Positions 1-64,000 of a stretch of DNA of 64,000 nucleotides are shown in pieces. The stretch comes from Colwellia sp. 39_35_sub15_T18 (GTDB lineage Bacteria > Pseudomonadota > Gammaproteobacteria > Enterobacterales > Alteromonadaceae): positions 62,001 through 126,000 of the forward strand of contig MAAE01000032.1 of NCBI GenBank assembly GCA_002162675.1. Direction: 5' to 3'. The notes beneath the pieces were generated by a model. That model did not search any database. It had not been told where the DNA came from and was given only the letters and a program-made list of their open reading frames with translations. The position numbers were made by a program, and so were the translations under genes. Position 1 is the first letter of the stretch, and the number at the start of each line of letters is the position of its first letter.

Positions 1-22
1 ATGAACAACGGGGCTAAAAATC

Positions 23-1039
23 ATGATTAGCACTGTTATTAAAAGAATGTTGTTGATTTTGTTGCTGACTTTTACACTATTCATAATTGCTTTTTTTCTG
101 CTGTTAGAAAAACAAATGCAACTACCTTTGCCTCTTAGTCAGGTACAATTATTGACCGTTGATAAAGGCAGCTCAGTGAACTCCTTTGCTAAAAAATTGG
201 TCAAACAAGGTTGGCTTGAAAATCGTTTTTGGCTGCGCGCTTATGCACGCTTATATCCTGATAAGGTGAAAATTAAAGCGGGAACCTATCAAATACCGCT
301 TAACACTAGCTTACAAAGCTTATTGACACTGCTTTCTAGTGGTAAAGAGTACCAATTTCAGTTGACGTTTGTTGAGGGTACAAGCTTTCAGCAATGGTTA
401 GCACAGTTAAAGCAGCAGCCAAAGTTAGCACAAACGTTATCTTCATTAACGTTAGCGCAAATAGCCCAACGTTTAGATATTAAACAAGCGAATCCTGAAG
501 GGTGGTTTTTTCCTGAAACCTATGCTTTTACTCAAGGCACGGTCGACTTTCAATTATTAAAACGTGCCCATGCGAAGATGAAAACAGCTTTACATGAGCT
601 ATGGCAGCAAAGAGCGACTAATTTACCTTATAAAACCCCATATCAAGCTTTGATTATGGCTTCAATTATTGAAAAAGAAACTAGCTATTTACCTGAGCAG
701 GGGCTTATTGCCTCAGTCTTTATTAATCGTTTAGCCAAAAAAATGCGTTTGCAAACAGATCCAACGGTTATTTATGGCTTAGGAGAGCGTTATAAAGGTG
801 ATATTACCCGCGCTCACTTGCGAGAAAAAACACTTTATAACACCTACAGAATTAATGGTTTACCGCCAACACCTATTGCCATGCCAAGTCTTTCGGCACT
901 AAAGGCGGCGCTTAATCCTGCCAGCAGTGACTATTACTATTTTGTTAGTGCTGGTAATGGCAAGCATGCTTTTAGTAAAACACTTACCGAGCACAATGCC
1001 GCTGTTAGGCGGTTTTTGGCGTTATCAAGAAATAAGTAA
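23..1039 (+). CDS. mltG: Endolytic transglycosylase MltG (YceG family)
   Basis: 338 aa ORF; N-terminal TM; YceG/MltG motifs (PEGWFFPETYAF, IIEKET, LQTDPTVIYG, YNTYRINGLPPTPI); located upstream of tmk-holB as in many gammaproteobacteria. Confidence 0.95.
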   Translation: MISTVIKRMLLILLLTFTLFIIAFFLLLEKQMQLPLPLSQVQLLTVDKGSSVNSFAKKLVKQGWLENRFWLRAYARLYPDKVKIKAGTYQIPLNTSLQSLLTLLSSGKEYQFQLTFVEGTSFQQWLAQLKQQPKLAQTLSSLTLAQIAQRLDIKQANPEGWFFPETYAFTQGTVDFQLLKRAHAKMKTALHELWQQRATNLPYKTPYQALIMASIIEKETSYLPEQGLIASVFINRLAKKMRLQTDPTVIYGLGERYKGDITRAHLREKTLYNTYRINGLPPTPIAMPSLSALKAALNPASSDYYYFVSAGNGKHAFSKTLTEHNAAVRRFLALSRNK

Positions 1040-1049
1040 TATTGATTAT

Positions 1050-1631
1050 ATGAACAGCTCGATAAATAAAATGATAGTGGCGGATATTTTTGGGGTAACG
1101 CCAGCATTAATAGCGCTTGGTCGTACTATTAACGCTGATATCATTGTTGACCCTTATGATGGCAAAATGATGAACTTTGACAATGAGGCACAGGCATATC
1201 ATTATTTTACTGACAATGTTGGCCTTGATGTCTATGTAAATAAACTGTCTAAAATTATGAAAGAATGCGCTGATAAAACTATCATTATCGGCTTTAGTAT
1301 TGGCGCTGCTGCAATCTGGAAATTATCTGCATCAACCGATATCGAAATAATTAAACGAGTAAAATATGCAATTTGTTTTTATGGCTCTCAAATTAGGCAT
1401 TTAACTACCTTGTCTCCCAACTTTGATGTACAGCTTATTTTTCCTAAGAGTGAAGCTCATTTTGATGTGCAGGCATTAGTAGAGCGGCTCGCTAACAAAA
1501 AAAGGGTGACTGCGGTACAAGTTGATTTTTTGCATGGCTTTATGAATTCACATTCTAATAACTTTAATCAGCTGGGCTATACAGCGCATGTGAAACTATT
1601 ACAGCAAAATATTAATTTAAGTGATTATTGA
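1050..1631 (+). CDS. Dienelactone hydrolase-like alpha/beta hydrolase family protein
   Basis: ORF track begins at 927 but that overlaps mltG; the ATG at 1050 (MNSSINKMIVADIFGVTPAL) is the likely start; GFSIGAAA nucleophile elbow and late FLHGF. Confidence 0.7.
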   Translation: MNSSINKMIVADIFGVTPALIALGRTINADIIVDPYDGKMMNFDNEAQAYHYFTDNVGLDVYVNKLSKIMKECADKTIIIGFSIGAAAIWKLSASTDIEIIKRVKYAICFYGSQIRHLTTLSPNFDVQLIFPKSEAHFDVQALVERLANKKRVTAVQVDFLHGFMNSHSNNFNQLGYTAHVKLLQQNINLSDY

Positions 1632-1738
1632 CAACATATTCTTTAAAAGGACTTAAATAAGGTGTTGTTAATCTAAAAGCTATATATTATTGCCCGTGTG
1701 TTCCTCGTGGGAAACTTAAATAAATAGATGAGAGAAAT

Positions 1739-2374
1739 ATGAATAAAGGTTTTATGGTTGTTTTTGATGGCAGTAATGGCGCGGGTAAAACAACCGTTAT
1801 CAAAGGGGTTGAACAATACTTGCTATCAAAAGGCTTCGATGTACTTCTCACCAGAGAGCCGGGCGGTACACCTATAGGGGAAAAAATTAGAGACGTTATT
1901 TTAGATCCCACCACCCCCGAAATGTCATTTATGACCGAATTAATGCTCTTTGGTGCTGGACGTGCCCAACATATTCAAGAAAAAATAGTGCCTGCGTTAG
2001 CACAGGGGAAAATCGTCATCTGTGATCGGTTTGATGCCGCCACTTTTAGTTTTCAGCACTATGCTAGAGGCATCGATTTAGATACTATTATTAAGATCAA
2101 TGATTTAGCGTTAGCGGGGTTTAGCCCCGAGATAAATATTATTTTAGACTTAGATCCCAATGAAGGTTTAAAGCGGGTGCATAGCCGTGGCGAAGGTCTT
2201 GATCGTTTAGAAGACGAAAAGGCAGAGTTTTTGATCAAAGCGAGAAATGGTTATTTAAAACAAGCGCAGCAGTCTCCTGAAAAATTTGAAGTGATTGATG
2301 CCGCACAGTCAAAACAAGCTGTTTTAGCGGATGTCATTAACATTATAGATACCTTACTGGTAAAGCGTAGCTAA
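1739..2374 (+). CDS. tmk: Thymidylate kinase
   Basis: P-loop FDGSNGAGKTT, TREPGGTPIGEKIR, DRFDAATFSFQ; followed by holB. Confidence 0.96.
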   Translation: MNKGFMVVFDGSNGAGKTTVIKGVEQYLLSKGFDVLLTREPGGTPIGEKIRDVILDPTTPEMSFMTELMLFGAGRAQHIQEKIVPALAQGKIVICDRFDAATFSFQHYARGIDLDTIIKINDLALAGFSPEINIILDLDPNEGLKRVHSRGEGLDRLEDEKAEFLIKARNGYLKQAQQSPEKFEVIDAAQSKQAVLADVINIIDTLLVKRS

Positions 2375-2375
2375 T

Positions 2376-3362
2376 ATGAAACCTTGGTTAATTGAGCATC
2401 AACAACGGCTAAGCCAACAGTTTAGTCAGCATATTTTACCGCATGCAATATTAATTACCGGTGTTAAAGGTGCGGGTAAGTTGTCACTTGCCCAGTGGCT
2501 AATTAAATTGTTAGCCTGTCAAAAACCTACGCAGATACAAGGTGAACCATTGCGTGCTTGTGGTCAGTGTAAAACCTGCTTGCTTGAGCGTAGTAATACC
2601 TTACCCGATCATCTAAATTTAATAGCAGAAAAAACTAGTTTAGGTGTTGATGAAGTGCGTTATGCGAACAGTTTTTTGCAAAAAACAGCACAATTGGGCA
2701 CTTATAAAACGGTGTTAATTGCTCATAGCGAATTGATGACAATAGCGGCGGCTAATGCATTATTAAAAACGCTGGAAGAGCCAACAGATAACAGCATTAT
2801 TGTGTTGTTAACGGATGATATTGAAAGGTTATTACCCACCATAGTTAGCCGAACAAGGGTGTTGAATATCAGGCCTGTTGTTGGTCAAGCCTTGATGAAA
2901 AACCTAGCTGAAACCGAGGGTAGCGCTTTAACAAGTTTAGAAAGTAATGTCACGGTAAATCAACATGCAGGTTTTGTTAATTTAACGCAACTTCCCGAGT
3001 TAACCGATCAAGTAGTCAATGAAGAATTTCAACATTTTAAGCAAACATACATAGGCTTTCTTTATCATCAACAAGGTGAAAGCTTATTGTTACAGCAAGT
3101 GTTAAGTAATGAGCATTCATTACGCTGGCTCGAACAGATTACCGTTGGCTTACAACGAGAAAACTTACTTAATGCAACTGACTCAGTGCCAAAGCCAATA
3201 AAGCTAAACTCTCAAGTATTGAATCAGCTCTATAAAGTTATCATTAATGGGTGTAAAGTAATAAAATCTTATCCTCAAGCTAATAAACAGTTTGTTTGTG
3301 AGCAACTTATCATCTCGATAAGTGATGTAATGGCAGCAAATAGCACCTTGATAAAAAATTAA
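2376..3362 (+). CDS. holB: DNA polymerase III subunit delta'
   Basis: GVKGAGKLSLAQWL, zinc-binding CGQCKTCLL, LLKTLEEPTDNSIIVLLT; adjacent to tmk. Confidence 0.93.
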   Translation: MKPWLIEHQQRLSQQFSQHILPHAILITGVKGAGKLSLAQWLIKLLACQKPTQIQGEPLRACGQCKTCLLERSNTLPDHLNLIAEKTSLGVDEVRYANSFLQKTAQLGTYKTVLIAHSELMTIAAANALLKTLEEPTDNSIIVLLTDDIERLLPTIVSRTRVLNIRPVVGQALMKNLAETEGSALTSLESNVTVNQHAGFVNLTQLPELTDQVVNEEFQHFKQTYIGFLYHQQGESLLLQQVLSNEHSLRWLEQITVGLQRENLLNATDSVPKPIKLNSQVLNQLYKVIINGCKVIKSYPQANKQFVCEQLIISISDVMAANSTLIKN

Positions 3363-3382
3363 CAATAAGCAGGAGAGCGCGT

Positions 3383-3709
3383 TTGATCCCCATCAATGTT
3401 GAATTTCAATCAGAGCATGATTTATATATCTCTTATATGCCATTTTTAAAAGAGGGTGGTTTATTTGTTCGTACGGCCGAGCCTTATGAGCTTGGTGTCG
3501 AAGTTGAGCTTAATGTCTTATTGCCAGACTCCTTAGAGCCTTCGCTTATTAAAGGGGATGTTTGTTGGATAACACCGACAGGAGCTCAAAATGGTACGCC
3601 AGCAGGAATAGGCGTGAGTTTTACCGATGATCCTGATAAAGTACGCAATCAAATTGAGCAAGCGATTGCTCGTCAATTAAGTTCGTCAGAGCCAACTTTA
3701 ACCATGTAA
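3383..3709 (+). CDS. pilZ: PilZ domain protein (type IV pilus PilZ)
   Basis: 108 aa, TTG start; PilZ-like fold (SYMPFLKEGGLFVRT, GIGVSF); position between holB and tatD matches canonical pilZ. Confidence 0.85.
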   Translation: MIPINVEFQSEHDLYISYMPFLKEGGLFVRTAEPYELGVEVELNVLLPDSLEPSLIKGDVCWITPTGAQNGTPAGIGVSFTDDPDKVRNQIEQAIARQLSSSEPTLTM

Positions 3710-3755
3710 CTTGGTTTGGTGTTTGTTTTCGTGTACCTTTCAACTTAAAAGCTTT

Positions 3756-3855
3756 ACCACAGAAAAAGCGCTGAGGTGTTACTCACTACACAGAGAATAA
3801 TAAGTCCTCTGTGTAGGCTCGAAGAGCCCTCTGTGCAGTATCGCACCTCGGTGGT
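3756..3855. repeat. Structured intergenic inverted repeat (nested CACAGAG/CTCTGTG, GAGGTG/CACCTC, ACCAC/GTGGT)
   Basis: Nested complementary arms plus GGCTCgaaGAGCC hairpin between pilZ and tatD. Confidence 0.5.
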
Positions 3856-3908
3856 GAACAGCCATGTTTTCGTTAACTTTAATAATATAATTATTCTGGA
3901 GCCCGTTT

Positions 3909-4676
3909 TTGTTTATTGATTCCCATTGCCACCTAGATCGCCTTAACCTATCCCTTTATGACAACCAATTAGCTAATGTGGTACAAGCAGCCAAAGCTGA
4001 AAAGGTCGATAAACTTTTATGCGTTAGTGTTACCTTGGAAGATTTTCCAGCCATGCTGGAAAAAACAAAAGACTTTGACAATGTCCTTGTTTCTTGTGGT
4101 ACGCACCCACTTAACCAAGATGATGAAGTAAGTGAGCAACAATTATATGCCTTAGCAGATCAAAAGCGCGTGATTGCCATTGGTGAAACAGGCCTTGATT
4201 ATCACTACGCACCAGAAACTAAAGCTTTGCAGTTAGACTCCTTCAAAAAGCATATTAAGGTCGCTAAGGCATTAAAAAAACCCTTAATCATACATACTCG
4301 AGAGGCACAGCAAGATACGCTAGATATATTAATTGCTGAAGGTGCTGCTGAAGTAGGGGGCATATTGCACTGTTTTACTGAAAGTTGGGATATGGCTAAA
4401 AAAGCATTAGAGTTAGGTTTTTATATTTCGTTTTCTGGCATCGTTACTTTTAAAAGTGCCAGTGCTTTACGCGAAGTGGCCAAGCTAGTGCCTGATGATA
4501 GAATACTAATTGAAACTGATGCTCCTTATTTAGCGCCTGTGCCGCACCGAGGCAAAGAAAATCAACCTGCCTATGTGGTTGAAGTCGCAAAGCACTTAGC
4601 CAGTATCCGTGGTCAATCAGTCGAAACTATCGCAAAATTAACGACAGATAACTTTAATCGCTTATTTAATTTGTAA
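3909..4676 (+). CDS. TatD family hydrolase / DNase (YcfH-like)
   Basis: FIDSHCHLD, GETGLDYHY, IHTREAQ, GGILHCFTES, IETDAPYLAP; TTG start. Confidence 0.93.
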   Translation: MFIDSHCHLDRLNLSLYDNQLANVVQAAKAEKVDKLLCVSVTLEDFPAMLEKTKDFDNVLVSCGTHPLNQDDEVSEQQLYALADQKRVIAIGETGLDYHYAPETKALQLDSFKKHIKVAKALKKPLIIHTREAQQDTLDILIAEGAAEVGGILHCFTESWDMAKKALELGFYISFSGIVTFKSASALREVAKLVPDDRILIETDAPYLAPVPHRGKENQPAYVVEVAKHLASIRGQSVETIAKLTTDNFNRLFNL

Positions 4677-4938
4677 GTTGAGAGTTTGATTTACGGATTA
4701 TTTTCTCCATTATTTCAAAGCATTTGGATGCACTTTCCCAAATGCTTTAACACAAACTCTTTCAAGTTCTTCGATACCCTCCATCACCTGATCATTTTTA
4801 AATTCAAAAATTGAATAGCAAAATTAAATACGAAAAATGAATAACTAAAATAATACTGGCATTATATGACTTTTCAGCTAGATTTAAGTCATTGCTTTAT
4901 TAGCAGTTGTACCTTTTTAAGGAGCTATTTTTTCGGTT

Positions 4939-7314
4939 ATGGTTAAGACTGCACACGATACATTGAGTAGTGTAGCCAGGGAGAGTGTGATGGCACAAAA
5001 ATTTACCAGACCTTTAGCAAGGCAACTGCTGTTTTGGATTTTATTGTCCAGTTCGGTTTTAACCTTAGTGATCACCAGTTTTCATTTATATCTTGATTAT
5101 CGTCAAGATATGTCAGCAATAGATGCCAGGTTGATACAAATAGAAAACAGCTATTTGCCAACCATAGCTAGTGCCCTTTGGACTGAAGATCAAGCACAAT
5201 TAGAAGTACAACTTGTCGGTATAAAAAACTTACCAGAAGTTAGTGTAGTCCAATTGAACGTTGAGCAGCAGCTATTATTTAGTCAAGGAAAAAATCAGTC
5301 AAAATACATTCGTGAGCGTCATTGGCCAGTTAATTATGACTTTGATGGCAGTACTGAGGTTTTAGGGGAGCTCTATGTCATCACTGATCTTAGCGTTGTT
5401 TATGAAAAATTGACGAGAAAAGCACTACTCACCTTAGCAACGCAAGGGGCAAAAACCTTTATTATTTCCTTTGCGATTTTCTTCATTGTTTATTATTTGA
5501 TTGCCCGCCATATCAAAACCATTGCCAACTCAATGGCAGAATTTAAGCTTACTCCTGATAACGCTAACAATCCTAGTCAAGCACTACATTTAGTACGTGC
5601 TGATGACGTAGATGATGAATTAACTTATCTAGTCACAAAATATAATGATATGCACGATAAAATTTATCGTGATTTTATTGAGTTAAACAAACAAAAGGAA
5701 AAAGCTGAGGAAATTAACCAATTAAAAAGTGATTTTTTAGCTAATATCAGTCATGAAGTTAAAACGCCAATGAATGGTGTTTTTGGTATGGCACACTTGC
5801 TGCTGAAAACCCCCCTCAACAAAGAGCAGTATGAATATATTGAAGTGATCAAAAACAGCTCAGTGCACATGCTAGATCTGTTAAATAGCATTCTCGACTT
5901 TTCTAAAATTGAAGCGAATAAACTTGAATTGGACATACAGCCATTTGACTTGGAAAAACTGATTGCTGAAACGGCCACTTTATTTAGGGCAAGCATGGAT
6001 AATAATGCTTTGGTTTTTATATCTAATGCCGAGCTGGATTTACCTTGTTTAATGCAAGGTGACTCAATGCGTTTACGTCAAGTTTTAGTCAATCTCCTCA
6101 GCAATGCTTTTAAGTTTACTAAAACTGGCCGAATAGTACTTGAGGTAAGTCGCCTTACTGGCGATGCCAATAGCTGTGCTGTTTTATTTTCAGTAACCGA
6201 TACCGGTATTGGCATAGCGACAGAAAAACAAGCCACTATTTTTGATAAATTTACCCAAGCTGACAGCTCAACCACGCGTCATTACGGCGGTACTGGTTTA
6301 GGTTTAGCTATTTGCTCACACTTGGTGATAAAAATGGGCGGAGAACTTCAATTAGTCAGTGAAGAAGAGCAAGGTAGCCGGTTTTACTTCTCTATACCCA
6401 TGCAATTATCTGATATTAGTATAGAAAAAATACCAGAGCAGAGTCATAAGCTGCATGACCTTAAGGTTTTAGTTGTTGATGATTACCAATTTAATACCCG
6501 AATGATGACAGATTTACTCTCTGGCTGGCAAATGCGAGTGGAGAGCGTTAATACCGCCGAGCAGGCAATTTCAGTCTGCAAAGGCCGTCTTGGTGAGCAG
6601 AATATTTTTGATTATATATTTATCGACAAATGTATGCCAACGACAGACGGTTATCAGCTATTTCAGCAGCTTACTTCAATGCAACTTACTAATGGCGCCA
6701 AAGTAATACTAACCTCAGCCCGTGCAGATGCCCATGATGCAGGAAAGTGTAAACAAATGGGTATCGATGCATTTTTGCCCGTACCAGCTAACCATGAACA
6801 GATATTAGCGCTGTTATTAACTTTGCTAACGGATAAAAAAGTAATAACACTTCCTGAAGACTCAGATATTAAAGCAATAGCAAATGAGCATGATCAAGAA
6901 CAAGCACAAATAACACCCTCTCAAGACTTTCCTTTAGTATTACTAGCGGATGATTCCAGAATAAATCAGCAGGTATTTCGTGCCATGTTGAAAAGCGTTA
7001 ATCATCAACTCATTATTGCTAACAATGGTGAAGAGGCTGTTAAGCTGTGGCAGGAAAATATGGTTGATTTAATTTTTATGGATTGTCACATGCCTGTGAT
7101 GGATGGCTTTGATGCAACCTTGGCAATACGTCAGCAAGAGTCAGTGGATGCCCAAAGAACAGCTATTGTCGCGTTAACGGCCAGTGATTTGAGTGTTGAT
7201 AAGCAAAAGTGTTTTGATGTTGGCATGGATGATTTTATTGCCAAACCTTATGTGTCGGAGCAGTTAATATTAATGATGAACAAATATGTTCTTGCTAGGA
7301 AACAGGTAATATAA
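4939..7314 (+). CDS. Hybrid sensor histidine kinase with two C-terminal receiver domains
   Basis: TM helices, HisKA ([17 protein letters not shown]), HATPase (GTGLGLAIC), REC1 ([16 protein letters not shown]), REC2 ([22 protein letters not shown]). Confidence 0.92.
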
Positions 7315-7326
7315 GGATAGTTTTAA

Positions 7327-8085
7327 ATGTTATATAAAGTTGCTGTTATGATAGTTTTTATGATGTTAGCTGCTTGTTATACTCCTAGCCTATTCGCACA
7401 GTCTGAAATCGGTGTATCAAAATACAATCAGCACAAGCCATTGTTAGTAGGTTATATAAATTTCAGTCCCTTATATTTTACCTCAGAGCAAAAAGCACAG
7501 GGTATTTTGGTTGATGTCACAAAAAAAATATTTACTGAGTTAAATCTCGAATATAGAGAACTTCTTATGCCCACAAAGCGCTTATTTTCTAGTTTGAAAG
7601 TTGGTCGGGTAGATTTGTGGTGTGGGATTAAAGTGGCAGAGTTAGAAGGTCAGGTGTTAACAGGGCAGGTGCCACTGCATCATTTAACGTTAAATCTTTA
7701 TCGAAGTGAACAAAGTTTAGCCATCAAAAATAAGACGGATCTAACGGATAAAAAAATTATATTACTATTAGGGTATAGTTATGGTGACTGGGGGCGCTAT
7801 ATTCGCAACAAAGCTAATAAAGTGAAGTTTATTGAAGTAAAGACGCATCAAGATGCGTTAAGACTGCTTAATAGAGGTCGCTTCCAGTACCTACTTAACT
7901 ATCAAGCGCCAATGAATGCAGCATTTGAAAAAACTGCTACCGCTAAATTACCGTGGCAAACGATCAGTAGCCTACCGATAATGTTTAATGTTTCTAAAGC
8001 TCATCCTAGCGCCAAGTTATTATTAGCTAAGTTAGATCGCAAGTTGGCTGATCTTATTCAACGTGGTGCACTGACAATTCAGTAG
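7327..8085 (+). CDS. Periplasmic extracellular solute-binding protein-like (SBP family 3)
   Basis: Signal peptide, GYINFSPLYF, GILVDVTKKIF, RVDLWCGI; follows the hybrid kinase closely. Confidence 0.7.
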   Translation: MLYKVAVMIVFMMLAACYTPSLFAQSEIGVSKYNQHKPLLVGYINFSPLYFTSEQKAQGILVDVTKKIFTELNLEYRELLMPTKRLFSSLKVGRVDLWCGIKVAELEGQVLTGQVPLHHLTLNLYRSEQSLAIKNKTDLTDKKIILLLGYSYGDWGRYIRNKANKVKFIEVKTHQDALRLLNRGRFQYLLNYQAPMNAAFEKTATAKLPWQTISSLPIMFNVSKAHPSAKLLLAKLDRKLADLIQRGALTIQ

Positions 8086-8279
8086 CCATTCAGTAGCCAT
8101 TCAGTAGTAACTAAGTACAACTCAGAATGATTCAGCCATAAAATAGCCCATTGAGACATAATCTTACATGCCGATGTAGATCAATCAGGAACAATTCTAG
8201 ATTGGTCGAAAACGTCATTGCAGTGGTGTTTTAGGCTGGAACCCTATTTGGAAAACATCGATAAAGGCAGCAAAAAAAA

Positions 8280-8300
8280 GCCCGAATAATATATTCGGGC
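8280..8300. terminator. Hairpin GCCCGAAT-aatat-ATTCGGGC
   Basis: Perfect 8-bp stem preceded by an A-run on the + strand (T-run on the - strand). Confidence 0.6.
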
Positions 8301-8490
8301 TCAAGGGAATGGCTCAAAGGGGTTTGAGCCGTGCGCTAATTAACTACTTACAAATATAACAAAACACAATAAAAACATAACAAAAACAAAGTAAACATCT
8401 ACTATCAATATTTAGACGGACTTATATAATAAAAATAAGTATCGTTAAATATAAGTCCGTCAAAAGAGTGCGCGAGCATCACTTTTATCA

Positions 8491-8582
8491 CCACTACAGT
8501 GAATGATTGAAACAAGTTATAACAACCAATTTAGTTATCAAAACAACTCTGTTGCTCAACTTGTATTCATTAAGTGTAGTGG
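8491..8582. repeat. Long imperfect inverted repeat in intergenic region
   Basis: CCACTACAgTGAATGA...ACAAGTTat / caACTTGTatTCATTaaGTGTAGTGG arms, followed by a short T-run. Confidence 0.5.
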
Positions 8583-8756
8583 ATGTTTTTACAAATGCGA
8601 ATTATTTTTTATTTTTTTTATCTATATGTTTTTAAAGGGTTAAATTTAACAAAAGTAAAGGTTAATGATTTAGGTGGTGTTTTTAATAACATCTTTACCA
8701 CTGGCTATGCACGGTTTTTTCACAGTATATCCACAGACGCTTAATCGGTAAACCAA

Positions 8757-10331
8757 CTACCTTGTTTTCGCGTCAATTAAGGCAATACTTTCATCAGCAA
8801 AACCGACACCAGCCTCAGAGTAAAAGTTGAATACTTTATCAACACCATAGGCTTCAAGTTCTGCTCTTTCATCATCATAACGGGCAATGGCAGCTATCTT
8901 TCCTTGGTAGCCTGCAATTTGTAGCTGCTCGGTAATGCTCATGCTATCAATGACATTAGGCAGCGCTAATAAAACGAGTTCAAGTTTTGTTAGGTCAATT
9001 CGCTCCCAAAAAAAGGCATCTTCTGCATCGCCATAACAAGCTTGAATTCCTTGCTGTTTAAGCCAAAACACTTTTTCTTGCTCTGCATCTAAGCCCCAGG
9101 CTAATTTACTGCTGTGCTCTGAAATAGCGCGATAGGCACCCATACCAACCCGGCCCATCCCAATAATAACGATAGGAGCATTAGTCGGTTGAGAAAAAAC
9201 ATCTTCAACTAAAATTTCATCACGTTCGAAGCGTTGAAACACATATTTATAGTGGCTAAAAAAGCTATGAGCAAAACGATATAGAACATTAGTAATAACA
9301 AATGAAATAGCAACCGCAAGCGCTAAAATAACTAACCAGTCATTGCTCAACCAATCACTACTAACACTAATGGCAGCAACAATGAGTCCAAACTCACTAA
9401 AATTGCTTAATGCCAAAGCGCTCAAATAAGCGGTTCTACACCTTATTTTCATTAAGCTTAATAAGCCAAAAAACAACACAAACTTAATAGGAATCAACAA
9501 TACTAACAGCATCGCTAGGTTTAGCATTTCAAAGGTTGGAATAGCACTAAAACCTATAGATAAAAAGAAACCAATAAGAAATAAATCTTTAAAGCTCATT
9601 AATGACTTGTTTATTTCTGATGCTTTAGGGTGAGAAGATAAAAACATACCTATAAGTAATGCGCCTAAATCGCCCTTGATATTAACTAACTCAAATAGCT
9701 CATAACTGCCTAAAGCAATAAAGAATCCCATTAAAGGAATTAACTCACCATGACCAACATGGTCAACTATTTTATTAATAACGGGGCGAATCATAAATAA
9801 AGCTAATAAACCGAATGCCCATAGCGATGGTGATTTTCCGGTAGCAAATACTAAAAAAGCAACCGCAACAATATCTTGTATTACTAATATACCAACGGCA
9901 ATTTTGCCATGACGGGTGCGCATTTCACCATTTTCTTCAAGCAATTTAATTACGCATACTGTGCTGCTGAAACTTAACGCAAAGGCAATAAGCATGGCGG
10001 TAGTAAAGTCTAAATCAACAAAATAGTTAATGGTCAGAAAAGCAAACAATTTAGTCATACTGATAGTGGCAACTAGCCAAAGTACAGTGTGTAATGAACT
10101 CGTTAACCAAACTTCATTTTTAAATAGGCTTTTTACGTTGAGCTTTAACCCTATGGTAAACAACATCAGGGTTATGCCTAAGTGACTTAAAATAGTCAGG
10201 CTATCATCTGCTTGATAGCCTAAAAAGTTCAAAGCAAAACCGGCCACTAAAAAACCAATTGATGGCGGAAGATTGATTGTTTTAGCAGCTAATCCACAAA
10301 TAAAGGCAAAGAAGATCCAAATAAAGTCCAT
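8757..10331 (-). CDS. Monovalent cation:proton antiporter-2 / KefB-YbaL-like with TrkA-N domain
   Basis: Multi-TM Na_H_exchanger domain plus C-terminal Rossmann NAD-binding (VIIGMGRVGMGAYRAI). Confidence 0.9.
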   Translation of the reverse strand: MDFIWIFFAFICGLAAKTINLPPSIGFLVAGFALNFLGYQADDSLTILSHLGITLMLFTIGLKLNVKSLFKNEVWLTSSLHTVLWLVATISMTKLFAFLTINYFVDLDFTTAMLIAFALSFSSTVCVIKLLEENGEMRTRHGKIAVGILVIQDIVAVAFLVFATGKSPSLWAFGLLALFMIRPVINKIVDHVGHGELIPLMGFFIALGSYELFELVNIKGDLGALLIGMFLSSHPKASEINKSLMSFKDLFLIGFFLSIGFSAIPTFEMLNLAMLLVLLIPIKFVLFFGLLSLMKIRCRTAYLSALALSNFSEFGLIVAAISVSSDWLSNDWLVILALAVAISFVITNVLYRFAHSFFSHYKYVFQRFERDEILVEDVFSQPTNAPIVIIGMGRVGMGAYRAISEHSSKLAWGLDAEQEKVFWLKQQGIQACYGDAEDAFFWERIDLTKLELVLLALPNVIDSMSITEQLQIAGYQGKIAAIARYDDERAELEAYGVDKVFNFYSEAGVGFADESIALIDAKTR

Positions 10332-10348
10332 AGGTTGTTGATGTTCCT

Positions 10349-11014
10349 TTAATGCGAGTCGGTTTGAGCCAAAGGCGGGGTAATAATGTCAGCTAACGTT
10401 TGCGCCATAAACTCTACTATTAAAGGTTGCGCGGCTAAATTAGGATGAATACCATCTGTTTGCATCAACTCGGGTTTAATGGCGATTGTTTCCATGAAAA
10501 AGGGTAATAATGGAATGTCGTGCAGCTTAGCAGCCTCAACAAAAGTTTGATTAAAGAGCTGATTATAACGATCACCATAATTAGGGGGGATTTTTATCGA
10601 CATTAATAATACTTTGATATTTTTCTGCTGTGCCAAGGTGATTATTTGTAACAAGTTGTTTTTAATAAGCTTGGGGGGAAAGCCTCTTAAGCCATCATTA
10701 CCTCCTAATTCAATCAACAAATAGTCAATGTTTTGCTTAGCTAAAATCTTAGGTAAGCGAGCTAGCGCACCGCCTGTGGTCTCACCACTAATGCTGGCAT
10801 TGACTAATGTGTAGGGGGCGTTTTGTTGGCGTAATGTTTGGTTTAATTGGTAAACCCAACCTTGATTTTCTTTTAAACCAAAGCTTGCGCTTAGGCTATC
10901 ACCTAGTATTAAAATAGAGCTTGGTTGATTTTGTACACTGTAACTTGGTTTTGAGTAAAACAAACTAACCGTAACTAATAGTAGCAACACACTTAAAAAA
11001 GTATTTTTAATCAT
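10349..11014 (-). CDS. tesA: SGNH arylesterase / acyl-CoA thioesterase I (TesA-like)
   Basis: Signal peptide, ILGDSLSASFG, ELGGNDGLRG, DGIHPN; divergent from lolD-like ABC gene as in other gammaproteobacteria. Confidence 0.9.
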   Translation of the reverse strand: MIKNTFLSVLLLLVTVSLFYSKPSYSVQNQPSSILILGDSLSASFGLKENQGWVYQLNQTLRQQNAPYTLVNASISGETTGGALARLPKILAKQNIDYLLIELGGNDGLRGFPPKLIKNNLLQIITLAQQKNIKVLLMSIKIPPNYGDRYNQLFNQTFVEAAKLHDIPLLPFFMETIAIKPELMQTDGIHPNLAAQPLIVEFMAQTLADIITPPLAQTDSH

Positions 11015-11768
11015 GACATCTAATTCCGAAATTATTCTTAAAACTCAATCGATTACTAAATCGGTTTCCTTAGAAAATAAGCAGCTGCATTTACTACAAG
11101 GTATCGATTTAACAGTATATAAAGGTGAAACTGTCGCCATTGTTGGTTCGTCAGGCTCAGGAAAAACAACACTACTATCACTTTTGGCGGGTTTAGATTT
11201 ACCTTCTCAAGGTGAAGTTTATCTCAAAAACAAGCCTTTACACCAGCTAAATGAAGAAGATCGTAGCCAAGTAAGAGCAGATCATGTTGGTTTTATCTTT
11301 CAACAGTTTCTATTAGTGAATAGTTTAACCGCGTTAGAGAATGTAATGTTGCCGGCAGAGCTTGCCAATAATGGCAATGCCAAACAAGAGGCGCAAGCGT
11401 TATTAGCGCAAGTGGGCTTGAGTGATCGAGGCAGTCATTTTCCGTCACAATTATCAGGTGGCGAGCAACAGCGTGTTGCCATTGCCCGTGCCTTTATTAC
11501 CAAACCCGATATTTTATTTGCCGATGAACCGACAGGCAATTTAGATAAAAAAACATCGAACCATATTGCAGATTTGCTGTTTGATTTAAATAAACACTAT
11601 GACACCACGTTAGTGCTAGTGACACACGACTTATTATTAGCTAAGCGCTGTCAACGTAGTGTGGAAATGAAAGATGGACACCTTGTCGATCAGTCCATCG
11701 TGCAAAAGCCGCTCGCTGAACAAAATCAAGAACCTCATCAACCCATCATTAACCCGGCCAACGCATGA
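11013..11768 (+). CDS. ABC transporter ATP-binding protein (LolD/YbbA-like)
   Basis: Walker [10 protein letters not shown], signature [15 protein letters not shown], Walker [10 protein letters not shown]. Confidence 0.93.
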
Positions 11769-14422
11769 GTATTTTAACGGCCAACTGGGCGAAACAGTCA
11801 TTTAGGTTATTCTTACATGAATTAAAACGTGGCGAATTAACTATTATTATTTTGGCTATTGTTTTAGGGGTTGCCAGTGTTTTTTCATTAGCGGGCTTTT
11901 CTGGACAAATTAAACAAGCCTTGATTAATGAAAGTACCAGCTTTATCGCCGCTGATCGTATTTTACAAAGTAGTCGTCCTTTAGTTGAGACAGAAATTGA
12001 TAGCGAAGTAGACTTAGAAAATGATTCAACGGCTGATTCGAAAGTCGACCACCTTAATCGCATAGCGATAGACGAACAAAGCCAGCAATTAAATATTGTA
12101 CAAGCAGAGCAAGTGTTAATGTCATCAATGGTGTTTGCAGGTGATAATATGCAATTGGTTGAACTGGTCGCTGTATCTAAGAATTACCCTTTACGTGGTG
12201 AGTTGTTGATCAGTGAAAGTGTTAATGACAGTGATGAAAAAATTGCTCATGCACCCGTGCAGGGTACCGTATTTGTTGAAGAAAAGTTTTTATCTTTACT
12301 GGGTGCTTCTGTAGGCGATGACATTGAAATAGGCAATGCTCAATTGGTTATTGCTGGGATTGCCAAGCAAATACCCGACGCTTCTTTTAGTGTTTTTACC
12401 TCAGGGGTAAAAGTTATCGTTAATATTGCCGACTTAAAAGCAACAAATCTTATTCAGCCTGGTAGTCGTGTTACCTATAAATATTTATTTGCCGGTAATA
12501 GTCATGATATTGATGCGCTAGATGATTGGGTTAAACCTAAAATCAATGACGCCCAACGCTGGTATGATATTCAATCTAAACAATCGCCGTTGGCAAATGC
12601 CTTAAACAGAGCAGAAAAATACCTATCCTTAGCCAGTTTGCTTGGTATTATTTTAGCTGCTGTCGCGGTTGCTGTTGCCAGTAGACGTTATGGTCAAAAA
12701 CATCAAAGCAGTGTTGCTGTGTATAAGGCAATGGGGGCATCGTTATCGCATATTAGAAAATTATATGCTTTGCATTGGGCTAGTTTAAGCCTGTTTAGCA
12801 TAATGGTGGGCTTGGTGTTTGGATACATGCTTGCTCAGCTGGGTCTTTATGTCATCAAAGATTACTTGCCGATACAGGCAATTCAACCAGGAAGCAATAG
12901 CTCAACCTTGGTTATTTTTTCATTAAAGCTTGTGCCTTTAGGTTTTTACCCGTTCATTATGGCTGTGCTAACCGGCTTAGTGTGTGCAGTCGCATTCTCC
13001 TTAGTACCATTAAAACAGCTAATAGCCACATCGCCGTTAGCGGCATTAAGAGATGAAAAGCTGCGTGATGACAAGCAACCTTTACTTGCCCGCATAGGGC
13101 AAGTGTTGCCGCCTATTATCGCACTATTCTTTTTATTACTGCTGTTTAGCCGAAGTTTAGTACTAAGTGTTAGTCTATTGTTAGCGGGTATTTTAGTGTC
13201 AGCTTTACTCTTAATTGTTGGCCGAATGTTAATGAGTATTAGCCGTGCTGTTGGCACTAAATCTGGCGCAGCTTGGCATTTAGCCATGGCCAATTTAAAA
13301 CGCCGGGCTGCGGCTAACAGCGTGCAATTAGTCAGTTTTACCATCGCTATTAAGTTATTGCTGCTGATTGTCGTCATTAAAAGCGCTCTATTATCTGAAT
13401 GGCAAGCGCAGTTACCCGATAAAGCACCTAATCTTTTTCTCGTCAATATTGCCAATGAACAAGCCAAAGACGTTGAAGACTTTATTGGGCAGAATGACAT
13501 TGTTGCCAGTGATCTTTATGCGGTAATACGAGGCCGATTAACCGCAATTAATAAAGATGAAGTTGCTAAGCAAGTAAGTAAAGAACAAGTTGATGGCAAT
13601 GATAATGGTCGTCAAGGAGTAGGGCGTGAGCTTAATTTAACTTGGCGAGCTCAATTGCCTAAAGAAAATATTATTGCTCAAGGTAGTTGGTGGCATGCCG
13701 ACTCAACGACCCCTGAAGTTTCTATTGAAGAAAGTTTAGCCGAACGTTTACAGATAAAATTAGGTGATATGCTAACGTTTCAACTAGGTAGTGACACTAT
13801 TCAGGTGCCAGTAACGTCTATTCGCACTGTTAATTGGCAATCAATGCAACCAAATTTTTATATGATCTTTAGTCCACAGGTATTAGCTGATTTCCCAGCA
13901 AGTTTTATTGCCTCACTTTATGTACCGCAGGATAAAAAACGCTTAATGCAGCAATTTCTTGCTAATTATCCAACCATAAGTTTGATTGATATTGACGCCC
14001 TAATTGAGCAATTACGCAAAGTTATTGAGCAAGTATCAAAAGCGGTCGAGTTTATTCTAGTGTTAGTGGTACTCGCTGGCTGTTTAGTGTTGGTGGCTCA
14101 GGTGCAAGCGAGTATGGAAGAGCGAGAAAGAGAAATTGCTATATTGCGTACTATTGGGGCAAAGGGAACTTTGTTAAGAAATAGCGTTTTATTCGAGTTT
14201 ATTGCTTTAGGTGCGATTGCCGGGTTGATGGCTAGCATGGCTATGGAGCTCACCGTTTATTTACTGCAAACAAACCTGTTTAACATGCAAACAAGCTTTC
14301 ATTTTGAGTTTTGGTTGTTGGGCATTGTCGCGGGCGCAGGTTTTGTTGGTCTGGTTGGGCTACTGTCATGTTGGCGATTAATTAATTTACCTAGTGTGAC
14401 TTTAATTCGCCGTACCATGTAG
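11765..14422 (+). CDS. ABC transporter permease, FtsX-like (YbbP family)
   Basis: 885 aa with multiple TM blocks and FtsX domains; overlaps upstream ATPase gene. Confidence 0.9.
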   Translation: MSILTANWAKQSFRLFLHELKRGELTIIILAIVLGVASVFSLAGFSGQIKQALINESTSFIAADRILQSSRPLVETEIDSEVDLENDSTADSKVDHLNRIAIDEQSQQLNIVQAEQVLMSSMVFAGDNMQLVELVAVSKNYPLRGELLISESVNDSDEKIAHAPVQGTVFVEEKFLSLLGASVGDDIEIGNAQLVIAGIAKQIPDASFSVFTSGVKVIVNIADLKATNLIQPGSRVTYKYLFAGNSHDIDALDDWVKPKINDAQRWYDIQSKQSPLANALNRAEKYLSLASLLGIILAAVAVAVASRRYGQKHQSSVAVYKAMGASLSHIRKLYALHWASLSLFSIMVGLVFGYMLAQLGLYVIKDYLPIQAIQPGSNSSTLVIFSLKLVPLGFYPFIMAVLTGLVCAVAFSLVPLKQLIATSPLAALRDEKLRDDKQPLLARIGQVLPPIIALFFLLLLFSRSLVLSVSLLLAGILVSALLLIVGRMLMSISRAVGTKSGAAWHLAMANLKRRAAANSVQLVSFTIAIKLLLLIVVIKSALLSEWQAQLPDKAPNLFLVNIANEQAKDVEDFIGQNDIVASDLYAVIRGRLTAINKDEVAKQVSKEQVDGNDNGRQGVGRELNLTWRAQLPKENIIAQGSWWHADSTTPEVSIEESLAERLQIKLGDMLTFQLGSDTIQVPVTSIRTVNWQSMQPNFYMIFSPQVLADFPASFIASLYVPQDKKRLMQQFLANYPTISLIDIDALIEQLRKVIEQVSKAVEFILVLVVLAGCLVLVAQVQASMEEREREIAILRTIGAKGTLLRNSVLFEFIALGAIAGLMASMAMELTVYLLQTNLFNMQTSFHFEFWLLGIVAGAGFVGLVGLLSCWRLINLPSVTLIRRTM

Positions 14423-14517
14423 CTATACCGTGTATTAATGATAATTTTTCAGGTATATTAGCCATCATTATTTAAAGTATAAAAACAATAACTTTAACGA
14501 CAAAGGATTAATTATTT

Positions 14518-15588
14518 ATGGGCGCTTTAGCTAAAAGCACGAGTGTAGTAAAGGTGTTTGTCACTATTGCGGCAATCTTTATTATTTTCGCAGGAGTTAA
14601 AACAGCAGCCAATATTTTAGTGCCATTTTTATTATCATTATTTATTGCCATTATTTGTAATCCTCTCGTCGCTAAAGCCAGTGAATATAAAGTGCCTAAA
14701 GCGATATCAGTGCTGTTAGTGATTGGCATTTTTGTCACCGTGGCTCTTTCACTTGCGGGTTTGGTGGGGCAATCATTAAACGAATTATCGCAGCTTATTC
14801 CGCAATATAGATTGCAGCTTAAAGAACAGTTTGTTTGGCTGACGGCTTTTTTAGCGCGTTATAACGTACAAATATCTTCAGCAATTTTACTAGAATATTT
14901 TGATCCTGCCGTCGCTATGGGTATGGCCGCCAATATGCTTAGCGGTTTTGGCTCTGTGATGGCTAATCTATTTTTAATCATACTTACCGTGATTTTCATG
15001 TTATTTGAAGCACCCTCTTTTCCCATTAAACTGCATTTTGCGCTTGATGATCCTGAAATGCGCTTGAAACAAATAGAGCGTTTTCTCGCTTCGGTAAACA
15101 ATTATATAGCCATTAAAACCATGGTCAGTATTGCGACAGGTATTATTGTTGCAACCATGCTTTGGGCGTTTGGCTTAGACTTTTTCTTATTATGGGGCGT
15201 ATTAGCTTTTTTACTCAATTATATCCCCAATATTGGTTCAATAATTGCCGCTGTCCCCGCGGTTATCTTAGCGGTTTTGCAGTTGGGTTTAGGTGAAGCG
15301 GGTGCTATTGGCATGGGCTATATGCTTATTAATATGACTATGGGTAATATTATTGAGCCTAGGTATTTAGGCAAAGGTTTAGGTTTATCAACCTTGGTAG
15401 TGTTTTTATCATTGATTTTTTGGGGCTGGTTGCTTGGTACAGTAGGCATGTTGCTAAGTGTACCATTGACCATGATAGTAAAAATTGCCTTTGAAAACTC
15501 CCCAGAAGGGCGTTGGTTAGCCATTTTACTCAGTGATGAGGCTTCAGTTGAGCAAGAGGCAGAGCAAGCTCAATCAGTTAAGTCATAA
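14518..15588 (+). CDS. AI-2E transporter family (PerM/YdiK-like) membrane protein
   Basis: Multi-TM; LLWGVLAFLLNYIPNIGSIIAAVPAVILA, NIIEPRYLGKGLGLS. Confidence 0.9.
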   Translation: MGALAKSTSVVKVFVTIAAIFIIFAGVKTAANILVPFLLSLFIAIICNPLVAKASEYKVPKAISVLLVIGIFVTVALSLAGLVGQSLNELSQLIPQYRLQLKEQFVWLTAFLARYNVQISSAILLEYFDPAVAMGMAANMLSGFGSVMANLFLIILTVIFMLFEAPSFPIKLHFALDDPEMRLKQIERFLASVNNYIAIKTMVSIATGIIVATMLWAFGLDFFLLWGVLAFLLNYIPNIGSIIAAVPAVILAVLQLGLGEAGAIGMGYMLINMTMGNIIEPRYLGKGLGLSTLVVFLSLIFWGWLLGTVGMLLSVPLTMIVKIAFENSPEGRWLAILLSDEASVEQEAEQAQSVKS

Positions 15589-15701
15589 TTGTTTTGTAGT
15601 TATTTTGTAATGTAGCCTATAAAAAATGTAGATGTTGTTCAAAACACTACTATCCTAAATTAATCTTTGTCCAAACAAGCTTGTTCTTGTTTAAATAGAT
15701 A

Positions 15702-16106
15702 TTAATTAACTTGGCTCAATTCTTTTATGCGTAATTGACTAAGTTGAATATAACACTTTTTATAGGCGACATTGGCGCCTTTTTCCGGCGAGACCATCAA
15801 GTATCGCCATCGACAATCATTATCTCTAAAAGTAATAAAATTACTTTGCGAGCGTTTAAACATCTTTAGTGCCGAGTAACGTCCGGTAATCAACGCTTTT
15901 TCTTCAAGATTGAAAACATGATTGTTTACCCACGTTTGTAATTCTCGGTCAATGGCCTTTGTTACACCATCTAAACAACTAGACGCTTCATTCATGGTTA
16001 AATCAGCTTGTTGACACTCGACTAGTGTTTTTGCAGCATAAGCTGGGGAAGTTAATAAAAATTGAGCCGTTACCATCAGTACGAGTGTGGTTATTTTTTT
16101 TATCAT
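15702..16106 (-). CDS. LprI/DUF1311-like lysozyme-inhibitor family protein
   Basis: Signal peptide; conserved Cys (CQQADLTMNEASSCL.. FRDNDCRWRY). Confidence 0.55.
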   Translation of the reverse strand: MIKKITTLVLMVTAQFLLTSPAYAAKTLVECQQADLTMNEASSCLDGVTKAIDRELQTWVNNHVFNLEEKALITGRYSALKMFKRSQSNFITFRDNDCRWRYLMVSPEKGANVAYKKCYIQLSQLRIKELSQVN

Positions 16107-16206
16107 ATATTAATTAGATACTTATATAGCTTTTGTCACAAACACAAAATCAGCAGTTACAAAAGCTTAGTTGAAAATTATAGTTATTTAAAAAAGTTTA
16201 AAAAAG

Positions 16207-16509
16207 TTAAGCGGGTAATACTTTTTTATAAGGCTTAACCGTTACTTTTTTGTAAACACCAGCGTCAATGTAAGGGTCAACATCAGCCCATGCTTGTGCT
16301 TGTGCTAACGAGTCAAACTCGGCAATAATTAACGAGCCAGTAAAGCCAGCCTCACCGGGATCATTACTATCAATAGCAGGGCATGGGCCAGCAACCAATA
16401 ATCGTCCTTGTGATTGTAATTCACTTAAACGTGCTAAGTGCTGCTCTCTAACCGATAAACGTTTTGCTAAGCTATTTTCATTGTCTTCGCTGTAAATAAG
16501 GTAAAACAT
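16207..16509 (-). CDS. YciI family protein
   Basis: [53 protein letters not shown]; next to yciB. Confidence 0.9.
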
Positions 16510-16553
16510 ATTTTCTTCTTTCCTGTTAATTTAAGTAAAGCTTTTGCTTAAAA

Positions 16554-17165
16554 CTATTTTTTATCGTTAGGTGATTCACTCATGACACTTGAGCTAATTT
16601 CTATGCTGTCTTCAAGCGCATCAGCCACTTCTTCATTATCTTGCGGTAGGTATTTATAAAGAGAAAAAATAGAACCAACAGCAAAAACTAAGGTAAGGCC
16701 CGTTAAACCAAAAACTTTAAAGTTTACCCAAGTATCTAATTCAAAATTGAAAGCTACATATAAGTTTAGCGCACCACATAAAGCAAAAAATATTGCCCAT
16801 GCAAGGTTTAATTTAGTCCAAATAGGCTCTGGTAGGGTTAAAGACTCAGATAAAAACTGTTTAATGATATTTTTATTAAAAACGTAATGACTAACAAGCA
16901 AGGCAATAGCAAAAAATTCATTAATAATGGTGACTTTCCATTTGATAAAAGCGTCATCATGGAAAAAAATAGTCAAACCACCAAAAACAGCGATTAAACC
17001 AAAAAATATCCAATTTCGAGTAGGTACTTTTTCTTTTTTAATTAAGTAATACAATATTTGCAGGGCAGATGTGACGATTAACGACCCTGTGGCCCAATAT
17101 AAATCAGCAAATTTATAAAATAATAAGAAGATGATTAAGGGAATATATTCCAAAACAGCGTGCAT
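16554..17165 (-). CDS. yciB: Inner membrane-spanning protein YciB (septation protein A family)
   Basis: EYIPLIIFLLFYKFADLYWATG; IFFALCGALNLYVAFNFELDTWVNFKVFGLTGLTLVF. Confidence 0.95.
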   Translation of the reverse strand: MHAVLEYIPLIIFLLFYKFADLYWATGSLIVTSALQILYYLIKKEKVPTRNWIFFGLIAVFGGLTIFFHDDAFIKWKVTIINEFFAIALLVSHYVFNKNIIKQFLSESLTLPEPIWTKLNLAWAIFFALCGALNLYVAFNFELDTWVNFKVFGLTGLTLVFAVGSIFSLYKYLPQDNEEVADALEDSIEISSSVMSESPNDKK

Positions 17166-17511
17166 GTTTTACCTTTTAAATAATGACTGTAACTAGCTTG
17201 GCTCAATTTTAACTAAACTCACTCTATTTTAATAGCTCAAGGCTAACATTTTCCAAGATTATATTAACTTGCTCTTTCAATGATCTCTATCAACTAAGCT
17301 GTCGTTCTCGTGTGTACTTTCATCAAAGGCAAGTTACTTTAGCGTTAAGTTAATGATGCTATGTATGGTTTTTCATCAGTAAAGCGCCATAACGTGGTTT
17401 TACTGTGCTCAAAAATTTTAATGAGCTGTATAGCGATCCATGTTCGCGGTAGAGTCCAAGCTATTCGTCCTGGTTTTTATACCCGTATGGGGGACGCGAT
17501 AATACAAGCAA

Positions 17512-17532
17512 CAGCGTTAATCGCTGCTTTTT
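17512..17532 (+). terminator. Rho-independent-like hairpin CAGCG-ttaat-CGCTG + T-run
   Basis: 5-bp perfect stem followed by cTTTTT in the yciB-STAS intergenic region. Confidence 0.4.
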
Positions 17533-17846
17533 AACTCCAACTTATTAAAAACAAATAAAATTTTTATAAATTCTTGCGCTTTGTTATTTCTGTGCTAGCT
17601 CTAATACATGTCATTATTTTTACTTTTTATTTTCTATAACATTATTATATTCATTCTATATCAACAGGTTAGGGTGCTAATGTTTTTTTTTAATTAGTTT
17701 CTTGATTTAGTGAAAATCTGACATATAGTTAAAAACCAAGTGATAAAAATCTTAAAAGTCAGTGTTTTGAGGTTTATCAGTGTGTTGAGGTTTAGTTAAT
17801 GGCGTCAATGTCATTTTTAAAGAACTCTAGCGAATAGGATGGTTGA

Positions 17847-18122
17847 ATGCTTAAGCTCCCCAGTGAACTTACCATTGCTCAGGTTGAAGAGTATCGTGTA
17901 GAAGTACAAGCCATAATTGATGAAAATGAAGTGATTACTATAGATGATAGTAAATTGGCTCGCATCGATACCATTGGCGTGCAGTTTATTTTAGCAGTAG
18001 TCACCTATATTTTAGCCCAAGGTAAAACACTGCAATATCAATCAACATCGACAGTGCTCCAAGAGAGTATTAAGCAATTAGGTATCAACGATGCGATTTT
18101 AATGCAACACCTACCTAACTGA
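17847..18122 (+). CDS. STAS domain protein (chemotaxis cluster)
   Basis: 91 aa; LARIDTIGVQFILAVVTYI STAS signature; directly upstream of cheY. Confidence 0.8.
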   Translation: MLKLPSELTIAQVEEYRVEVQAIIDENEVITIDDSKLARIDTIGVQFILAVVTYILAQGKTLQYQSTSTVLQESIKQLGINDAILMQHLPN

Positions 18123-18180
18123 TATAAAAACACAAATTAAAATTTCAGCAGAACTACTAAGTTAAATATAGGAGCAAACC

Positions 18181-18543
18181 ATGGCAAAAGTGCTGGTCGT
18201 TGATGATTCCAACTCGATAAGAGATATGGTCAGTTTTACCTTGAAAAGTGCTGGTTACCAAACAGTTGAAGCGAAAGATGGTCGGGAAGGGCTAAATAAA
18301 GCGCAAGGTGAAGGTTTTGATCTGGTTATTTCGGATGTCAATATGCCTAATATGGACGGTATAACCCTATGTGCAGAGTTAAGAAAACTCGCTAACTTTA
18401 AATTTACCCCTATATTGATGTTAACAACAGAGAGTTCAACAGACATGAAGATGCGAGGAAAGTCGGCAGGTGCAACAGGGTGGTTAGTGAAACCTTTTAA
18501 TCCCGAAAAGTTGCTAGCAACAATCAAAAGAGTCGTTCGCTAA
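18181..18543 (+). CDS. cheY: Chemotaxis response regulator CheY
   Basis: 120 aa single REC domain: VLVVDDSNSIRDMV, VISDVNMPNMDG, GWLVKPFNPEKL. Confidence 0.92.
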   Translation: MAKVLVVDDSNSIRDMVSFTLKSAGYQTVEAKDGREGLNKAQGEGFDLVISDVNMPNMDGITLCAELRKLANFKFTPILMLTTESSTDMKMRGKSAGATGWLVKPFNPEKLLATIKRVVR

Positions 18544-18576
18544 GCCGTTAGTTATACAATTTTGTAAGGGAATCTC

Positions 18577-20721
18577 ATGAGTGTTGATTTATCACAGTTT
18601 ATCCCAAGCTTTTTAGAAGAAAGCTTTGAAGGTCTTGAATTAATGGAGTCAAGCCTGCTCAATTTGCAACCAGGTGATCATGAATCTATCCATTCTATAT
18701 TTAGAGCCGCCCACTCCATCAAAGGCGGTGCTGGGACCTTTGGTTTTGACTCAGTGACAGAATTTACTCATTTAGTTGAAACCTTACTAGATGAGATGCG
18801 TGATGGTCGCCGTGATGTTGATCCTAAAGATGTTGAGATTTTATTGGCCGCTGTAGATTGTATGCGATTGTTAATAGAGGCAGCTCGTGATGAAGAAGAT
18901 TACGATCAAGATAAAGTAGCACAAACCACCAAGCAACTAGAGCAGACTTTAGCTGTAAACAGCGATGATAATTCAACAATACCAGCCGCTAGTGAAAATG
19001 CTGAGCAGACGCCAGCAATGGCTAAATACAATATTCATTTTGTACCAGAGCATAACTTAGCTAAAACAGGTAACGACCCACTCTTTTTGTTTAGTGCCTT
19101 AGCTGAACTCGGTGAATTGACCATTAAAGCAGTAACGAGTGAGTTACCCGCACTTACCGATATTGATCCGCAAGAGTTATACCTTAGTTGGAATTTAATT
19201 TTAACCACAGAGGCAACGATAGAAGAAATACAGGAAATTTTTGAGTGGGTTGAAGATGAATGCGAATTAAAAATCACTCAAATTGACAATGATAAAGTCA
19301 CTAACGACAGTGATAAAACTACTCACAAGGATGTTTCTAACGAAGAACTTAAACAAACAGATATTCCTACTATCGCAACCACGTCTCAGTCGAGTGATAA
19401 CAATGCTGAGCAAGCCAATGTTACTTCAGGAGGAGTCTCAAAAGAGCAAGCAGCTAAGCCTAAAACAAAAGCGAAAGCTGAAGTAGGCTCTATACGTGTA
19501 GGCGTTGATAAAGTAGACAATTTAATTAACTTAGTCGGCGAGCTTGTTATAACTCAATCAATGTTGTCCGAGTTGGGTAACGACTTTCAAATGGATAAAA
19601 TAGAGCGTTTAACCAATGGTTTAGAGCAGTTACTGCAAAATACCAAAGAACTACAAGAAAGTGTTATGCGTATTCGCATGCTCCCTATTAGTTTTGCCTT
19701 TAACCGCTTTCCGCGCTTAGTTCACGATTTAGCCATTAAAACGGGTAAAGCAATGGAGTTGGTGATCAAGGGAGAACAAACAGAGCTTGATAAAACGGTT
19801 ATGGAGCAAATTGGCGACCCCTTGGTACATTTAGTGCGTAATGCTGTTGACCACGGTATAGAGTCAGCAGAAGTTCGTCTTGCTAATGGCAAACCAGAAA
19901 AAGGCACCATTTCACTTGATGCCTATCATCAAGGTGGCAACATTGTTATCGAAATATCTGATGATGGCGGTGGTATTGATCGACAAAAAGTTTTTGCTAA
20001 AGCGGTAGAAAAAGGCATTGTCGAACCAAACGCTACTCTTACTGACAGTCAGGTATTTGACCTCCTTTTTGAACCTGGATTTTCTACGGCGGATCAGGTC
20101 ACTGATATTTCAGGTCGTGGCGTTGGTATGGATGTAGTGAAACGTAACATTCAATCCTTAGGTGGTCGAATTCAAGTTGAATCTACCGCAGGTAAAGGCA
20201 GTTGTTTTAAAGTAAATTTACCCTTAACTCTCGCTATTCTTGACGGGCAATTAGTTAAGGTGGGTAGTGAAACTTATATCATCCCTTTAATCTCTATTGT
20301 TGAATCTTTGCAAGTTGACAATGAACTTGTTAATCGCGTATCAGGTGACATGGCCTTGTATCGTCTTCGAGATGAAAATGTACCTATTTTACCCATTTAT
20401 CAAATGTTTGGCTTAAAAACTGAGTACACCAGTATCAATAACGCGTTACTTGTTGTTGTAGAAGCTGATGGTCAAAAAGTGGGCTTGATGGTTGACAATT
20501 TATTAGCGCAGCAACAAGTGGTGATAAAAAGTTTAAAAGAAAATTATCAGCAAGTTATCGGTATTTCAGGCGCGACAATTCTTGGTGATGGTTCGGTTGC
20601 CATGATATTAGACATTCCAGGTATGATTCAAATGGCTTTGACTCACGCCCAAAATAAACGTCATAACACTCCTCACAATAAAACGAGTCTAGAAAATACA
20701 GTTATAGGAGAGTATAGCTAA
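18577..20721 (+). CDS. cheA: Chemotaxis histidine kinase CheA
   Basis: Hpt (FRAAHSIKGGAGTFGF), H-kinase dimer, HATPase (LVRNAVDHGIE), CheW-like C-terminus. Confidence 0.95.
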   Translation: MSVDLSQFIPSFLEESFEGLELMESSLLNLQPGDHESIHSIFRAAHSIKGGAGTFGFDSVTEFTHLVETLLDEMRDGRRDVDPKDVEILLAAVDCMRLLIEAARDEEDYDQDKVAQTTKQLEQTLAVNSDDNSTIPAASENAEQTPAMAKYNIHFVPEHNLAKTGNDPLFLFSALAELGELTIKAVTSELPALTDIDPQELYLSWNLILTTEATIEEIQEIFEWVEDECELKITQIDNDKVTNDSDKTTHKDVSNEELKQTDIPTIATTSQSSDNNAEQANVTSGGVSKEQAAKPKTKAKAEVGSIRVGVDKVDNLINLVGELVITQSMLSELGNDFQMDKIERLTNGLEQLLQNTKELQESVMRIRMLPISFAFNRFPRLVHDLAIKTGKAMELVIKGEQTELDKTVMEQIGDPLVHLVRNAVDHGIESAEVRLANGKPEKGTISLDAYHQGGNIVIEISDDGGGIDRQKVFAKAVEKGIVEPNATLTDSQVFDLLFEPGFSTADQVTDISGRGVGMDVVKRNIQSLGGRIQVESTAGKGSCFKVNLPLTLAILDGQLVKVGSETYIIPLISIVESLQVDNELVNRVSGDMALYRLRDENVPILPIYQMFGLKTEYTSINNALLVVVEADGQKVGLMVDNLLAQQQVVIKSLKENYQQVIGISGATILGDGSVAMILDIPGMIQMALTHAQNKRHNTPHNKTSLENTVIGEYS

Positions 20722-21248
20722 TGGATATTCAAGATCTCGCCACTGATATTCCCTCTCAGGGAGAGCATGCTGTTGAAGGCATTGAGTTTATTACTAGTGG
20801 TGAGCAGTATTTAACTTTTTTACTCGCTAGTGAGCAATACGCAGTTGATATTTTGTGCGTTGAAGAAATAAGAAGTTGGGAACGACCCACTAAAATACCA
20901 AATTCTCCTAGCTATATTAAAGGTGTCATCAACATGCGTGGCATTATTGTTCCTATCGTTGATTTGCGAGTTAAATTCAATATAGGTGAAGCGAGTTACC
21001 ATGAAACAACCGTGGTAATTGTTTTAACTTATCAAGCTGAAGAAACTTCCCGCACTATTGGTTTTGTTGTTGATGCTGTTTCGGATGTACTTAATGTCGA
21101 GGCAACTGAAATAAAAAACTCTCCATCATTTGGTGGCAGTGTACAACCTCAATATGTAGAAGGCTTAATTAATGTTGGTAAAAGCGTAGTGACATTACTG
21201 AATGTTGAAAATCTGCAGCAGGTTGAACAACACGCTTTGAATCATTAA
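20721..21248 (+). CDS. cheW: Chemotaxis coupling protein CheW
   Basis: YLTFLLASEQYAVDILCVEEIRSWERPTKIPNSPSYIKGVINMRGIIVPIVDLR; overlaps cheA stop. Confidence 0.93.
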   Translation: MDIQDLATDIPSQGEHAVEGIEFITSGEQYLTFLLASEQYAVDILCVEEIRSWERPTKIPNSPSYIKGVINMRGIIVPIVDLRVKFNIGEASYHETTVVIVLTYQAEETSRTIGFVVDAVSDVLNVEATEIKNSPSFGGSVQPQYVEGLINVGKSVVTLLNVENLQQVEQHALNH

Positions 21249-21292
21249 TCCAGTGTTAATGATGAGCTATTAGCAATTAAAACGGAGTTAAG

Positions 21293-21760
21293 GTGAGTGA
21301 CATGAGTGACATAGAGCAAGAATATCTTACTTTTATATTACAAGGAGAAGAATACGGTGTTGATATTCTTTGTGTGCAAGAAATTCGAGTATGGAGTTCA
21401 GTAACCGAGTTACCTAATAAACCATCTTATATAAAGGGTGTCATTAATTTACGCGGTGTGATCATACCTATTATTGACTTACGTCAGCGTTTTTCCAAAG
21501 AGCCGCTCGATTATAACGAACAAACAGTCACTATTATTTTAAAACACCAAACTCAAGAGCGCACTATGGTGGTAGGTATAGTGGTTGATGCAGTATCAGA
21601 AGTGTATAAATTTAGTGATAAAGCAATCAGTAAAGCACCTGCTTTTGGCAGCAATATCGATAGCTGTTTTTTAAAAGGTTTAGCAAGTGTTGAAGAAAAA
21701 TTAGTTATTTTATTAGATAGTGCCGCTTTACTTAGTGAAGACGAACTCTACTGTATTTAA
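21293..21760 (+). CDS. cheW: Second CheW-like coupling protein
   Basis: YLTFILQGEEYGVDILCVQEIRVWSSVTELPNKPSYIKGVINLRGVIIPIIDLRQRF. Confidence 0.93.
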   Translation: MSDMSDIEQEYLTFILQGEEYGVDILCVQEIRVWSSVTELPNKPSYIKGVINLRGVIIPIIDLRQRFSKEPLDYNEQTVTIILKHQTQERTMVVGIVVDAVSEVYKFSDKAISKAPAFGSNIDSCFLKGLASVEEKLVILLDSAALLSEDELYCI

Positions 21761-21784
21761 ATACTTTAAGGCAAAGGAATAGCA

Positions 21785-24700
21785 ATGACCCCCAAACAAA
21801 TCAGTTTAGTTCAAATAAGTTGGCAAAAAGTACTGCCGATAGCCCCACAAGCCGCAGAAATTTTTTATGACACTCTATTTGAAATGGATCCGTCATTAAA
21901 ACCGTTATTTCCAAGTGATATGGCTGAGCAAGGCAAAAAGCTTATGGCAATGCTAGATACCGCAGTAAAGCTATTGGATCAACCTGACAAACTTATCCCC
22001 GCGGTACAAAAACTTGGGGTAAAGCATGTTGGTTACGATGTAAAAGCCGAGCACTACGATACGGTTGGTGCGGCACTAATAAAAACCTTATCAGCAGGTT
22101 TAGGTAAAGACTTCACTGCACCTGTAAAAAGGGCTTGGACAACAGTATATAACACGCTAGCTACTACTATGATTGATGCAGCAAATATGATTGATGCAGC
22201 AAACAACGTTGACAAAGGAACTAACATGGATATGAAAACTAAGCAAAATGCTCAAAATGATGAATTATCAGTGCAATTTCAAGGTGCATTAGCACAATCA
22301 GCTACAGCCTTTATTATGATAGATAGAGATTTTGAAATAACTTATGCAAATGAAGCTACAATGGTTTTGTTAAAAAAACATGAAGTAACCTTTGCCCAAA
22401 ACTGGCCCGGATTTAAAGCTGATGCCGATACGATTATAGGCACTAATATTGATAGCTTTCATAAAAATCCTGCGCATCAAAGAAAGTTACTTGATGATCC
22501 AAGTAACTTGCCTTATCAAACCGACATCAATATTAAGCATTTAACCTTTCAATTGAATGTCAGTGCTATTTCTGACTCAAATGGAGAGTACATTGGTAAT
22601 GCATTAGAGTGGCAAGATGTTAGTGCGGCAAGGTTACAGGCAAACAAAGCCGCACAACTGCAAGGGGCAATAGATCAGTCTGGTACCGCTAATATTATGA
22701 TTGATAGAGATTTTGTCATCACTTATGCCAATGATGCCACGCTTGCCTTGTTGAAAGAGCATGAAGTAACGTTTGCCCAAAATTGGCCGGGATTTAAAGC
22801 CGATCCTGAAGTTATTATTGGTACTAATATCGATAGTTTTCATAAAGACCCTGCTCACCAGCGCAAGCTTTTAGACGACCCCAGTAATTTACCTTACCAA
22901 ACTGACATTCAAATTAAACATTTAACCTTTCAATTAAATGTCACGGCAATCACGGACTCACAAGGGAAGTACATAGGTAATTCACTTGAGTGGCAAGATG
23001 TGACTGCGGCAAGGTTACAGGCAAACAAAGCCGCACAACTGCAAGGGGCAATAGATCAATCAGCTACGGCTAATATTATGATTGATAGAGATTTTGTCAT
23101 CACTTATGCCAATGATGCCACGCTTGCCTTGTTGAAAGAGCATGAAGCAACCTTTGCCCAAAATTGGCCGGGCTTTAAAGCCGATCCCGAGGTTATTATT
23201 GGCACTAATATTGATAGTTTTCATAAAAATCCCGCTCATCAACGCCAGCTTTTAGACGACCCCAGTAATTTGCCTTACCAAACCGACATTCAAGTGAAAC
23301 ATTTAACGTTTGAATTAAATGTCACGGCAATCATGGACTCAAAGGGGGAGTACATAGGCAATTCACTTGAGTGGCAAGATGTTACTGCGGCAAGGTTACA
23401 GGAAAACAAAGCCGCACAACTGCAAGGGGCAATAGATCAATCAGCTACGGCTAATATTATGATTGATAGAGATTTTGTCATCACTTATGCCAACGATGCC
23501 ACGCTTGCCTTGTTGAAAGAGCATGAAGCAACCTTTGCCCAAAATTGGCCGGGCTTTAAAGCCGATCCCGAAATTATTATTGGCACCAATATTGATAGTT
23601 TTCATAAAAATCCCGCTCATCAACGCCAGCTTCTAAACGACCCCAGCAATTTACCTTACCAAACCGACATTCAAATTAAACACTTAACCTTTCAATTAAA
23701 TGTCACGGCAATTATGGACTCAACAGGTGAGTACATAGGTAATTCACTTGAGTGGCAAAATGTTACCGCAGCAAGAGAAAAGTCCATAGAAGTAGGGCGT
23801 TTAAGCTCAGCCGTTAATGGCATGACCACTAACTTAATGATGGCAGACAAAGACGGTAATATTGTTTATGCAAACCCATCGGTTAAAACCATGTTGCGTC
23901 GCAGAGAAGTGCAATTACAAACAGTATTGCCCTCATTTAGAGTTGATACCATGGTAGGAACCAATTTTGATACCTTTCATAAGAACCCTGCCCATCAGCA
24001 AAACTTATTAGGTAATCCTGCTAACATGCCCTACGACACTGAAATTTCTGTGGCGGGGCTAACTTTTCAATTGATCGCTATCGCCTTAATGGATGAAGAA
24101 GGAAATCATGTCGGTACTGCCGTGCAATGGCTGGATTTAACTGAAGAAAAAGATGCACAAAGCCAAATTGAAAATTTAATTGGTGATGCAACGTCAGGCA
24201 CCTTAGATAGCCGAATAGACACCGAAGAATATCAAGGTTTTATGAAAGCTCTTGGTGAAAATATTAATGGTTTAATGGACGCCATTGTCGCCCCAATCAC
24301 TGATGCTATTAATGTAGCGCAAGCACTTGCTGAAGGTGATTTAACCCAAAATATGCGCAATGATTACGGTGGTGAATTTTTAGCGCTTGCTAATGCCATG
24401 AATGGCTCTATGGATAACTTGAGTAATATGGTTGATGAAATTCGTGGAGCCTCTACCAATGTATTTGATTCAGCAAGAGAAATTGCTCAAGGAAATAGCG
24501 AATTAAGTCATCGCACTGAATCTCAAGCTTCTAGCCTTGAAGAAACAGCATCGGCTATGGAAGAGCTAACAAGCACAGTACAACAAAATGCTGAAAACTC
24601 CACGGAAGCCAGTAAATTGTCTAACACCGTGATGGAAAAAGCGACAAATGGTGGTTCAGTAGTGCGCAATGCAATTACCGCGATGAGTGATATTAATAAA

Positions 24701-25321
24701 TCCAGTAAAAAAATTGCCGATATCATCAGTGTTATTGATGAAATAGCATTCCAAACTAATTTACTGGCGCTAAATGCCGCAGTTGAAGCAGCAAGGGCGG
24801 GTGAACAAGGTCGTGGATTTGCGGTAGTAGCGGCAGAGGTTCGTAACTTAGCCCAACGTTCGGCAGGTGCAGCAAAAGAAATTAAAGGCCTAATCAATGA
24901 CAGTGTCGAAGCTGTTGGTCAAGGGACTAAACTGGTTGATGAAACAGGGCAAACATTCAGTGAGCTTGTTACCTCCATTGAAGAAGTCAGTAACATGATC
25001 AGTGATATTGATAGTGCAGGTAAAGAACAGTCGGCAGGTATTGGTGAGGTAAGTGCAGCCGTTAGTCAAATGGATGAAATGACACAACAAAATGCCGCTT
25101 TAGTTGAAGAGGCTGCGGCATCAAGTAAATCGATGGAAGAGCAATCGCAAGCACTATTAGAGCAAGTGGCATTTTTCAATAATGGCGATAATAGCGAGAA
25201 GCCAGCGGCGCCAGCCCCGAGGAAAAAACCTGTGCAAGCAGTAGCACCTAGAAGAGCTATGAAAAAGGCGAAAAATACACGCATACAAACGACAAGTGAC
25301 CAAGAATGGGAGGAGTTTTAA
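21785..25321 (+). CDS. Soluble methyl-accepting chemotaxis protein: globin + five PAS + HAMP + MCP signalling domain
   Basis: N-terminal flavohaemoglobin-like globin ([31 protein letters not shown]...VKHVGYDV); five PAS blocks each with FHK(N/D)PAHQ; HAMP-like then MCP hairpin ([39 protein letters not shown]); C-term EWEEF; no evident TM. Confidence 0.92.
22169..22204 (+). repeat. 18-bp tandem duplication in interdomain linker (ATGATTGATGCAGCAAA[T/C])
   Basis: Two adjacent copies encoding [12 protein letters not shown]. Confidence 0.85.
22625..23767 (+). repeat. Three 381-bp near-identical tandem repeats, each encoding one PAS domain
   Basis: Phase markers 'GCGGCAAGGTTACAGG' at 22625, 23006 and 23387 are exactly 381 bp apart. 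Confidence 0.95.
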
Positions 25322-25327
25322 CAACCA

Positions 25328-26197
25328 ATGAAGCCAAACAGTCAAAATGGTCGAGATAAAGCTGTACGTCTATCTGATGATGATTTTGCTTTTATATGTG
25401 ATTTTGTTTATCAGTCTACAGGGATTGTTCTTAATGATAATAAGCGAGAAATGGTTTATAGACGACTTACTCGTATTGTTAGAGAGCGAAAATTAAACTC
25501 ATTCAGTGACTACTGTCAGTTATTGAAACAACAGGGAGCTCAAGAAAAAGACTATTTTATTAATGCGATAACGACAAATTTAACCAGTTTTTTTCGTGAG
25601 CAACACCATTTTGATTATTTGGTTAATGAAGAGTTACCAAGGTTAATGGCTGAAAAAACAGTACAAGCCAATGGTAAAAAGCGTTTAAGAATATGGTCTA
25701 GTGCCAGCTCTACAGGCGAAGAACCTTATAGCATTGCCATATCAGTATTGGAAGCAATGCAAGAACAATTATCAAGCTGGGACGCTAAAATTTTAGCAAC
25801 CGACATTGACTCTAACGTACTCGCAGCAGGTAAAGCCGGTATATATGAGGATCGTCGTATCGAAAGTTTAAGTGAAAAATTTAAACAGCGCTATTTCCAT
25901 CGAGGTGTTGGTAAAAATTCAAGTAACGTGAGAGTGGACAAAAAGCTCAGTGATTTAATTACTTTTAAGCAGTTAAACTTGTTGCATGAGTGGCCAATGA
26001 AAGGAGAATTTGATGTGATTTTTTGTCGCAATGTCATCATTTATTTTGATAAGCCTACCCAACAAGAGTTATTCACGCGTTATTATGATTTGTTAAAACC
26101 TGGCGGGTTATTGATGTTGGGACACAGCGAAAATTTAGGTGAGTTTCAGCAACATTTCAACACGATAGGTCGAACTATGTTTAGAAAAAGCAAGTAA
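25328..26197 (+). CDS. cheR: Chemotaxis protein methyltransferase CheR
   Basis: LTSFFREQHHFDYL, IWSSASSTGEEPYSIAI, DVIFCRNVIIYFD. Confidence 0.95.
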   Translation: MKPNSQNGRDKAVRLSDDDFAFICDFVYQSTGIVLNDNKREMVYRRLTRIVRERKLNSFSDYCQLLKQQGAQEKDYFINAITTNLTSFFREQHHFDYLVNEELPRLMAEKTVQANGKKRLRIWSSASSTGEEPYSIAISVLEAMQEQLSSWDAKILATDIDSNVLAAGKAGIYEDRRIESLSEKFKQRYFHRGVGKNSSNVRVDKKLSDLITFKQLNLLHEWPMKGEFDVIFCRNVIIYFDKPTQQELFTRYYDLLKPGGLLMLGHSENLGEFQQHFNTIGRTMFRKSK

Positions 26198-26245
26198 TAA
26201 ACCTAAAGCAGAGTTGATGAAAACTAAGCATAAATAGGAAGTCTA

Positions 26246-26905
26246 GTGCATAGGAATAAACATTTACAAGTGGATCATTGTTTGCGGTATTGCTTGCCTG
26301 AGTTTACTCATGTAAATCACTATTGGGATAAACAAAGAGAAAAAGTGGTTGCTAAAATATTGCCCGGTGAACTTTATATGACCGCAGAAAAGGTAGTTAT
26401 AGCAACAACCTTAGGGTCGTGCATTGCGGCTTGCATTTGGGATGAACAAGCTAAAATTGGTGGCATGAACCACTTTATGTTGCCGTTAACTACCAAAGAA
26501 GTTCATGAAGTTAACTGGGGGAAAAGAGAGCAAATGAGTGATGCCACTCGTTATGGTAATTTTGCTATGGAGCACCTTATTAATACTATTTTACGATGCG
26601 GGGGCAGAAGAGCCAATTTACGAGCCAAGCTTTTTGGTGGTGGAAAAATGATAAATCAGATGTCAGATGTCGGTCAGAAAAATGCTGACTTTGCTGTTGA
26701 TTATTTAGAGCAAGAAAATATTATTATTGATAGAAGTGACTTAGGTGATATATATCCAAGAAAAGTGATTTTTGAACCCTTTAGTGGTCGTGCTTTTGTT
26801 AAGCATCTCAATAATTTACACAACGATACTATAGTTCGCCGTGAGACTGATTACCGCAGTAAAATTGATAAAAAAGATGTTGAAGGTGATATTGAATTAT
26901 TTTAA
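26246..26905 (+). CDS. cheD: Chemoreceptor glutamine deamidase CheD
   Basis: TTLGSCIAACIWD, GGMNHFMLP, AKLFGGGKM; C-term EGDIELF. Confidence 0.93.
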   Translation: MHRNKHLQVDHCLRYCLPEFTHVNHYWDKQREKVVAKILPGELYMTAEKVVIATTLGSCIAACIWDEQAKIGGMNHFMLPLTTKEVHEVNWGKREQMSDATRYGNFAMEHLINTILRCGGRRANLRAKLFGGGKMINQMSDVGQKNADFAVDYLEQENIIIDRSDLGDIYPRKVIFEPFSGRAFVKHLNNLHNDTIVRRETDYRSKIDKKDVEGDIELF

Positions 26906-26949
26906 TACTTGGTTTAAGGAACATTAAACCACGAAGGGGTGTAATTAAT

Positions 26950-28047
26950 ATGAGTTTAATTAAAGTGCTGATCGTTGATGACTCTTCAGTGATTCGAAAT
27001 ATCATTAGAGATGCGTTAAGTATGGCTGATAATATTGAGGTTGTTGGTGAGGCTGAAGATCCTATTGTAGCGCGAGATATGATAAAACAACTAAACCCTG
27101 ATATTTTAACGCTGGATGTAGAAATGCCTAAAATGGATGGCATTACTTTTTTGTCTAATTTAATGCGTTTACGCCCTATGCCAGTCATCATGCTTTCTAC
27201 TCTGACACAAAAAGGGGCAGAAACAACCTTACAAGCACTTGAGTTAGGAGCGATTGATTTTATCGCTAAACCTAGTGTGCAGGAACTTATTGCCAAAAAA
27301 GATAGCTTTAAAGAAGTGCTTATCGAAAAAATATTACAAGCGGTTAAAGTTGATCAAAAAAATTATCAACTTAGCCATGCACTCAGCAAAAATAATAGTG
27401 AACGTAGTTCAAGTATACTCCCTTTTAATGGTGTAAAACGCCGTAACCACATCATTGCTATTGGTGCTTCAACAGGGGGTACTGAAGCGATTAAAAGATT
27501 ATTAGAAAATTTACCTGCAAACTCTCCCCCTATCGTTATTACCCAGCACATACCAAAAAACTTTAGTTTTAGCTTTGCTAAGCGCCTGAATGATATGTGT
27601 CAGTTGCAAGTACATGAAGCAAGTCACGGGCAAAAAGTAAAAACGGGTCATGTATACATAGCGCCTGGAGATTTACACATGGAAATAACTCATAAAAATG
27701 GCGCTATGTTCTGCACCTTGCTTGATACAGAAGAAGTCAATCGCCATAAACCTGCTGTTGATGTGTTATTTGACTCATTATTGGATAACGCAAGTAATGT
27801 GCAAGCTGTACTATTAACTGGTATGGGACAAGATGGCGCACAAGGAATGCTTAGGTTAAAACAACAAGGCGCTAGAACTATCATTCAAGATAAAGCCAGT
27901 AGTCTTATTTGGGGGATGCCCGGTAAAGCACACGCACTTGACGCTCACACACTTGAGTTACCACTCATAAAAATAGGTAAAGCTATGCTTGAATATGCAG
28001 CTTTAGACAGAGATGGTATGAAAGAGGCTGCTTATGCTTATCAATAA
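26950..28047 (+). CDS. cheB: Chemotaxis methylesterase / glutaminase CheB
   Basis: REC domain plus CheB catalytic domain ([36 protein letters not shown]). Confidence 0.95.
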
Positions 28048-29248
28048 AAAATTATTGTTAGTTGGGGCTAGTTTCTCGATTTTATTATTGTTGAATCATA
28101 CCTTGTGGCAAAATAATTTTTTATTTTATTCACTACAGAGTACTCTGCTATTTTTCTTTCTTTACATGATTTATCAAGTGCAAAAATCATCTTTATCACA
28201 ACCTCTTGATACTGAAAAATCAAAGCAATCTTCTAATGAACAGATGCTTGACGTTGATCATGCACTTTTTCATGACGTCGTTTTTGAATTACAGCAGTTT
28301 CTTCACCAAGAAATAGACATTATTGAAAATGAAATTAAACGAACAAAAAACTTAGTTGAGGAAGCTGTCGGCGGTATTTCGGACAGTTTCAAATATTTGC
28401 AAGGCTTAAGCGGTGAACAACAAGAGATGATTAAAAACTTAATCAAAAACTCCACTAGTTTTTCTGTTGATGACAGTACCGAGTCTAGTTTAGAAGATTT
28501 TGTCACGCAATCAAATCAAACCTTAGATGATTTTGTTAGCGTTATTATCAATACTAGTAAACAAAGTCTTGAAACCATGAGCTACACTGATGAAATGATC
28601 GCGCAATTTGACAGCATTTTTAAGTTACTTTCGCAAGTGGAAGGGCTCGCTAGCCAAACCAATTTATTAGCCTTGAATGCTGCTATTGAAGCGGCTAGAG
28701 CAGGTGAAGCTGGCAGGGGCTTTGCTGTTGTTGCTAATGAAGTTCGCTCATTATCTGTTGGTTCTACTGATTTAAATGAAGATATTCGCAAAGAGATAAG
28801 TAAGGCACAAGCAATAATTGCCAAACTGCGTAACTCAGTTGAACAAATGGCTTCTGCTGATATGACTTCAACCCTAGAAGCAAAAGATAAAATGTCGGTG
28901 ATGATGGTTCATGTTGAAAAGGTTAACAAACATACTTTTGATAGCGTTGATGAGTTGGCTGTGATCGCGCCAAAGATAAAGGATGCCGTTGCCACTGGAG
29001 TGCGCTCATTACAATTTGAAGATTTAACAAGGCAGTCATTACATTCATTACAAATGAATGTACAAAGTATTCATGCCATAAGTGACGTTTTATCAGGTTT
29101 TGAAGCAAATCAGCAAAGCTCTACTCATCAGCAGTTAGCTTTATTAAAGGATAAATGCCAAAAAATTTATCAGCAAACTAAGTTGACTGAAAGTGAACGA
29201 AGCGTAAAACAAATATCAATGGATGAAGGTGAAGTAGAGCTTTTCTAG
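28034..29248 (+). CDS. Membrane-anchored MCP-like signalling protein lacking an evident sensor domain
   Basis: Two closely spaced N-terminal TM helices then MCP signature ([38 protein letters not shown]); C-term EGEVELF. Confidence 0.85.
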
Positions 29249-29289
29249 CTTGATAATAGATATAAAAATGATTTACTAAGGAGATTAAC

Positions 29290-29598
29290 ATGGCAGTTAG
29301 TACCAATTTTTCAGAAGAAAATAAGCAAATGATTATTATGATTGAGGATAGGTTTGACTTTTCATTACATCAACAGTTTCGTGATTCATATAGTCAATGT
29401 GTTGATAAAAATTTAAATTATATTCTTGACTTAAGTAGAACAAAATATATGGATAGCTCCGCTTTGGGGATGATTTTATTATTAAAAGACTTTGCTGAAA
29501 TGAATGCAAGTAAGCTGGTGATCAGAAAGCCCAATGAAACGGTTAATAAAATATTAGAAATAGCTCAGTTTCATCGTTTAATGACTATAGAACATTAA
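29290..29598 (+). CDS. STAS anti-sigma-factor-antagonist-like protein (HsbA-like)
   Basis: YILDLSRTKYMDSSALGMILLLKDF STAS motif with conserved Ser; adjacent to PP2C response regulator. Confidence 0.85.
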   Translation: MAVSTNFSEENKQMIIMIEDRFDFSLHQQFRDSYSQCVDKNLNYILDLSRTKYMDSSALGMILLLKDFAEMNASKLVIRKPNETVNKILEIAQFHRLMTIEH

Positions 29599-29626
29599 CA
29601 TTAACATTTTGATTTGTTGAGCTGAT

Positions 29627-31369
29627 ATGGATGCATTTAAAAATAAAAAATTAGCACTTGTTGTTGATGATTCAATGACCCAATGCCTGTTGCTTTCTGT
29701 TCTGCTTAAAGAAGAAGGTTATCAGGTTGAAGTGGCAAATGATGGTGCAAAAGGTGTTGAAAAGTATATCGAACACCAGCCTGATTTAGTGCTTATGGAC
29801 ATTAATATGCCAATTATGAATGGCTATGAAGCAGCAAGGCGCATTAAAAAACTTTCTGGGGATAATTTAGCACCGCTTATTTTTATCACCAGCATGGATA
29901 CCGATCAATCTTTTATTGAAAGTGTTGATGCTGGCGGGGATGGTATTCTAGTGAGACCATTTTCGCCGCAAGTTTTTAAGGCTAAAATAAAATCAATACA
30001 GCGGATTAGTGACTTATACCAGCAGGTGAAAAACTTGCAACAAGAGCAACATAAAGATGCCGAGTTGGCTGAAAAGATGATGTCAGAGGTGATTGAATCA
30101 CGAAATTTTGCCCTTGATAAAATTGGTATTATTAAACAAGCTGCCACCATGTTTAGTGGTGATATTCAATTAACTTCTTTATGCCCCAATGGCGATATAC
30201 ACATTCTGTTAGGCGATTTTACCGGTCACGGCTTACGTGCTTCTATTGGTGCTATTCCCGTCAGTGAAACCTTCAGAGCCATGACCAAAAAAGGTTTTGC
30301 TTTAATTGACATTATTGCGCAAGTAAACAGACAACTTAATGATTTATTACCGAATGACTTGTTTTTTGCTGCTTGTTTTGCTTGCATTTCATCCCATCAA
30401 AAGTCTGCCTATATTTTTAATGCTGGTTTACCCGATGGTTATATATTTGATGAAAATTCCGCTATTAAACAGCAGTTTCCATCAGTTCACCCACCTTTAG
30501 GAATCTTACCTAAGTTATTAGCTGACTCTCCTCTTGTTGTGGTGTCTATTGAAGATAATGATCATTTAGTTTTGATATCAGACGGTATTATTGAAGCGAG
30601 AAATGAACAAGGACAAGAGTTTGGCGTCTCTCAATTTGAACAGGCAGCTAAAGTAGGCATGATTACTCATAACATTACTGCTCACGTATTAAAAGAGTTA
30701 CAAAACTTTTGCCAGAATATGCCACAAGAAGATGATATATCTTTAATTGATGCCCCATGCTCTGGTTGGCAAAAAACGTTAACGCCTAATCAAATTATTA
30801 TTCCCGATAGTTATAGTTTTGAGGATAACCTTTACGCTGACACGCCTAGTTGGTCTTGGCACTTACACCTTACGGATAAATTATTAGCAACCGTCAATCC
30901 CATTCCTTTAGTGATGAACCAAATCAATGATATTGAAGGGGCGGGTGAGCATTGGCAAAGCCTATATACAGTGTTAACAGAATTGTTTTTAAATGCGCTT
31001 GACCATGGCGTGCTCGGATTGAGCTCGGCATTAAAAGATTCCCCTGAGGGCTTTAGTCAGTATTTTAATGAAAGATCAAAACGGCTTGACCACTTAGAGC
31101 AAGGATTTGTGCATTTAGAGTTGAATTATTTCCCTTTTGCTTATGGCGGCAAAATGGTGATAAATGTTAAAGACAGTGGTGAAGGTTTTGATGTTTTAAA
31201 AGTGTTAAAAAACAACAGGGGTGCTCAGCACGAAAGTATGCGCCTTAGTGGCCGAGGCATTGAATTGATAAACCAGCTATGCGATACCTTAGATTATCAA
31301 GAAAACGGTACTTTTGTGATGGCAAGTTATGTGTGGCATAACGATAAAGCAAGCAACTTTCATTACTAG
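29627..31369 (+). CDS. Response regulator with SpoIIE-like PP2C phosphatase and RsbW-like HATPase domain (HsbR-like)
   Basis: REC (VVDDSMTQCLLL, VLMDINMPIMNG), PP2C (LLGDFTGHGLRASIGAIP, LVLISDGIIEARNE), HATPase (LTELFLNALDHGVL, GRGIELINQLCD). Confidence 0.9.
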   Translation: MDAFKNKKLALVVDDSMTQCLLLSVLLKEEGYQVEVANDGAKGVEKYIEHQPDLVLMDINMPIMNGYEAARRIKKLSGDNLAPLIFITSMDTDQSFIESVDAGGDGILVRPFSPQVFKAKIKSIQRISDLYQQVKNLQQEQHKDAELAEKMMSEVIESRNFALDKIGIIKQAATMFSGDIQLTSLCPNGDIHILLGDFTGHGLRASIGAIPVSETFRAMTKKGFALIDIIAQVNRQLNDLLPNDLFFAACFACISSHQKSAYIFNAGLPDGYIFDENSAIKQQFPSVHPPLGILPKLLADSPLVVVSIEDNDHLVLISDGIIEARNEQGQEFGVSQFEQAAKVGMITHNITAHVLKELQNFCQNMPQEDDISLIDAPCSGWQKTLTPNQIIIPDSYSFEDNLYADTPSWSWHLHLTDKLLATVNPIPLVMNQINDIEGAGEHWQSLYTVLTELFLNALDHGVLGLSSALKDSPEGFSQYFNERSKRLDHLEQGFVHLELNYFPFAYGGKMVINVKDSGEGFDVLKVLKNNRGAQHESMRLSGRGIELINQLCDTLDYQENGTFVMASYVWHNDKASNFHY

Positions 31370-31426
31370 AGCTATAGTTAATTCATATAGTTAGTTCGTT
31401 TACATGGAAAAACAAGGAATAAGGTA

Positions 31427-32599
31427 ATGAATTCAGTAGAAAATAAGCACAACCTTTTGATCATTGATGATGATATAGAGTATTTGAAAATATTGGCTGA
31501 AAGCCTTGAAGATGACTTTGAGGTTAGATGTGCTAGTAATCTTCAAATAGCCAATGACCTCTTAAAAGAGAACATTAACTTTGATATTGCTTTAGTGGAT
31601 GAAAATATTGGCTTAGAAAAAGGCTCTAATTGGATTAAAGCTCAACAAAATGCTGATAACTCGCCAACTTCTTTTGTACTTTACTCTGGCATGGCAACAG
31701 AAGAGGCTATCTTAAAAGGCTTAGAATGTGGCGTAGATGATTTTCTAGCCAAACCTATCTCACTATTAACACTAAATAATAAATTGCAGCACCTGATTGG
31801 CTATCAAGAAAAAATCTCTGAATTTGAAAATGAAATAAAATCGAAAGAAAATGTCATTAATATTTCAATGGCGCAAGCGTCAAAATATGGTAGTTGTATG
31901 CAGCTCACCTCTAAACTTAACCACTGCAATACTTATGATCATATTAGAAATGAAGTTTTTTCTTATTTCTATGCGATGGGCTTACATGGCTGCATTGCTT
32001 TTTATCCATTAAATGAACAGCCAATTTATTATAGCGCCCAAAAAGGTTTATGCTCACCGGTTGAAATTGAAGTGATGGAGTTGTTAAAAATCAAGCCTCG
32101 TTTATATCAGTTTGGCTCTAGAACTATTTTTAATCACTCTCAGGTTTCTATTTTCATTTTAAACCTTGAGCAAGGCACTATCGATACAGATATTTACATT
32201 GATGCACTGGCTTCTGTTATTGAGTGTGTTGGCGCTAGAATGGCTTTTATTACCTATAAAAATTCTTTAGTGAGTGTTCAGGACAAAATTAAGCAAGCAG
32301 TCAATTCGACCAAAAAAATGGTGGAAATTTCTAAGCATCACCAGCAAGAAGTGATGAACGAAATAGTGCAAAAAATAGGGTTAAGTTTTCATGTACTAGA
32401 TTTGAATGTGGAACAAGAAGATTACTTAACGAATTTAGTACATGAGACCTTAAAAAAACATTCACAAGACGATATTAACTTTTTAGAGGTGATTAAATTA
32501 CTCGATAATGCCTTAGCTAGTGTCGATCAACTGCAAAGCATGAGTTTAGAACAAGAGCAAGTGACACCTAGCTTAGATGATGAGGATGAATTATTTTGA
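31427..32599 (+). CDS. Response regulator with uncharacterised C-terminal region
   Basis: REC (LLIIDDDIEYLKIL, ALVDENIGLEKG, DDFLAKPI); C-terminus DDEDELF. Confidence 0.8.
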   Translation: MNSVENKHNLLIIDDDIEYLKILAESLEDDFEVRCASNLQIANDLLKENINFDIALVDENIGLEKGSNWIKAQQNADNSPTSFVLYSGMATEEAILKGLECGVDDFLAKPISLLTLNNKLQHLIGYQEKISEFENEIKSKENVINISMAQASKYGSCMQLTSKLNHCNTYDHIRNEVFSYFYAMGLHGCIAFYPLNEQPIYYSAQKGLCSPVEIEVMELLKIKPRLYQFGSRTIFNHSQVSIFILNLEQGTIDTDIYIDALASVIECVGARMAFITYKNSLVSVQDKIKQAVNSTKKMVEISKHHQQEVMNEIVQKIGLSFHVLDLNVEQEDYLTNLVHETLKKHSQDDINFLEVIKLLDNALASVDQLQSMSLEQEQVTPSLDDEDELF

Positions 32600-34776
32600 A
32601 ACCACGTTCATATAATCTAACTCATACGCACAAAGTACTTGAGGGGTTAGATGAAGCCTATTGGGAATGGGATTTAGAGCAAGATACGGTTTTTTATTCA
32701 GCTCAATTAATGCAACTGCTTGGTTATGAAAATAAGGCTCACAAAGACTCAAGAATATTTTGGACTAAACATTTTGACGAAAGTAATTTAACCCAAATGT
32801 ACCAACAAATTGTGCAACACTTGAAGGGGGAAATAGATAAAGTTGATATGTCATATCCCTTAACCACTAACATGGGAAAAAGTGTTTGGATTAACGCGGT
32901 ATGCAAAATTATTGAATATGATGGTGCACGAGCAACCATGATGTTTGGCACAGTGAAAAACATCACCGATAACAAAGACATGTTTGCACAGTTTAAAAGG
33001 CAAAAAAATTGGTTAGCGTTAGTAGGAAAAGTTAATAATACTGGCCATTGGCGCTTTGATTTTAAAAAACAAGTATTATCATGGTCGAGTGAGTTGTACA
33101 AAATGTATGGTGAGCATGAGCAAAACTTTACTCCTACTCTTGAAAATGTTGGTCACCTCTTTACGGTAAAAGATCGGCCATTATTTAGAACTAAAATTCA
33201 GCGTGCTATAGAATTTGCCGAGCCATTTTATTTGAAAGCGACAGTTAACTTATCTAGAGCTAAAAAAATTAAGGTTGAAGTTATAGCTGAAATAGAACGT
33301 GATTCAGCAAATAACGTTCAAGCTGTTTTTGGTGTTATTAAAGATATAACTCGTCAGGAGGATGTTTTTGAAAAATTAAAACTGTTAGCTATGGTTAATC
33401 TCACCATTAAAGTACCGATTTTTTTTATTGACGATAATGATAATGTTGTTTATCAAGATATTTCTCCTCATTATGATAACGCCAGTGCTGTATTGTTCAA
33501 TTATATAAATTTTAGTATTACTGAATACATGAGTTATAAAAAACAAGCAATGGCACAAGGGCAAATAAAATATTCTAGTGTCAGCTTTGACAAATATAAT
33601 AGTGTTTTTGATCTATCGGTTACTTATGAGGCTGAAGAAGGTATTTATATTTGGATTGTGGAAAATGTCACTGACAAATTTCGCCAAGAGCAGCAACAAA
33701 TTATTTCTAACCGATTAGCATTGCTCGGTAACACTTTTGGCAACGTTTCTCACGACATTAATAATGTACTGGGTGTCGCATTAGGCGCGATAGAAATGTT
33801 GGAGTTAAAGTTTACTAAAGGTGAACAAGACATTTCAACTTATATTGATAGAGTAAAAAATGCTATTGATAAAGGTAAAAGCGTGACCGAAAGGCTTTTA
33901 GCCTTTACCCGCAAGCCAACGATAAAAGTAGTGAGTTTTGACCCTATTCAAGATATTAAAGACAATCAATACTTATTCAAACAATTACTGCTAAGTACTA
34001 TTAATTTAAGTTTTGAGTTCGAATCGATGCATTGCACAATAAAGTTTCCTCAAGGAGAGTTTATTAATATTTTACTCAATTTAGTTTTGAATGCCCAAGA
34101 TGCTATTCAAGAAAAGGGGCTAAGTGGCAAGATTATTATTTCAGCAAACTTAGCGCAAACGAACCGCTTAGAGGTTCATGTTAAAGATAGCGGCACAGGT
34201 ATTGCCGAAGAAAATTTAACAAAGATATTTGATCCTTTTTATAGCTCTAAGTCCGTTAATAAAGGTAATGGTATTGGTTTAGCCAATGTTTATAACACCA
34301 TGTATAAACATAATGGCCAGATTCAAGTGGAAGGTACAAGTGAGCTAGGCGGAGCACATTTTACCTTGATATTTAAATGCAAAGAACTTGAGCAGCGTTT
34401 TAAAGCTGTTGAAACCGTTCAGCCATGCTCAAATATTCGAGGCAAAAAAATTCTGGTTTTAGATGATGAGGTCAGTATTGCTGAATTTGTTTGCTTATTT
34501 CTTGAAAGCAAGGGAGCCGACGTGATTATGGCTAATGATAAAGACGAGTTAACTACTGTTCTTAGCAGGGCTTCTGAGTTTGATATTTTTATCACTGATA
34601 TGATTTTACCTGATTTATCTGGTCGAGAGGCTGTTAATATGGTTCAGAAAGAATTTCCTCAAGTGAAGGTTTATTCCATTAGCGGATATATTGCTATTGA
34701 AGATCGTAGTTGGGATTATCCTGTTTTAAGAAAACCTTTTAATTCAAAAGAGTTAGCTGATTTTTTAGCACATTGA
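32596..34776 (+). CDS. PAS-containing hybrid sensor histidine kinase with C-terminal REC
   Basis: PAS repeats (YWEWDLEQDTVFYS; GHWRFDFKKQVLSWS), H-box FGNVSHDINNVLGVAL, HATPase (NLVLNAQDAIQ, GNGIGLANVY), REC (ILVLDDEVSI, FITDMILPDLSG). Confidence 0.9.
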   Translation: MKPRSYNLTHTHKVLEGLDEAYWEWDLEQDTVFYSAQLMQLLGYENKAHKDSRIFWTKHFDESNLTQMYQQIVQHLKGEIDKVDMSYPLTTNMGKSVWINAVCKIIEYDGARATMMFGTVKNITDNKDMFAQFKRQKNWLALVGKVNNTGHWRFDFKKQVLSWSSELYKMYGEHEQNFTPTLENVGHLFTVKDRPLFRTKIQRAIEFAEPFYLKATVNLSRAKKIKVEVIAEIERDSANNVQAVFGVIKDITRQEDVFEKLKLLAMVNLTIKVPIFFIDDNDNVVYQDISPHYDNASAVLFNYINFSITEYMSYKKQAMAQGQIKYSSVSFDKYNSVFDLSVTYEAEEGIYIWIVENVTDKFRQEQQQIISNRLALLGNTFGNVSHDINNVLGVALGAIEMLELKFTKGEQDISTYIDRVKNAIDKGKSVTERLLAFTRKPTIKVVSFDPIQDIKDNQYLFKQLLLSTINLSFEFESMHCTIKFPQGEFINILLNLVLNAQDAIQEKGLSGKIIISANLAQTNRLEVHVKDSGTGIAEENLTKIFDPFYSSKSVNKGNGIGLANVYNTMYKHNGQIQVEGTSELGGAHFTLIFKCKELEQRFKAVETVQPCSNIRGKKILVLDDEVSIAEFVCLFLESKGADVIMANDKDELTTVLSRASEFDIFITDMILPDLSGREAVNMVQKEFPQVKVYSISGYIAIEDRSWDYPVLRKPFNSKELADFLAH

Positions 34777-34789
34777 GAAGACAAGTATT

Positions 34790-36199
34790 ATGTTTGATAA
34801 AGCCTATAGAATACTTGCTATTGATGATGCCAAAGATGGTTTATTGCTATTAGCCTTTGATTTGCAAGAGGCTGGTTGTGATGTTGTTTCTGCAAACTCT
34901 GGTGAGTCAGCGCTACGGCTATTAGAGCAAAATCAAGTTGATCTCATTATTTTAGATATGCACATGCCGGGTTTATCGGGGTTGGCGACATTAGCTGCAT
35001 TGAAAAGTAACAGTAAATTACAAGACATTCCCGTTATTATGCTTTCGGCTTCCGACCTTGAAGATGAAATTGTGGCCGCATTAGAATTAGGTGCTGATGA
35101 TTATGTCGTTAAACCTTATATTCGAAAGGTGCTATTGGCTCGAATGCATACCTCGTTACGGTTAAGGGAGAAAACTAAGGCATTAGCCTACTTAGCTAAA
35201 ACTGATTTTTTAACAGGAATCAATAATCGCTCCTGTTTTTATCAATTGACCAATAGTGCTATGAGCCAAGCATCACGAAACGATCATAATATAGTCATCG
35301 CTATGTTTGATATTGATTTATTTAAACGAGTAAATGATAACTATGGTCACGATGTTGGTGATCAAATACTAAAAGCATTTGCTCAGTGTATGAGCCAGTG
35401 TTTTCGCGATTACGATATTATTGGTCGGCTTGGTGGTGAAGAGTTTGCGGTGTGTTTGCCGGACACCAATATCGAACAGGCTATGTTAGCCTGCGAACGA
35501 TTTCGCTGTAATATTGAACAATTAAGTTTGTCGAGTGCTGTCGATAATCAAAATCAAGAAAATTCTAACTTAGTAAAAATAACGGTTAGTGGTGGTGTTG
35601 TTTCAAGTAGTCGTAAAAGCCTTGATATTGATCAATTACTAAAACAAGCCGATGTTGCGCTGTATTATGCGAAATCAACCGGGAGAAATAAAATGGTCAA
35701 TGTTAATGATTTACCTAATAATGAAGAGGTTCAAGATCCAGCTAAACTAAATCAGACTAATACATCAATAGTTAATACATCAGCAGCTAGCATACCTGAA
35801 GAAACCTTAAACGAAGTAGATAACTCTATTGATCTAGCTTTGATTGATGACTTTAGCCTTGAAGGGATGGAGGTAACCGTTGGCTTGAATAATGTTCTGG
35901 GTGACAAAGCCTTATACTTTGAAATTTTGCAAATGTTTTATCAAGATCACAGAAATGATGGTGATAAACTTAAGCAAGCAATAAGCGAACAAGATTATGA
36001 TACCGCAAAGCACGTATCACATACCTTAAAAGGAGTTTCTTGCTCGGTAGGTGCTATGACTCTTTTTGACTTAACCAAAAAGCTAGATGATGCAATCAAT
36101 GCCAAAGAGACAGATTTACAGGCTTTACTAACTAATGTAGATGCTCAGTTGAAAAAAGTTATGGGGAGCATTCAAATGGCTGTAGTAAAAGAGTTTTAG
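34790..36199 (+). CDS. REC-GGDEF-Hpt protein (diguanylate cyclase with phosphotransfer domain)
   Basis: REC (LAIDDAKDG, LIILDMHMPGLSG), GGDEF active-site GGEEF with upstream RDYD I-site, C-terminal Hpt (HVSHTLKGVSCSVGA). Confidence 0.92.
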   Translation: MFDKAYRILAIDDAKDGLLLLAFDLQEAGCDVVSANSGESALRLLEQNQVDLIILDMHMPGLSGLATLAALKSNSKLQDIPVIMLSASDLEDEIVAALELGADDYVVKPYIRKVLLARMHTSLRLREKTKALAYLAKTDFLTGINNRSCFYQLTNSAMSQASRNDHNIVIAMFDIDLFKRVNDNYGHDVGDQILKAFAQCMSQCFRDYDIIGRLGGEEFAVCLPDTNIEQAMLACERFRCNIEQLSLSSAVDNQNQENSNLVKITVSGGVVSSSRKSLDIDQLLKQADVALYYAKSTGRNKMVNVNDLPNNEEVQDPAKLNQTNTSIVNTSAASIPEETLNEVDNSIDLALIDDFSLEGMEVTVGLNNVLGDKALYFEILQMFYQDHRNDGDKLKQAISEQDYDTAKHVSHTLKGVSCSVGAMTLFDLTKKLDDAINAKETDLQALLTNVDAQLKKVMGSIQMAVVKEF

Positions 36200-36271
36200 A
36201 TTACTGAGGCTCTATACGAGTTAATTACAGAGCATAAAATAAATGTTTTAGCGCAGAGTGTTCAATGATAC

Positions 36272-36559
36272 TTAGTCAATTTTGATATTTATATCAGTAA
36301 CCGGCACACAGCAGCAGGGTAATATTTCATTTTCACCCACAAAAGCGAGAGGCTCACCTTTAGGGTAACTTATTTCTCCTGCGGCTAAGGTAACTCTACA
36401 CGCACCGCAAAAGCCATCTCGACAATGATAATCTACTTTGACGTTATTGCTTTCTAAGCATTCAAGTAAAGTTTGTTTTGTGTCCTTAAAGCAAATCTGC
36501 TTACCTTGTACTGTTATTGTTGGTGTTAACTGTATAGAAGGCTTAGTTGATGCAGACAT
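36272..36559 (-). CDS. yfaE: 2Fe-2S ferredoxin-like protein for class I RNR cofactor maintenance (YfaE)
   Basis: CRDGFCGACRVTL + CCCVP cluster ligands; downstream of nrdAB. Confidence 0.92.
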   Translation of the reverse strand: MSASTKPSIQLTPTITVQGKQICFKDTKQTLLECLESNNVKVDYHCRDGFCGACRVTLAAGEISYPKGEPLAFVGENEILPCCCVPVTDINIKID

Positions 36560-36579
36560 AAAGTTGTTTTGTATACCTT

Positions 36580-37710
36580 TTAGAGGTCGAAATCATCAAA
36601 GTCATCAGCATCAACGGTTGAGTCTACTTGCCCAACTAAATAACTTGAAATTTCAGTCTCTTGTGGCGCAACTTGTACATTGTCGCTGACTAAATAGGCA
36701 TTCATCCAAGGTAACGGGTTACTTTTAATATCAAAGGGGGCATCAAAACCTATCGCCGTTAAGCGTTGATTTGAGATGTACTCAATATATTGATTTAAAA
36801 TTTCCGCATTCAAACCAATCATAGAGCCATCTTTAAATAAATATTGTGCCCATTCTTTTTCTTGTTCAACAACATCTAAAAATATTTGTAAGCCAGCATC
36901 GCGCATATCTTTACTAACTTCAGCCATTTCTGGGTCGTCTTTGCCTGTCATCCAAAGGTTCAAAATATGCTGAGTACCGGTAAGGTGAAGCGCTTCATCA
37001 CGTGCGATTAATTTAATTATCTTTGCATTACCTTCTAACAGCTCACGTTCAGCAAAAGCAAATGAACAAGCAAAGCTGACATAGAAGCGAATGGCTTCGA
37101 GCGCATTGACGGAGCAAACAGCTAAGTATAAACGCTCTTTTAATTTTCGTGTGCTGACTTCTATGGTTTTACCGTCTACTTCATAACTCCCTTCACCTTG
37201 AGATTGCAGTAATTGTGTCGTTAAAATAACATCATCAAAGTATTTAGCTATGCTAGTAGCACGTTTTAAAATGGCGGGATTAACCACTATGTCATCAAAT
37301 ACTTCACCGGGATCAGTAAATAAATTACGTAAAATATGGGTATAAGAGCGAGAATGAATCGTTTCACTAAATGCCCATGTTTCTACCCAAGTTTCAATTT
37401 CTGGTAATGAAACTAACGGTAATAATACCGCATTTACTGAGCGTGCAGCCATAGAATCTAACAGAGTTTGATATTTCAAGTTAGAAATAAAAATATGTCT
37501 TTCGGAATGAGTTAAACTTTGCCAATCAGTCCTATCTTTAGAAACGTCAACTTCTTCAGGGCGCCAAAAAAACGATAACTGTTTTTCAATCAGTTTTTCA
37601 AAAGCACTATATCTTTGTTGATCATAACGAGAAATATTAACACTATTACCTAAAAACATAGGCTCTAATAAAGCGTTATTAGGCGTTTGGTTAAACGTGG
37701 TGTACGTCAT
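36580..37710 (-). CDS. nrdB: Class Ia ribonucleotide reductase beta subunit
   Basis: [25 protein letters not shown], acidic C-terminal tail [10 protein letters not shown]. Confidence 0.97.
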
Positions 37711-37834
37711 TAGCTGCTATTCCTTAATGGTCACTCTATATGTGGTGACAATGAACCTAGGCTTGATGCTAGGCTCTTTAATGGTATAAGTTTGTTGTTT
37801 TTTGATGTAAATAAACAATGAAAATGTGAGCGAT

Positions 37835-40105
37835 CTATATCTTACAAGCGCCACCAGCACAACCATCATCTTCAATTTCTACGTTGTCACTGGCACCGTC
37901 ACGAGTGTTATGGTAATACATCGTCTTAATGCCCAGTTTATATGCGGTTAGAATATCTTTTAATATTTGCTTAACAGGCACTTTTCCGCCTTCAAATTTA
38001 GCAGGATCATAGTTTGTGTTAGCAGAAATAGTTTGATCAATAAATTTTTGCATGATACCAACAATCTCTAAATATCCTTGATTGTCAGGGATGTTCCAAA
38101 GCAGCTCGTAGTTATCTTTAAGTTTTTGATACTCAGGTACTACTTGTTTCAGTATGCCGTCTTTACTGGCTTTTATACTAATCAAACCTCGAGGCGGCTC
38201 AATACCATTGGTAGCATTAGATATTTGTGAAGATGTTTCTGATGGCATTAATGCCGAAACGGTTGAATTACGAACGCCATGCTTTTTAATGCTTTTTCGT
38301 AATGACTCCCAATCTAAATGCAGTGGTTCGCCAGTTATATCATCAATAGTCTTTTTGTAAGTATCAATGGGCAATATGCCTTGGGCAAGACGAGTTTCAT
38401 CAAATTTAGGGCAGGCGCCTTGCTCTTTAGCTAATAAATTAGTGGCTTTTAACAAATAGTACTGTATGGCTTCAAAAGTTTTATGAGTTAAGTTGTTGGC
38501 ACTACCGTTTGAATAGTACAAGCCATTTTTAGCTAAATAATAAGCGTAATTAATAACACCTATACCTAGCGTGCGACGAGCTAAGCTAGCATTTTTCGCA
38601 GCCGGAATAGGGTAGTCTTGATAATCGAGTAAACTATCCAGTGCGCGTACGGCTAAGTCGGCTAGGCCTTCTAACTCATCAAGAGACTCTATTGCCCCTA
38701 AATTGAATGCTGATAATGTACATAGTGCTATTTCACCATTTTCATCATTAACATCCTTCATCGGTTTCGTGGGTAGAGCAATCTCTAAACACAAGTTACT
38801 TTGACGAATAGGGGCTTTGCTTGGCTCAAATGGGCTATGCGTATTACAGTGATCAACATTTTGTAAATATATGCGACCAGTACTTGCACGTTCTTGAGCA
38901 AATAAAGTAAATAATTCAATGGCTTTAATACGCTTTTTACGAATTGACTCATCATTTTCATATTGAAGATAAAGTTGCTCAAATTTTTCTTGATCTTCAA
39001 AGAAAGCATCATAAAGTCCTGGCACATCACTTGGGCTAAATAATGTGATATGGCCACCTTTGATCAAACGTTGATACATTACTTTGTTAAATTGTACCCC
39101 GTAGTCTAAATGTCGAACTCGGTTTTCTTCAACGCCACGGTTATTTTTAAGCACTAGCAAGCTTTCTACTTCTAAATGCCAAAGTGGGTAGAATAAGGTC
39201 GCTGCACCGCCGCGAACACCACCTTGCGAACAGCTTTTAACAGCTGTTTGGAAGTGTTTGTAAAAAGGGATACAACCAGTATGGAAAGCTTCACCGTTAC
39301 GAATAGCACTACCTAAAGCGCGAATGCGCCCAGCATTAACACCAATACCCGCACGTTGTGAAACGTATTTAACAATAGCACTTGATGCCGCATTAATTGA
39401 GTCTAAAGAATCATCACACTCAATCAATACACAAGATGAGAATTGGCGCGTAGGGGTACGAACTCCAGCCATAATAGGCGTAGGTAATGATATTTTAAAC
39501 GTTGAAATGGCATGGTAAAAACCTTCAACATACTTTAAACGAGTACTGCTAGGGTATTTAGCGAATAAACATGCAGCAACTAAAATATAGAGAAACTGAG
39601 CACTTTCATAGATGTCACCGTTAACTCGGTTTTGTACTAGATATTTGCCTTCCAGTTGTTTTACGGCCGCATAACTGAAGCTTAAATCGCGACTATGATC
39701 TAAATATAATGACATCTGCTCGAAGTCACTTTCGCTATAGTCATTTAATATATGTTGATCGTATTTACCTGCTTCAACTAACTTAACAACATGATCATAA
39801 AGTCTTGGCGGTTCAAATTGACCATAAGCTTTTTTACGAAGGTGAAATATAGCAAGTCTTGCTGATAAATATTGGTAATCAGGCGTTTCTTCAGAAATCA
39901 AATCAGCTGCAGATTTGATAATTGTTTCATGAATATCTTCTGTTTTAATGCCATCATAAAATTGAATATGTGACTTTAGTTCAACTTGGGAAACGGATAC
40001 TTTTTCTAACCCTTCAGCAGCCCAAGCAATAACTTTGTGGATTTTTTCTAGATCGATGGGTTCTTTTTCGCCATTACGCTTAGTAACAAAAAGATTATTA
40101 TTCAT
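37835..40105 (-). CDS. nrdA: Class Ia ribonucleotide reductase alpha subunit
   Basis: ATP-cone N-terminus, SSCVLIECDDSLDSI, NLCLEIALPTKP, C-terminal DDGCAGGACKI. Confidence 0.97.
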   Translation of the reverse strand: MNNNLFVTKRNGEKEPIDLEKIHKVIAWAAEGLEKVSVSQVELKSHIQFYDGIKTEDIHETIIKSAADLISEETPDYQYLSARLAIFHLRKKAYGQFEPPRLYDHVVKLVEAGKYDQHILNDYSESDFEQMSLYLDHSRDLSFSYAAVKQLEGKYLVQNRVNGDIYESAQFLYILVAACLFAKYPSSTRLKYVEGFYHAISTFKISLPTPIMAGVRTPTRQFSSCVLIECDDSLDSINAASSAIVKYVSQRAGIGVNAGRIRALGSAIRNGEAFHTGCIPFYKHFQTAVKSCSQGGVRGGAATLFYPLWHLEVESLLVLKNNRGVEENRVRHLDYGVQFNKVMYQRLIKGGHITLFSPSDVPGLYDAFFEDQEKFEQLYLQYENDESIRKKRIKAIELFTLFAQERASTGRIYLQNVDHCNTHSPFEPSKAPIRQSNLCLEIALPTKPMKDVNDENGEIALCTLSAFNLGAIESLDELEGLADLAVRALDSLLDYQDYPIPAAKNASLARRTLGIGVINYAYYLAKNGLYYSNGSANNLTHKTFEAIQYYLLKATNLLAKEQGACPKFDETRLAQGILPIDTYKKTIDDITGEPLHLDWESLRKSIKKHGVRNSTVSALMPSETSSQISNATNGIEPPRGLISIKASKDGILKQVVPEYQKLKDNYELLWNIPDNQGYLEIVGIMQKFIDQTISANTNYDPAKFEGGKVPVKQILKDILTAYKLGIKTMYYHNTRDGASDNVEIEDDGCAGGACKI

Positions 40106-40606
40106 GAAAGACCTGTGATAAAGATAGTGATTATTTTGTTCTTTAAAATACCACTATTACCGTAAAAATTACCGTAATAGTTGTCACAAAGTAGACAATT
40201 TGGTGTGATTAAAGAAACCCCTTTGTTTTATTGTTTTTTATTATTTCCCTAATTACGCAAAAAATACATGAGCGCACTACATCTTGGGTTTTTTTTAATT
40301 TCAACCACAAGATAATGGGGTTTTGGCTTTATTGCAAGCGTTTAAGTAGGCTATATTTTAGCTGTTTTTTCAGTGTTTGGTACAGGGTTAGTGTTGACTA
40401 ACCTAGTACCTCTAATTCATTTAATGTTTTGCTAAATGCAAACAGTTTTTGAAAGTTTTTTTTCTCTAAAAATATTTTAATTGAATTTTTTGGTTCTATA
40501 TATCCAATCGGAATATAAAAGAAAATATATATTAAAATCAAATGGTTATTTTGTAGGTTATAGAATAAACAACTTGCTTATTAAAATAGCAATGGCGAAT
40601 AAAACC

Positions 40607-41329
40607 TTAAACCTTTTGGCAGCACAGTATGTAGTTCACATCCAAATTATCGATTAATTTGTGATTTTCGGTAATAGGGTTGTAATGAATACCACTGGCA
40701 TCAATACATTTTAATTCACACGCTTGCGCCCAACTAATCAGTTGTGAAGGTTTAATGAATTTATCATGATCATGGGTACCATCCGGCACTATTTTAAATA
40801 ATTTTTCAGCGGCTAAAATAGCTAATAAATAAGATTTAATGTTTTTGTTTAATGTTGAAAAAAAGACTAAACCACCGGGTTTTACTAATTGTGCACAAGC
40901 ATTAACTATTGAGGCAGGATCGGGTACATGCTCTAGCATTTCCATACAAGTAACAATATCAAAAGACCCTTTTGCTTGCTGCGCTTTTTCTTCAGCGGTT
41001 ATTTTTTCATAATTTATTGTTAAGCCTGATTCAAGTGCATGCAGCCTGGCAACATTTAATGGCTCGGTTCCCATATCAATGCCGGTAACATTGGCACCAA
41101 GTTTTGCTAATGACTCGGATAAAATACCACCACCACAACCGACATCAATAACATCTTTTCCAAAAACTTCTGTTTGTTGTTCACTTATATGCTGGCAAAT
41201 AAATTGCACTCTGAGCGGGTTTAACTGATGTAAAGGTTTAAAATCACCCGTTAACTCCCACCATTGATTAGCGACTTTTTCAAATTTAGCAATTTCTTCT
41301 TTGTTTACGTTCAATGAGTTTGTTGTCAT
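40607..41329 (-). CDS. ubiG: Ubiquinone biosynthesis O-methyltransferase
   Basis: [45 protein letters not shown]. Confidence 0.95.
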
Positions 41330-41732
41330 GGTATATCTGAGTCATAAAGGAAAGTTATACAAGAATATTACGATTCTAAACTAAACATTTTTCTAAACAT
41401 AGTAAATAGATCAATAAAGCTGTTTTTGTTCGATAAACAGTCACAAATAAGCCTAAAAAAAACACACACCTATAGTGCAAAATAAAGCTGTTTGGCATCA
41501 CTAAAAACTGTGCTAATATGCTGCGTTGATTTATATTTCTGTATCTATTTACTTGCTGTTATCTTCATGGTGTTTTAATTGATGATCTCGGCATTGATTT
41601 TCAATATTTTGTAGCACAGCTAGGAAATATTGCTTCCCTCAGAGTGAGGTGAATAGTTACTACTTTTTATGATAAAAATAATAAAATTTTTGCGTTACTT
41701 CGTATTAGTTAAGTTAAGGGATACGTTCATTT

Positions 41733-44447
41733 ATGTCAGATCTGGCCAAAGAAATAGTTCCAGTAAATATTGAAGATGAGTTAAAAACCTCCTATCTAGA
41801 TTACGCCATGAGCGTGATTGTTGGTCGTGCATTACCTGATGTTCGTGATGGTTTGAAACCAGTGCATCGCCGCGTACTATTCGCAATGGATGTTTTAGGA
41901 AATGATTGGAACAAAGCCTATAAAAAATCAGCCCGTGTGGTTGGCGATGTAATCGGTAAATATCACCCTCATGGTGATACCGCGGTATACGACACTATTG
42001 TTCGTTTAGCGCAACCTTTCTCAATGCGTTATATGTTGGTTGATGGGCAAGGTAACTTTGGTTCGGTCGATGGTGACAGCGCGGCAGCAATGCGTTATAC
42101 CGAAATCCGTATGGCTAAAATTGCCCATTCAATTTTAGCTGATCTTGATAAAGAAACCGTGGATTTTGTGCCTAACTATGATGGCACTGAATTCATTCCA
42201 GCGGTTATGCCCACTCGAATTCCCAATTTACTTGTTAATGGTGGTTCGGGTATTGCTGTTGGTATGGCAACAAATATTCCACCCCACAACTTAACCGAAG
42301 TGATTAATGGTTGTTTAGCCTTAATAGAAAATAGTGACATTACCTTTGAAGAGCTATTAACCCACATCCCAGGCCCTGATTTTCCAACAGCGGGTATTAT
42401 TAGTGGTCGTGCAGGCATTGAAGAAGCCTATCGTACTGGTCGCGGTAAAATAAAAATTCGTGCCCGTGCTGAAATCGAAGTACATGAAACGACAGGCAAA
42501 GAAACCATCATAGTGCACGAGTTACCTTTTCAGGTGAATAAAGCTCGTCTCATTGAAAAAATGGCTGAGCTTGTTAAAGATAAACGCCTTGAAGGTATTT
42601 CTGCCTTACGTGATGAGTCTGATAAAGACGGCATGCGCATGGTGATCGAAATCAAACGTGGTGAGGTGGGTGAAGTTGTTTTAAATAACTTATATAAACT
42701 TACTCAAATGCAAGTATCTTTTGGTTTCAATATGGTGGCATTAGGTAATGGCCAACCGAAAATATTCAACATTAAAGAAATGCTTGAAGAGTTTGTTTTA
42801 CATCGTCGTGAAGTTGTTACCCGTCGTACCATTTTTGAATTAAGAAAAGCACGTGATAGAGCGCACATCTTAGAAGGCTTATCAATAGCGTTAGCTAATA
42901 TTGAACCTGTTATTGAATTAGTGAAAAATTCACCTTCGAGAAAAGAAGCAGAAGAACAGCTTGTTGCTCAAGGTTGGGATCTAGGTAATGTTAGCGCCAT
43001 GTTAGAACGCGCAGGAACTCATGCGGCACGCCCTGAATGGTTAGAGCCTGAATTTGGATTTCGTGATAACAAGTACTATTTAACGCCTGTACAAGCTAAA
43101 GCCATTGTTGAGCTACAGCTTTATAAGTTAAGTGGTTTAGAACACGAAAAAATTCTAAATGAGTACAAAGAGTTATTAGAGCTGATCGCTGAGCTCATGC
43201 ATATTCTGGAAAACCCAGAGCGCTTAATGGAAGTTATTTGTGAAGAGTTAGTCGCTATTCGTGATGAATTTGGTGATGAACGTCGCACTGAAATTACCAA
43301 TGCGTCTCATGATTTATCATTAGAAGATTTAATTTGTGAAGAAGATGTTGTGGTAACACTTTCTCATGAAGGTTATGTGAAATATCAAGTATTAAGCGAT
43401 TACCAAGCGCAACGTCGTGGTGGTAAAGGTAAAGCGGCAACAAAGATGAAAGAAGAAGATTTCATTGAACGCCTGTTAATTGCCAATACCCATGATACGA
43501 TTTTGTGTTTCTCAGATCGTGGTAAATTATATTGGTTAAAAGTGTATCAACTACCTTTAGCAAGTCGAACGGCTCGTGGCCGTCCAATTGTTAATATTTT
43601 ACCGCTAGAGGCCGACGAACGTATAACCGCTATTTTACCGGTGCGTGAATATGAAGAAGATAAATATATCATTATGGCGACAGCGTCAGGTACAGTGAAG
43701 AAAACGGCCTTAACGGCGTATTCAAACCAACGTGCGAACGGTATTATTGCTTTAAACTTACGTGATGACGACACCTTAATTGGTGTGGATATTACCAATG
43801 GTAACAATGATATTATGTTGTTCTCTGATGCGGGCAAAGTTGTTCGTTTTAATGAAAAAGTTCGCGACAGTGAAACTGGTGAAATTAAACTCGACCCTGA
43901 AACTGGCGAACAACGTTGGGCTTTAAAACCTATTGGCCGAACAGGTACAGGTGTACGCGGTATTAAACTTGAAGGCGATCAAAAGGTTGTTTCACTGATC
44001 GTACCGAAAAATGATGGCCCAATTTTAACCATTACAGAAAATGGTTATGGTAAGCGCACAGACTTAGCTGAATATCCAGCGAAGAGTAGAGCAACTAAAG
44101 GTGTTGTTTCTATTAAAGTGAGTGAACGTAATGGTAAAGTTGTTGGTGCTGTGCAAGTGGAAGATCTTGATGAAATCATGGCAATTACCGATAATGGCAC
44201 TTTAGTACGCACACGGGTTAATGAAGTCAGTGTTATTGGTCGCAATACTCAAGGTGTTCGTTTAATTCGTACTGTTGAAGGGGAGCATGTTGTTGCTCTA
44301 CAACGTATTGATGAAATAGAAGAACCAGAGATCACTGAAGGTGAGGATTCCTCAACTGTAGAGTCCTCAGATGATGCATCATTAACAGACAACCCCGAGC
44401 ATAATGCCCAACAAGTGGATGACGAAAACACATCAAGCGACGAGTAA
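41733..44447 (+). CDS. gyrA: DNA gyrase subunit A
   Basis: 904 aa; [47 protein letters not shown]-terminal beta-propeller repeats. Confidence 0.98.
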
Positions 44448-44470
44448 TTATAAGCGTCGCACACTTTGAA

Positions 44471-44495
44471 AAGGCGGCTAATAACCGCCTTTTTT
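44471..44495 (+). terminator. gyrA Rho-independent terminator
   Basis: AAGGCGGctaataaCCGCCTT + T-run. Confidence 0.85.
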
Positions 44496-44700
44496 ATGTT
44501 CAGGATGAACGGTATGTCGCGGTGCCATGGATGGCAAAGAGCGTGTATGTTCAGGATGAACGGTATGTCGCGGTACCATGAATGGTAAAGAACGTGTATG
44601 TTCAGGATGAACGGGCAGTTTTTTGCTCCTGCAAAAACTGCACTTCCGCCATCCTTGGCGGTCGTATGTCGTGATCACATGGATGTGAAAGAGCGTGTAT
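44496..44700 (+). repeat. Structured palindromic repeat element, copy A: two 51-bp tandem units plus a third unit with an inserted hairpin module
   Basis: ATGTTCAGGATGAACGG at 44496, 44547 and 44598 (51-bp period); each unit holds a 6-bp stem; ends with AAAGAGCGTGTAT. Confidence 0.9.
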
Positions 44701-44751
44701 TTGTTTAACTTGCGTTACTTGCTTAGTTTACTGAGTTTTATTTAATAACAT

Positions 44752-45852
44752 TTGAGAAAGAAAATGACTGAAGTTTTTAATTTTTGTGCTGGCCCTGCCA
44801 TGCTACCTAAAGCTGTAATGACAAAAGCGCAAAATGAATTTATTAATTGGAATGATACCGGTAGCTCTGTGATGGAGTTAAGCCACCGTAGTAGTATTTA
44901 TATGGCTATGGCGGCAGAGGCTGAAGCTGATTTGCGTGATCTTATGGCTATTCCTGACAATTACAAAGTCTTGTTTTGTCATGGTGGTGGACGCGGTCAA
45001 TTTTCTGCTGTGCCACTTAATTTATTACCGCAAGGTAAGTCTGCCGATTATATTGTTAACGGTTCATGGTCAAAAGCCGCCGCCGCTGAGGCTAAAAACT
45101 TTGGTGATATTAATGTCATTAATATCCGAGAAGAGCGTAGTGATGGCGCAACTAGCCTTACCGCAGTTAACCAATGGCCATTAAATAACGATGCAGCTTA
45201 TGTACACTATTGTCCAAATGAAACGGTTGACGGTATTGAAATTAATGATATTCCAGATACTCATGGTGTGCCATTAGTAGCTGATATGTCATCTACTATT
45301 TTATCTCATGAAATTGATGTCACTAAATTTGGTTTAATCTATGCTGGCGCGCAGAAAAATATCGGACCATCGGGTTTAACGCTTGTTATTGTTCATGAAG
45401 ATCTGCTTGGTCATGCTCAACTAGCAACACCTTGCATTATGAACTATCAAACTAGTGCTAATAATGACTCTATGTATAACACACCACCCACTTATTCGTG
45501 GTACTTAGCTGGCTTAGTTTTTAAATGGCTTAAAGAGTTAGGTGGAGTAAAAGCTATTGCGAAAATCAACAAAGAAAAAGCCGACTTGCTTTATCAAACC
45601 ATTGATAGCAGTAACTTTTACACAAATAATATTGAGCAGCAATATCGCAGTAAAATGAATATTCCATTTTGGCTTACTGATGAAAGCTTAAATGAAAAAT
45701 TTTTAATTCAAGCCGAGCAACAAGGTTTAACGGCATTAAAAGGCCATAGAATTGTTGGTGGTATGCGAGCTAGTATTTACAATGCCATGCCTATTGAAGG
45801 TGTACAGGCGTTAGTTGATTTTATGAAAAAATTTGAAAAGGGCGCTAGATAG
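44752..45852 (+). CDS. serC: Phosphoserine aminotransferase
   Basis: [40 protein letters not shown]; probable start at 44764 (MTEVFNF). Confidence 0.96.
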
Positions 45853-45853
45853 A

Positions 45854-47146
45854 ATGGAGCAGTTAACACTAAACCCGATAGGTAAAATTAATGGCGAAGT
45901 CTTTTTACCCGGCTCAAAAAGCTTATCTAATCGCGCATTGTTAATTGCTGCGTTAGCTAATGGTGTGACTAAAATTACCAACTTGCTCGTTAGTGATGAC
46001 ATAAAGTATATGTTAAATGCGTTAACAAGCCTTGGGGTTGAGTATGTTTTGAGTGATTGTGGCACTGAATGTACAGTCGTTGGAAACAATGGCTTTTTCA
46101 ACACTAACACTAAAAATAATAAACCGTTGGAGTTATATCTCGGTAACGCGGGCACCGCTATGCGCCCATTGTGTGCCGCTCTTGCCGCGAGTGAGGGAGA
46201 GTTTATCTTAACAGGCGAGCCAAGAATGAAAGAAAGGCCAATTGGCCACTTGGTCAATGCATTAGAGCAGCTTAGTGCCGATATAGAATACTTGGAAGAT
46301 CAGGATTACCCACCGGTAAAAATTAAAGGTAAAACCTTAGCTGGTAGCACGGTAAGCATAGATGGCTCTATTTCTAGCCAGTTTTTAACTGCTATATTGA
46401 TGATTGCACCTTTATTAAAAACGGACACTAACATAGTGATTGAAGGTGAATTAGTTTCTAAGCCGTATATTGATATAACACTTAATATTATGAGTAGGTT
46501 TGGTGTCGAGGTGCAAAACAATGACTATAAATCTTTCACGGTAAAAGGTTCTCAATCTTACCAATCTGTTGAAAAATATATGGTGGAAGGTGATGCTTCT
46601 TCAGCGTCATATTTTCTGGCAGCAGGCGCGATAAAAGGTGGAGAAATTACTGTACATGGTGTTGGTAAACTGAGTGTTCAAGGTGACAAGTATTTTGCTG
46701 ATGTACTTGAGAAAATGGGCGCAGAAGTGACTTGGAGTGATGAGTCAATTACTGTTAGCGGTAAAGCACTTACTGCGATTGATATGGACATGAACCATAT
46801 ACCAGATGCCGCGATGACTATTGCAACGACAGCACTTTTTGCCGTAGGTACTACAACAATTCGAAATATCTATAACTGGCGAGTAAAAGAAACTGACCGT
46901 TTAACTGCAATGGCTACGGAGCTAAGAAAAGTAGGCGCTGATGTGGTAGAGGGTGAAGATTATATATCTATTACTCCACCAGCATCCTTGAAACATGCTG
47001 AAATTGATACCTATAATGATCATAGAATTGCCATGTGTTTTTCTCTGGTAGCATTGAGTGATACACCTGTCACAATTAATGACCCTAAATGTACGGCTAA
47101 AACATTTCCCGACTACTTTGATAAATTAGCGCATGTCTCTTGCTAA
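45854..47146 (+). CDS. aroA: 3-phosphoshikimate 1-carboxyvinyltransferase
   Basis: [41 protein letters not shown]; track start 45833 overlaps serC, ATG at 45854 preferred. Confidence 0.96.
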
Positions 47147-47247
47147 TATCAATTTGGTATAAATATGTTACAGAATAATTTTTTACGCGATTTAGAGAAA
47201 CAAATCCCGTATAATGCTGCCGATTTTTGACATTAGGAGATAGATGT

Positions 47248-47928
47248 ATGCAGGAAAGCGTTCCAGTAATCACCATTGATGGCCCTAGCGGGGCAGGCAA
47301 AGGAACTGTTGCCAGAATTGTTGCTGAACAACTTGGCTGGCACTTGCTTGATAGTGGTGCTATTTATCGTGTGCTTGCCGTTGCAACTCAACATCATCAT
47401 GTTGGTGTTGATGATGAAGAACCATTGATCCCCATGGCTGCCCACTTAGATGTGCAATTTGAAATTAGCAGTCAAGGCGAAAGCAAAGTTATTTTAGAAG
47501 GTGAAGATGTCACCAACACGATTCGCACAGAAGAAATAGGCTCGTTAGCATCAAAAGTAGCCGCTTTTCCACGTGTTCGTGAAGCATTATTACGCCGTCA
47601 ACGTGCTTTTAGCGTAGCTCCAGGTTTAGTTGCCGATGGTCGAGATATGGGAACTATCGTTTTTTCTAAAGCGCCAGTGAAAGTATTTTTAACCGCTAGC
47701 GCAGAAGAGCGAGCAGAGCGTCGATTTAATCAGTTGAAAGAGAAGGGCTTTGATGTTAAAATCGGGCGCCTTTTGGATGACATACGTCAACGGGATGAGC
47801 GAGACCGCAATCGAGAAGTTGCCCCGCTTGTACCGGCAGAAGGCGCGTTAATAGTTGATTCTACTGACCTTTCTATACAAGAAGTGGTTAATAAAGTCCT
47901 TTCATTCGCGAATGAAAAATTAACATAA
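47248..47928 (+). CDS. cmk: Cytidylate kinase
   Basis: [39 protein letters not shown] at 47248 preferred over upstream TTG. Confidence 0.95.
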
Positions 47929-48067
47929 ACCTTTATTTTATACCTTTGCTTATCCTAAGTATAAAATAATCTAACTAAAGCCTACGTCAAGGATGTACCG
48001 AGGCTAATTTAATAACCCCATGAAACATCGATGTTGATTGGATTAATAACGAGTTAATACACAAGTT

Positions 48068-49729
48068 ATGACTGAAAATTTTGCGCAACTTTTTGAAGAA
48101 AGTTTACAAGAAATCGAAACCCGCCCTGGTTCAATTATCAAGGGTACAATCGTAAAAGTAACCAAAGACAACGTAATCGTTGACGCTGGTCTTAAATCTG
48201 AGAGCGTTATCTCAATCGACCAATTCAAGAACAATGCTGGTGAAGTGGAAGTTGTTGTTGGTGATCAAGTCGATGTATCGCTTAAAGCAACAGATGATGG
48301 TTTCGGTGAAACTGTACTTTCACGTGATGATGCAAAACGTCACGAAGCATGGCAAGTACTTGAAAAAGCCTATGAAGAAAAAGAGACTGTTATCGGTGTT
48401 ATCAACGGTAAAGTTAAAGGTGGTTTCACGGTTGAAGTTAGCGATATACGTGCTTTCTTACCGGGTTCATTAGTAGATGTACGTCCTGTACGTGACACTG
48501 CTCACCTTGAAGGTAAAGATTTAGAATTCAAAGTTATTAAGCTTGATCAAAAGCGTAATAACGTAGTTGTTTCACGTCGTGCTGTTATCGAAGCTGAAGG
48601 TAGTGCAGAACGTGATGAATTACTAGAGTCATTAGCGGAAGGCCAAGAAGTTAAAGGTATCGTTAAAAACCTTACAGACTACGGTGCATTCGTTGATTTA
48701 GGCGGCATTGACGGCCTACTTCACATCACAGATATGGCTTGGAAACGTGTTAAGCACCCAAGTGAAATCGTAAATGTTGGTGATGAAATTCAAGTTAAAG
48801 TATTGAAATTCGACCGTGAGCGTACTCGTGTATCTCTTGGTATGAAGCAGTTAGGCGAAGATCCATGGGTAGCAATTGCTAACCGTTACCCAGAAGGTTC
48901 TAAACTTTCTGGTCGCGTAACTAACTTAACTGACTACGGCTGTTTCGTTGAAATCCAAGAAGGCGTTGAAGGTTTAGTTCACGTTTCTGAAATGGATTGG
49001 ACTAACAAAAACATCCACCCATCTAAAGTTGTTAACTTAGGTGACACTGTTGAAGTACTAGTATTAGAAATTGACGAAGAACGTCGTCGTATTTCTTTAG
49101 GCCTTAAACAATGTATTGCTAACCCTTGGGAAGAGTTTGCTAAAAACTTCAACAAAGGCGATAAAGTATCAGGTAAGATCAAGTCAATCACTGACTTTGG
49201 TATCTTCATTGGTCTTGATGGCGGCATAGATGGTTTAGTTCACTTATCTGATATTTCATGGAATGGCGGTGAAGAAGCTGTTCGTGATTATAAGAAAGGC
49301 GATGAAATCACAGCTATCGTATTGCAAGTTGATCCTGAGCGTGAGCGTATCTCTCTTGGTGTTAAGCAAGCTGAAGATGACCCGTTCAATATGTATCTGA
49401 CAGATAAGAAAAAAGGTGCTATTGTTACAGGTAAGGTAACGGCTGTTGACGCTAAAGGTGCTACTATCGAGTTAGCCGAAAGTGTTGAAGGTTACTTACG
49501 TGTTAGCGATATCTCTGTTGAACGTATTGAAGATGCGTCTACAGAATTATCTATTGGTGATGATGTTGAAGCTAAGTTTATGGGTGTGGATCGTAAGAAC
49601 CGTACTATTAGCTTATCTATCAAAGCGAAAGATCAAGCTGACGAACGTGAAGCTATAGACAGCTTAAACCAAGTTGAAGAAACAGGTTTAAGTGCAATGG
49701 CAGCAGCGTTTAAAAACGCTAAAAACTAA
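48068..49729 (+). CDS. rpsA: 30S ribosomal protein S1
   Basis: Repeated S1 domains ([24 protein letters not shown] etc.); downstream of cmk. Confidence 0.98.
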
Positions 49730-49884
49730 TTTCTTGTAAAAAGATATTATTTTTAATACTTTGCACTTTTTCTAGTTTTACTTTAGTAATAAAGAAGACT
49801 AAAAAGACAGTGGAGGAGAATATCACTATTCTCCTCTTATATTAACTTCATTAGCGCGAAGCTAGATGAATACTGGAGGGTCAA

Positions 49885-50172
49885 ATGACCAAATCAGAAC
49901 TCATTGAAAAATTAGCCGATAAATTATCTCATTTGTCAGCTAAAGATGTAGAACAATCGATTAAAGAAATCTTAGAATTAATGGCGCAATCTTTATCAAA
50001 AGGTGACCGTATAGAAATTAGAGGTTTTGGTAGTTTTTCATTGCATTATCGTGCTCCTAGAGTTGGTAGAAATCCAAAAACTGGTGAATCAGTTGAGTTA
50101 AGTGGTAAATACGTACCTCACTTTAAACCAGGCAAAGAGTTGCGAGAAAGAGTTAATCTTTCGGTAGCTTAA
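49885..50172 (+). CDS. ihfB: Integration host factor subunit beta
   Basis: [50 protein letters not shown]. Confidence 0.97.
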
Positions 50173-50234
50173 TTGCGGGTTAATTGTCTCTATATTGCAA
50201 CCTTATTGTAAAAGATGCAAAAAAATCAGATAAT

Positions 50235-50267
50235 AAACGGCATACATTAGTATGCCGTTTTTTTTCG
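50235..50267 (+). terminator. ihfB Rho-independent terminator
   Basis: AAACGGCATAC-atta-GTATGCCGTTT + T-run. Confidence 0.9.
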
Positions 50268-50296
50268 TCTACATTTATATTAATTACAATTTCTAA

Positions 50297-50557
50297 GTGA
50301 GATCACCCAACGTGCGAATTTATTTTACTTTTTTCTTAATGTTAATTTTACTTGCTATTGCCTTTGTTTTTGGTAGCCAAAATGAGCAGATAATTTCATT
50401 AAATTATCTTATCGCAAAAGTCGATCTTTCTATCGCGGCGGCAGTAAGCCTATTCACCGTTATTGGTATATCGATAGGGATATTGGTAACTATACTATGG
50501 CGCTTGATCCGCAAGGGCAAAAAAGCATTAGCCAAAAATCGCTCAACTGAAGCTTAA
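50297..50557 (+). CDS. lapA: Lipopolysaccharide assembly protein A domain (LapA) protein
   Basis: Two-TM small protein (FGSQNEQIISLNYLIAKVDLSIAAAVSLF); between ihfB and lapB; GTG start at 50297 or 50312. Confidence 0.88.
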   Translation: MRSPNVRIYFTFFLMLILLAIAFVFGSQNEQIISLNYLIAKVDLSIAAAVSLFTVIGISIGILVTILWRLIRKGKKALAKNRSTEA

Positions 50558-50571
50558 GTGTAACTAATATA

Positions 50572-51741
50572 ATGATAGAGCTACTTTTTTTATTACTTCC
50601 CGTTGCCATGGCCTATGGTTGGTTTATGGGACGAAATAGCATCAAGCAAAAAGATCAAACCATCAAGCAAGACTTATCGATTAAGTATTCTACCGGTTTA
50701 AATTACCTGTTATCTAATCAAAAAGATAAAGCGATAGATTCACTCCTCGAGGCTTTAAAAGTTGAAGATGATAGTGTTGAAGCTCACTTTGCTATGGCCA
50801 ACTTATTTCGTAAACGTGGTGAGCTCGATAGAGCATTGAAAGTGCACGAGCATTTAGTTCGTCACGGAAATCTACCCACCAAAGACAAACAACAAGCAGT
50901 ATTTGAGTTAGGTAAAGATTTTCTCAGCGCAGGCCTGTATGACAGAGCTGAAAAAATGTTTAATAAGTTATTAAAGTCTAATGATTATGGTTTGAAATCA
51001 TTAACTTATTTACTGCAGATTTTTCAATCTACCAAAGATTGGCAGCAGGGTATAAACCATAAAAAACTGATTGTTAAACTAAATGATAAACGCCTTTTAC
51101 ATACATTAGCTAATTTTTATTGTGAACAAGCAACCAGCGCTTTTGAGCAAGATAAATTTATAGAAGTGATCGAGTTACTTGAGCAAGCATTGAAATTAGA
51201 CCCTAACTCTTGTCGTGCTAACTGGCTAATGGCAAAAATTTACGAAAATCACAAACAATGTGAGCTAGCATGTAAATGTTACCAAGATATTTATCAACAA
51301 GATAAAGAGTTTTTTCCTGATGTTATTGAACAAATGCATCAATGTTACCTTGAACTTGATGCAAGCGATGAGTTCTTTAGCTTCATTAAAAAAGTTTATG
51401 ATGAAACGGCAAGCTCTAGTGCATTAATCTCTTATTTAAGCTATGTAGAAGAAAAGCACGGCAATAAAAAAGCACAAGAGTTTATGTTGTCGGCATTAAA
51501 GCGTAGACCCACTATTCGGGGGTTTAGGCATTTTGTTAAAATGCAAATGAACCAGCCAGAAATGGCAGTAAACAATACTAGCTTAGACTTAATTAGAGAA
51601 TTAATTAGTGAATATTTAAAAGTTAAGCATAGATATAGTTGTCGCAGTTGTGGTTTTAATAGCTCAACTCATTATTGGTCTTGTCCATCCTGTCATGAGT
51701 GGGAACAACTTAAACCCGTGCGTGGGCTCGAAGGCGAATAA
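50572..51741 (+). CDS. lapB: Lipopolysaccharide assembly protein B (TPR + rubredoxin-like)
   Basis: N-term TM, TPRs, C-terminal YSCRSCGFNSSTHYWSCPSCHEWEQ. Confidence 0.94.
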   Translation: MIELLFLLLPVAMAYGWFMGRNSIKQKDQTIKQDLSIKYSTGLNYLLSNQKDKAIDSLLEALKVEDDSVEAHFAMANLFRKRGELDRALKVHEHLVRHGNLPTKDKQQAVFELGKDFLSAGLYDRAEKMFNKLLKSNDYGLKSLTYLLQIFQSTKDWQQGINHKKLIVKLNDKRLLHTLANFYCEQATSAFEQDKFIEVIELLEQALKLDPNSCRANWLMAKIYENHKQCELACKCYQDIYQQDKEFFPDVIEQMHQCYLELDASDEFFSFIKKVYDETASSSALISYLSYVEEKHGNKKAQEFMLSALKRRPTIRGFRHFVKMQMNQPEMAVNNTSLDLIRELISEYLKVKHRYSCRSCGFNSSTHYWSCPSCHEWEQLKPVRGLEGE

Positions 51742-51811
51742 ATAATATTGTAAATTAACTTATTCCTGTAGCGAGTAAGTTAATAAAAAAGAATTGAAAA
51801 TAGGAAACACC

Positions 51812-52507
51812 ATGTTAGATCCAAAAGTAGTTGTCGCGTTAGATTTTGATAAAAAAAATGATGCCTTATCATTTGTAGATAGAATCTCGCCAAGCGATTG
51901 TAAGTTAAAAGTGGGTAAAGAAATGTTCACCTACTTTGGCCCTGAATTTGTAAAAACCTTAACAGGGAAGGGCTTTGATGTTTTTCTTGATTTAAAGTTT
52001 CATGATATTCCTAATACGGTAGCAAAAGCGGTTACGGCTGCAGCCGATTTAGGCGTATGGATGGTTAATGTGCATGCTAGTGGTGGTAGTCAAATGATGA
52101 CTAAAGCCAAAGAAGCATTAATGCATTATGGTGACGATGCACCGTTACTGATTGCGGTAACGGTATTAACGAGCATGTCAGAAAACGACTTACGCGGTTT
52201 AGGGATCACAAAGACACCAGCAGAGCAGGTTGATTTCCTTGCTAGCTTAGCCAAACAAAGTGGCTTAGACGGTGTTGTTTGTTCGGCATGGGAAGCGGAG
52301 CAGCTAAAGTTGTCTTTAGGTAAAGAGTTTAAACTCATTACCCCAGGTATTAGACCTGCTGGCTCGGCAAAAGATGATCAACAACGCATAATGACGCCAG
52401 AGCAAGCAATTAATGTCGGTGTCGATTATTTGGTGATCGGACGCCCAATTACTAAAGCAGTAGACCCTCAGTTAGTACTAGAGCAAATTAATGCCTCAAT
52501 TACATAG
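51812..52507 (+). CDS. pyrF: Orotidine 5'-phosphate decarboxylase
   Basis: [42 protein letters not shown] at 51812 preferred. Confidence 0.96.
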
Positions 52508-52552
52508 GTGGGAACTTGTCCGCGCTTTGCTATTAAAGCAGTGTTGTTCACA

Positions 52553-52709
52553 CTGAACATACACGCTCTTTGCCATCAGGAGAATTGCGTCCTGCATTCT
52601 CTAAGTAGTCACATCCTTGTAACGTCATGGCACCGCGACATACGACCGCCAAGGATGGCGGAAGTGCAGTTTTTGCAGGAGCAAAAAATTGCCCGTACAT
52701 CCTGTACAT
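52553..52709 (-). repeat. Structured palindromic repeat element, copy B (inverted orientation relative to copy A)
   Basis: Reverse complement reads ATGTACAGGATGTACGGG...TTTTTTGCTCCTGCAAAAACTGCACTTCCGCCATCCTTGGCGGTCGTATGTCGCGGTGCCAT[insert]ATGGCAAAGAGCGTGTATGTTCAG. Confidence 0.9.
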
Positions 52710-52743
52710 AAAAAAGGCTTAGTTTCTCAACTGAGCCTTTTTT
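52708..52743. terminator. Bidirectional terminator between pyrF/repeat and gapA
   Basis: AAAAAAGGCTtAGTT-tctc-AACTgAGCCTTTTTT. Confidence 0.8.
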
Positions 52744-52789
52744 GATCTAATAATTACAAAATATATTTTTCGACCGCTTATTTTTATAA

Positions 52790-53806
<1,017 letters not shown>

Positions 53807-54119
53807 CTATAAACGTGCAAAACTAAATATGTAGTAAAATTACACCATTTTAAGGGGTAATACAAACAAAAGTTACTTTTTAGCAGGTTAAATTCTAATT
53901 CTCGTTCTGTTTTTACGTATGTTTACCAATAAATCTTAGGTCGGCACTTCAATCAATAAGTGCTTTGTGCGATGTTGTTTTCTTGGCTATCACTATTATT
54001 TAGCTTTGCTTGCATGGTAGAATACGTTGGTTTTTGATGTATATTTGGCTGTGTAGATATTATCTTTGCTTTGAAAAAAGCTGGAGATAAGAATAATTTA
54101 TTTTTAGGAATGTAATTTT

Positions 54120-55649
54120 ATGACACAAGATAAAGTTTTGTGTGACATCGGCTTTATTGGCCTTGGTGTTATGGGTAAAAACCTAGTGTTAAACCTTGCA
54201 GACAATGGTTTTAACATTGCGGCTTTTGATTTATGTGATGAAAAAATTCAAGAGGCTATGGAGCAAGACAAACAAGAAAATACCACAGGCTCACCTCGTG
54301 TTTATGGCTGCTCTTCATATACTGAGTTAATTTCACAATTAAAGGCTCCACACCTTATTGTCTTGAGTGTACCCGCAGGAGCACCCGTAGATCAGGTGTG
54401 TGAAAACTTGATAGGTGCGGGCATTCAACCCGATGATATTATTATTGATACAGGCAATAGTTTATGGACTGATACTGTTGCTCGCGAGAAAAAATATAAA
54501 AGTAACTTCTTATTATTTTCATCAGCCGTTTCAGGTGGTGAAGTAGGGGCGCGCTTTGGTCCGTCATTAATGCCTAGCGGCTCTCCGTATGCTTGGACAC
54601 GTGTAAAGCCTATTTGGGAAGCTATTGCAGCAAAAGTCGATGCCGAAACAGGAAAGCCTATTGAACGAAGTAAGCCAGGGCAAGTTATTACCGAAGGAGA
54701 ACCTTGTGCTGCTTATATCGGGCCAGCAGGAGCTGGGCATTATGTGAAAATGGTACATAATGGAATTGAATATGCTGATATGCAAATTATTTGTGAGGCT
54801 TACCATATTCTTAATGCTGGTTTAGGCTTAAGTGCAGATGAAATTGCTGATATTTTTGCACAATGGAATAATGGCTTGCTCGACAGTTATTTGATGGAAA
54901 TTAGTGTTGAAGTGCTACGCCACAAATCGTGTGACACTGGCACTACGTTAGTCGATTTAATTCTTGATAAAGCAGGGCAAAAAGGTACTGGATTATGGAC
55001 AGCTATGAGCAGCTTAGAAGTAGGGTGCCCAGCCCCAACTATTGCTCAAGCAGTATATGCTCGCTCTATTTCGTCATTTAAACAATTAAGAACTCAAGCC
55101 TGTACGATGTTAAAGGGTCCTGAGTCAGTAACGCTTTCAAACCAAGAAAAAATAGACTACATAGCGCAACTTCATGATGCTATATATTGTGCAAAAATGT
55201 GTGCTTATGCACAAGGCTTTCAGTTAATGAAATTAGCCGCCAAAGAGCATGGTTGGGCACTTGATTTTGCCAATATCGCTAAAATTTGGCGTGCTGGTTG
55301 TATTATTAGAGCGACATTTTTACAATCAATCGCCCATGCGTATGAACGTAACGAAGATTTAGATAATTTATTGCTTGATAATTTTTTTGCTAAACAGCTC
55401 AGTGAGCGTCAGTTCAATTGGCGTAAAGCTGTGTGTGGCGCTACTATGTTTGGCATACCTAATGGCGCATTGTCTTCAGCTTTGTCTTATTATGATTCAA
55501 TGCGAAGTGAAACTTTGCCTGCAAACTTGCTACAAGGTCAACGGGATTTTTTTGGCGCTCATACTTTTGAGCGTGTTGATAAAGCCGATGGCAAAAAATA
55601 CCATGTACAATGGTCAACACCTGAACGTAAAACCGTGATCATAGAGTAA
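54120..55649 (+). CDS. gnd: NADP-dependent 6-phosphogluconate dehydrogenase
   Basis: IGFIGLGVMGKNLVLNLADNG, GAGHYVKMVHNGIEYADMQ, DKAGQKGTGLWT. Confidence 0.94.
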   Translation: MTQDKVLCDIGFIGLGVMGKNLVLNLADNGFNIAAFDLCDEKIQEAMEQDKQENTTGSPRVYGCSSYTELISQLKAPHLIVLSVPAGAPVDQVCENLIGAGIQPDDIIIDTGNSLWTDTVAREKKYKSNFLLFSSAVSGGEVGARFGPSLMPSGSPYAWTRVKPIWEAIAAKVDAETGKPIERSKPGQVITEGEPCAAYIGPAGAGHYVKMVHNGIEYADMQIICEAYHILNAGLGLSADEIADIFAQWNNGLLDSYLMEISVEVLRHKSCDTGTTLVDLILDKAGQKGTGLWTAMSSLEVGCPAPTIAQAVYARSISSFKQLRTQACTMLKGPESVTLSNQEKIDYIAQLHDAIYCAKMCAYAQGFQLMKLAAKEHGWALDFANIAKIWRAGCIIRATFLQSIAHAYERNEDLDNLLLDNFFAKQLSERQFNWRKAVCGATMFGIPNGALSSALSYYDSMRSETLPANLLQGQRDFFGAHTFERVDKADGKKYHVQWSTPERKTVIIE

Positions 55650-55661
55650 GGGCTTATTGTT

Positions 55662-56057
55662 ATGAATGATGAAAATTATAAAGAAAAATTGAGTGACGCC
55701 GCTTATAAAGTTTGTCGTTTAGCGGCGACTGAGCAACCTTTTACAGGCATTTATAATGATCATTGGCTAGCGGGAACTTATTTATGTGCCTGTTGTGATA
55801 AAGCGCTTTTTAGCAGCGAGAGTAAATTTAACGCCGGTTGTGGCTGGCCTAGTTTTTTTGCTACCATTTCAGGTAATGTCGCTTATATTGAAGACACAAG
55901 CCATAATATGCAACGTATAGAAATTCAATGTCAGCACTGCCAATCACATTTAGGCCATGTTTTTGATGACGGTCCTAAACCCACTGGTAAACGCTATTGC
56001 GTTAATTCTTTAAGTCTAACATTTCAAGCGCAGAGCAAACCTCATCATAGCGATTAG
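55662..56057 (+). CDS. msrB: Peptide-methionine (R)-S-oxide reductase
   Basis: GTYLCACCDKALFSSESKFNAGCGWPSF, CQHCQSHLGHVFDDGPKPTGKRYCVNSLSL. Confidence 0.95.
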   Translation: MNDENYKEKLSDAAYKVCRLAATEQPFTGIYNDHWLAGTYLCACCDKALFSSESKFNAGCGWPSFFATISGNVAYIEDTSHNMQRIEIQCQHCQSHLGHVFDDGPKPTGKRYCVNSLSLTFQAQSKPHHSD

Positions 56058-56851
56058 TATTTTGGTGCCTTAAATTCCCCTTGCTCAATTTTATCTAAGG
56101 TGCTTTTGGCAACTTCATCCAAAAAATCAACATTTAAGGAATGGCTCTTAGCAAGTTGCTGCAAGGTGAATTCTACTTGATTACTGTTATTATTGACGAC
56201 AAGTTGATATATTTTCAACCAGATATATGCTTGCTTAGGTTTATCTTTATTGGTAAATATTGTGGCAAGCGTTTGTAATACTTCAGGTATTAATTTTTCT
56301 TTTGGTTGGTGCAGCTCTAACGCGTGAAATAATAACGCTAAGGTTTTATTGATGTCTTTTTTCGAGTAATAGCTCGCTAAATGATATTGTGAAATAGCGT
56401 TTTCTAATTCACTGCTCCCTTCTAATTGAATAAACTGCTGTAATGACTTTTTATTTAACTCTCTTGACCAATGGTAATAAAGTAAGTGTGGGTGTTTAGA
56501 GGTTAGGGTTTGAGCTGACAATTCGGCTAGTTGTGCTTTTGCTTTGAGTAAATTGTTTTTTCTTAAAGTGGTTTTTTCTTTTAATTTAATATGTTGTATT
56601 TGAGAGGCTAGGCTCATGCAGCCAACATACCCTTCATAAGCCACTAATAGATGATATTTTTGTAAGTCTTGTTTTTGCGTTTTTAAAGCAATTCTCGCCA
56701 AAGCAACATCAACTCGCTCACGCTTACACCAACTATCTTTACCAAATTCATGACAGATTTGAGGGTTTTCCTTACATAGTTCGGCTAAACTTTTACCTGA
56801 GTCGCAACTCAATAATAAAAAAAGGCTACAAAGCAGGAGCAGTTGTTTCAT
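56054..56851 (-). CDS. Hypothetical lipoprotein (DUF2989-like)
   Basis: Lipobox-like LLSCDSG; CKENPQICHEFGKDSWCKRERVDVALAR; helical repeats. Confidence 0.6.
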   Translation of the reverse strand: MKQLLLLCSLFLLLSCDSGKSLAELCKENPQICHEFGKDSWCKRERVDVALARIALKTQKQDLQKYHLLVAYEGYVGCMSLASQIQHIKLKEKTTLRKNNLLKAKAQLAELSAQTLTSKHPHLLYYHWSRELNKKSLQQFIQLEGSSELENAISQYHLASYYSKKDINKTLALLFHALELHQPKEKLIPEVLQTLATIFTNKDKPKQAYIWLKIYQLVVNNNSNQVEFTLQQLAKSHSLNVDFLDEVAKSTLDKIEQGEFKAPKY

Positions 56852-57057
56852 ATAAAAATCGCTTATGTTAAGTATATAATTCAGGTTCAGATAATAGTTA
56901 ATAAATAAAGATGTAAGCTATAGCGAAACATTACATCATGCATTACAATGTGCGCGCAACAATTTCCCACTATAGTCAAGTTTTTACTTTTTAATAGTCA
57001 AACTAATATGATTATAGTAACTTACCGTTTAATTGACTGAAATAAAAGGTTTAACTA

Positions 57058-58509
57058 ATGACGTCTCATCTTGAGGAAGAGTATCAAGCAAGTTGGCAAG
57101 AGCGCCAGACTTTCGCTGAAAATATGCAACCTATCATAGGGCAGCTATTTAGAAACAAAGGCATCGAAATAGCTGTTTACGGTCGCCCGTTACTTAATGC
57201 TTCACCTATTGATATCATTAAAGCCCATAAATCAGTAGCTTTGCATGAAGAAAGCAAACTACGTTTACGTGAAAGTTTTCCTTTTGTTGAAGCATTAAGC
57301 AAAATGGCATTGGCTCCTGCACGTATCGATGTGGGTAAATTAGCTTATCGTTATTTATTTCAAGGACAGTCAAATGACTTGTCTATTGAACAATATCTAG
57401 AAAAAGAATTAGTAACGGTTAGTGAAGCCAATAAAGGTTCACAAAGCCAAGATGTAGTTTTATATGGTTTTGGTCGTATTGGTCGTTTATTAGCTCGTTT
57501 GCTTATTGAACAAACAGGCCCTAACGCCAAACTTAACTTGCGTGCTATTGTTTTACGCCCAAGTAAAGGCGGAGACGACTTAGAAAAACGTGCGAGTTTA
57601 TTGCGTCGTGATTCGGTGCATGGTGCCTTTAATGGTAGCATCACTATTGACAAAGAAAATAATGTTATTAAAGCCAATGGTGCTTTTATTAAGGTTATTT
57701 ATGCACAATCTCCTGCAGAAGTTGATTACACAGAATATGGTATTAATAATGCACTTGTTGTTGATAACACAGGTATTTGGACTGATGAAGATGGCTTAGG
57801 TCAGCACTTACAATCTCAAGGTGTTGCTAAAGTATTATTAACAGCACCAGCCAAAGGTGATATCAAAAACATCGTTTATGGTGTTAACCAAGATATGATT
57901 TTGCCAGAAGATAAAATTGTTTCTGCTGCTAGCTGTACTACTAATGCTATTACGCCAGTACTTAAAGCATTAAATGATGAATTTGGTATTCGTAACGGCC
58001 ATGTTGAAACGATTCACTCTTACACCAATGATCAAAATTTAATTGATAACTATCATAAAGCGCCACGTCGTGGCCGTAGTGCACCATTAAATATGGTTAT
58101 TAGTACCACAGGTGCTGCAAAAGCGGTTGCTAAAGCGCTACCTGAGTTAAAAGGTTTATTAACAGGTAACGCCATTCGTGTTCCTACGCCAAATGTTTCT
58201 ATGGCAATCATGAATTTAAATCTGAAGAAAGCGACAGATAAAGATAGCTTAAATGATTACTTGCGTAATATGTCATTGAAATCTGATTTGCAAAACCAGA
58301 TTGATTACACCGCTTCAAATGAAATTGTTTCAACTGATTTGGTTGGCTCGCGTTATGCGGGTGTTGTTGATTCACAAGCAACCATTGTTGATGGTGATAG
58401 AGCAGTATTATACGTATGGTATGACAACGAATTTGGCTATAGCTGTCAAGTAGTTCGCGTTATGCTTGAAATGGCGGGTATTACGGTACCAAATCTACCT
58501 ATTAAGTAA
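57058..58509 (+). CDS. Glyceraldehyde-3-phosphate dehydrogenase with ~125-aa N-terminal extension
   Basis: VVLYGFGRIGRLLARLL, SAASCTTNAITPVLKAL, WYDNEFGYSCQVVRVM; extra N-terminal region. Confidence 0.92.
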   Translation: MTSHLEEEYQASWQERQTFAENMQPIIGQLFRNKGIEIAVYGRPLLNASPIDIIKAHKSVALHEESKLRLRESFPFVEALSKMALAPARIDVGKLAYRYLFQGQSNDLSIEQYLEKELVTVSEANKGSQSQDVVLYGFGRIGRLLARLLIEQTGPNAKLNLRAIVLRPSKGGDDLEKRASLLRRDSVHGAFNGSITIDKENNVIKANGAFIKVIYAQSPAEVDYTEYGINNALVVDNTGIWTDEDGLGQHLQSQGVAKVLLTAPAKGDIKNIVYGVNQDMILPEDKIVSAASCTTNAITPVLKALNDEFGIRNGHVETIHSYTNDQNLIDNYHKAPRRGRSAPLNMVISTTGAAKAVAKALPELKGLLTGNAIRVPTPNVSMAIMNLNLKKATDKDSLNDYLRNMSLKSDLQNQIDYTASNEIVSTDLVGSRYAGVVDSQATIVDGDRAVLYVWYDNEFGYSCQVVRVMLEMAGITVPNLPIK

Positions 58510-58525
58510 TTTTACCTTTAAATAA

Positions 58526-58564
58526 CTAAAAGCACGCACTTATCATGAGTGGGTGCTTTTTTTT
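58526..58564 (+). terminator. Rho-independent terminator after the second GAPDH
   Basis: AAAAGCACgCACT-tatcatg-AGTGgGTGCTTTT + T-run. Confidence 0.85.
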
Positions 58565-58649
58565 AATTTTTTGTGTCAAAATAAGTTAAGAAATAGCATA
58601 ACTAGCCGATATATCATTAAATTAACTTGATATGATTTGGAAAGGTTCA

Positions 58650-58844
58650 ATGTCTACAATACTTAACAATGATAGCCCCGCGGTTGATGCCAATACAGCC
58701 CAAGGTATAAAAACAGCAAATCTAGTTAAAAACCATAAAGAGCAAGAAGCTCAAATGGCTATCGATTTAATCGCTTCAGCAAGCATTGTGTCGCTACCTC
58801 AGCCGTTGGGAAATAGTGGTCATAATATTAATATAAAGGTGTAA
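58650..58844 (+). CDS. Small protein resembling YjfB-type putative motility proteins
   Basis: 64 aa from ATG 58650; LVKNHKEQEAQMAIDLIASA..LPQPLGNSGHNINIKV resembles the C-terminal (N)INIKV of the family. Confidence 0.45.
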   Translation: MSTILNNDSPAVDANTAQGIKTANLVKNHKEQEAQMAIDLIASASIVSLPQPLGNSGHNINIKV

Positions 58845-58863
58845 TACTATTAATTGAAATAAC

Positions 58864-59202
58864 CTACAAACAACGTTTAGGTTTTGGTAAACCCGCATAT
58901 TTTGTTGCTTGCTTGGCTGGGCCATCGGGAAATAGTCGAAAAAGATAACGGCTACTTGTTTTTTCTTCGCCAAATTCAGCTTTCATGGCTTTTGTCAGTG
59001 CTCTAATCGCTGGCGAGGTATTATAGGTTAAATAAAATTGACGGACAAAATTGATCACCTCCCAATGATCGCTTGTTAATACAAGGTTATCATGCTCTGC
59101 CATGATTATTGCCACATCTTCTTGCCACTGGGTGTGATCAAGTAAATAGCCTTGCTTATCTGTTGCTACTTGCTTGCCATTAAACTCAACACTTATTGCC
59201 AT
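58864..59202 (-). CDS. tusE: Sulfurtransferase TusE (DsrC family)
   Basis: [36 protein letters not shown]-term [10 protein letters not shown] with penultimate Cys. Confidence 0.92.
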
Positions 59203-59480
59203 GTGATCACTCTGTCTGTTTGAAAGGTTAGTGCAACTAATTCATTCATCGTTATTGTTGTGGCCTTGGTGTTGGTTAAATTAATTGCCCTAGCGTTAAC
59301 ATGTTCAATTATTGCTTTAAGTTCAACTTGCACACTAAGTTGCTTTATACACGGATGAGTGAGGTTATAACAGCCATCGTCGGTAAAAACGATGCAATCA
59401 CTGTCTTTGACTGTTTGTAAACATTGAGCAAAGTCACTGGTCGTAAAAGCGCTTTGTCTAACTATATGCAAGGTGGTCAT
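59193..59480 (-). CDS. tusB: Sulfurtransferase complex subunit TusB (DsrH)
   Basis: Starts [25 protein letters not shown]; operon position between tusC and tusE. Confidence 0.85.
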
Positions 59481-59524
59481 AGCAACTCTTTGGTTAAAAT
59501 CGTTTTGGTTAAAATCGTCTTTGA

Positions 59525-59899
59525 TTAAAACCTTAGTATGGTACTGTGTGTTGTCAGCTTACTGGCAAAATCGTGCTGATTTAACACTTGCACTTGTTCA
59601 ATATGAAAATCACTAGCTAAGCCACGTTCAATCAAAGACTGTTGGCAAACATAAACATCTTCAATATCGTAAAATTCAAAAGCTGAAAAGGTTTTCAGGT
59701 AATCTTTCACTGAAATTATGTCACCATCTTGTCCTTGCATCAGTTGATAAACACCGTCACCTTGAAAGAATAAAGCGGTTGCTTGTTCAAATGAGCCAAA
59801 AACTAAGGCAATATCTAGCGCATCTTTACCGGCATTATTGGCATAAGGGGCTTTACTGTTTAATAAAGCTAAGGATTTATTCGGTTGATGTAGTGTCAT
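59525..59899 (-). CDS. tusC: Sulfurtransferase complex subunit TusC (DsrF)
   Basis: AGKDALDIALVFGSFEQATALFFQGDGVYQL. Confidence 0.9.
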   Translation of the reverse strand: MTLHQPNKSLALLNSKAPYANNAGKDALDIALVFGSFEQATALFFQGDGVYQLMQGQDGDIISVKDYLKTFSAFEFYDIEDVYVCQQSLIERGLASDFHIEQVQVLNQHDFASKLTTHSTILRF

Positions 59900-60267
59900 T
59901 AAAATTGTACCAGCCGGTCAGCACTTGTTGATAATTCTACCAGCTCGCCTAAACCCGAAATAGTAAAAGCAGGGTGAATTAAGTTATCAGCATCATTCTC
60001 GTCAGACATGCCGCGTTTTTCTGCTGCCGTTATACATAAATGTAATGGTAAGTGATACTGTTCATGCAAGGCTTGCCAACGCTTTATCGTTTGAAATTCA
60101 TCACTGGCTAACTGTACTTTACTATTAGCATTTAACACACCATCTTGATAGAAGAACACCCCAATTAGCTCTATATCAGAGTGTAAGGCAGCTTCAATAT
60201 AATTAAGCGCTGTTATGATTAAATTACTATAGGGTGGGGTGGTTATCACCACGGCAAGTTTGTTCAC
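59899..60267 (-). CDS. tusD: Sulfurtransferase complex subunit TusD (DsrE)
   Basis: LAVVITTPPYSN, GVFFYQDGVLNAN, LHLCITAAEKRG. Confidence 0.9.
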   Translation of the reverse strand: MNKLAVVITTPPYSNLIITALNYIEAALHSDIELIGVFFYQDGVLNANSKVQLASDEFQTIKRWQALHEQYHLPLHLCITAAEKRGMSDENDADNLIHPAFTISGLGELVELSTSADRLVQF

Positions 60268-60300
60268 TACACTATCTCAATATAACGTCAATAAAGAAAA

Positions 60301-60370
60301 AACATACACGCTCTTTAACATCATCTTTGACATCAGGACAGAATGCGTTCAGCCCGTTCATCCTGAACAT
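60301..60370 (-). repeat. Structured palindromic repeat element, copy C (short form)
   Basis: Reverse complement reads ATGTTCAGGATGAACGGGC...GATGTTAAAGAGCGTGTATGTT. Confidence 0.85.
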
Positions 60371-60401
60371 AAAAAAGCCCCGCAAATGCGAGGCTTTTTA
60401 T
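60371..60401. terminator. Bidirectional terminator downstream of yccA
   Basis: AAAAAGCCcCGCA-aa-TGCGaGGCTTTTT. Confidence 0.8.
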
Positions 60402-60444
60402 TATATAGCTTTTTGTCGAGACTAAAAGCTAATTAATTTGATGA

Positions 60445-61113
60445 TTAGTCATCGCTGCCAAGTACACCTAAAAGACTAAGTAAGTGAACAAAAATATTAT
60501 AAATATTTAAGTACAAAGAGATAGTTGCTCTTATGTAGTTACGCTCACCACCGTTAATAATACGGCTAGTATCAAATAAAATCAGACCTGACATAACCAT
60601 AATAACGGCAGCACTTATTGCTAATGAAAGAGCAGGAATTTGAAAGAAAATATTAGCTAAACTTGCTACTAATACCACAACCAAACCCGTCATTAAAAAA
60701 CCACCCATATAAGAGAAGTCTTTTTTACTGGTTAAGGCGTAACCTGATAACGCGAAAAATATTAGCGCCGTGCCACCAAGTGCTTGCATGATCATAGCGG
60801 GACCACCAGGCATAGCAGCATAAACATTAAGCATTGGCCCAAGTGATGCGCCCATTAAGCCGGTGAAGCCGAAAATCCAGAAAACACCGCTAGCAGATTC
60901 AGCCTTTTTGTTAACAACAAACATTAAACCAAAAGCAACTAACATCATCACCAATGCTGCTATATGTGACAAATTCATCGCCATTGAAATGCCCGCGGTT
61001 ACGGCACTAAATGCTAAGGTCATCGACAGTAACATGTAAGTATTTTTCAATACTTTATTTATTTCGATAGCAGAGCTTTGGCTCGCTGATTGAAAACTCA
61101 TATTAGATTGCAT
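60445..61113 (-). CDS. yccA: Bax inhibitor-1/YccA family membrane protein
   Basis: Seven-TM BI-1 protein; LNIYNIFVHLLSLLG; upstream of tusDCBE. Confidence 0.93.
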   Translation of the reverse strand: MQSNMSFQSASQSSAIEINKVLKNTYMLLSMTLAFSAVTAGISMAMNLSHIAALVMMLVAFGLMFVVNKKAESASGVFWIFGFTGLMGASLGPMLNVYAAMPGGPAMIMQALGGTALIFFALSGYALTSKKDFSYMGGFLMTGLVVVLVASLANIFFQIPALSLAISAAVIMVMSGLILFDTSRIINGGERNYIRATISLYLNIYNIFVHLLSLLGVLGSDD

Positions 61114-61261
61114 AAAACTTCCTTTAAGGTTTAATTCTAATTACTTTATATTCTAAACGTTATAATTAAGATAAGGGCGCTTTAGTAAAGTTCAAGTTTT
61201 TATTGAGCTTTACTTACGAACTTGTGACATATTATGACATGCGTTTTTTTAAATAGCTAGC

Positions 61262-61900
61262 TTAACACTGTTGATACTGCTCGATTATTTGTTTCCTTTT
61301 GTAACACGTTAAACTGTGATCATTCACCATGCCACAAGCCTGCATGTGCGCATAGCAAATAGTAGAGCCAACAAATTTAAAACCACGTTTTTTAAGGTCC
61401 TTACTCCACGCATCTGACTCAGTGCTAGTGGCCTGATAATCCTTTAAATCGCTAACTTCATTGACTATGGTTTTATGATTGACAAAGGCCCACATATAAT
61501 CGCTAAAAGAACCAAACTCTCGCTGTATATCAATAAACAATTTTGCATTATTAATCGTGGCGTTTATTTTACCTCGGTTACGAATAATATTGCTGTTTAG
61601 CATAAGCTCTTCTACCTTAGCTTGATCGAATGCTGCAACAGCATGAACATCAAAGTTGGCAAAAGCATCATGATAACCTTGTCTACGCTTTAATATAGTG
61701 TACCAACTCAAACCCGCTTGAGCAGACTCAAGCGTTAAAAACTCAAAAAGTTTTTGATCATCATAAACAGGCACTCCCCATTCTTTATCGTGGTATTGCA
61801 CATAATCGGGCTTACTTGTGTCTAACCAAGGGCATCGACAGACATCATTTACATTCTCATTTTTGGGCATTTTTGCTCCTTTTGCCTGAATTGAATACAA
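61262..61900 (-). CDS. tag: DNA-3-methyladenine glycosylase I
   Basis: CPWLDTSKPDYVQYHDKEWGVPVYDDQKLFEFLTLESAQAGLSWYTIL; KFVGSTICYAHMQACGMVNDH. Confidence 0.96.
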   Translation of the reverse strand: MYSIQAKGAKMPKNENVNDVCRCPWLDTSKPDYVQYHDKEWGVPVYDDQKLFEFLTLESAQAGLSWYTILKRRQGYHDAFANFDVHAVAAFDQAKVEELMLNSNIIRNRGKINATINNAKLFIDIQREFGSFSDYMWAFVNHKTIVNEVSDLKDYQATSTESDAWSKDLKKRGFKFVGSTICYAHMQACGMVNDHSLTCYKRKQIIEQYQQC

Positions 61901-62029
61901 AGTGGTTATTTTTTTAGCAAACGATTTGTTATTTGCTAATTAAGGCTTTACAAGTATGGAGGGACACTTTAATATTCGCCCCGTCTTCAAGCAAGCGTTT
62001 ATATTATTATTTACTTTGCTAAGATAATT

Positions 62030-62120
62030 GGTGAGATGGCTGAGTGGTCGAAAGCACCGGTCTTGAAAACCGGCAAGGGTTTGTAGCCCTTCTAGAGTTC
62101 AAATCTCTATCTCACCGCCA
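62030..62120 (+). tRNA. tRNA-Ser (anticodon TGA)
   Basis: GGTGAGA/TCTCACC acceptor stem, ACCGG-tcTTGAaaa-CCGG anticodon arm, long variable arm, GTTCAAATC T-loop, encoded CCA. Confidence 0.95.
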
Positions 62121-62128
62121 CATTAAGA

Positions 62129-62160
62129 AAATCCGCTAATCGAAAGATTAGCGGATTTTT
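62129..62160 (+). terminator. tRNA-Ser terminator
   Basis: AATCCGCTAATC-gaaa-GATTAGCGGATT + T-run. Confidence 0.9.
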
Positions 62161-62350
62161 GCTTTTCAGCTTTTGGTGAATAGTAAAGGTTTGTAGCACA
62201 ACACCTTTACTATAGAGTTCAAATCTCTATCTCACAGCCACATTCTAAGAAACCGCTATATTAATTTATAGCGGTTTTTTTTCGTCTTAAGTTTATTAGT
62301 GTTCGGGTTTTTGCTTTCCAGCTTTTGGTGAATAGTAGAGGTTTGTAGCA
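62156..62350 (+). repeat. Tandem decayed units containing 3' tRNA-Ser remnants
   Basis: Direct repeat TTTTTGCTTTyCAGCTTTTGGTGAATAGTArAGGTTTGTAGCA at 62156-62198 and 62308-62350 (152-bp spacing); each followed by AGAGTTyAAATyTCTATCTC. Confidence 0.9.
62250..62283 (+). terminator. Second terminator within tRNA-remnant array
   Basis: AAACCGCTATA-ttaattTATAGCGGTTT + T-run. Confidence 0.85.
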
Positions 62351-62399
62351 TATTACCCACGACATAGAGTTTAAATTTCTATCTCTAGCTTAAACGACT

Positions 62400-63191
62400 T
62401 TACTCAAACATTTCTGGTTGTTCAGCACTAATCACATTTAGCAGAGGTTGAAAGCTAAAATATCCAGCTAACTCACTACCTACTATGTCATAAGCTGACT
62501 GTGCTGCTGCTGGGCTGATAGTTTTTGGCGAGCCTGCTGATTGTGCTAGTAATTGTGTTTGGCAACTACGTTCCATAGTAATAAACCACCATGCGGCCGC
62601 TTCCACTGTTTTTGCTACGGTTAATAAGCCATGATTTTGTAATATTACTGCTTTATTATTACCAAGAGATTCCGCAATACGCTTTCCTTCGTTTGTGTCG
62701 AGCACGACACCGGTAAAATCGTCAAATAACACATGATCTTGATAAAATGCACAGGAGTCTTGGGTAATTGGGTCAAGGGTTTTTCCCAGTGTTGACCAAG
62801 TTTTTCCGTATAAAGAATGAGCATGAGCTGCTGCATTTACCTCTGGGTGAGCATTATGAATTTGGGAATGAATGGCAAAAGCGGCGCCGTTTAAAAGTCC
62901 TTCTCCCTGTACAACTTCTCCTTGATGATTGACTAATAACAGCTGCGAAAGTTTCATTTGTTTAAACGACACTCCCATAGGATTCACCCAAAAGTGATCC
63001 AACTGCTCAGGATCTCGAACGGTTATGTGTCCAGCTAATCCCTCATCAAAGCCAAATTTACCAAATAATCGAAAAGCTGCTACTAACATACGTTTTCGAT
63101 GTAATCGCACTTCTTCAGCGGTATTGCCTTCGTTAATGCTAGGCATATCACCTTTGGCATTCATCACCACGTTATTCATCGCATCGGTCAT
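62400..63191 (-). CDS. Class II aldolase/adducin family protein
   Basis: GHITVRDPEQLDHFWVNPMG, NAAAHAHSLYGKTWS, VILQNHGLLTVAKTVEAAAWWFI. Confidence 0.9.
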   Translation of the reverse strand: MTDAMNNVVMNAKGDMPSINEGNTAEEVRLHRKRMLVAAFRLFGKFGFDEGLAGHITVRDPEQLDHFWVNPMGVSFKQMKLSQLLLVNHQGEVVQGEGLLNGAAFAIHSQIHNAHPEVNAAAHAHSLYGKTWSTLGKTLDPITQDSCAFYQDHVLFDDFTGVVLDTNEGKRIAESLGNNKAVILQNHGLLTVAKTVEAAAWWFITMERSCQTQLLAQSAGSPKTISPAAAQSAYDIVGSELAGYFSFQPLLNVISAEQPEMFE

Positions 63192-63422
63192 TTTAATGTC
63201 TCTATTAGCAAAAGTGTTAAACAGCTACCTAAAGTATCATGAGTATATTGTGTAGTGTTATCTGATTCTACTTAAATTGCCATTCACTTTGGGACTCAAA
63301 GCAAGCTCGAACTATTCTGGGGTTGATGATGTTACGGCAGAGTTTGATCGATTTCACTAACTTATAGGAGCATAAGTAAGCTAAAATAACAGCAATTATC
63401 TTAGCTTTGAGCCCTTTATTTC

Positions 63423-64000
63423 ATGAGCATTCTCATAACGCCAACCAACTTTGCAGAACTCAGTCTTATTCCACCTTTATTAGCTCGATTAACCGAGCTG
63501 GCATATCAGCAGCCAACGCCCATTCAAGCGCAGGCTATTCCAAATGTGTTAGCAGGACATGATTTAATTGCAGGGGCAAATACTGGTTCGGGTAAAACCG
63601 CCACCTTCGCATTGCCTATGTTGCAGCATCTTTTTCTGCAACAAAATGCTAAAAAATCATCAGCTAGTAAAGGTAACTATGTTTCAGGGTTAATTTTGGT
63701 GCCTACTCGTGAATTAGCCAAGCAAGTTGCTGACAGTATTAAATCTTATGCCGTGCATTTTAATGGCGCGATTAAAACGGTTGCTGTTTTTGGTGGTGTA
63801 TCAGCGAACACTCAAATGCAAGCATTACGTGGCGGCACCGATATTTTGGTGGCAACGCCAGGTCGGTTACTTGATTTGATTGCAAATAATGCCATTAAAC
63901 TTGATAGGGTTAGTACTTTAGTGCTTGATGAAGCCGATCGGATGTTAAGTCTAGGCTTTACTGACGAGTTATCTGCGTTATTAGCGCTTATGCCTAATAA
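63423..64000 (+). CDS. DEAD-box ATP-dependent RNA helicase (RhlE-like), truncated by window end
   Basis: Translated from ATG 63423: Q-motif QQPTPIQAQAIP, GANTGSGKTATFALP, PTRELAKQV, TPGRLLDL, LDEADRMLSLGF. Confidence 0.92.
   Translation, partial: MSILITPTNFAELSLIPPLLARLTELAYQQPTPIQAQAIPNVLAGHDLIAGANTGSGKTATFALPMLQHLFLQQNAKKSSASKGNYVSGLILVPTRELAKQVADSIKSYAVHFNGAIKTVAVFGGVSANTQMQALRGGTDILVATPGRLLDLIANNAIKLDRVSTLVLDEADRMLSLGFTDELSALLALMPN

Follow-up and report, generated by a model that had tools for sequence, protein, structure and literature searches.

The closest described systems to the repeat reported here are the REP, BIME and REPIN sequences associated with RAYT, which are short intergenic palindromic repeats that occur in many copies, in mosaic and tandem arrangements, with strand-oriented hairpins (PMC3733652, PMC8266576). 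The CGTC class of REPs consists of dispersed palindromes that have no associated transposase (PMC3733652). Two further systems are pertinent: the target of group IIC introns lies immediately 3' of an intrinsic terminator hairpin (PMC7923331), and the sites in CsrB are typically CAGGA(U/A/C)G motifs presented in hairpin loops (PMC5027483). We have found, downstream of gyrA in a Colwellia genome, an array of a repeat of ~51 nt that is probably a non-autonomous, strand-oriented miniature mobile element with a REP/REPIN-like lifestyle, one that may spread through hairpins in single-stranded DNA and whose read-through RNA may bind CsrA.

The window (the whole 64,000-nucleotide stretch of Colwellia sp. 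39_35_sub15_T18 DNA that was analysed) carries three tandem copies of the 51-nt unit on its plus strand, at 44498-44700, as read directly from the sequence. The array starts at the base right after the T-run and TTAT of the gyrA terminator and is laid out as follows:

41733-44447, plus strand: gyrA, the owner of the terminator, with its stop codon 50 bp upstream of unit 1
44469-44497, plus strand: intrinsic terminator of gyrA (AAAAGGCGGCTAATAACCGCCTTTTTT), whose last bases, TTAT, appear to be what the element targets
44498-44548, plus strand: unit 1, with hairpin 1 at 44498-44510 (GTTC-AGGAT-GAAC), then a linker, then hairpin 2
44523-44536, plus strand: inner stem of hairpin 2 of unit 1 (TGCC-ATGGAT-GGCA), with the outer stem formed by CGC (44518-44520) and GCG (44541-44543)
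44549-44599, plus strand: unit 2, with hairpin 1 at 44549-44561 and hairpin 2 at 44574-44587 (TACC-ATGAAT-GGTA)
44600-44700, plus strand: unit 3, with hairpin 1 at 44600-44612, a 50-bp insert, and hairpin 2 at 44675-44688 (TCAC-ATGGAT-GTGA)
44615-44664, minus strand: module M2 (GCAGTTTTTTGCTCCTGCAAAAACTGCACTTCCGCCATCCTTGGCGGTCG) inside unit 3, with two GGA-loop hairpins on the minus strand
44764-45852, plus strand: serC, the next gene, used as an anchor in the comparison of orthologous sites

Two 51-bp units and an expanded third are what the original prediction described, and its three stems lie exactly where it placed them (TGCCAT/ATGGCA at 44523-28/44531-36, TACCAT/ATGGTA at 44574-79/44582-87 and TCACAT/ATGTGA at 44675-80/44683-88). 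Units 1 and 2 are spaced at 51 bp and are 92% identical, one GGA in hairpin 2 of unit 2 having decayed to GAA, and unit 3 measures 101 bp, that is, 51 bp plus the insert (~44615-44664). The palindrome said to begin every unit does so, in that the 13-mer GTTCAGGATGAAC stands at 44498, 44549 and 44600; with at most one mismatch it occurs four times in the window against 0.29 expected, a count reached by 0 of 100 shuffles, and the fourth match is at 60356 on the minus strand. Missed in the original prediction were the terminator/TTAT junction, the outer stem, the recurrent insert module and the A(N)GGAY loops; to it the present work adds the terminator/TTAT target and the CsrB-like loops. Because a 51-nt unit equals 17 codons, tandem copies stay open in several frames and yield spurious small ORFs, such as that at 44478-44678 on the minus strand, which should serve as a warning to annotators. 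Elsewhere in the window we note a match to the SdsR/RyeB sRNA at 8273-8369 on the minus strand (49.7 bits, above the Rfam cut-off) and a tandem array at 22280-23775 (381-bp unit, 3.9 copies, 88% matches) that probably represents repeated domains within a gene.

Two further copies are found in the window, both on the minus strand:

52546-52558, minus strand: degenerate start of a following unit (GTTCAGTGTGAAC), part of a composite at 52546-52707
52559-52707, minus strand: composite copy, a unit with M2 and M3 (M3 in the loop of hairpin 2), abutting a terminator and TTAT
52578-52625, minus strand: module M3 (ACGTTACAAGGATGTGACTACTTAGAGAATGCAGGACGCAATTCTCCT), which interrupts the hairpin 2 loop at CATG^GATG, as it does in other copies
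52708-52739, minus strand: intrinsic terminator directly before the composite copy
60304-60368, minus strand: third, degenerate copy, with hairpin 1 intact and the rest rearranged
60369-60396, minus strand: intrinsic terminator directly before the third copy

M2 recurs in the same orientation inside units at five other loci (L003, L009, L012, L016 and L021), and in all copies inspected it lies between hairpin 1 and the linker. M3 also interrupts a second family of palindromes at CATG^GATG, and it is found within the loop of a GTAGGCGGG REP. It appears to be another mobile module, one whose targets are hairpin tips. That further family (TTGCCATCATGGATGATGGCAA...GCACATGGATGTGC...) has the same CATGGATG loops and occurs both empty and filled with M3 at CATG^GATG (L114, L005:507); in the GTAGGCGGG REP, which stands beside a RAYT gene (L335:1895-1965, L319), M3 sits exactly in the loop. 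The second composite copy has a degenerate REP of the GTAGGCGGGAACTTGTTCGCG type next to it, at window position 52504. Five loci in another family of the order (L150, L152, L153, L187 and L202) have the unit inside a longer conserved mosaic starting with CAATCTAATCCATTGCCTGCCGC, and these mosaic loci have no terminator and carry GGA hairpins on both strands.

The repeat is real and widespread across marine and other gammaproteobacterial genomes. A 102-base query gave 15 matches in its own Colwellia genome and matches in 28 of 61 relatives, and a covariance model built from 53 distinct units gave 19 matches in the same genome. Further copies in related genomes had been named as support in the original prediction, and the model finds them in 30 of 39 Colwellia species, in 48 of 296 species (19 of 99 genera) of the order and in 49 of 369 gammaproteobacterial species (37 of 272 genera), the class-wide matches including single-contig genomes; one genome (G030) holds several identical-scoring units at different sites. 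A scan with exact 26-mers returned Colwellia, Alteromonadaceae, Pseudomonadales, Cellvibrionales, Oceanospirillaceae and one Kordiimonadaceae assembly, where single foreign names could be contamination because most of the assemblies are metagenome bins. Plasmid and phage records gave no match to the unit. No Rfam family reaches its gathering cut-off with the units in the window or at 20 related loci, in line with the original prediction, and literature searches on the motif and on terminator-associated repeats returned no paper specific to the repeat. Judged from these searches the family appears to be undescribed. How very small elements come to pick safe landing sites can be put to the test in a widespread interspersed repeat such as this one, which is absent from Rfam.

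The position of the units after terminators is specific. A terminator lies directly before 64 of 92 arrays, compared with 5.9% of background positions (P ~2e-56), and before 17 of 28 copies in families outside model building, compared with a background of 4.3% (P ~8e-17), P values that overstate independence because many of the copies are orthologous. TTAT precedes 92 of 103 first units, and the junctions within tandem arrays mostly read GTAT or CGAT, which is the element's own end. Of 55 upstream genes that could be called, 50 are directed at the unit; the upstream stop codon is most often 41-70 bp before the unit, and the genes downstream run in either direction. Such a base-exact preference for the site right after terminators is unusual. 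Sites without a terminator often still end in TTAT, for example beside ribosome-binding sites (L028, L307 and L308). The last two of these are phage-like viral contigs whose units have a similar place, inverted, just upstream of a ribosome-binding site and 3' of TTTAT. We also note that at four loci (L028, L029, L039 and L066) the 3' end of the unit provides an AAGGAG ribosome-binding site, with an ATG following within a few bases, so that these units may possibly form a CsrA-repressible leader. A sigma-70-like promoter was sought inside the unit and none was found.

Comparison of orthologous gyrA-serC sites indicates how one of these positions came to be occupied. The gyrA terminator is conserved across Colwellia, including species without the element, and the unit at this site is found in one Colwellia clade only, being absent elsewhere and missing or decayed in some members of the clade. 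In a clean pair, the filled site (G018) reads TTTTTTAT, then the 51 bp of the unit (GTTC...GTGTAT), then TACTTT, and the empty site (G026) reads TTTTTTAT followed directly by TACCTA. Four changes are needed on the serC tree, and the distribution is consistent with one gain followed by a few losses. The gyrA-serC copy is not essential, since some lineages have lost or degraded it. Hairpin 2 at this orthologous site is TGCC/GGCA in some species of the clade and TCAC/GTGA in others, a paired change attributable either to compensation or to a conversion with another copy as its source.

Covariation lends strong support to the predicted fold. Both hairpins have a 4-bp stem, which carries the loop AGGAY in hairpin 1 and A(N)GGAY in hairpin 2; hairpin 2 continues with an internal loop and an outer stem of 3-6 bp, which is 3 bp long in Colwellia and 5-6 bp elsewhere (GTCGC/GCGAC, GCCGC/GCGGC, CCAGC/GCTGG, GCAGC/GCTGC and GCTCAC/GTGAGC). 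In the alignment of the 53 units 95.2% of cells are paired, 9 of 11 pairs have changed on both sides, and there are 54 double-change cells against 13.7 when shuffled; 0 of 500 shuffles reach any of these measures, and controls in which the partners were slid lose the signal. The paired stem changes to which the original prediction drew attention stand far above these controls. Two further alignments, fitted to the covariance model and hence leaning toward its fold, gave 223 doubly changed cells in 112 distinct model-found rows and 53 doubly changed cells, with 1 one-sided, in 33 rows drawn from families elsewhere in the class; across the alignments 8-11 of the 11 pairs are doubly changed, and 0-1 of 500 shuffles score as high. 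Loops and linker are fixed while the stems covary. A(N)GGAN loops occupy hairpins 1 and 2 in 101 and 100 of the 112 rows and in 29 and 28 of the 33, the loops of the window copies are A(N)GGAY except in decayed ones, and the hairpin 1 loops of the order-level set are AGGAT (65), AGGAC (18) and AGGAA (9), closed by C-G. We note that copies of a mobile element can also covary because they come from distinct source subfamilies and not because each was repaired in place. The choice between folded RNA and cruciform DNA that had been offered is not narrowed: an excess of G.U over A.C (24 versus 8) in the first 53 units was not reproduced in the other sets (29 versus 20, p=0.25), and we have dropped this wobble asymmetry as evidence for RNA.

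The loops match the CsrB repeat CAGGA(U/C/A)G, the N of A(N)GGA being any base or absent, and each unit carries two of them ~24 nt apart; in the CsrBs that the Rfam model detects within the order, CAGGATG is the commonest form. The Colwellia genome encodes CsrA, as read from the protein, and no canonical CsrB was found in it. The best CsrB-clan score in the window is 16.3 bits (CsrC) against a cut-off of 61, and the sub-threshold matches to CsrC and RsmY are too weak to count. A search for the GacA-type box TGTAAG-N-CTTACA gave a single symmetric site, and no GGA-rich RNA adjoins it. We also note that a CsrB of another family (L271) contains GTTTAGGATGAACGCTTATGCCATAGATGGC, which resembles hairpins 1 and 2 and might represent the origin of the unit or a chance likeness. 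RNA reading through a terminator would carry pairs of CsrB-type loops and, because these loops equal the CsrB repeat, could bind CsrA. It is this resemblance of motif and structure that suggests a role for CsrA; conservation of the loops alone does not single out CsrA, because some TnpA_REP enzymes also read hairpin loops (PMC8266576).

It is conceivable, though we are inclined to doubt it, that the units are primarily host regulatory RNA, selected as CsrA decoys or regulated sites that would titrate CsrA in proportion to terminator read-through, with movement being secondary. The spacing of two CsrB-like loops in each unit would suit such a role, as would the orientation of GGA-loop hairpins around the arrays (185 plus-strand and 25 minus-strand hairpins, both far more than the 1.8 expected), a 7:1 excess on the strand co-directional with the upstream gene. 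Three of four Colwellia genomes with a weak CsrB match are also without units, a small-numbers comparison that is phylogenetically confounded. However, transcription is low at the positions that the units occupy after terminators, orthologous copies have in some cases decayed or been lost, and units coexist with CsrB matches in other families (G041, G055); M2, moreover, is inverted, and its minus-strand GGA hairpins are unexplained by a pure read-through-RNA role. We suggest, tentatively, that mobile CsrB-type hairpins placed after terminators across the class may act as a distributed, copy-number-variable CsrA sponge by way of read-through RNA from many genes, which raises the question of whether mobile repeats alter the Csr regulon.

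That the unit is a mobile element is well supported by its dispersal, its exact boundaries and its presence or absence at given sites. Units are oriented as the terminated gene, their tandem arrays are exact, and modules are nested within one another. One strand can fold into the two hairpins, and we envisage that the element would spread via a single-stranded hairpin intermediate, which may insert 3' of TTAT into the strand exposed at terminators, using machinery supplied in trans. That the units are REP/REPIN-type elements moved in trans by RAYT or by an IS200/IS605-type Y1 transposase is rather unlikely. The strand-specific hairpins, the insertion 3' of a fixed tetranucleotide (TTAT), the direct tandem copies and the lack of an obvious target duplication beyond AT would fit such an enzyme, as would the reading of loops by some TnpA_REP enzymes, but the unit has no GTAG or CGTC tag, none of 44 Y1 transposase loci carries a unit, and 9 of 20 unit-rich genomes give no Y1 match. 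The RAYT genes examined (L319, L335) are flanked by their own GTAGGCGGG REPs, of the GTAG class, and not by the unit, and we have rejected a direct association with Y1 or RAYT. At two RAYT genes the neighbouring GGA hairpins turned out to belong to M3 modules, which lie nested within the array of REPs proper to that RAYT, and not to units. No recurrent gene was found beside the arrays, where only the repeat itself and the orthologous serC and gyrA neighbours recur. Mobility at the RNA level via a resident reverse transcriptase, as for group IIC introns beside terminator stem-loops, is very improbable: the units have neither intron domains nor a reverse transcriptase, and the insertion of M3 into REP and hairpin loops fits single-stranded DNA equally well. 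It is scarcely credible that the palindromes are kept perfect by mutational template switching between arms, with no selection on the fold, an explanation that would suit the few wobble intermediates in distant copies (1 one-sided against 53 double changes) but that we already disfavour because stems of 4-6 bp are short for such switching, three helices covary, and the conservation of loops and linker is not expected under it.

Set beside known systems, the miniature element we propose shares with REP, BIME and REPIN sequences its many intergenic palindromic copies, mosaic or tandem, and its strand-oriented hairpins. It differs, in line with the original prediction that the unit does not look like a BIME, in having no GTAG or CGTC tag (its consensus shows none, and TTAT stands 5' of hairpin 1 in 92 of 103 first units), and also in its pair of hairpins, whose stems covary while the A(N)GGAY loops are fixed, its position after terminator T-runs and its lack of linkage to a Y1 gene. 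CGTC-tagged REPs, reported mainly in alphaproteobacteria, are likewise dispersed palindromes without an associated transposase, but the unit differs from them in tag, stem and loop. Insertion 3' of a fixed tetranucleotide without a long target duplication recalls elements derived from IS200/IS605, although no autonomous copy carrying tnpA shares the ends of the unit at the 44 Y1 loci scanned. A classical MITE has terminal inverted repeats and a target-site duplication, but the two hairpins of the unit are each internal palindromes in direct order, with only AT common to both sides. Units abut head to tail with no spacers, unlike CRISPR repeats, which are identical and alternate with unique spacers, as the original prediction had also held. 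ERIC, an imperfect palindrome of ~127 bp with a consensus of its own, belongs to enterobacteria, and by comparison the unit appears distinct in both length and sequence. Group IIC introns share the place just downstream of a terminator hairpin, whereas the unit is 51 nt long, comprises two hairpins only, targets TTAT, lacks a ribozyme and a reverse transcriptase, and matches nothing in Rfam. Lastly, the sRNAs CsrB, CsrC, RsmY and RsmZ (Rfam clan CL00106) resemble the unit in their short-stem hairpins, their CAGGA(U/C/A)G loops and their ~25-nt spacing, but the unit falls below the Rfam cut-off and is not a single sRNA gene but a family of 51-nt copies dispersed after terminators.
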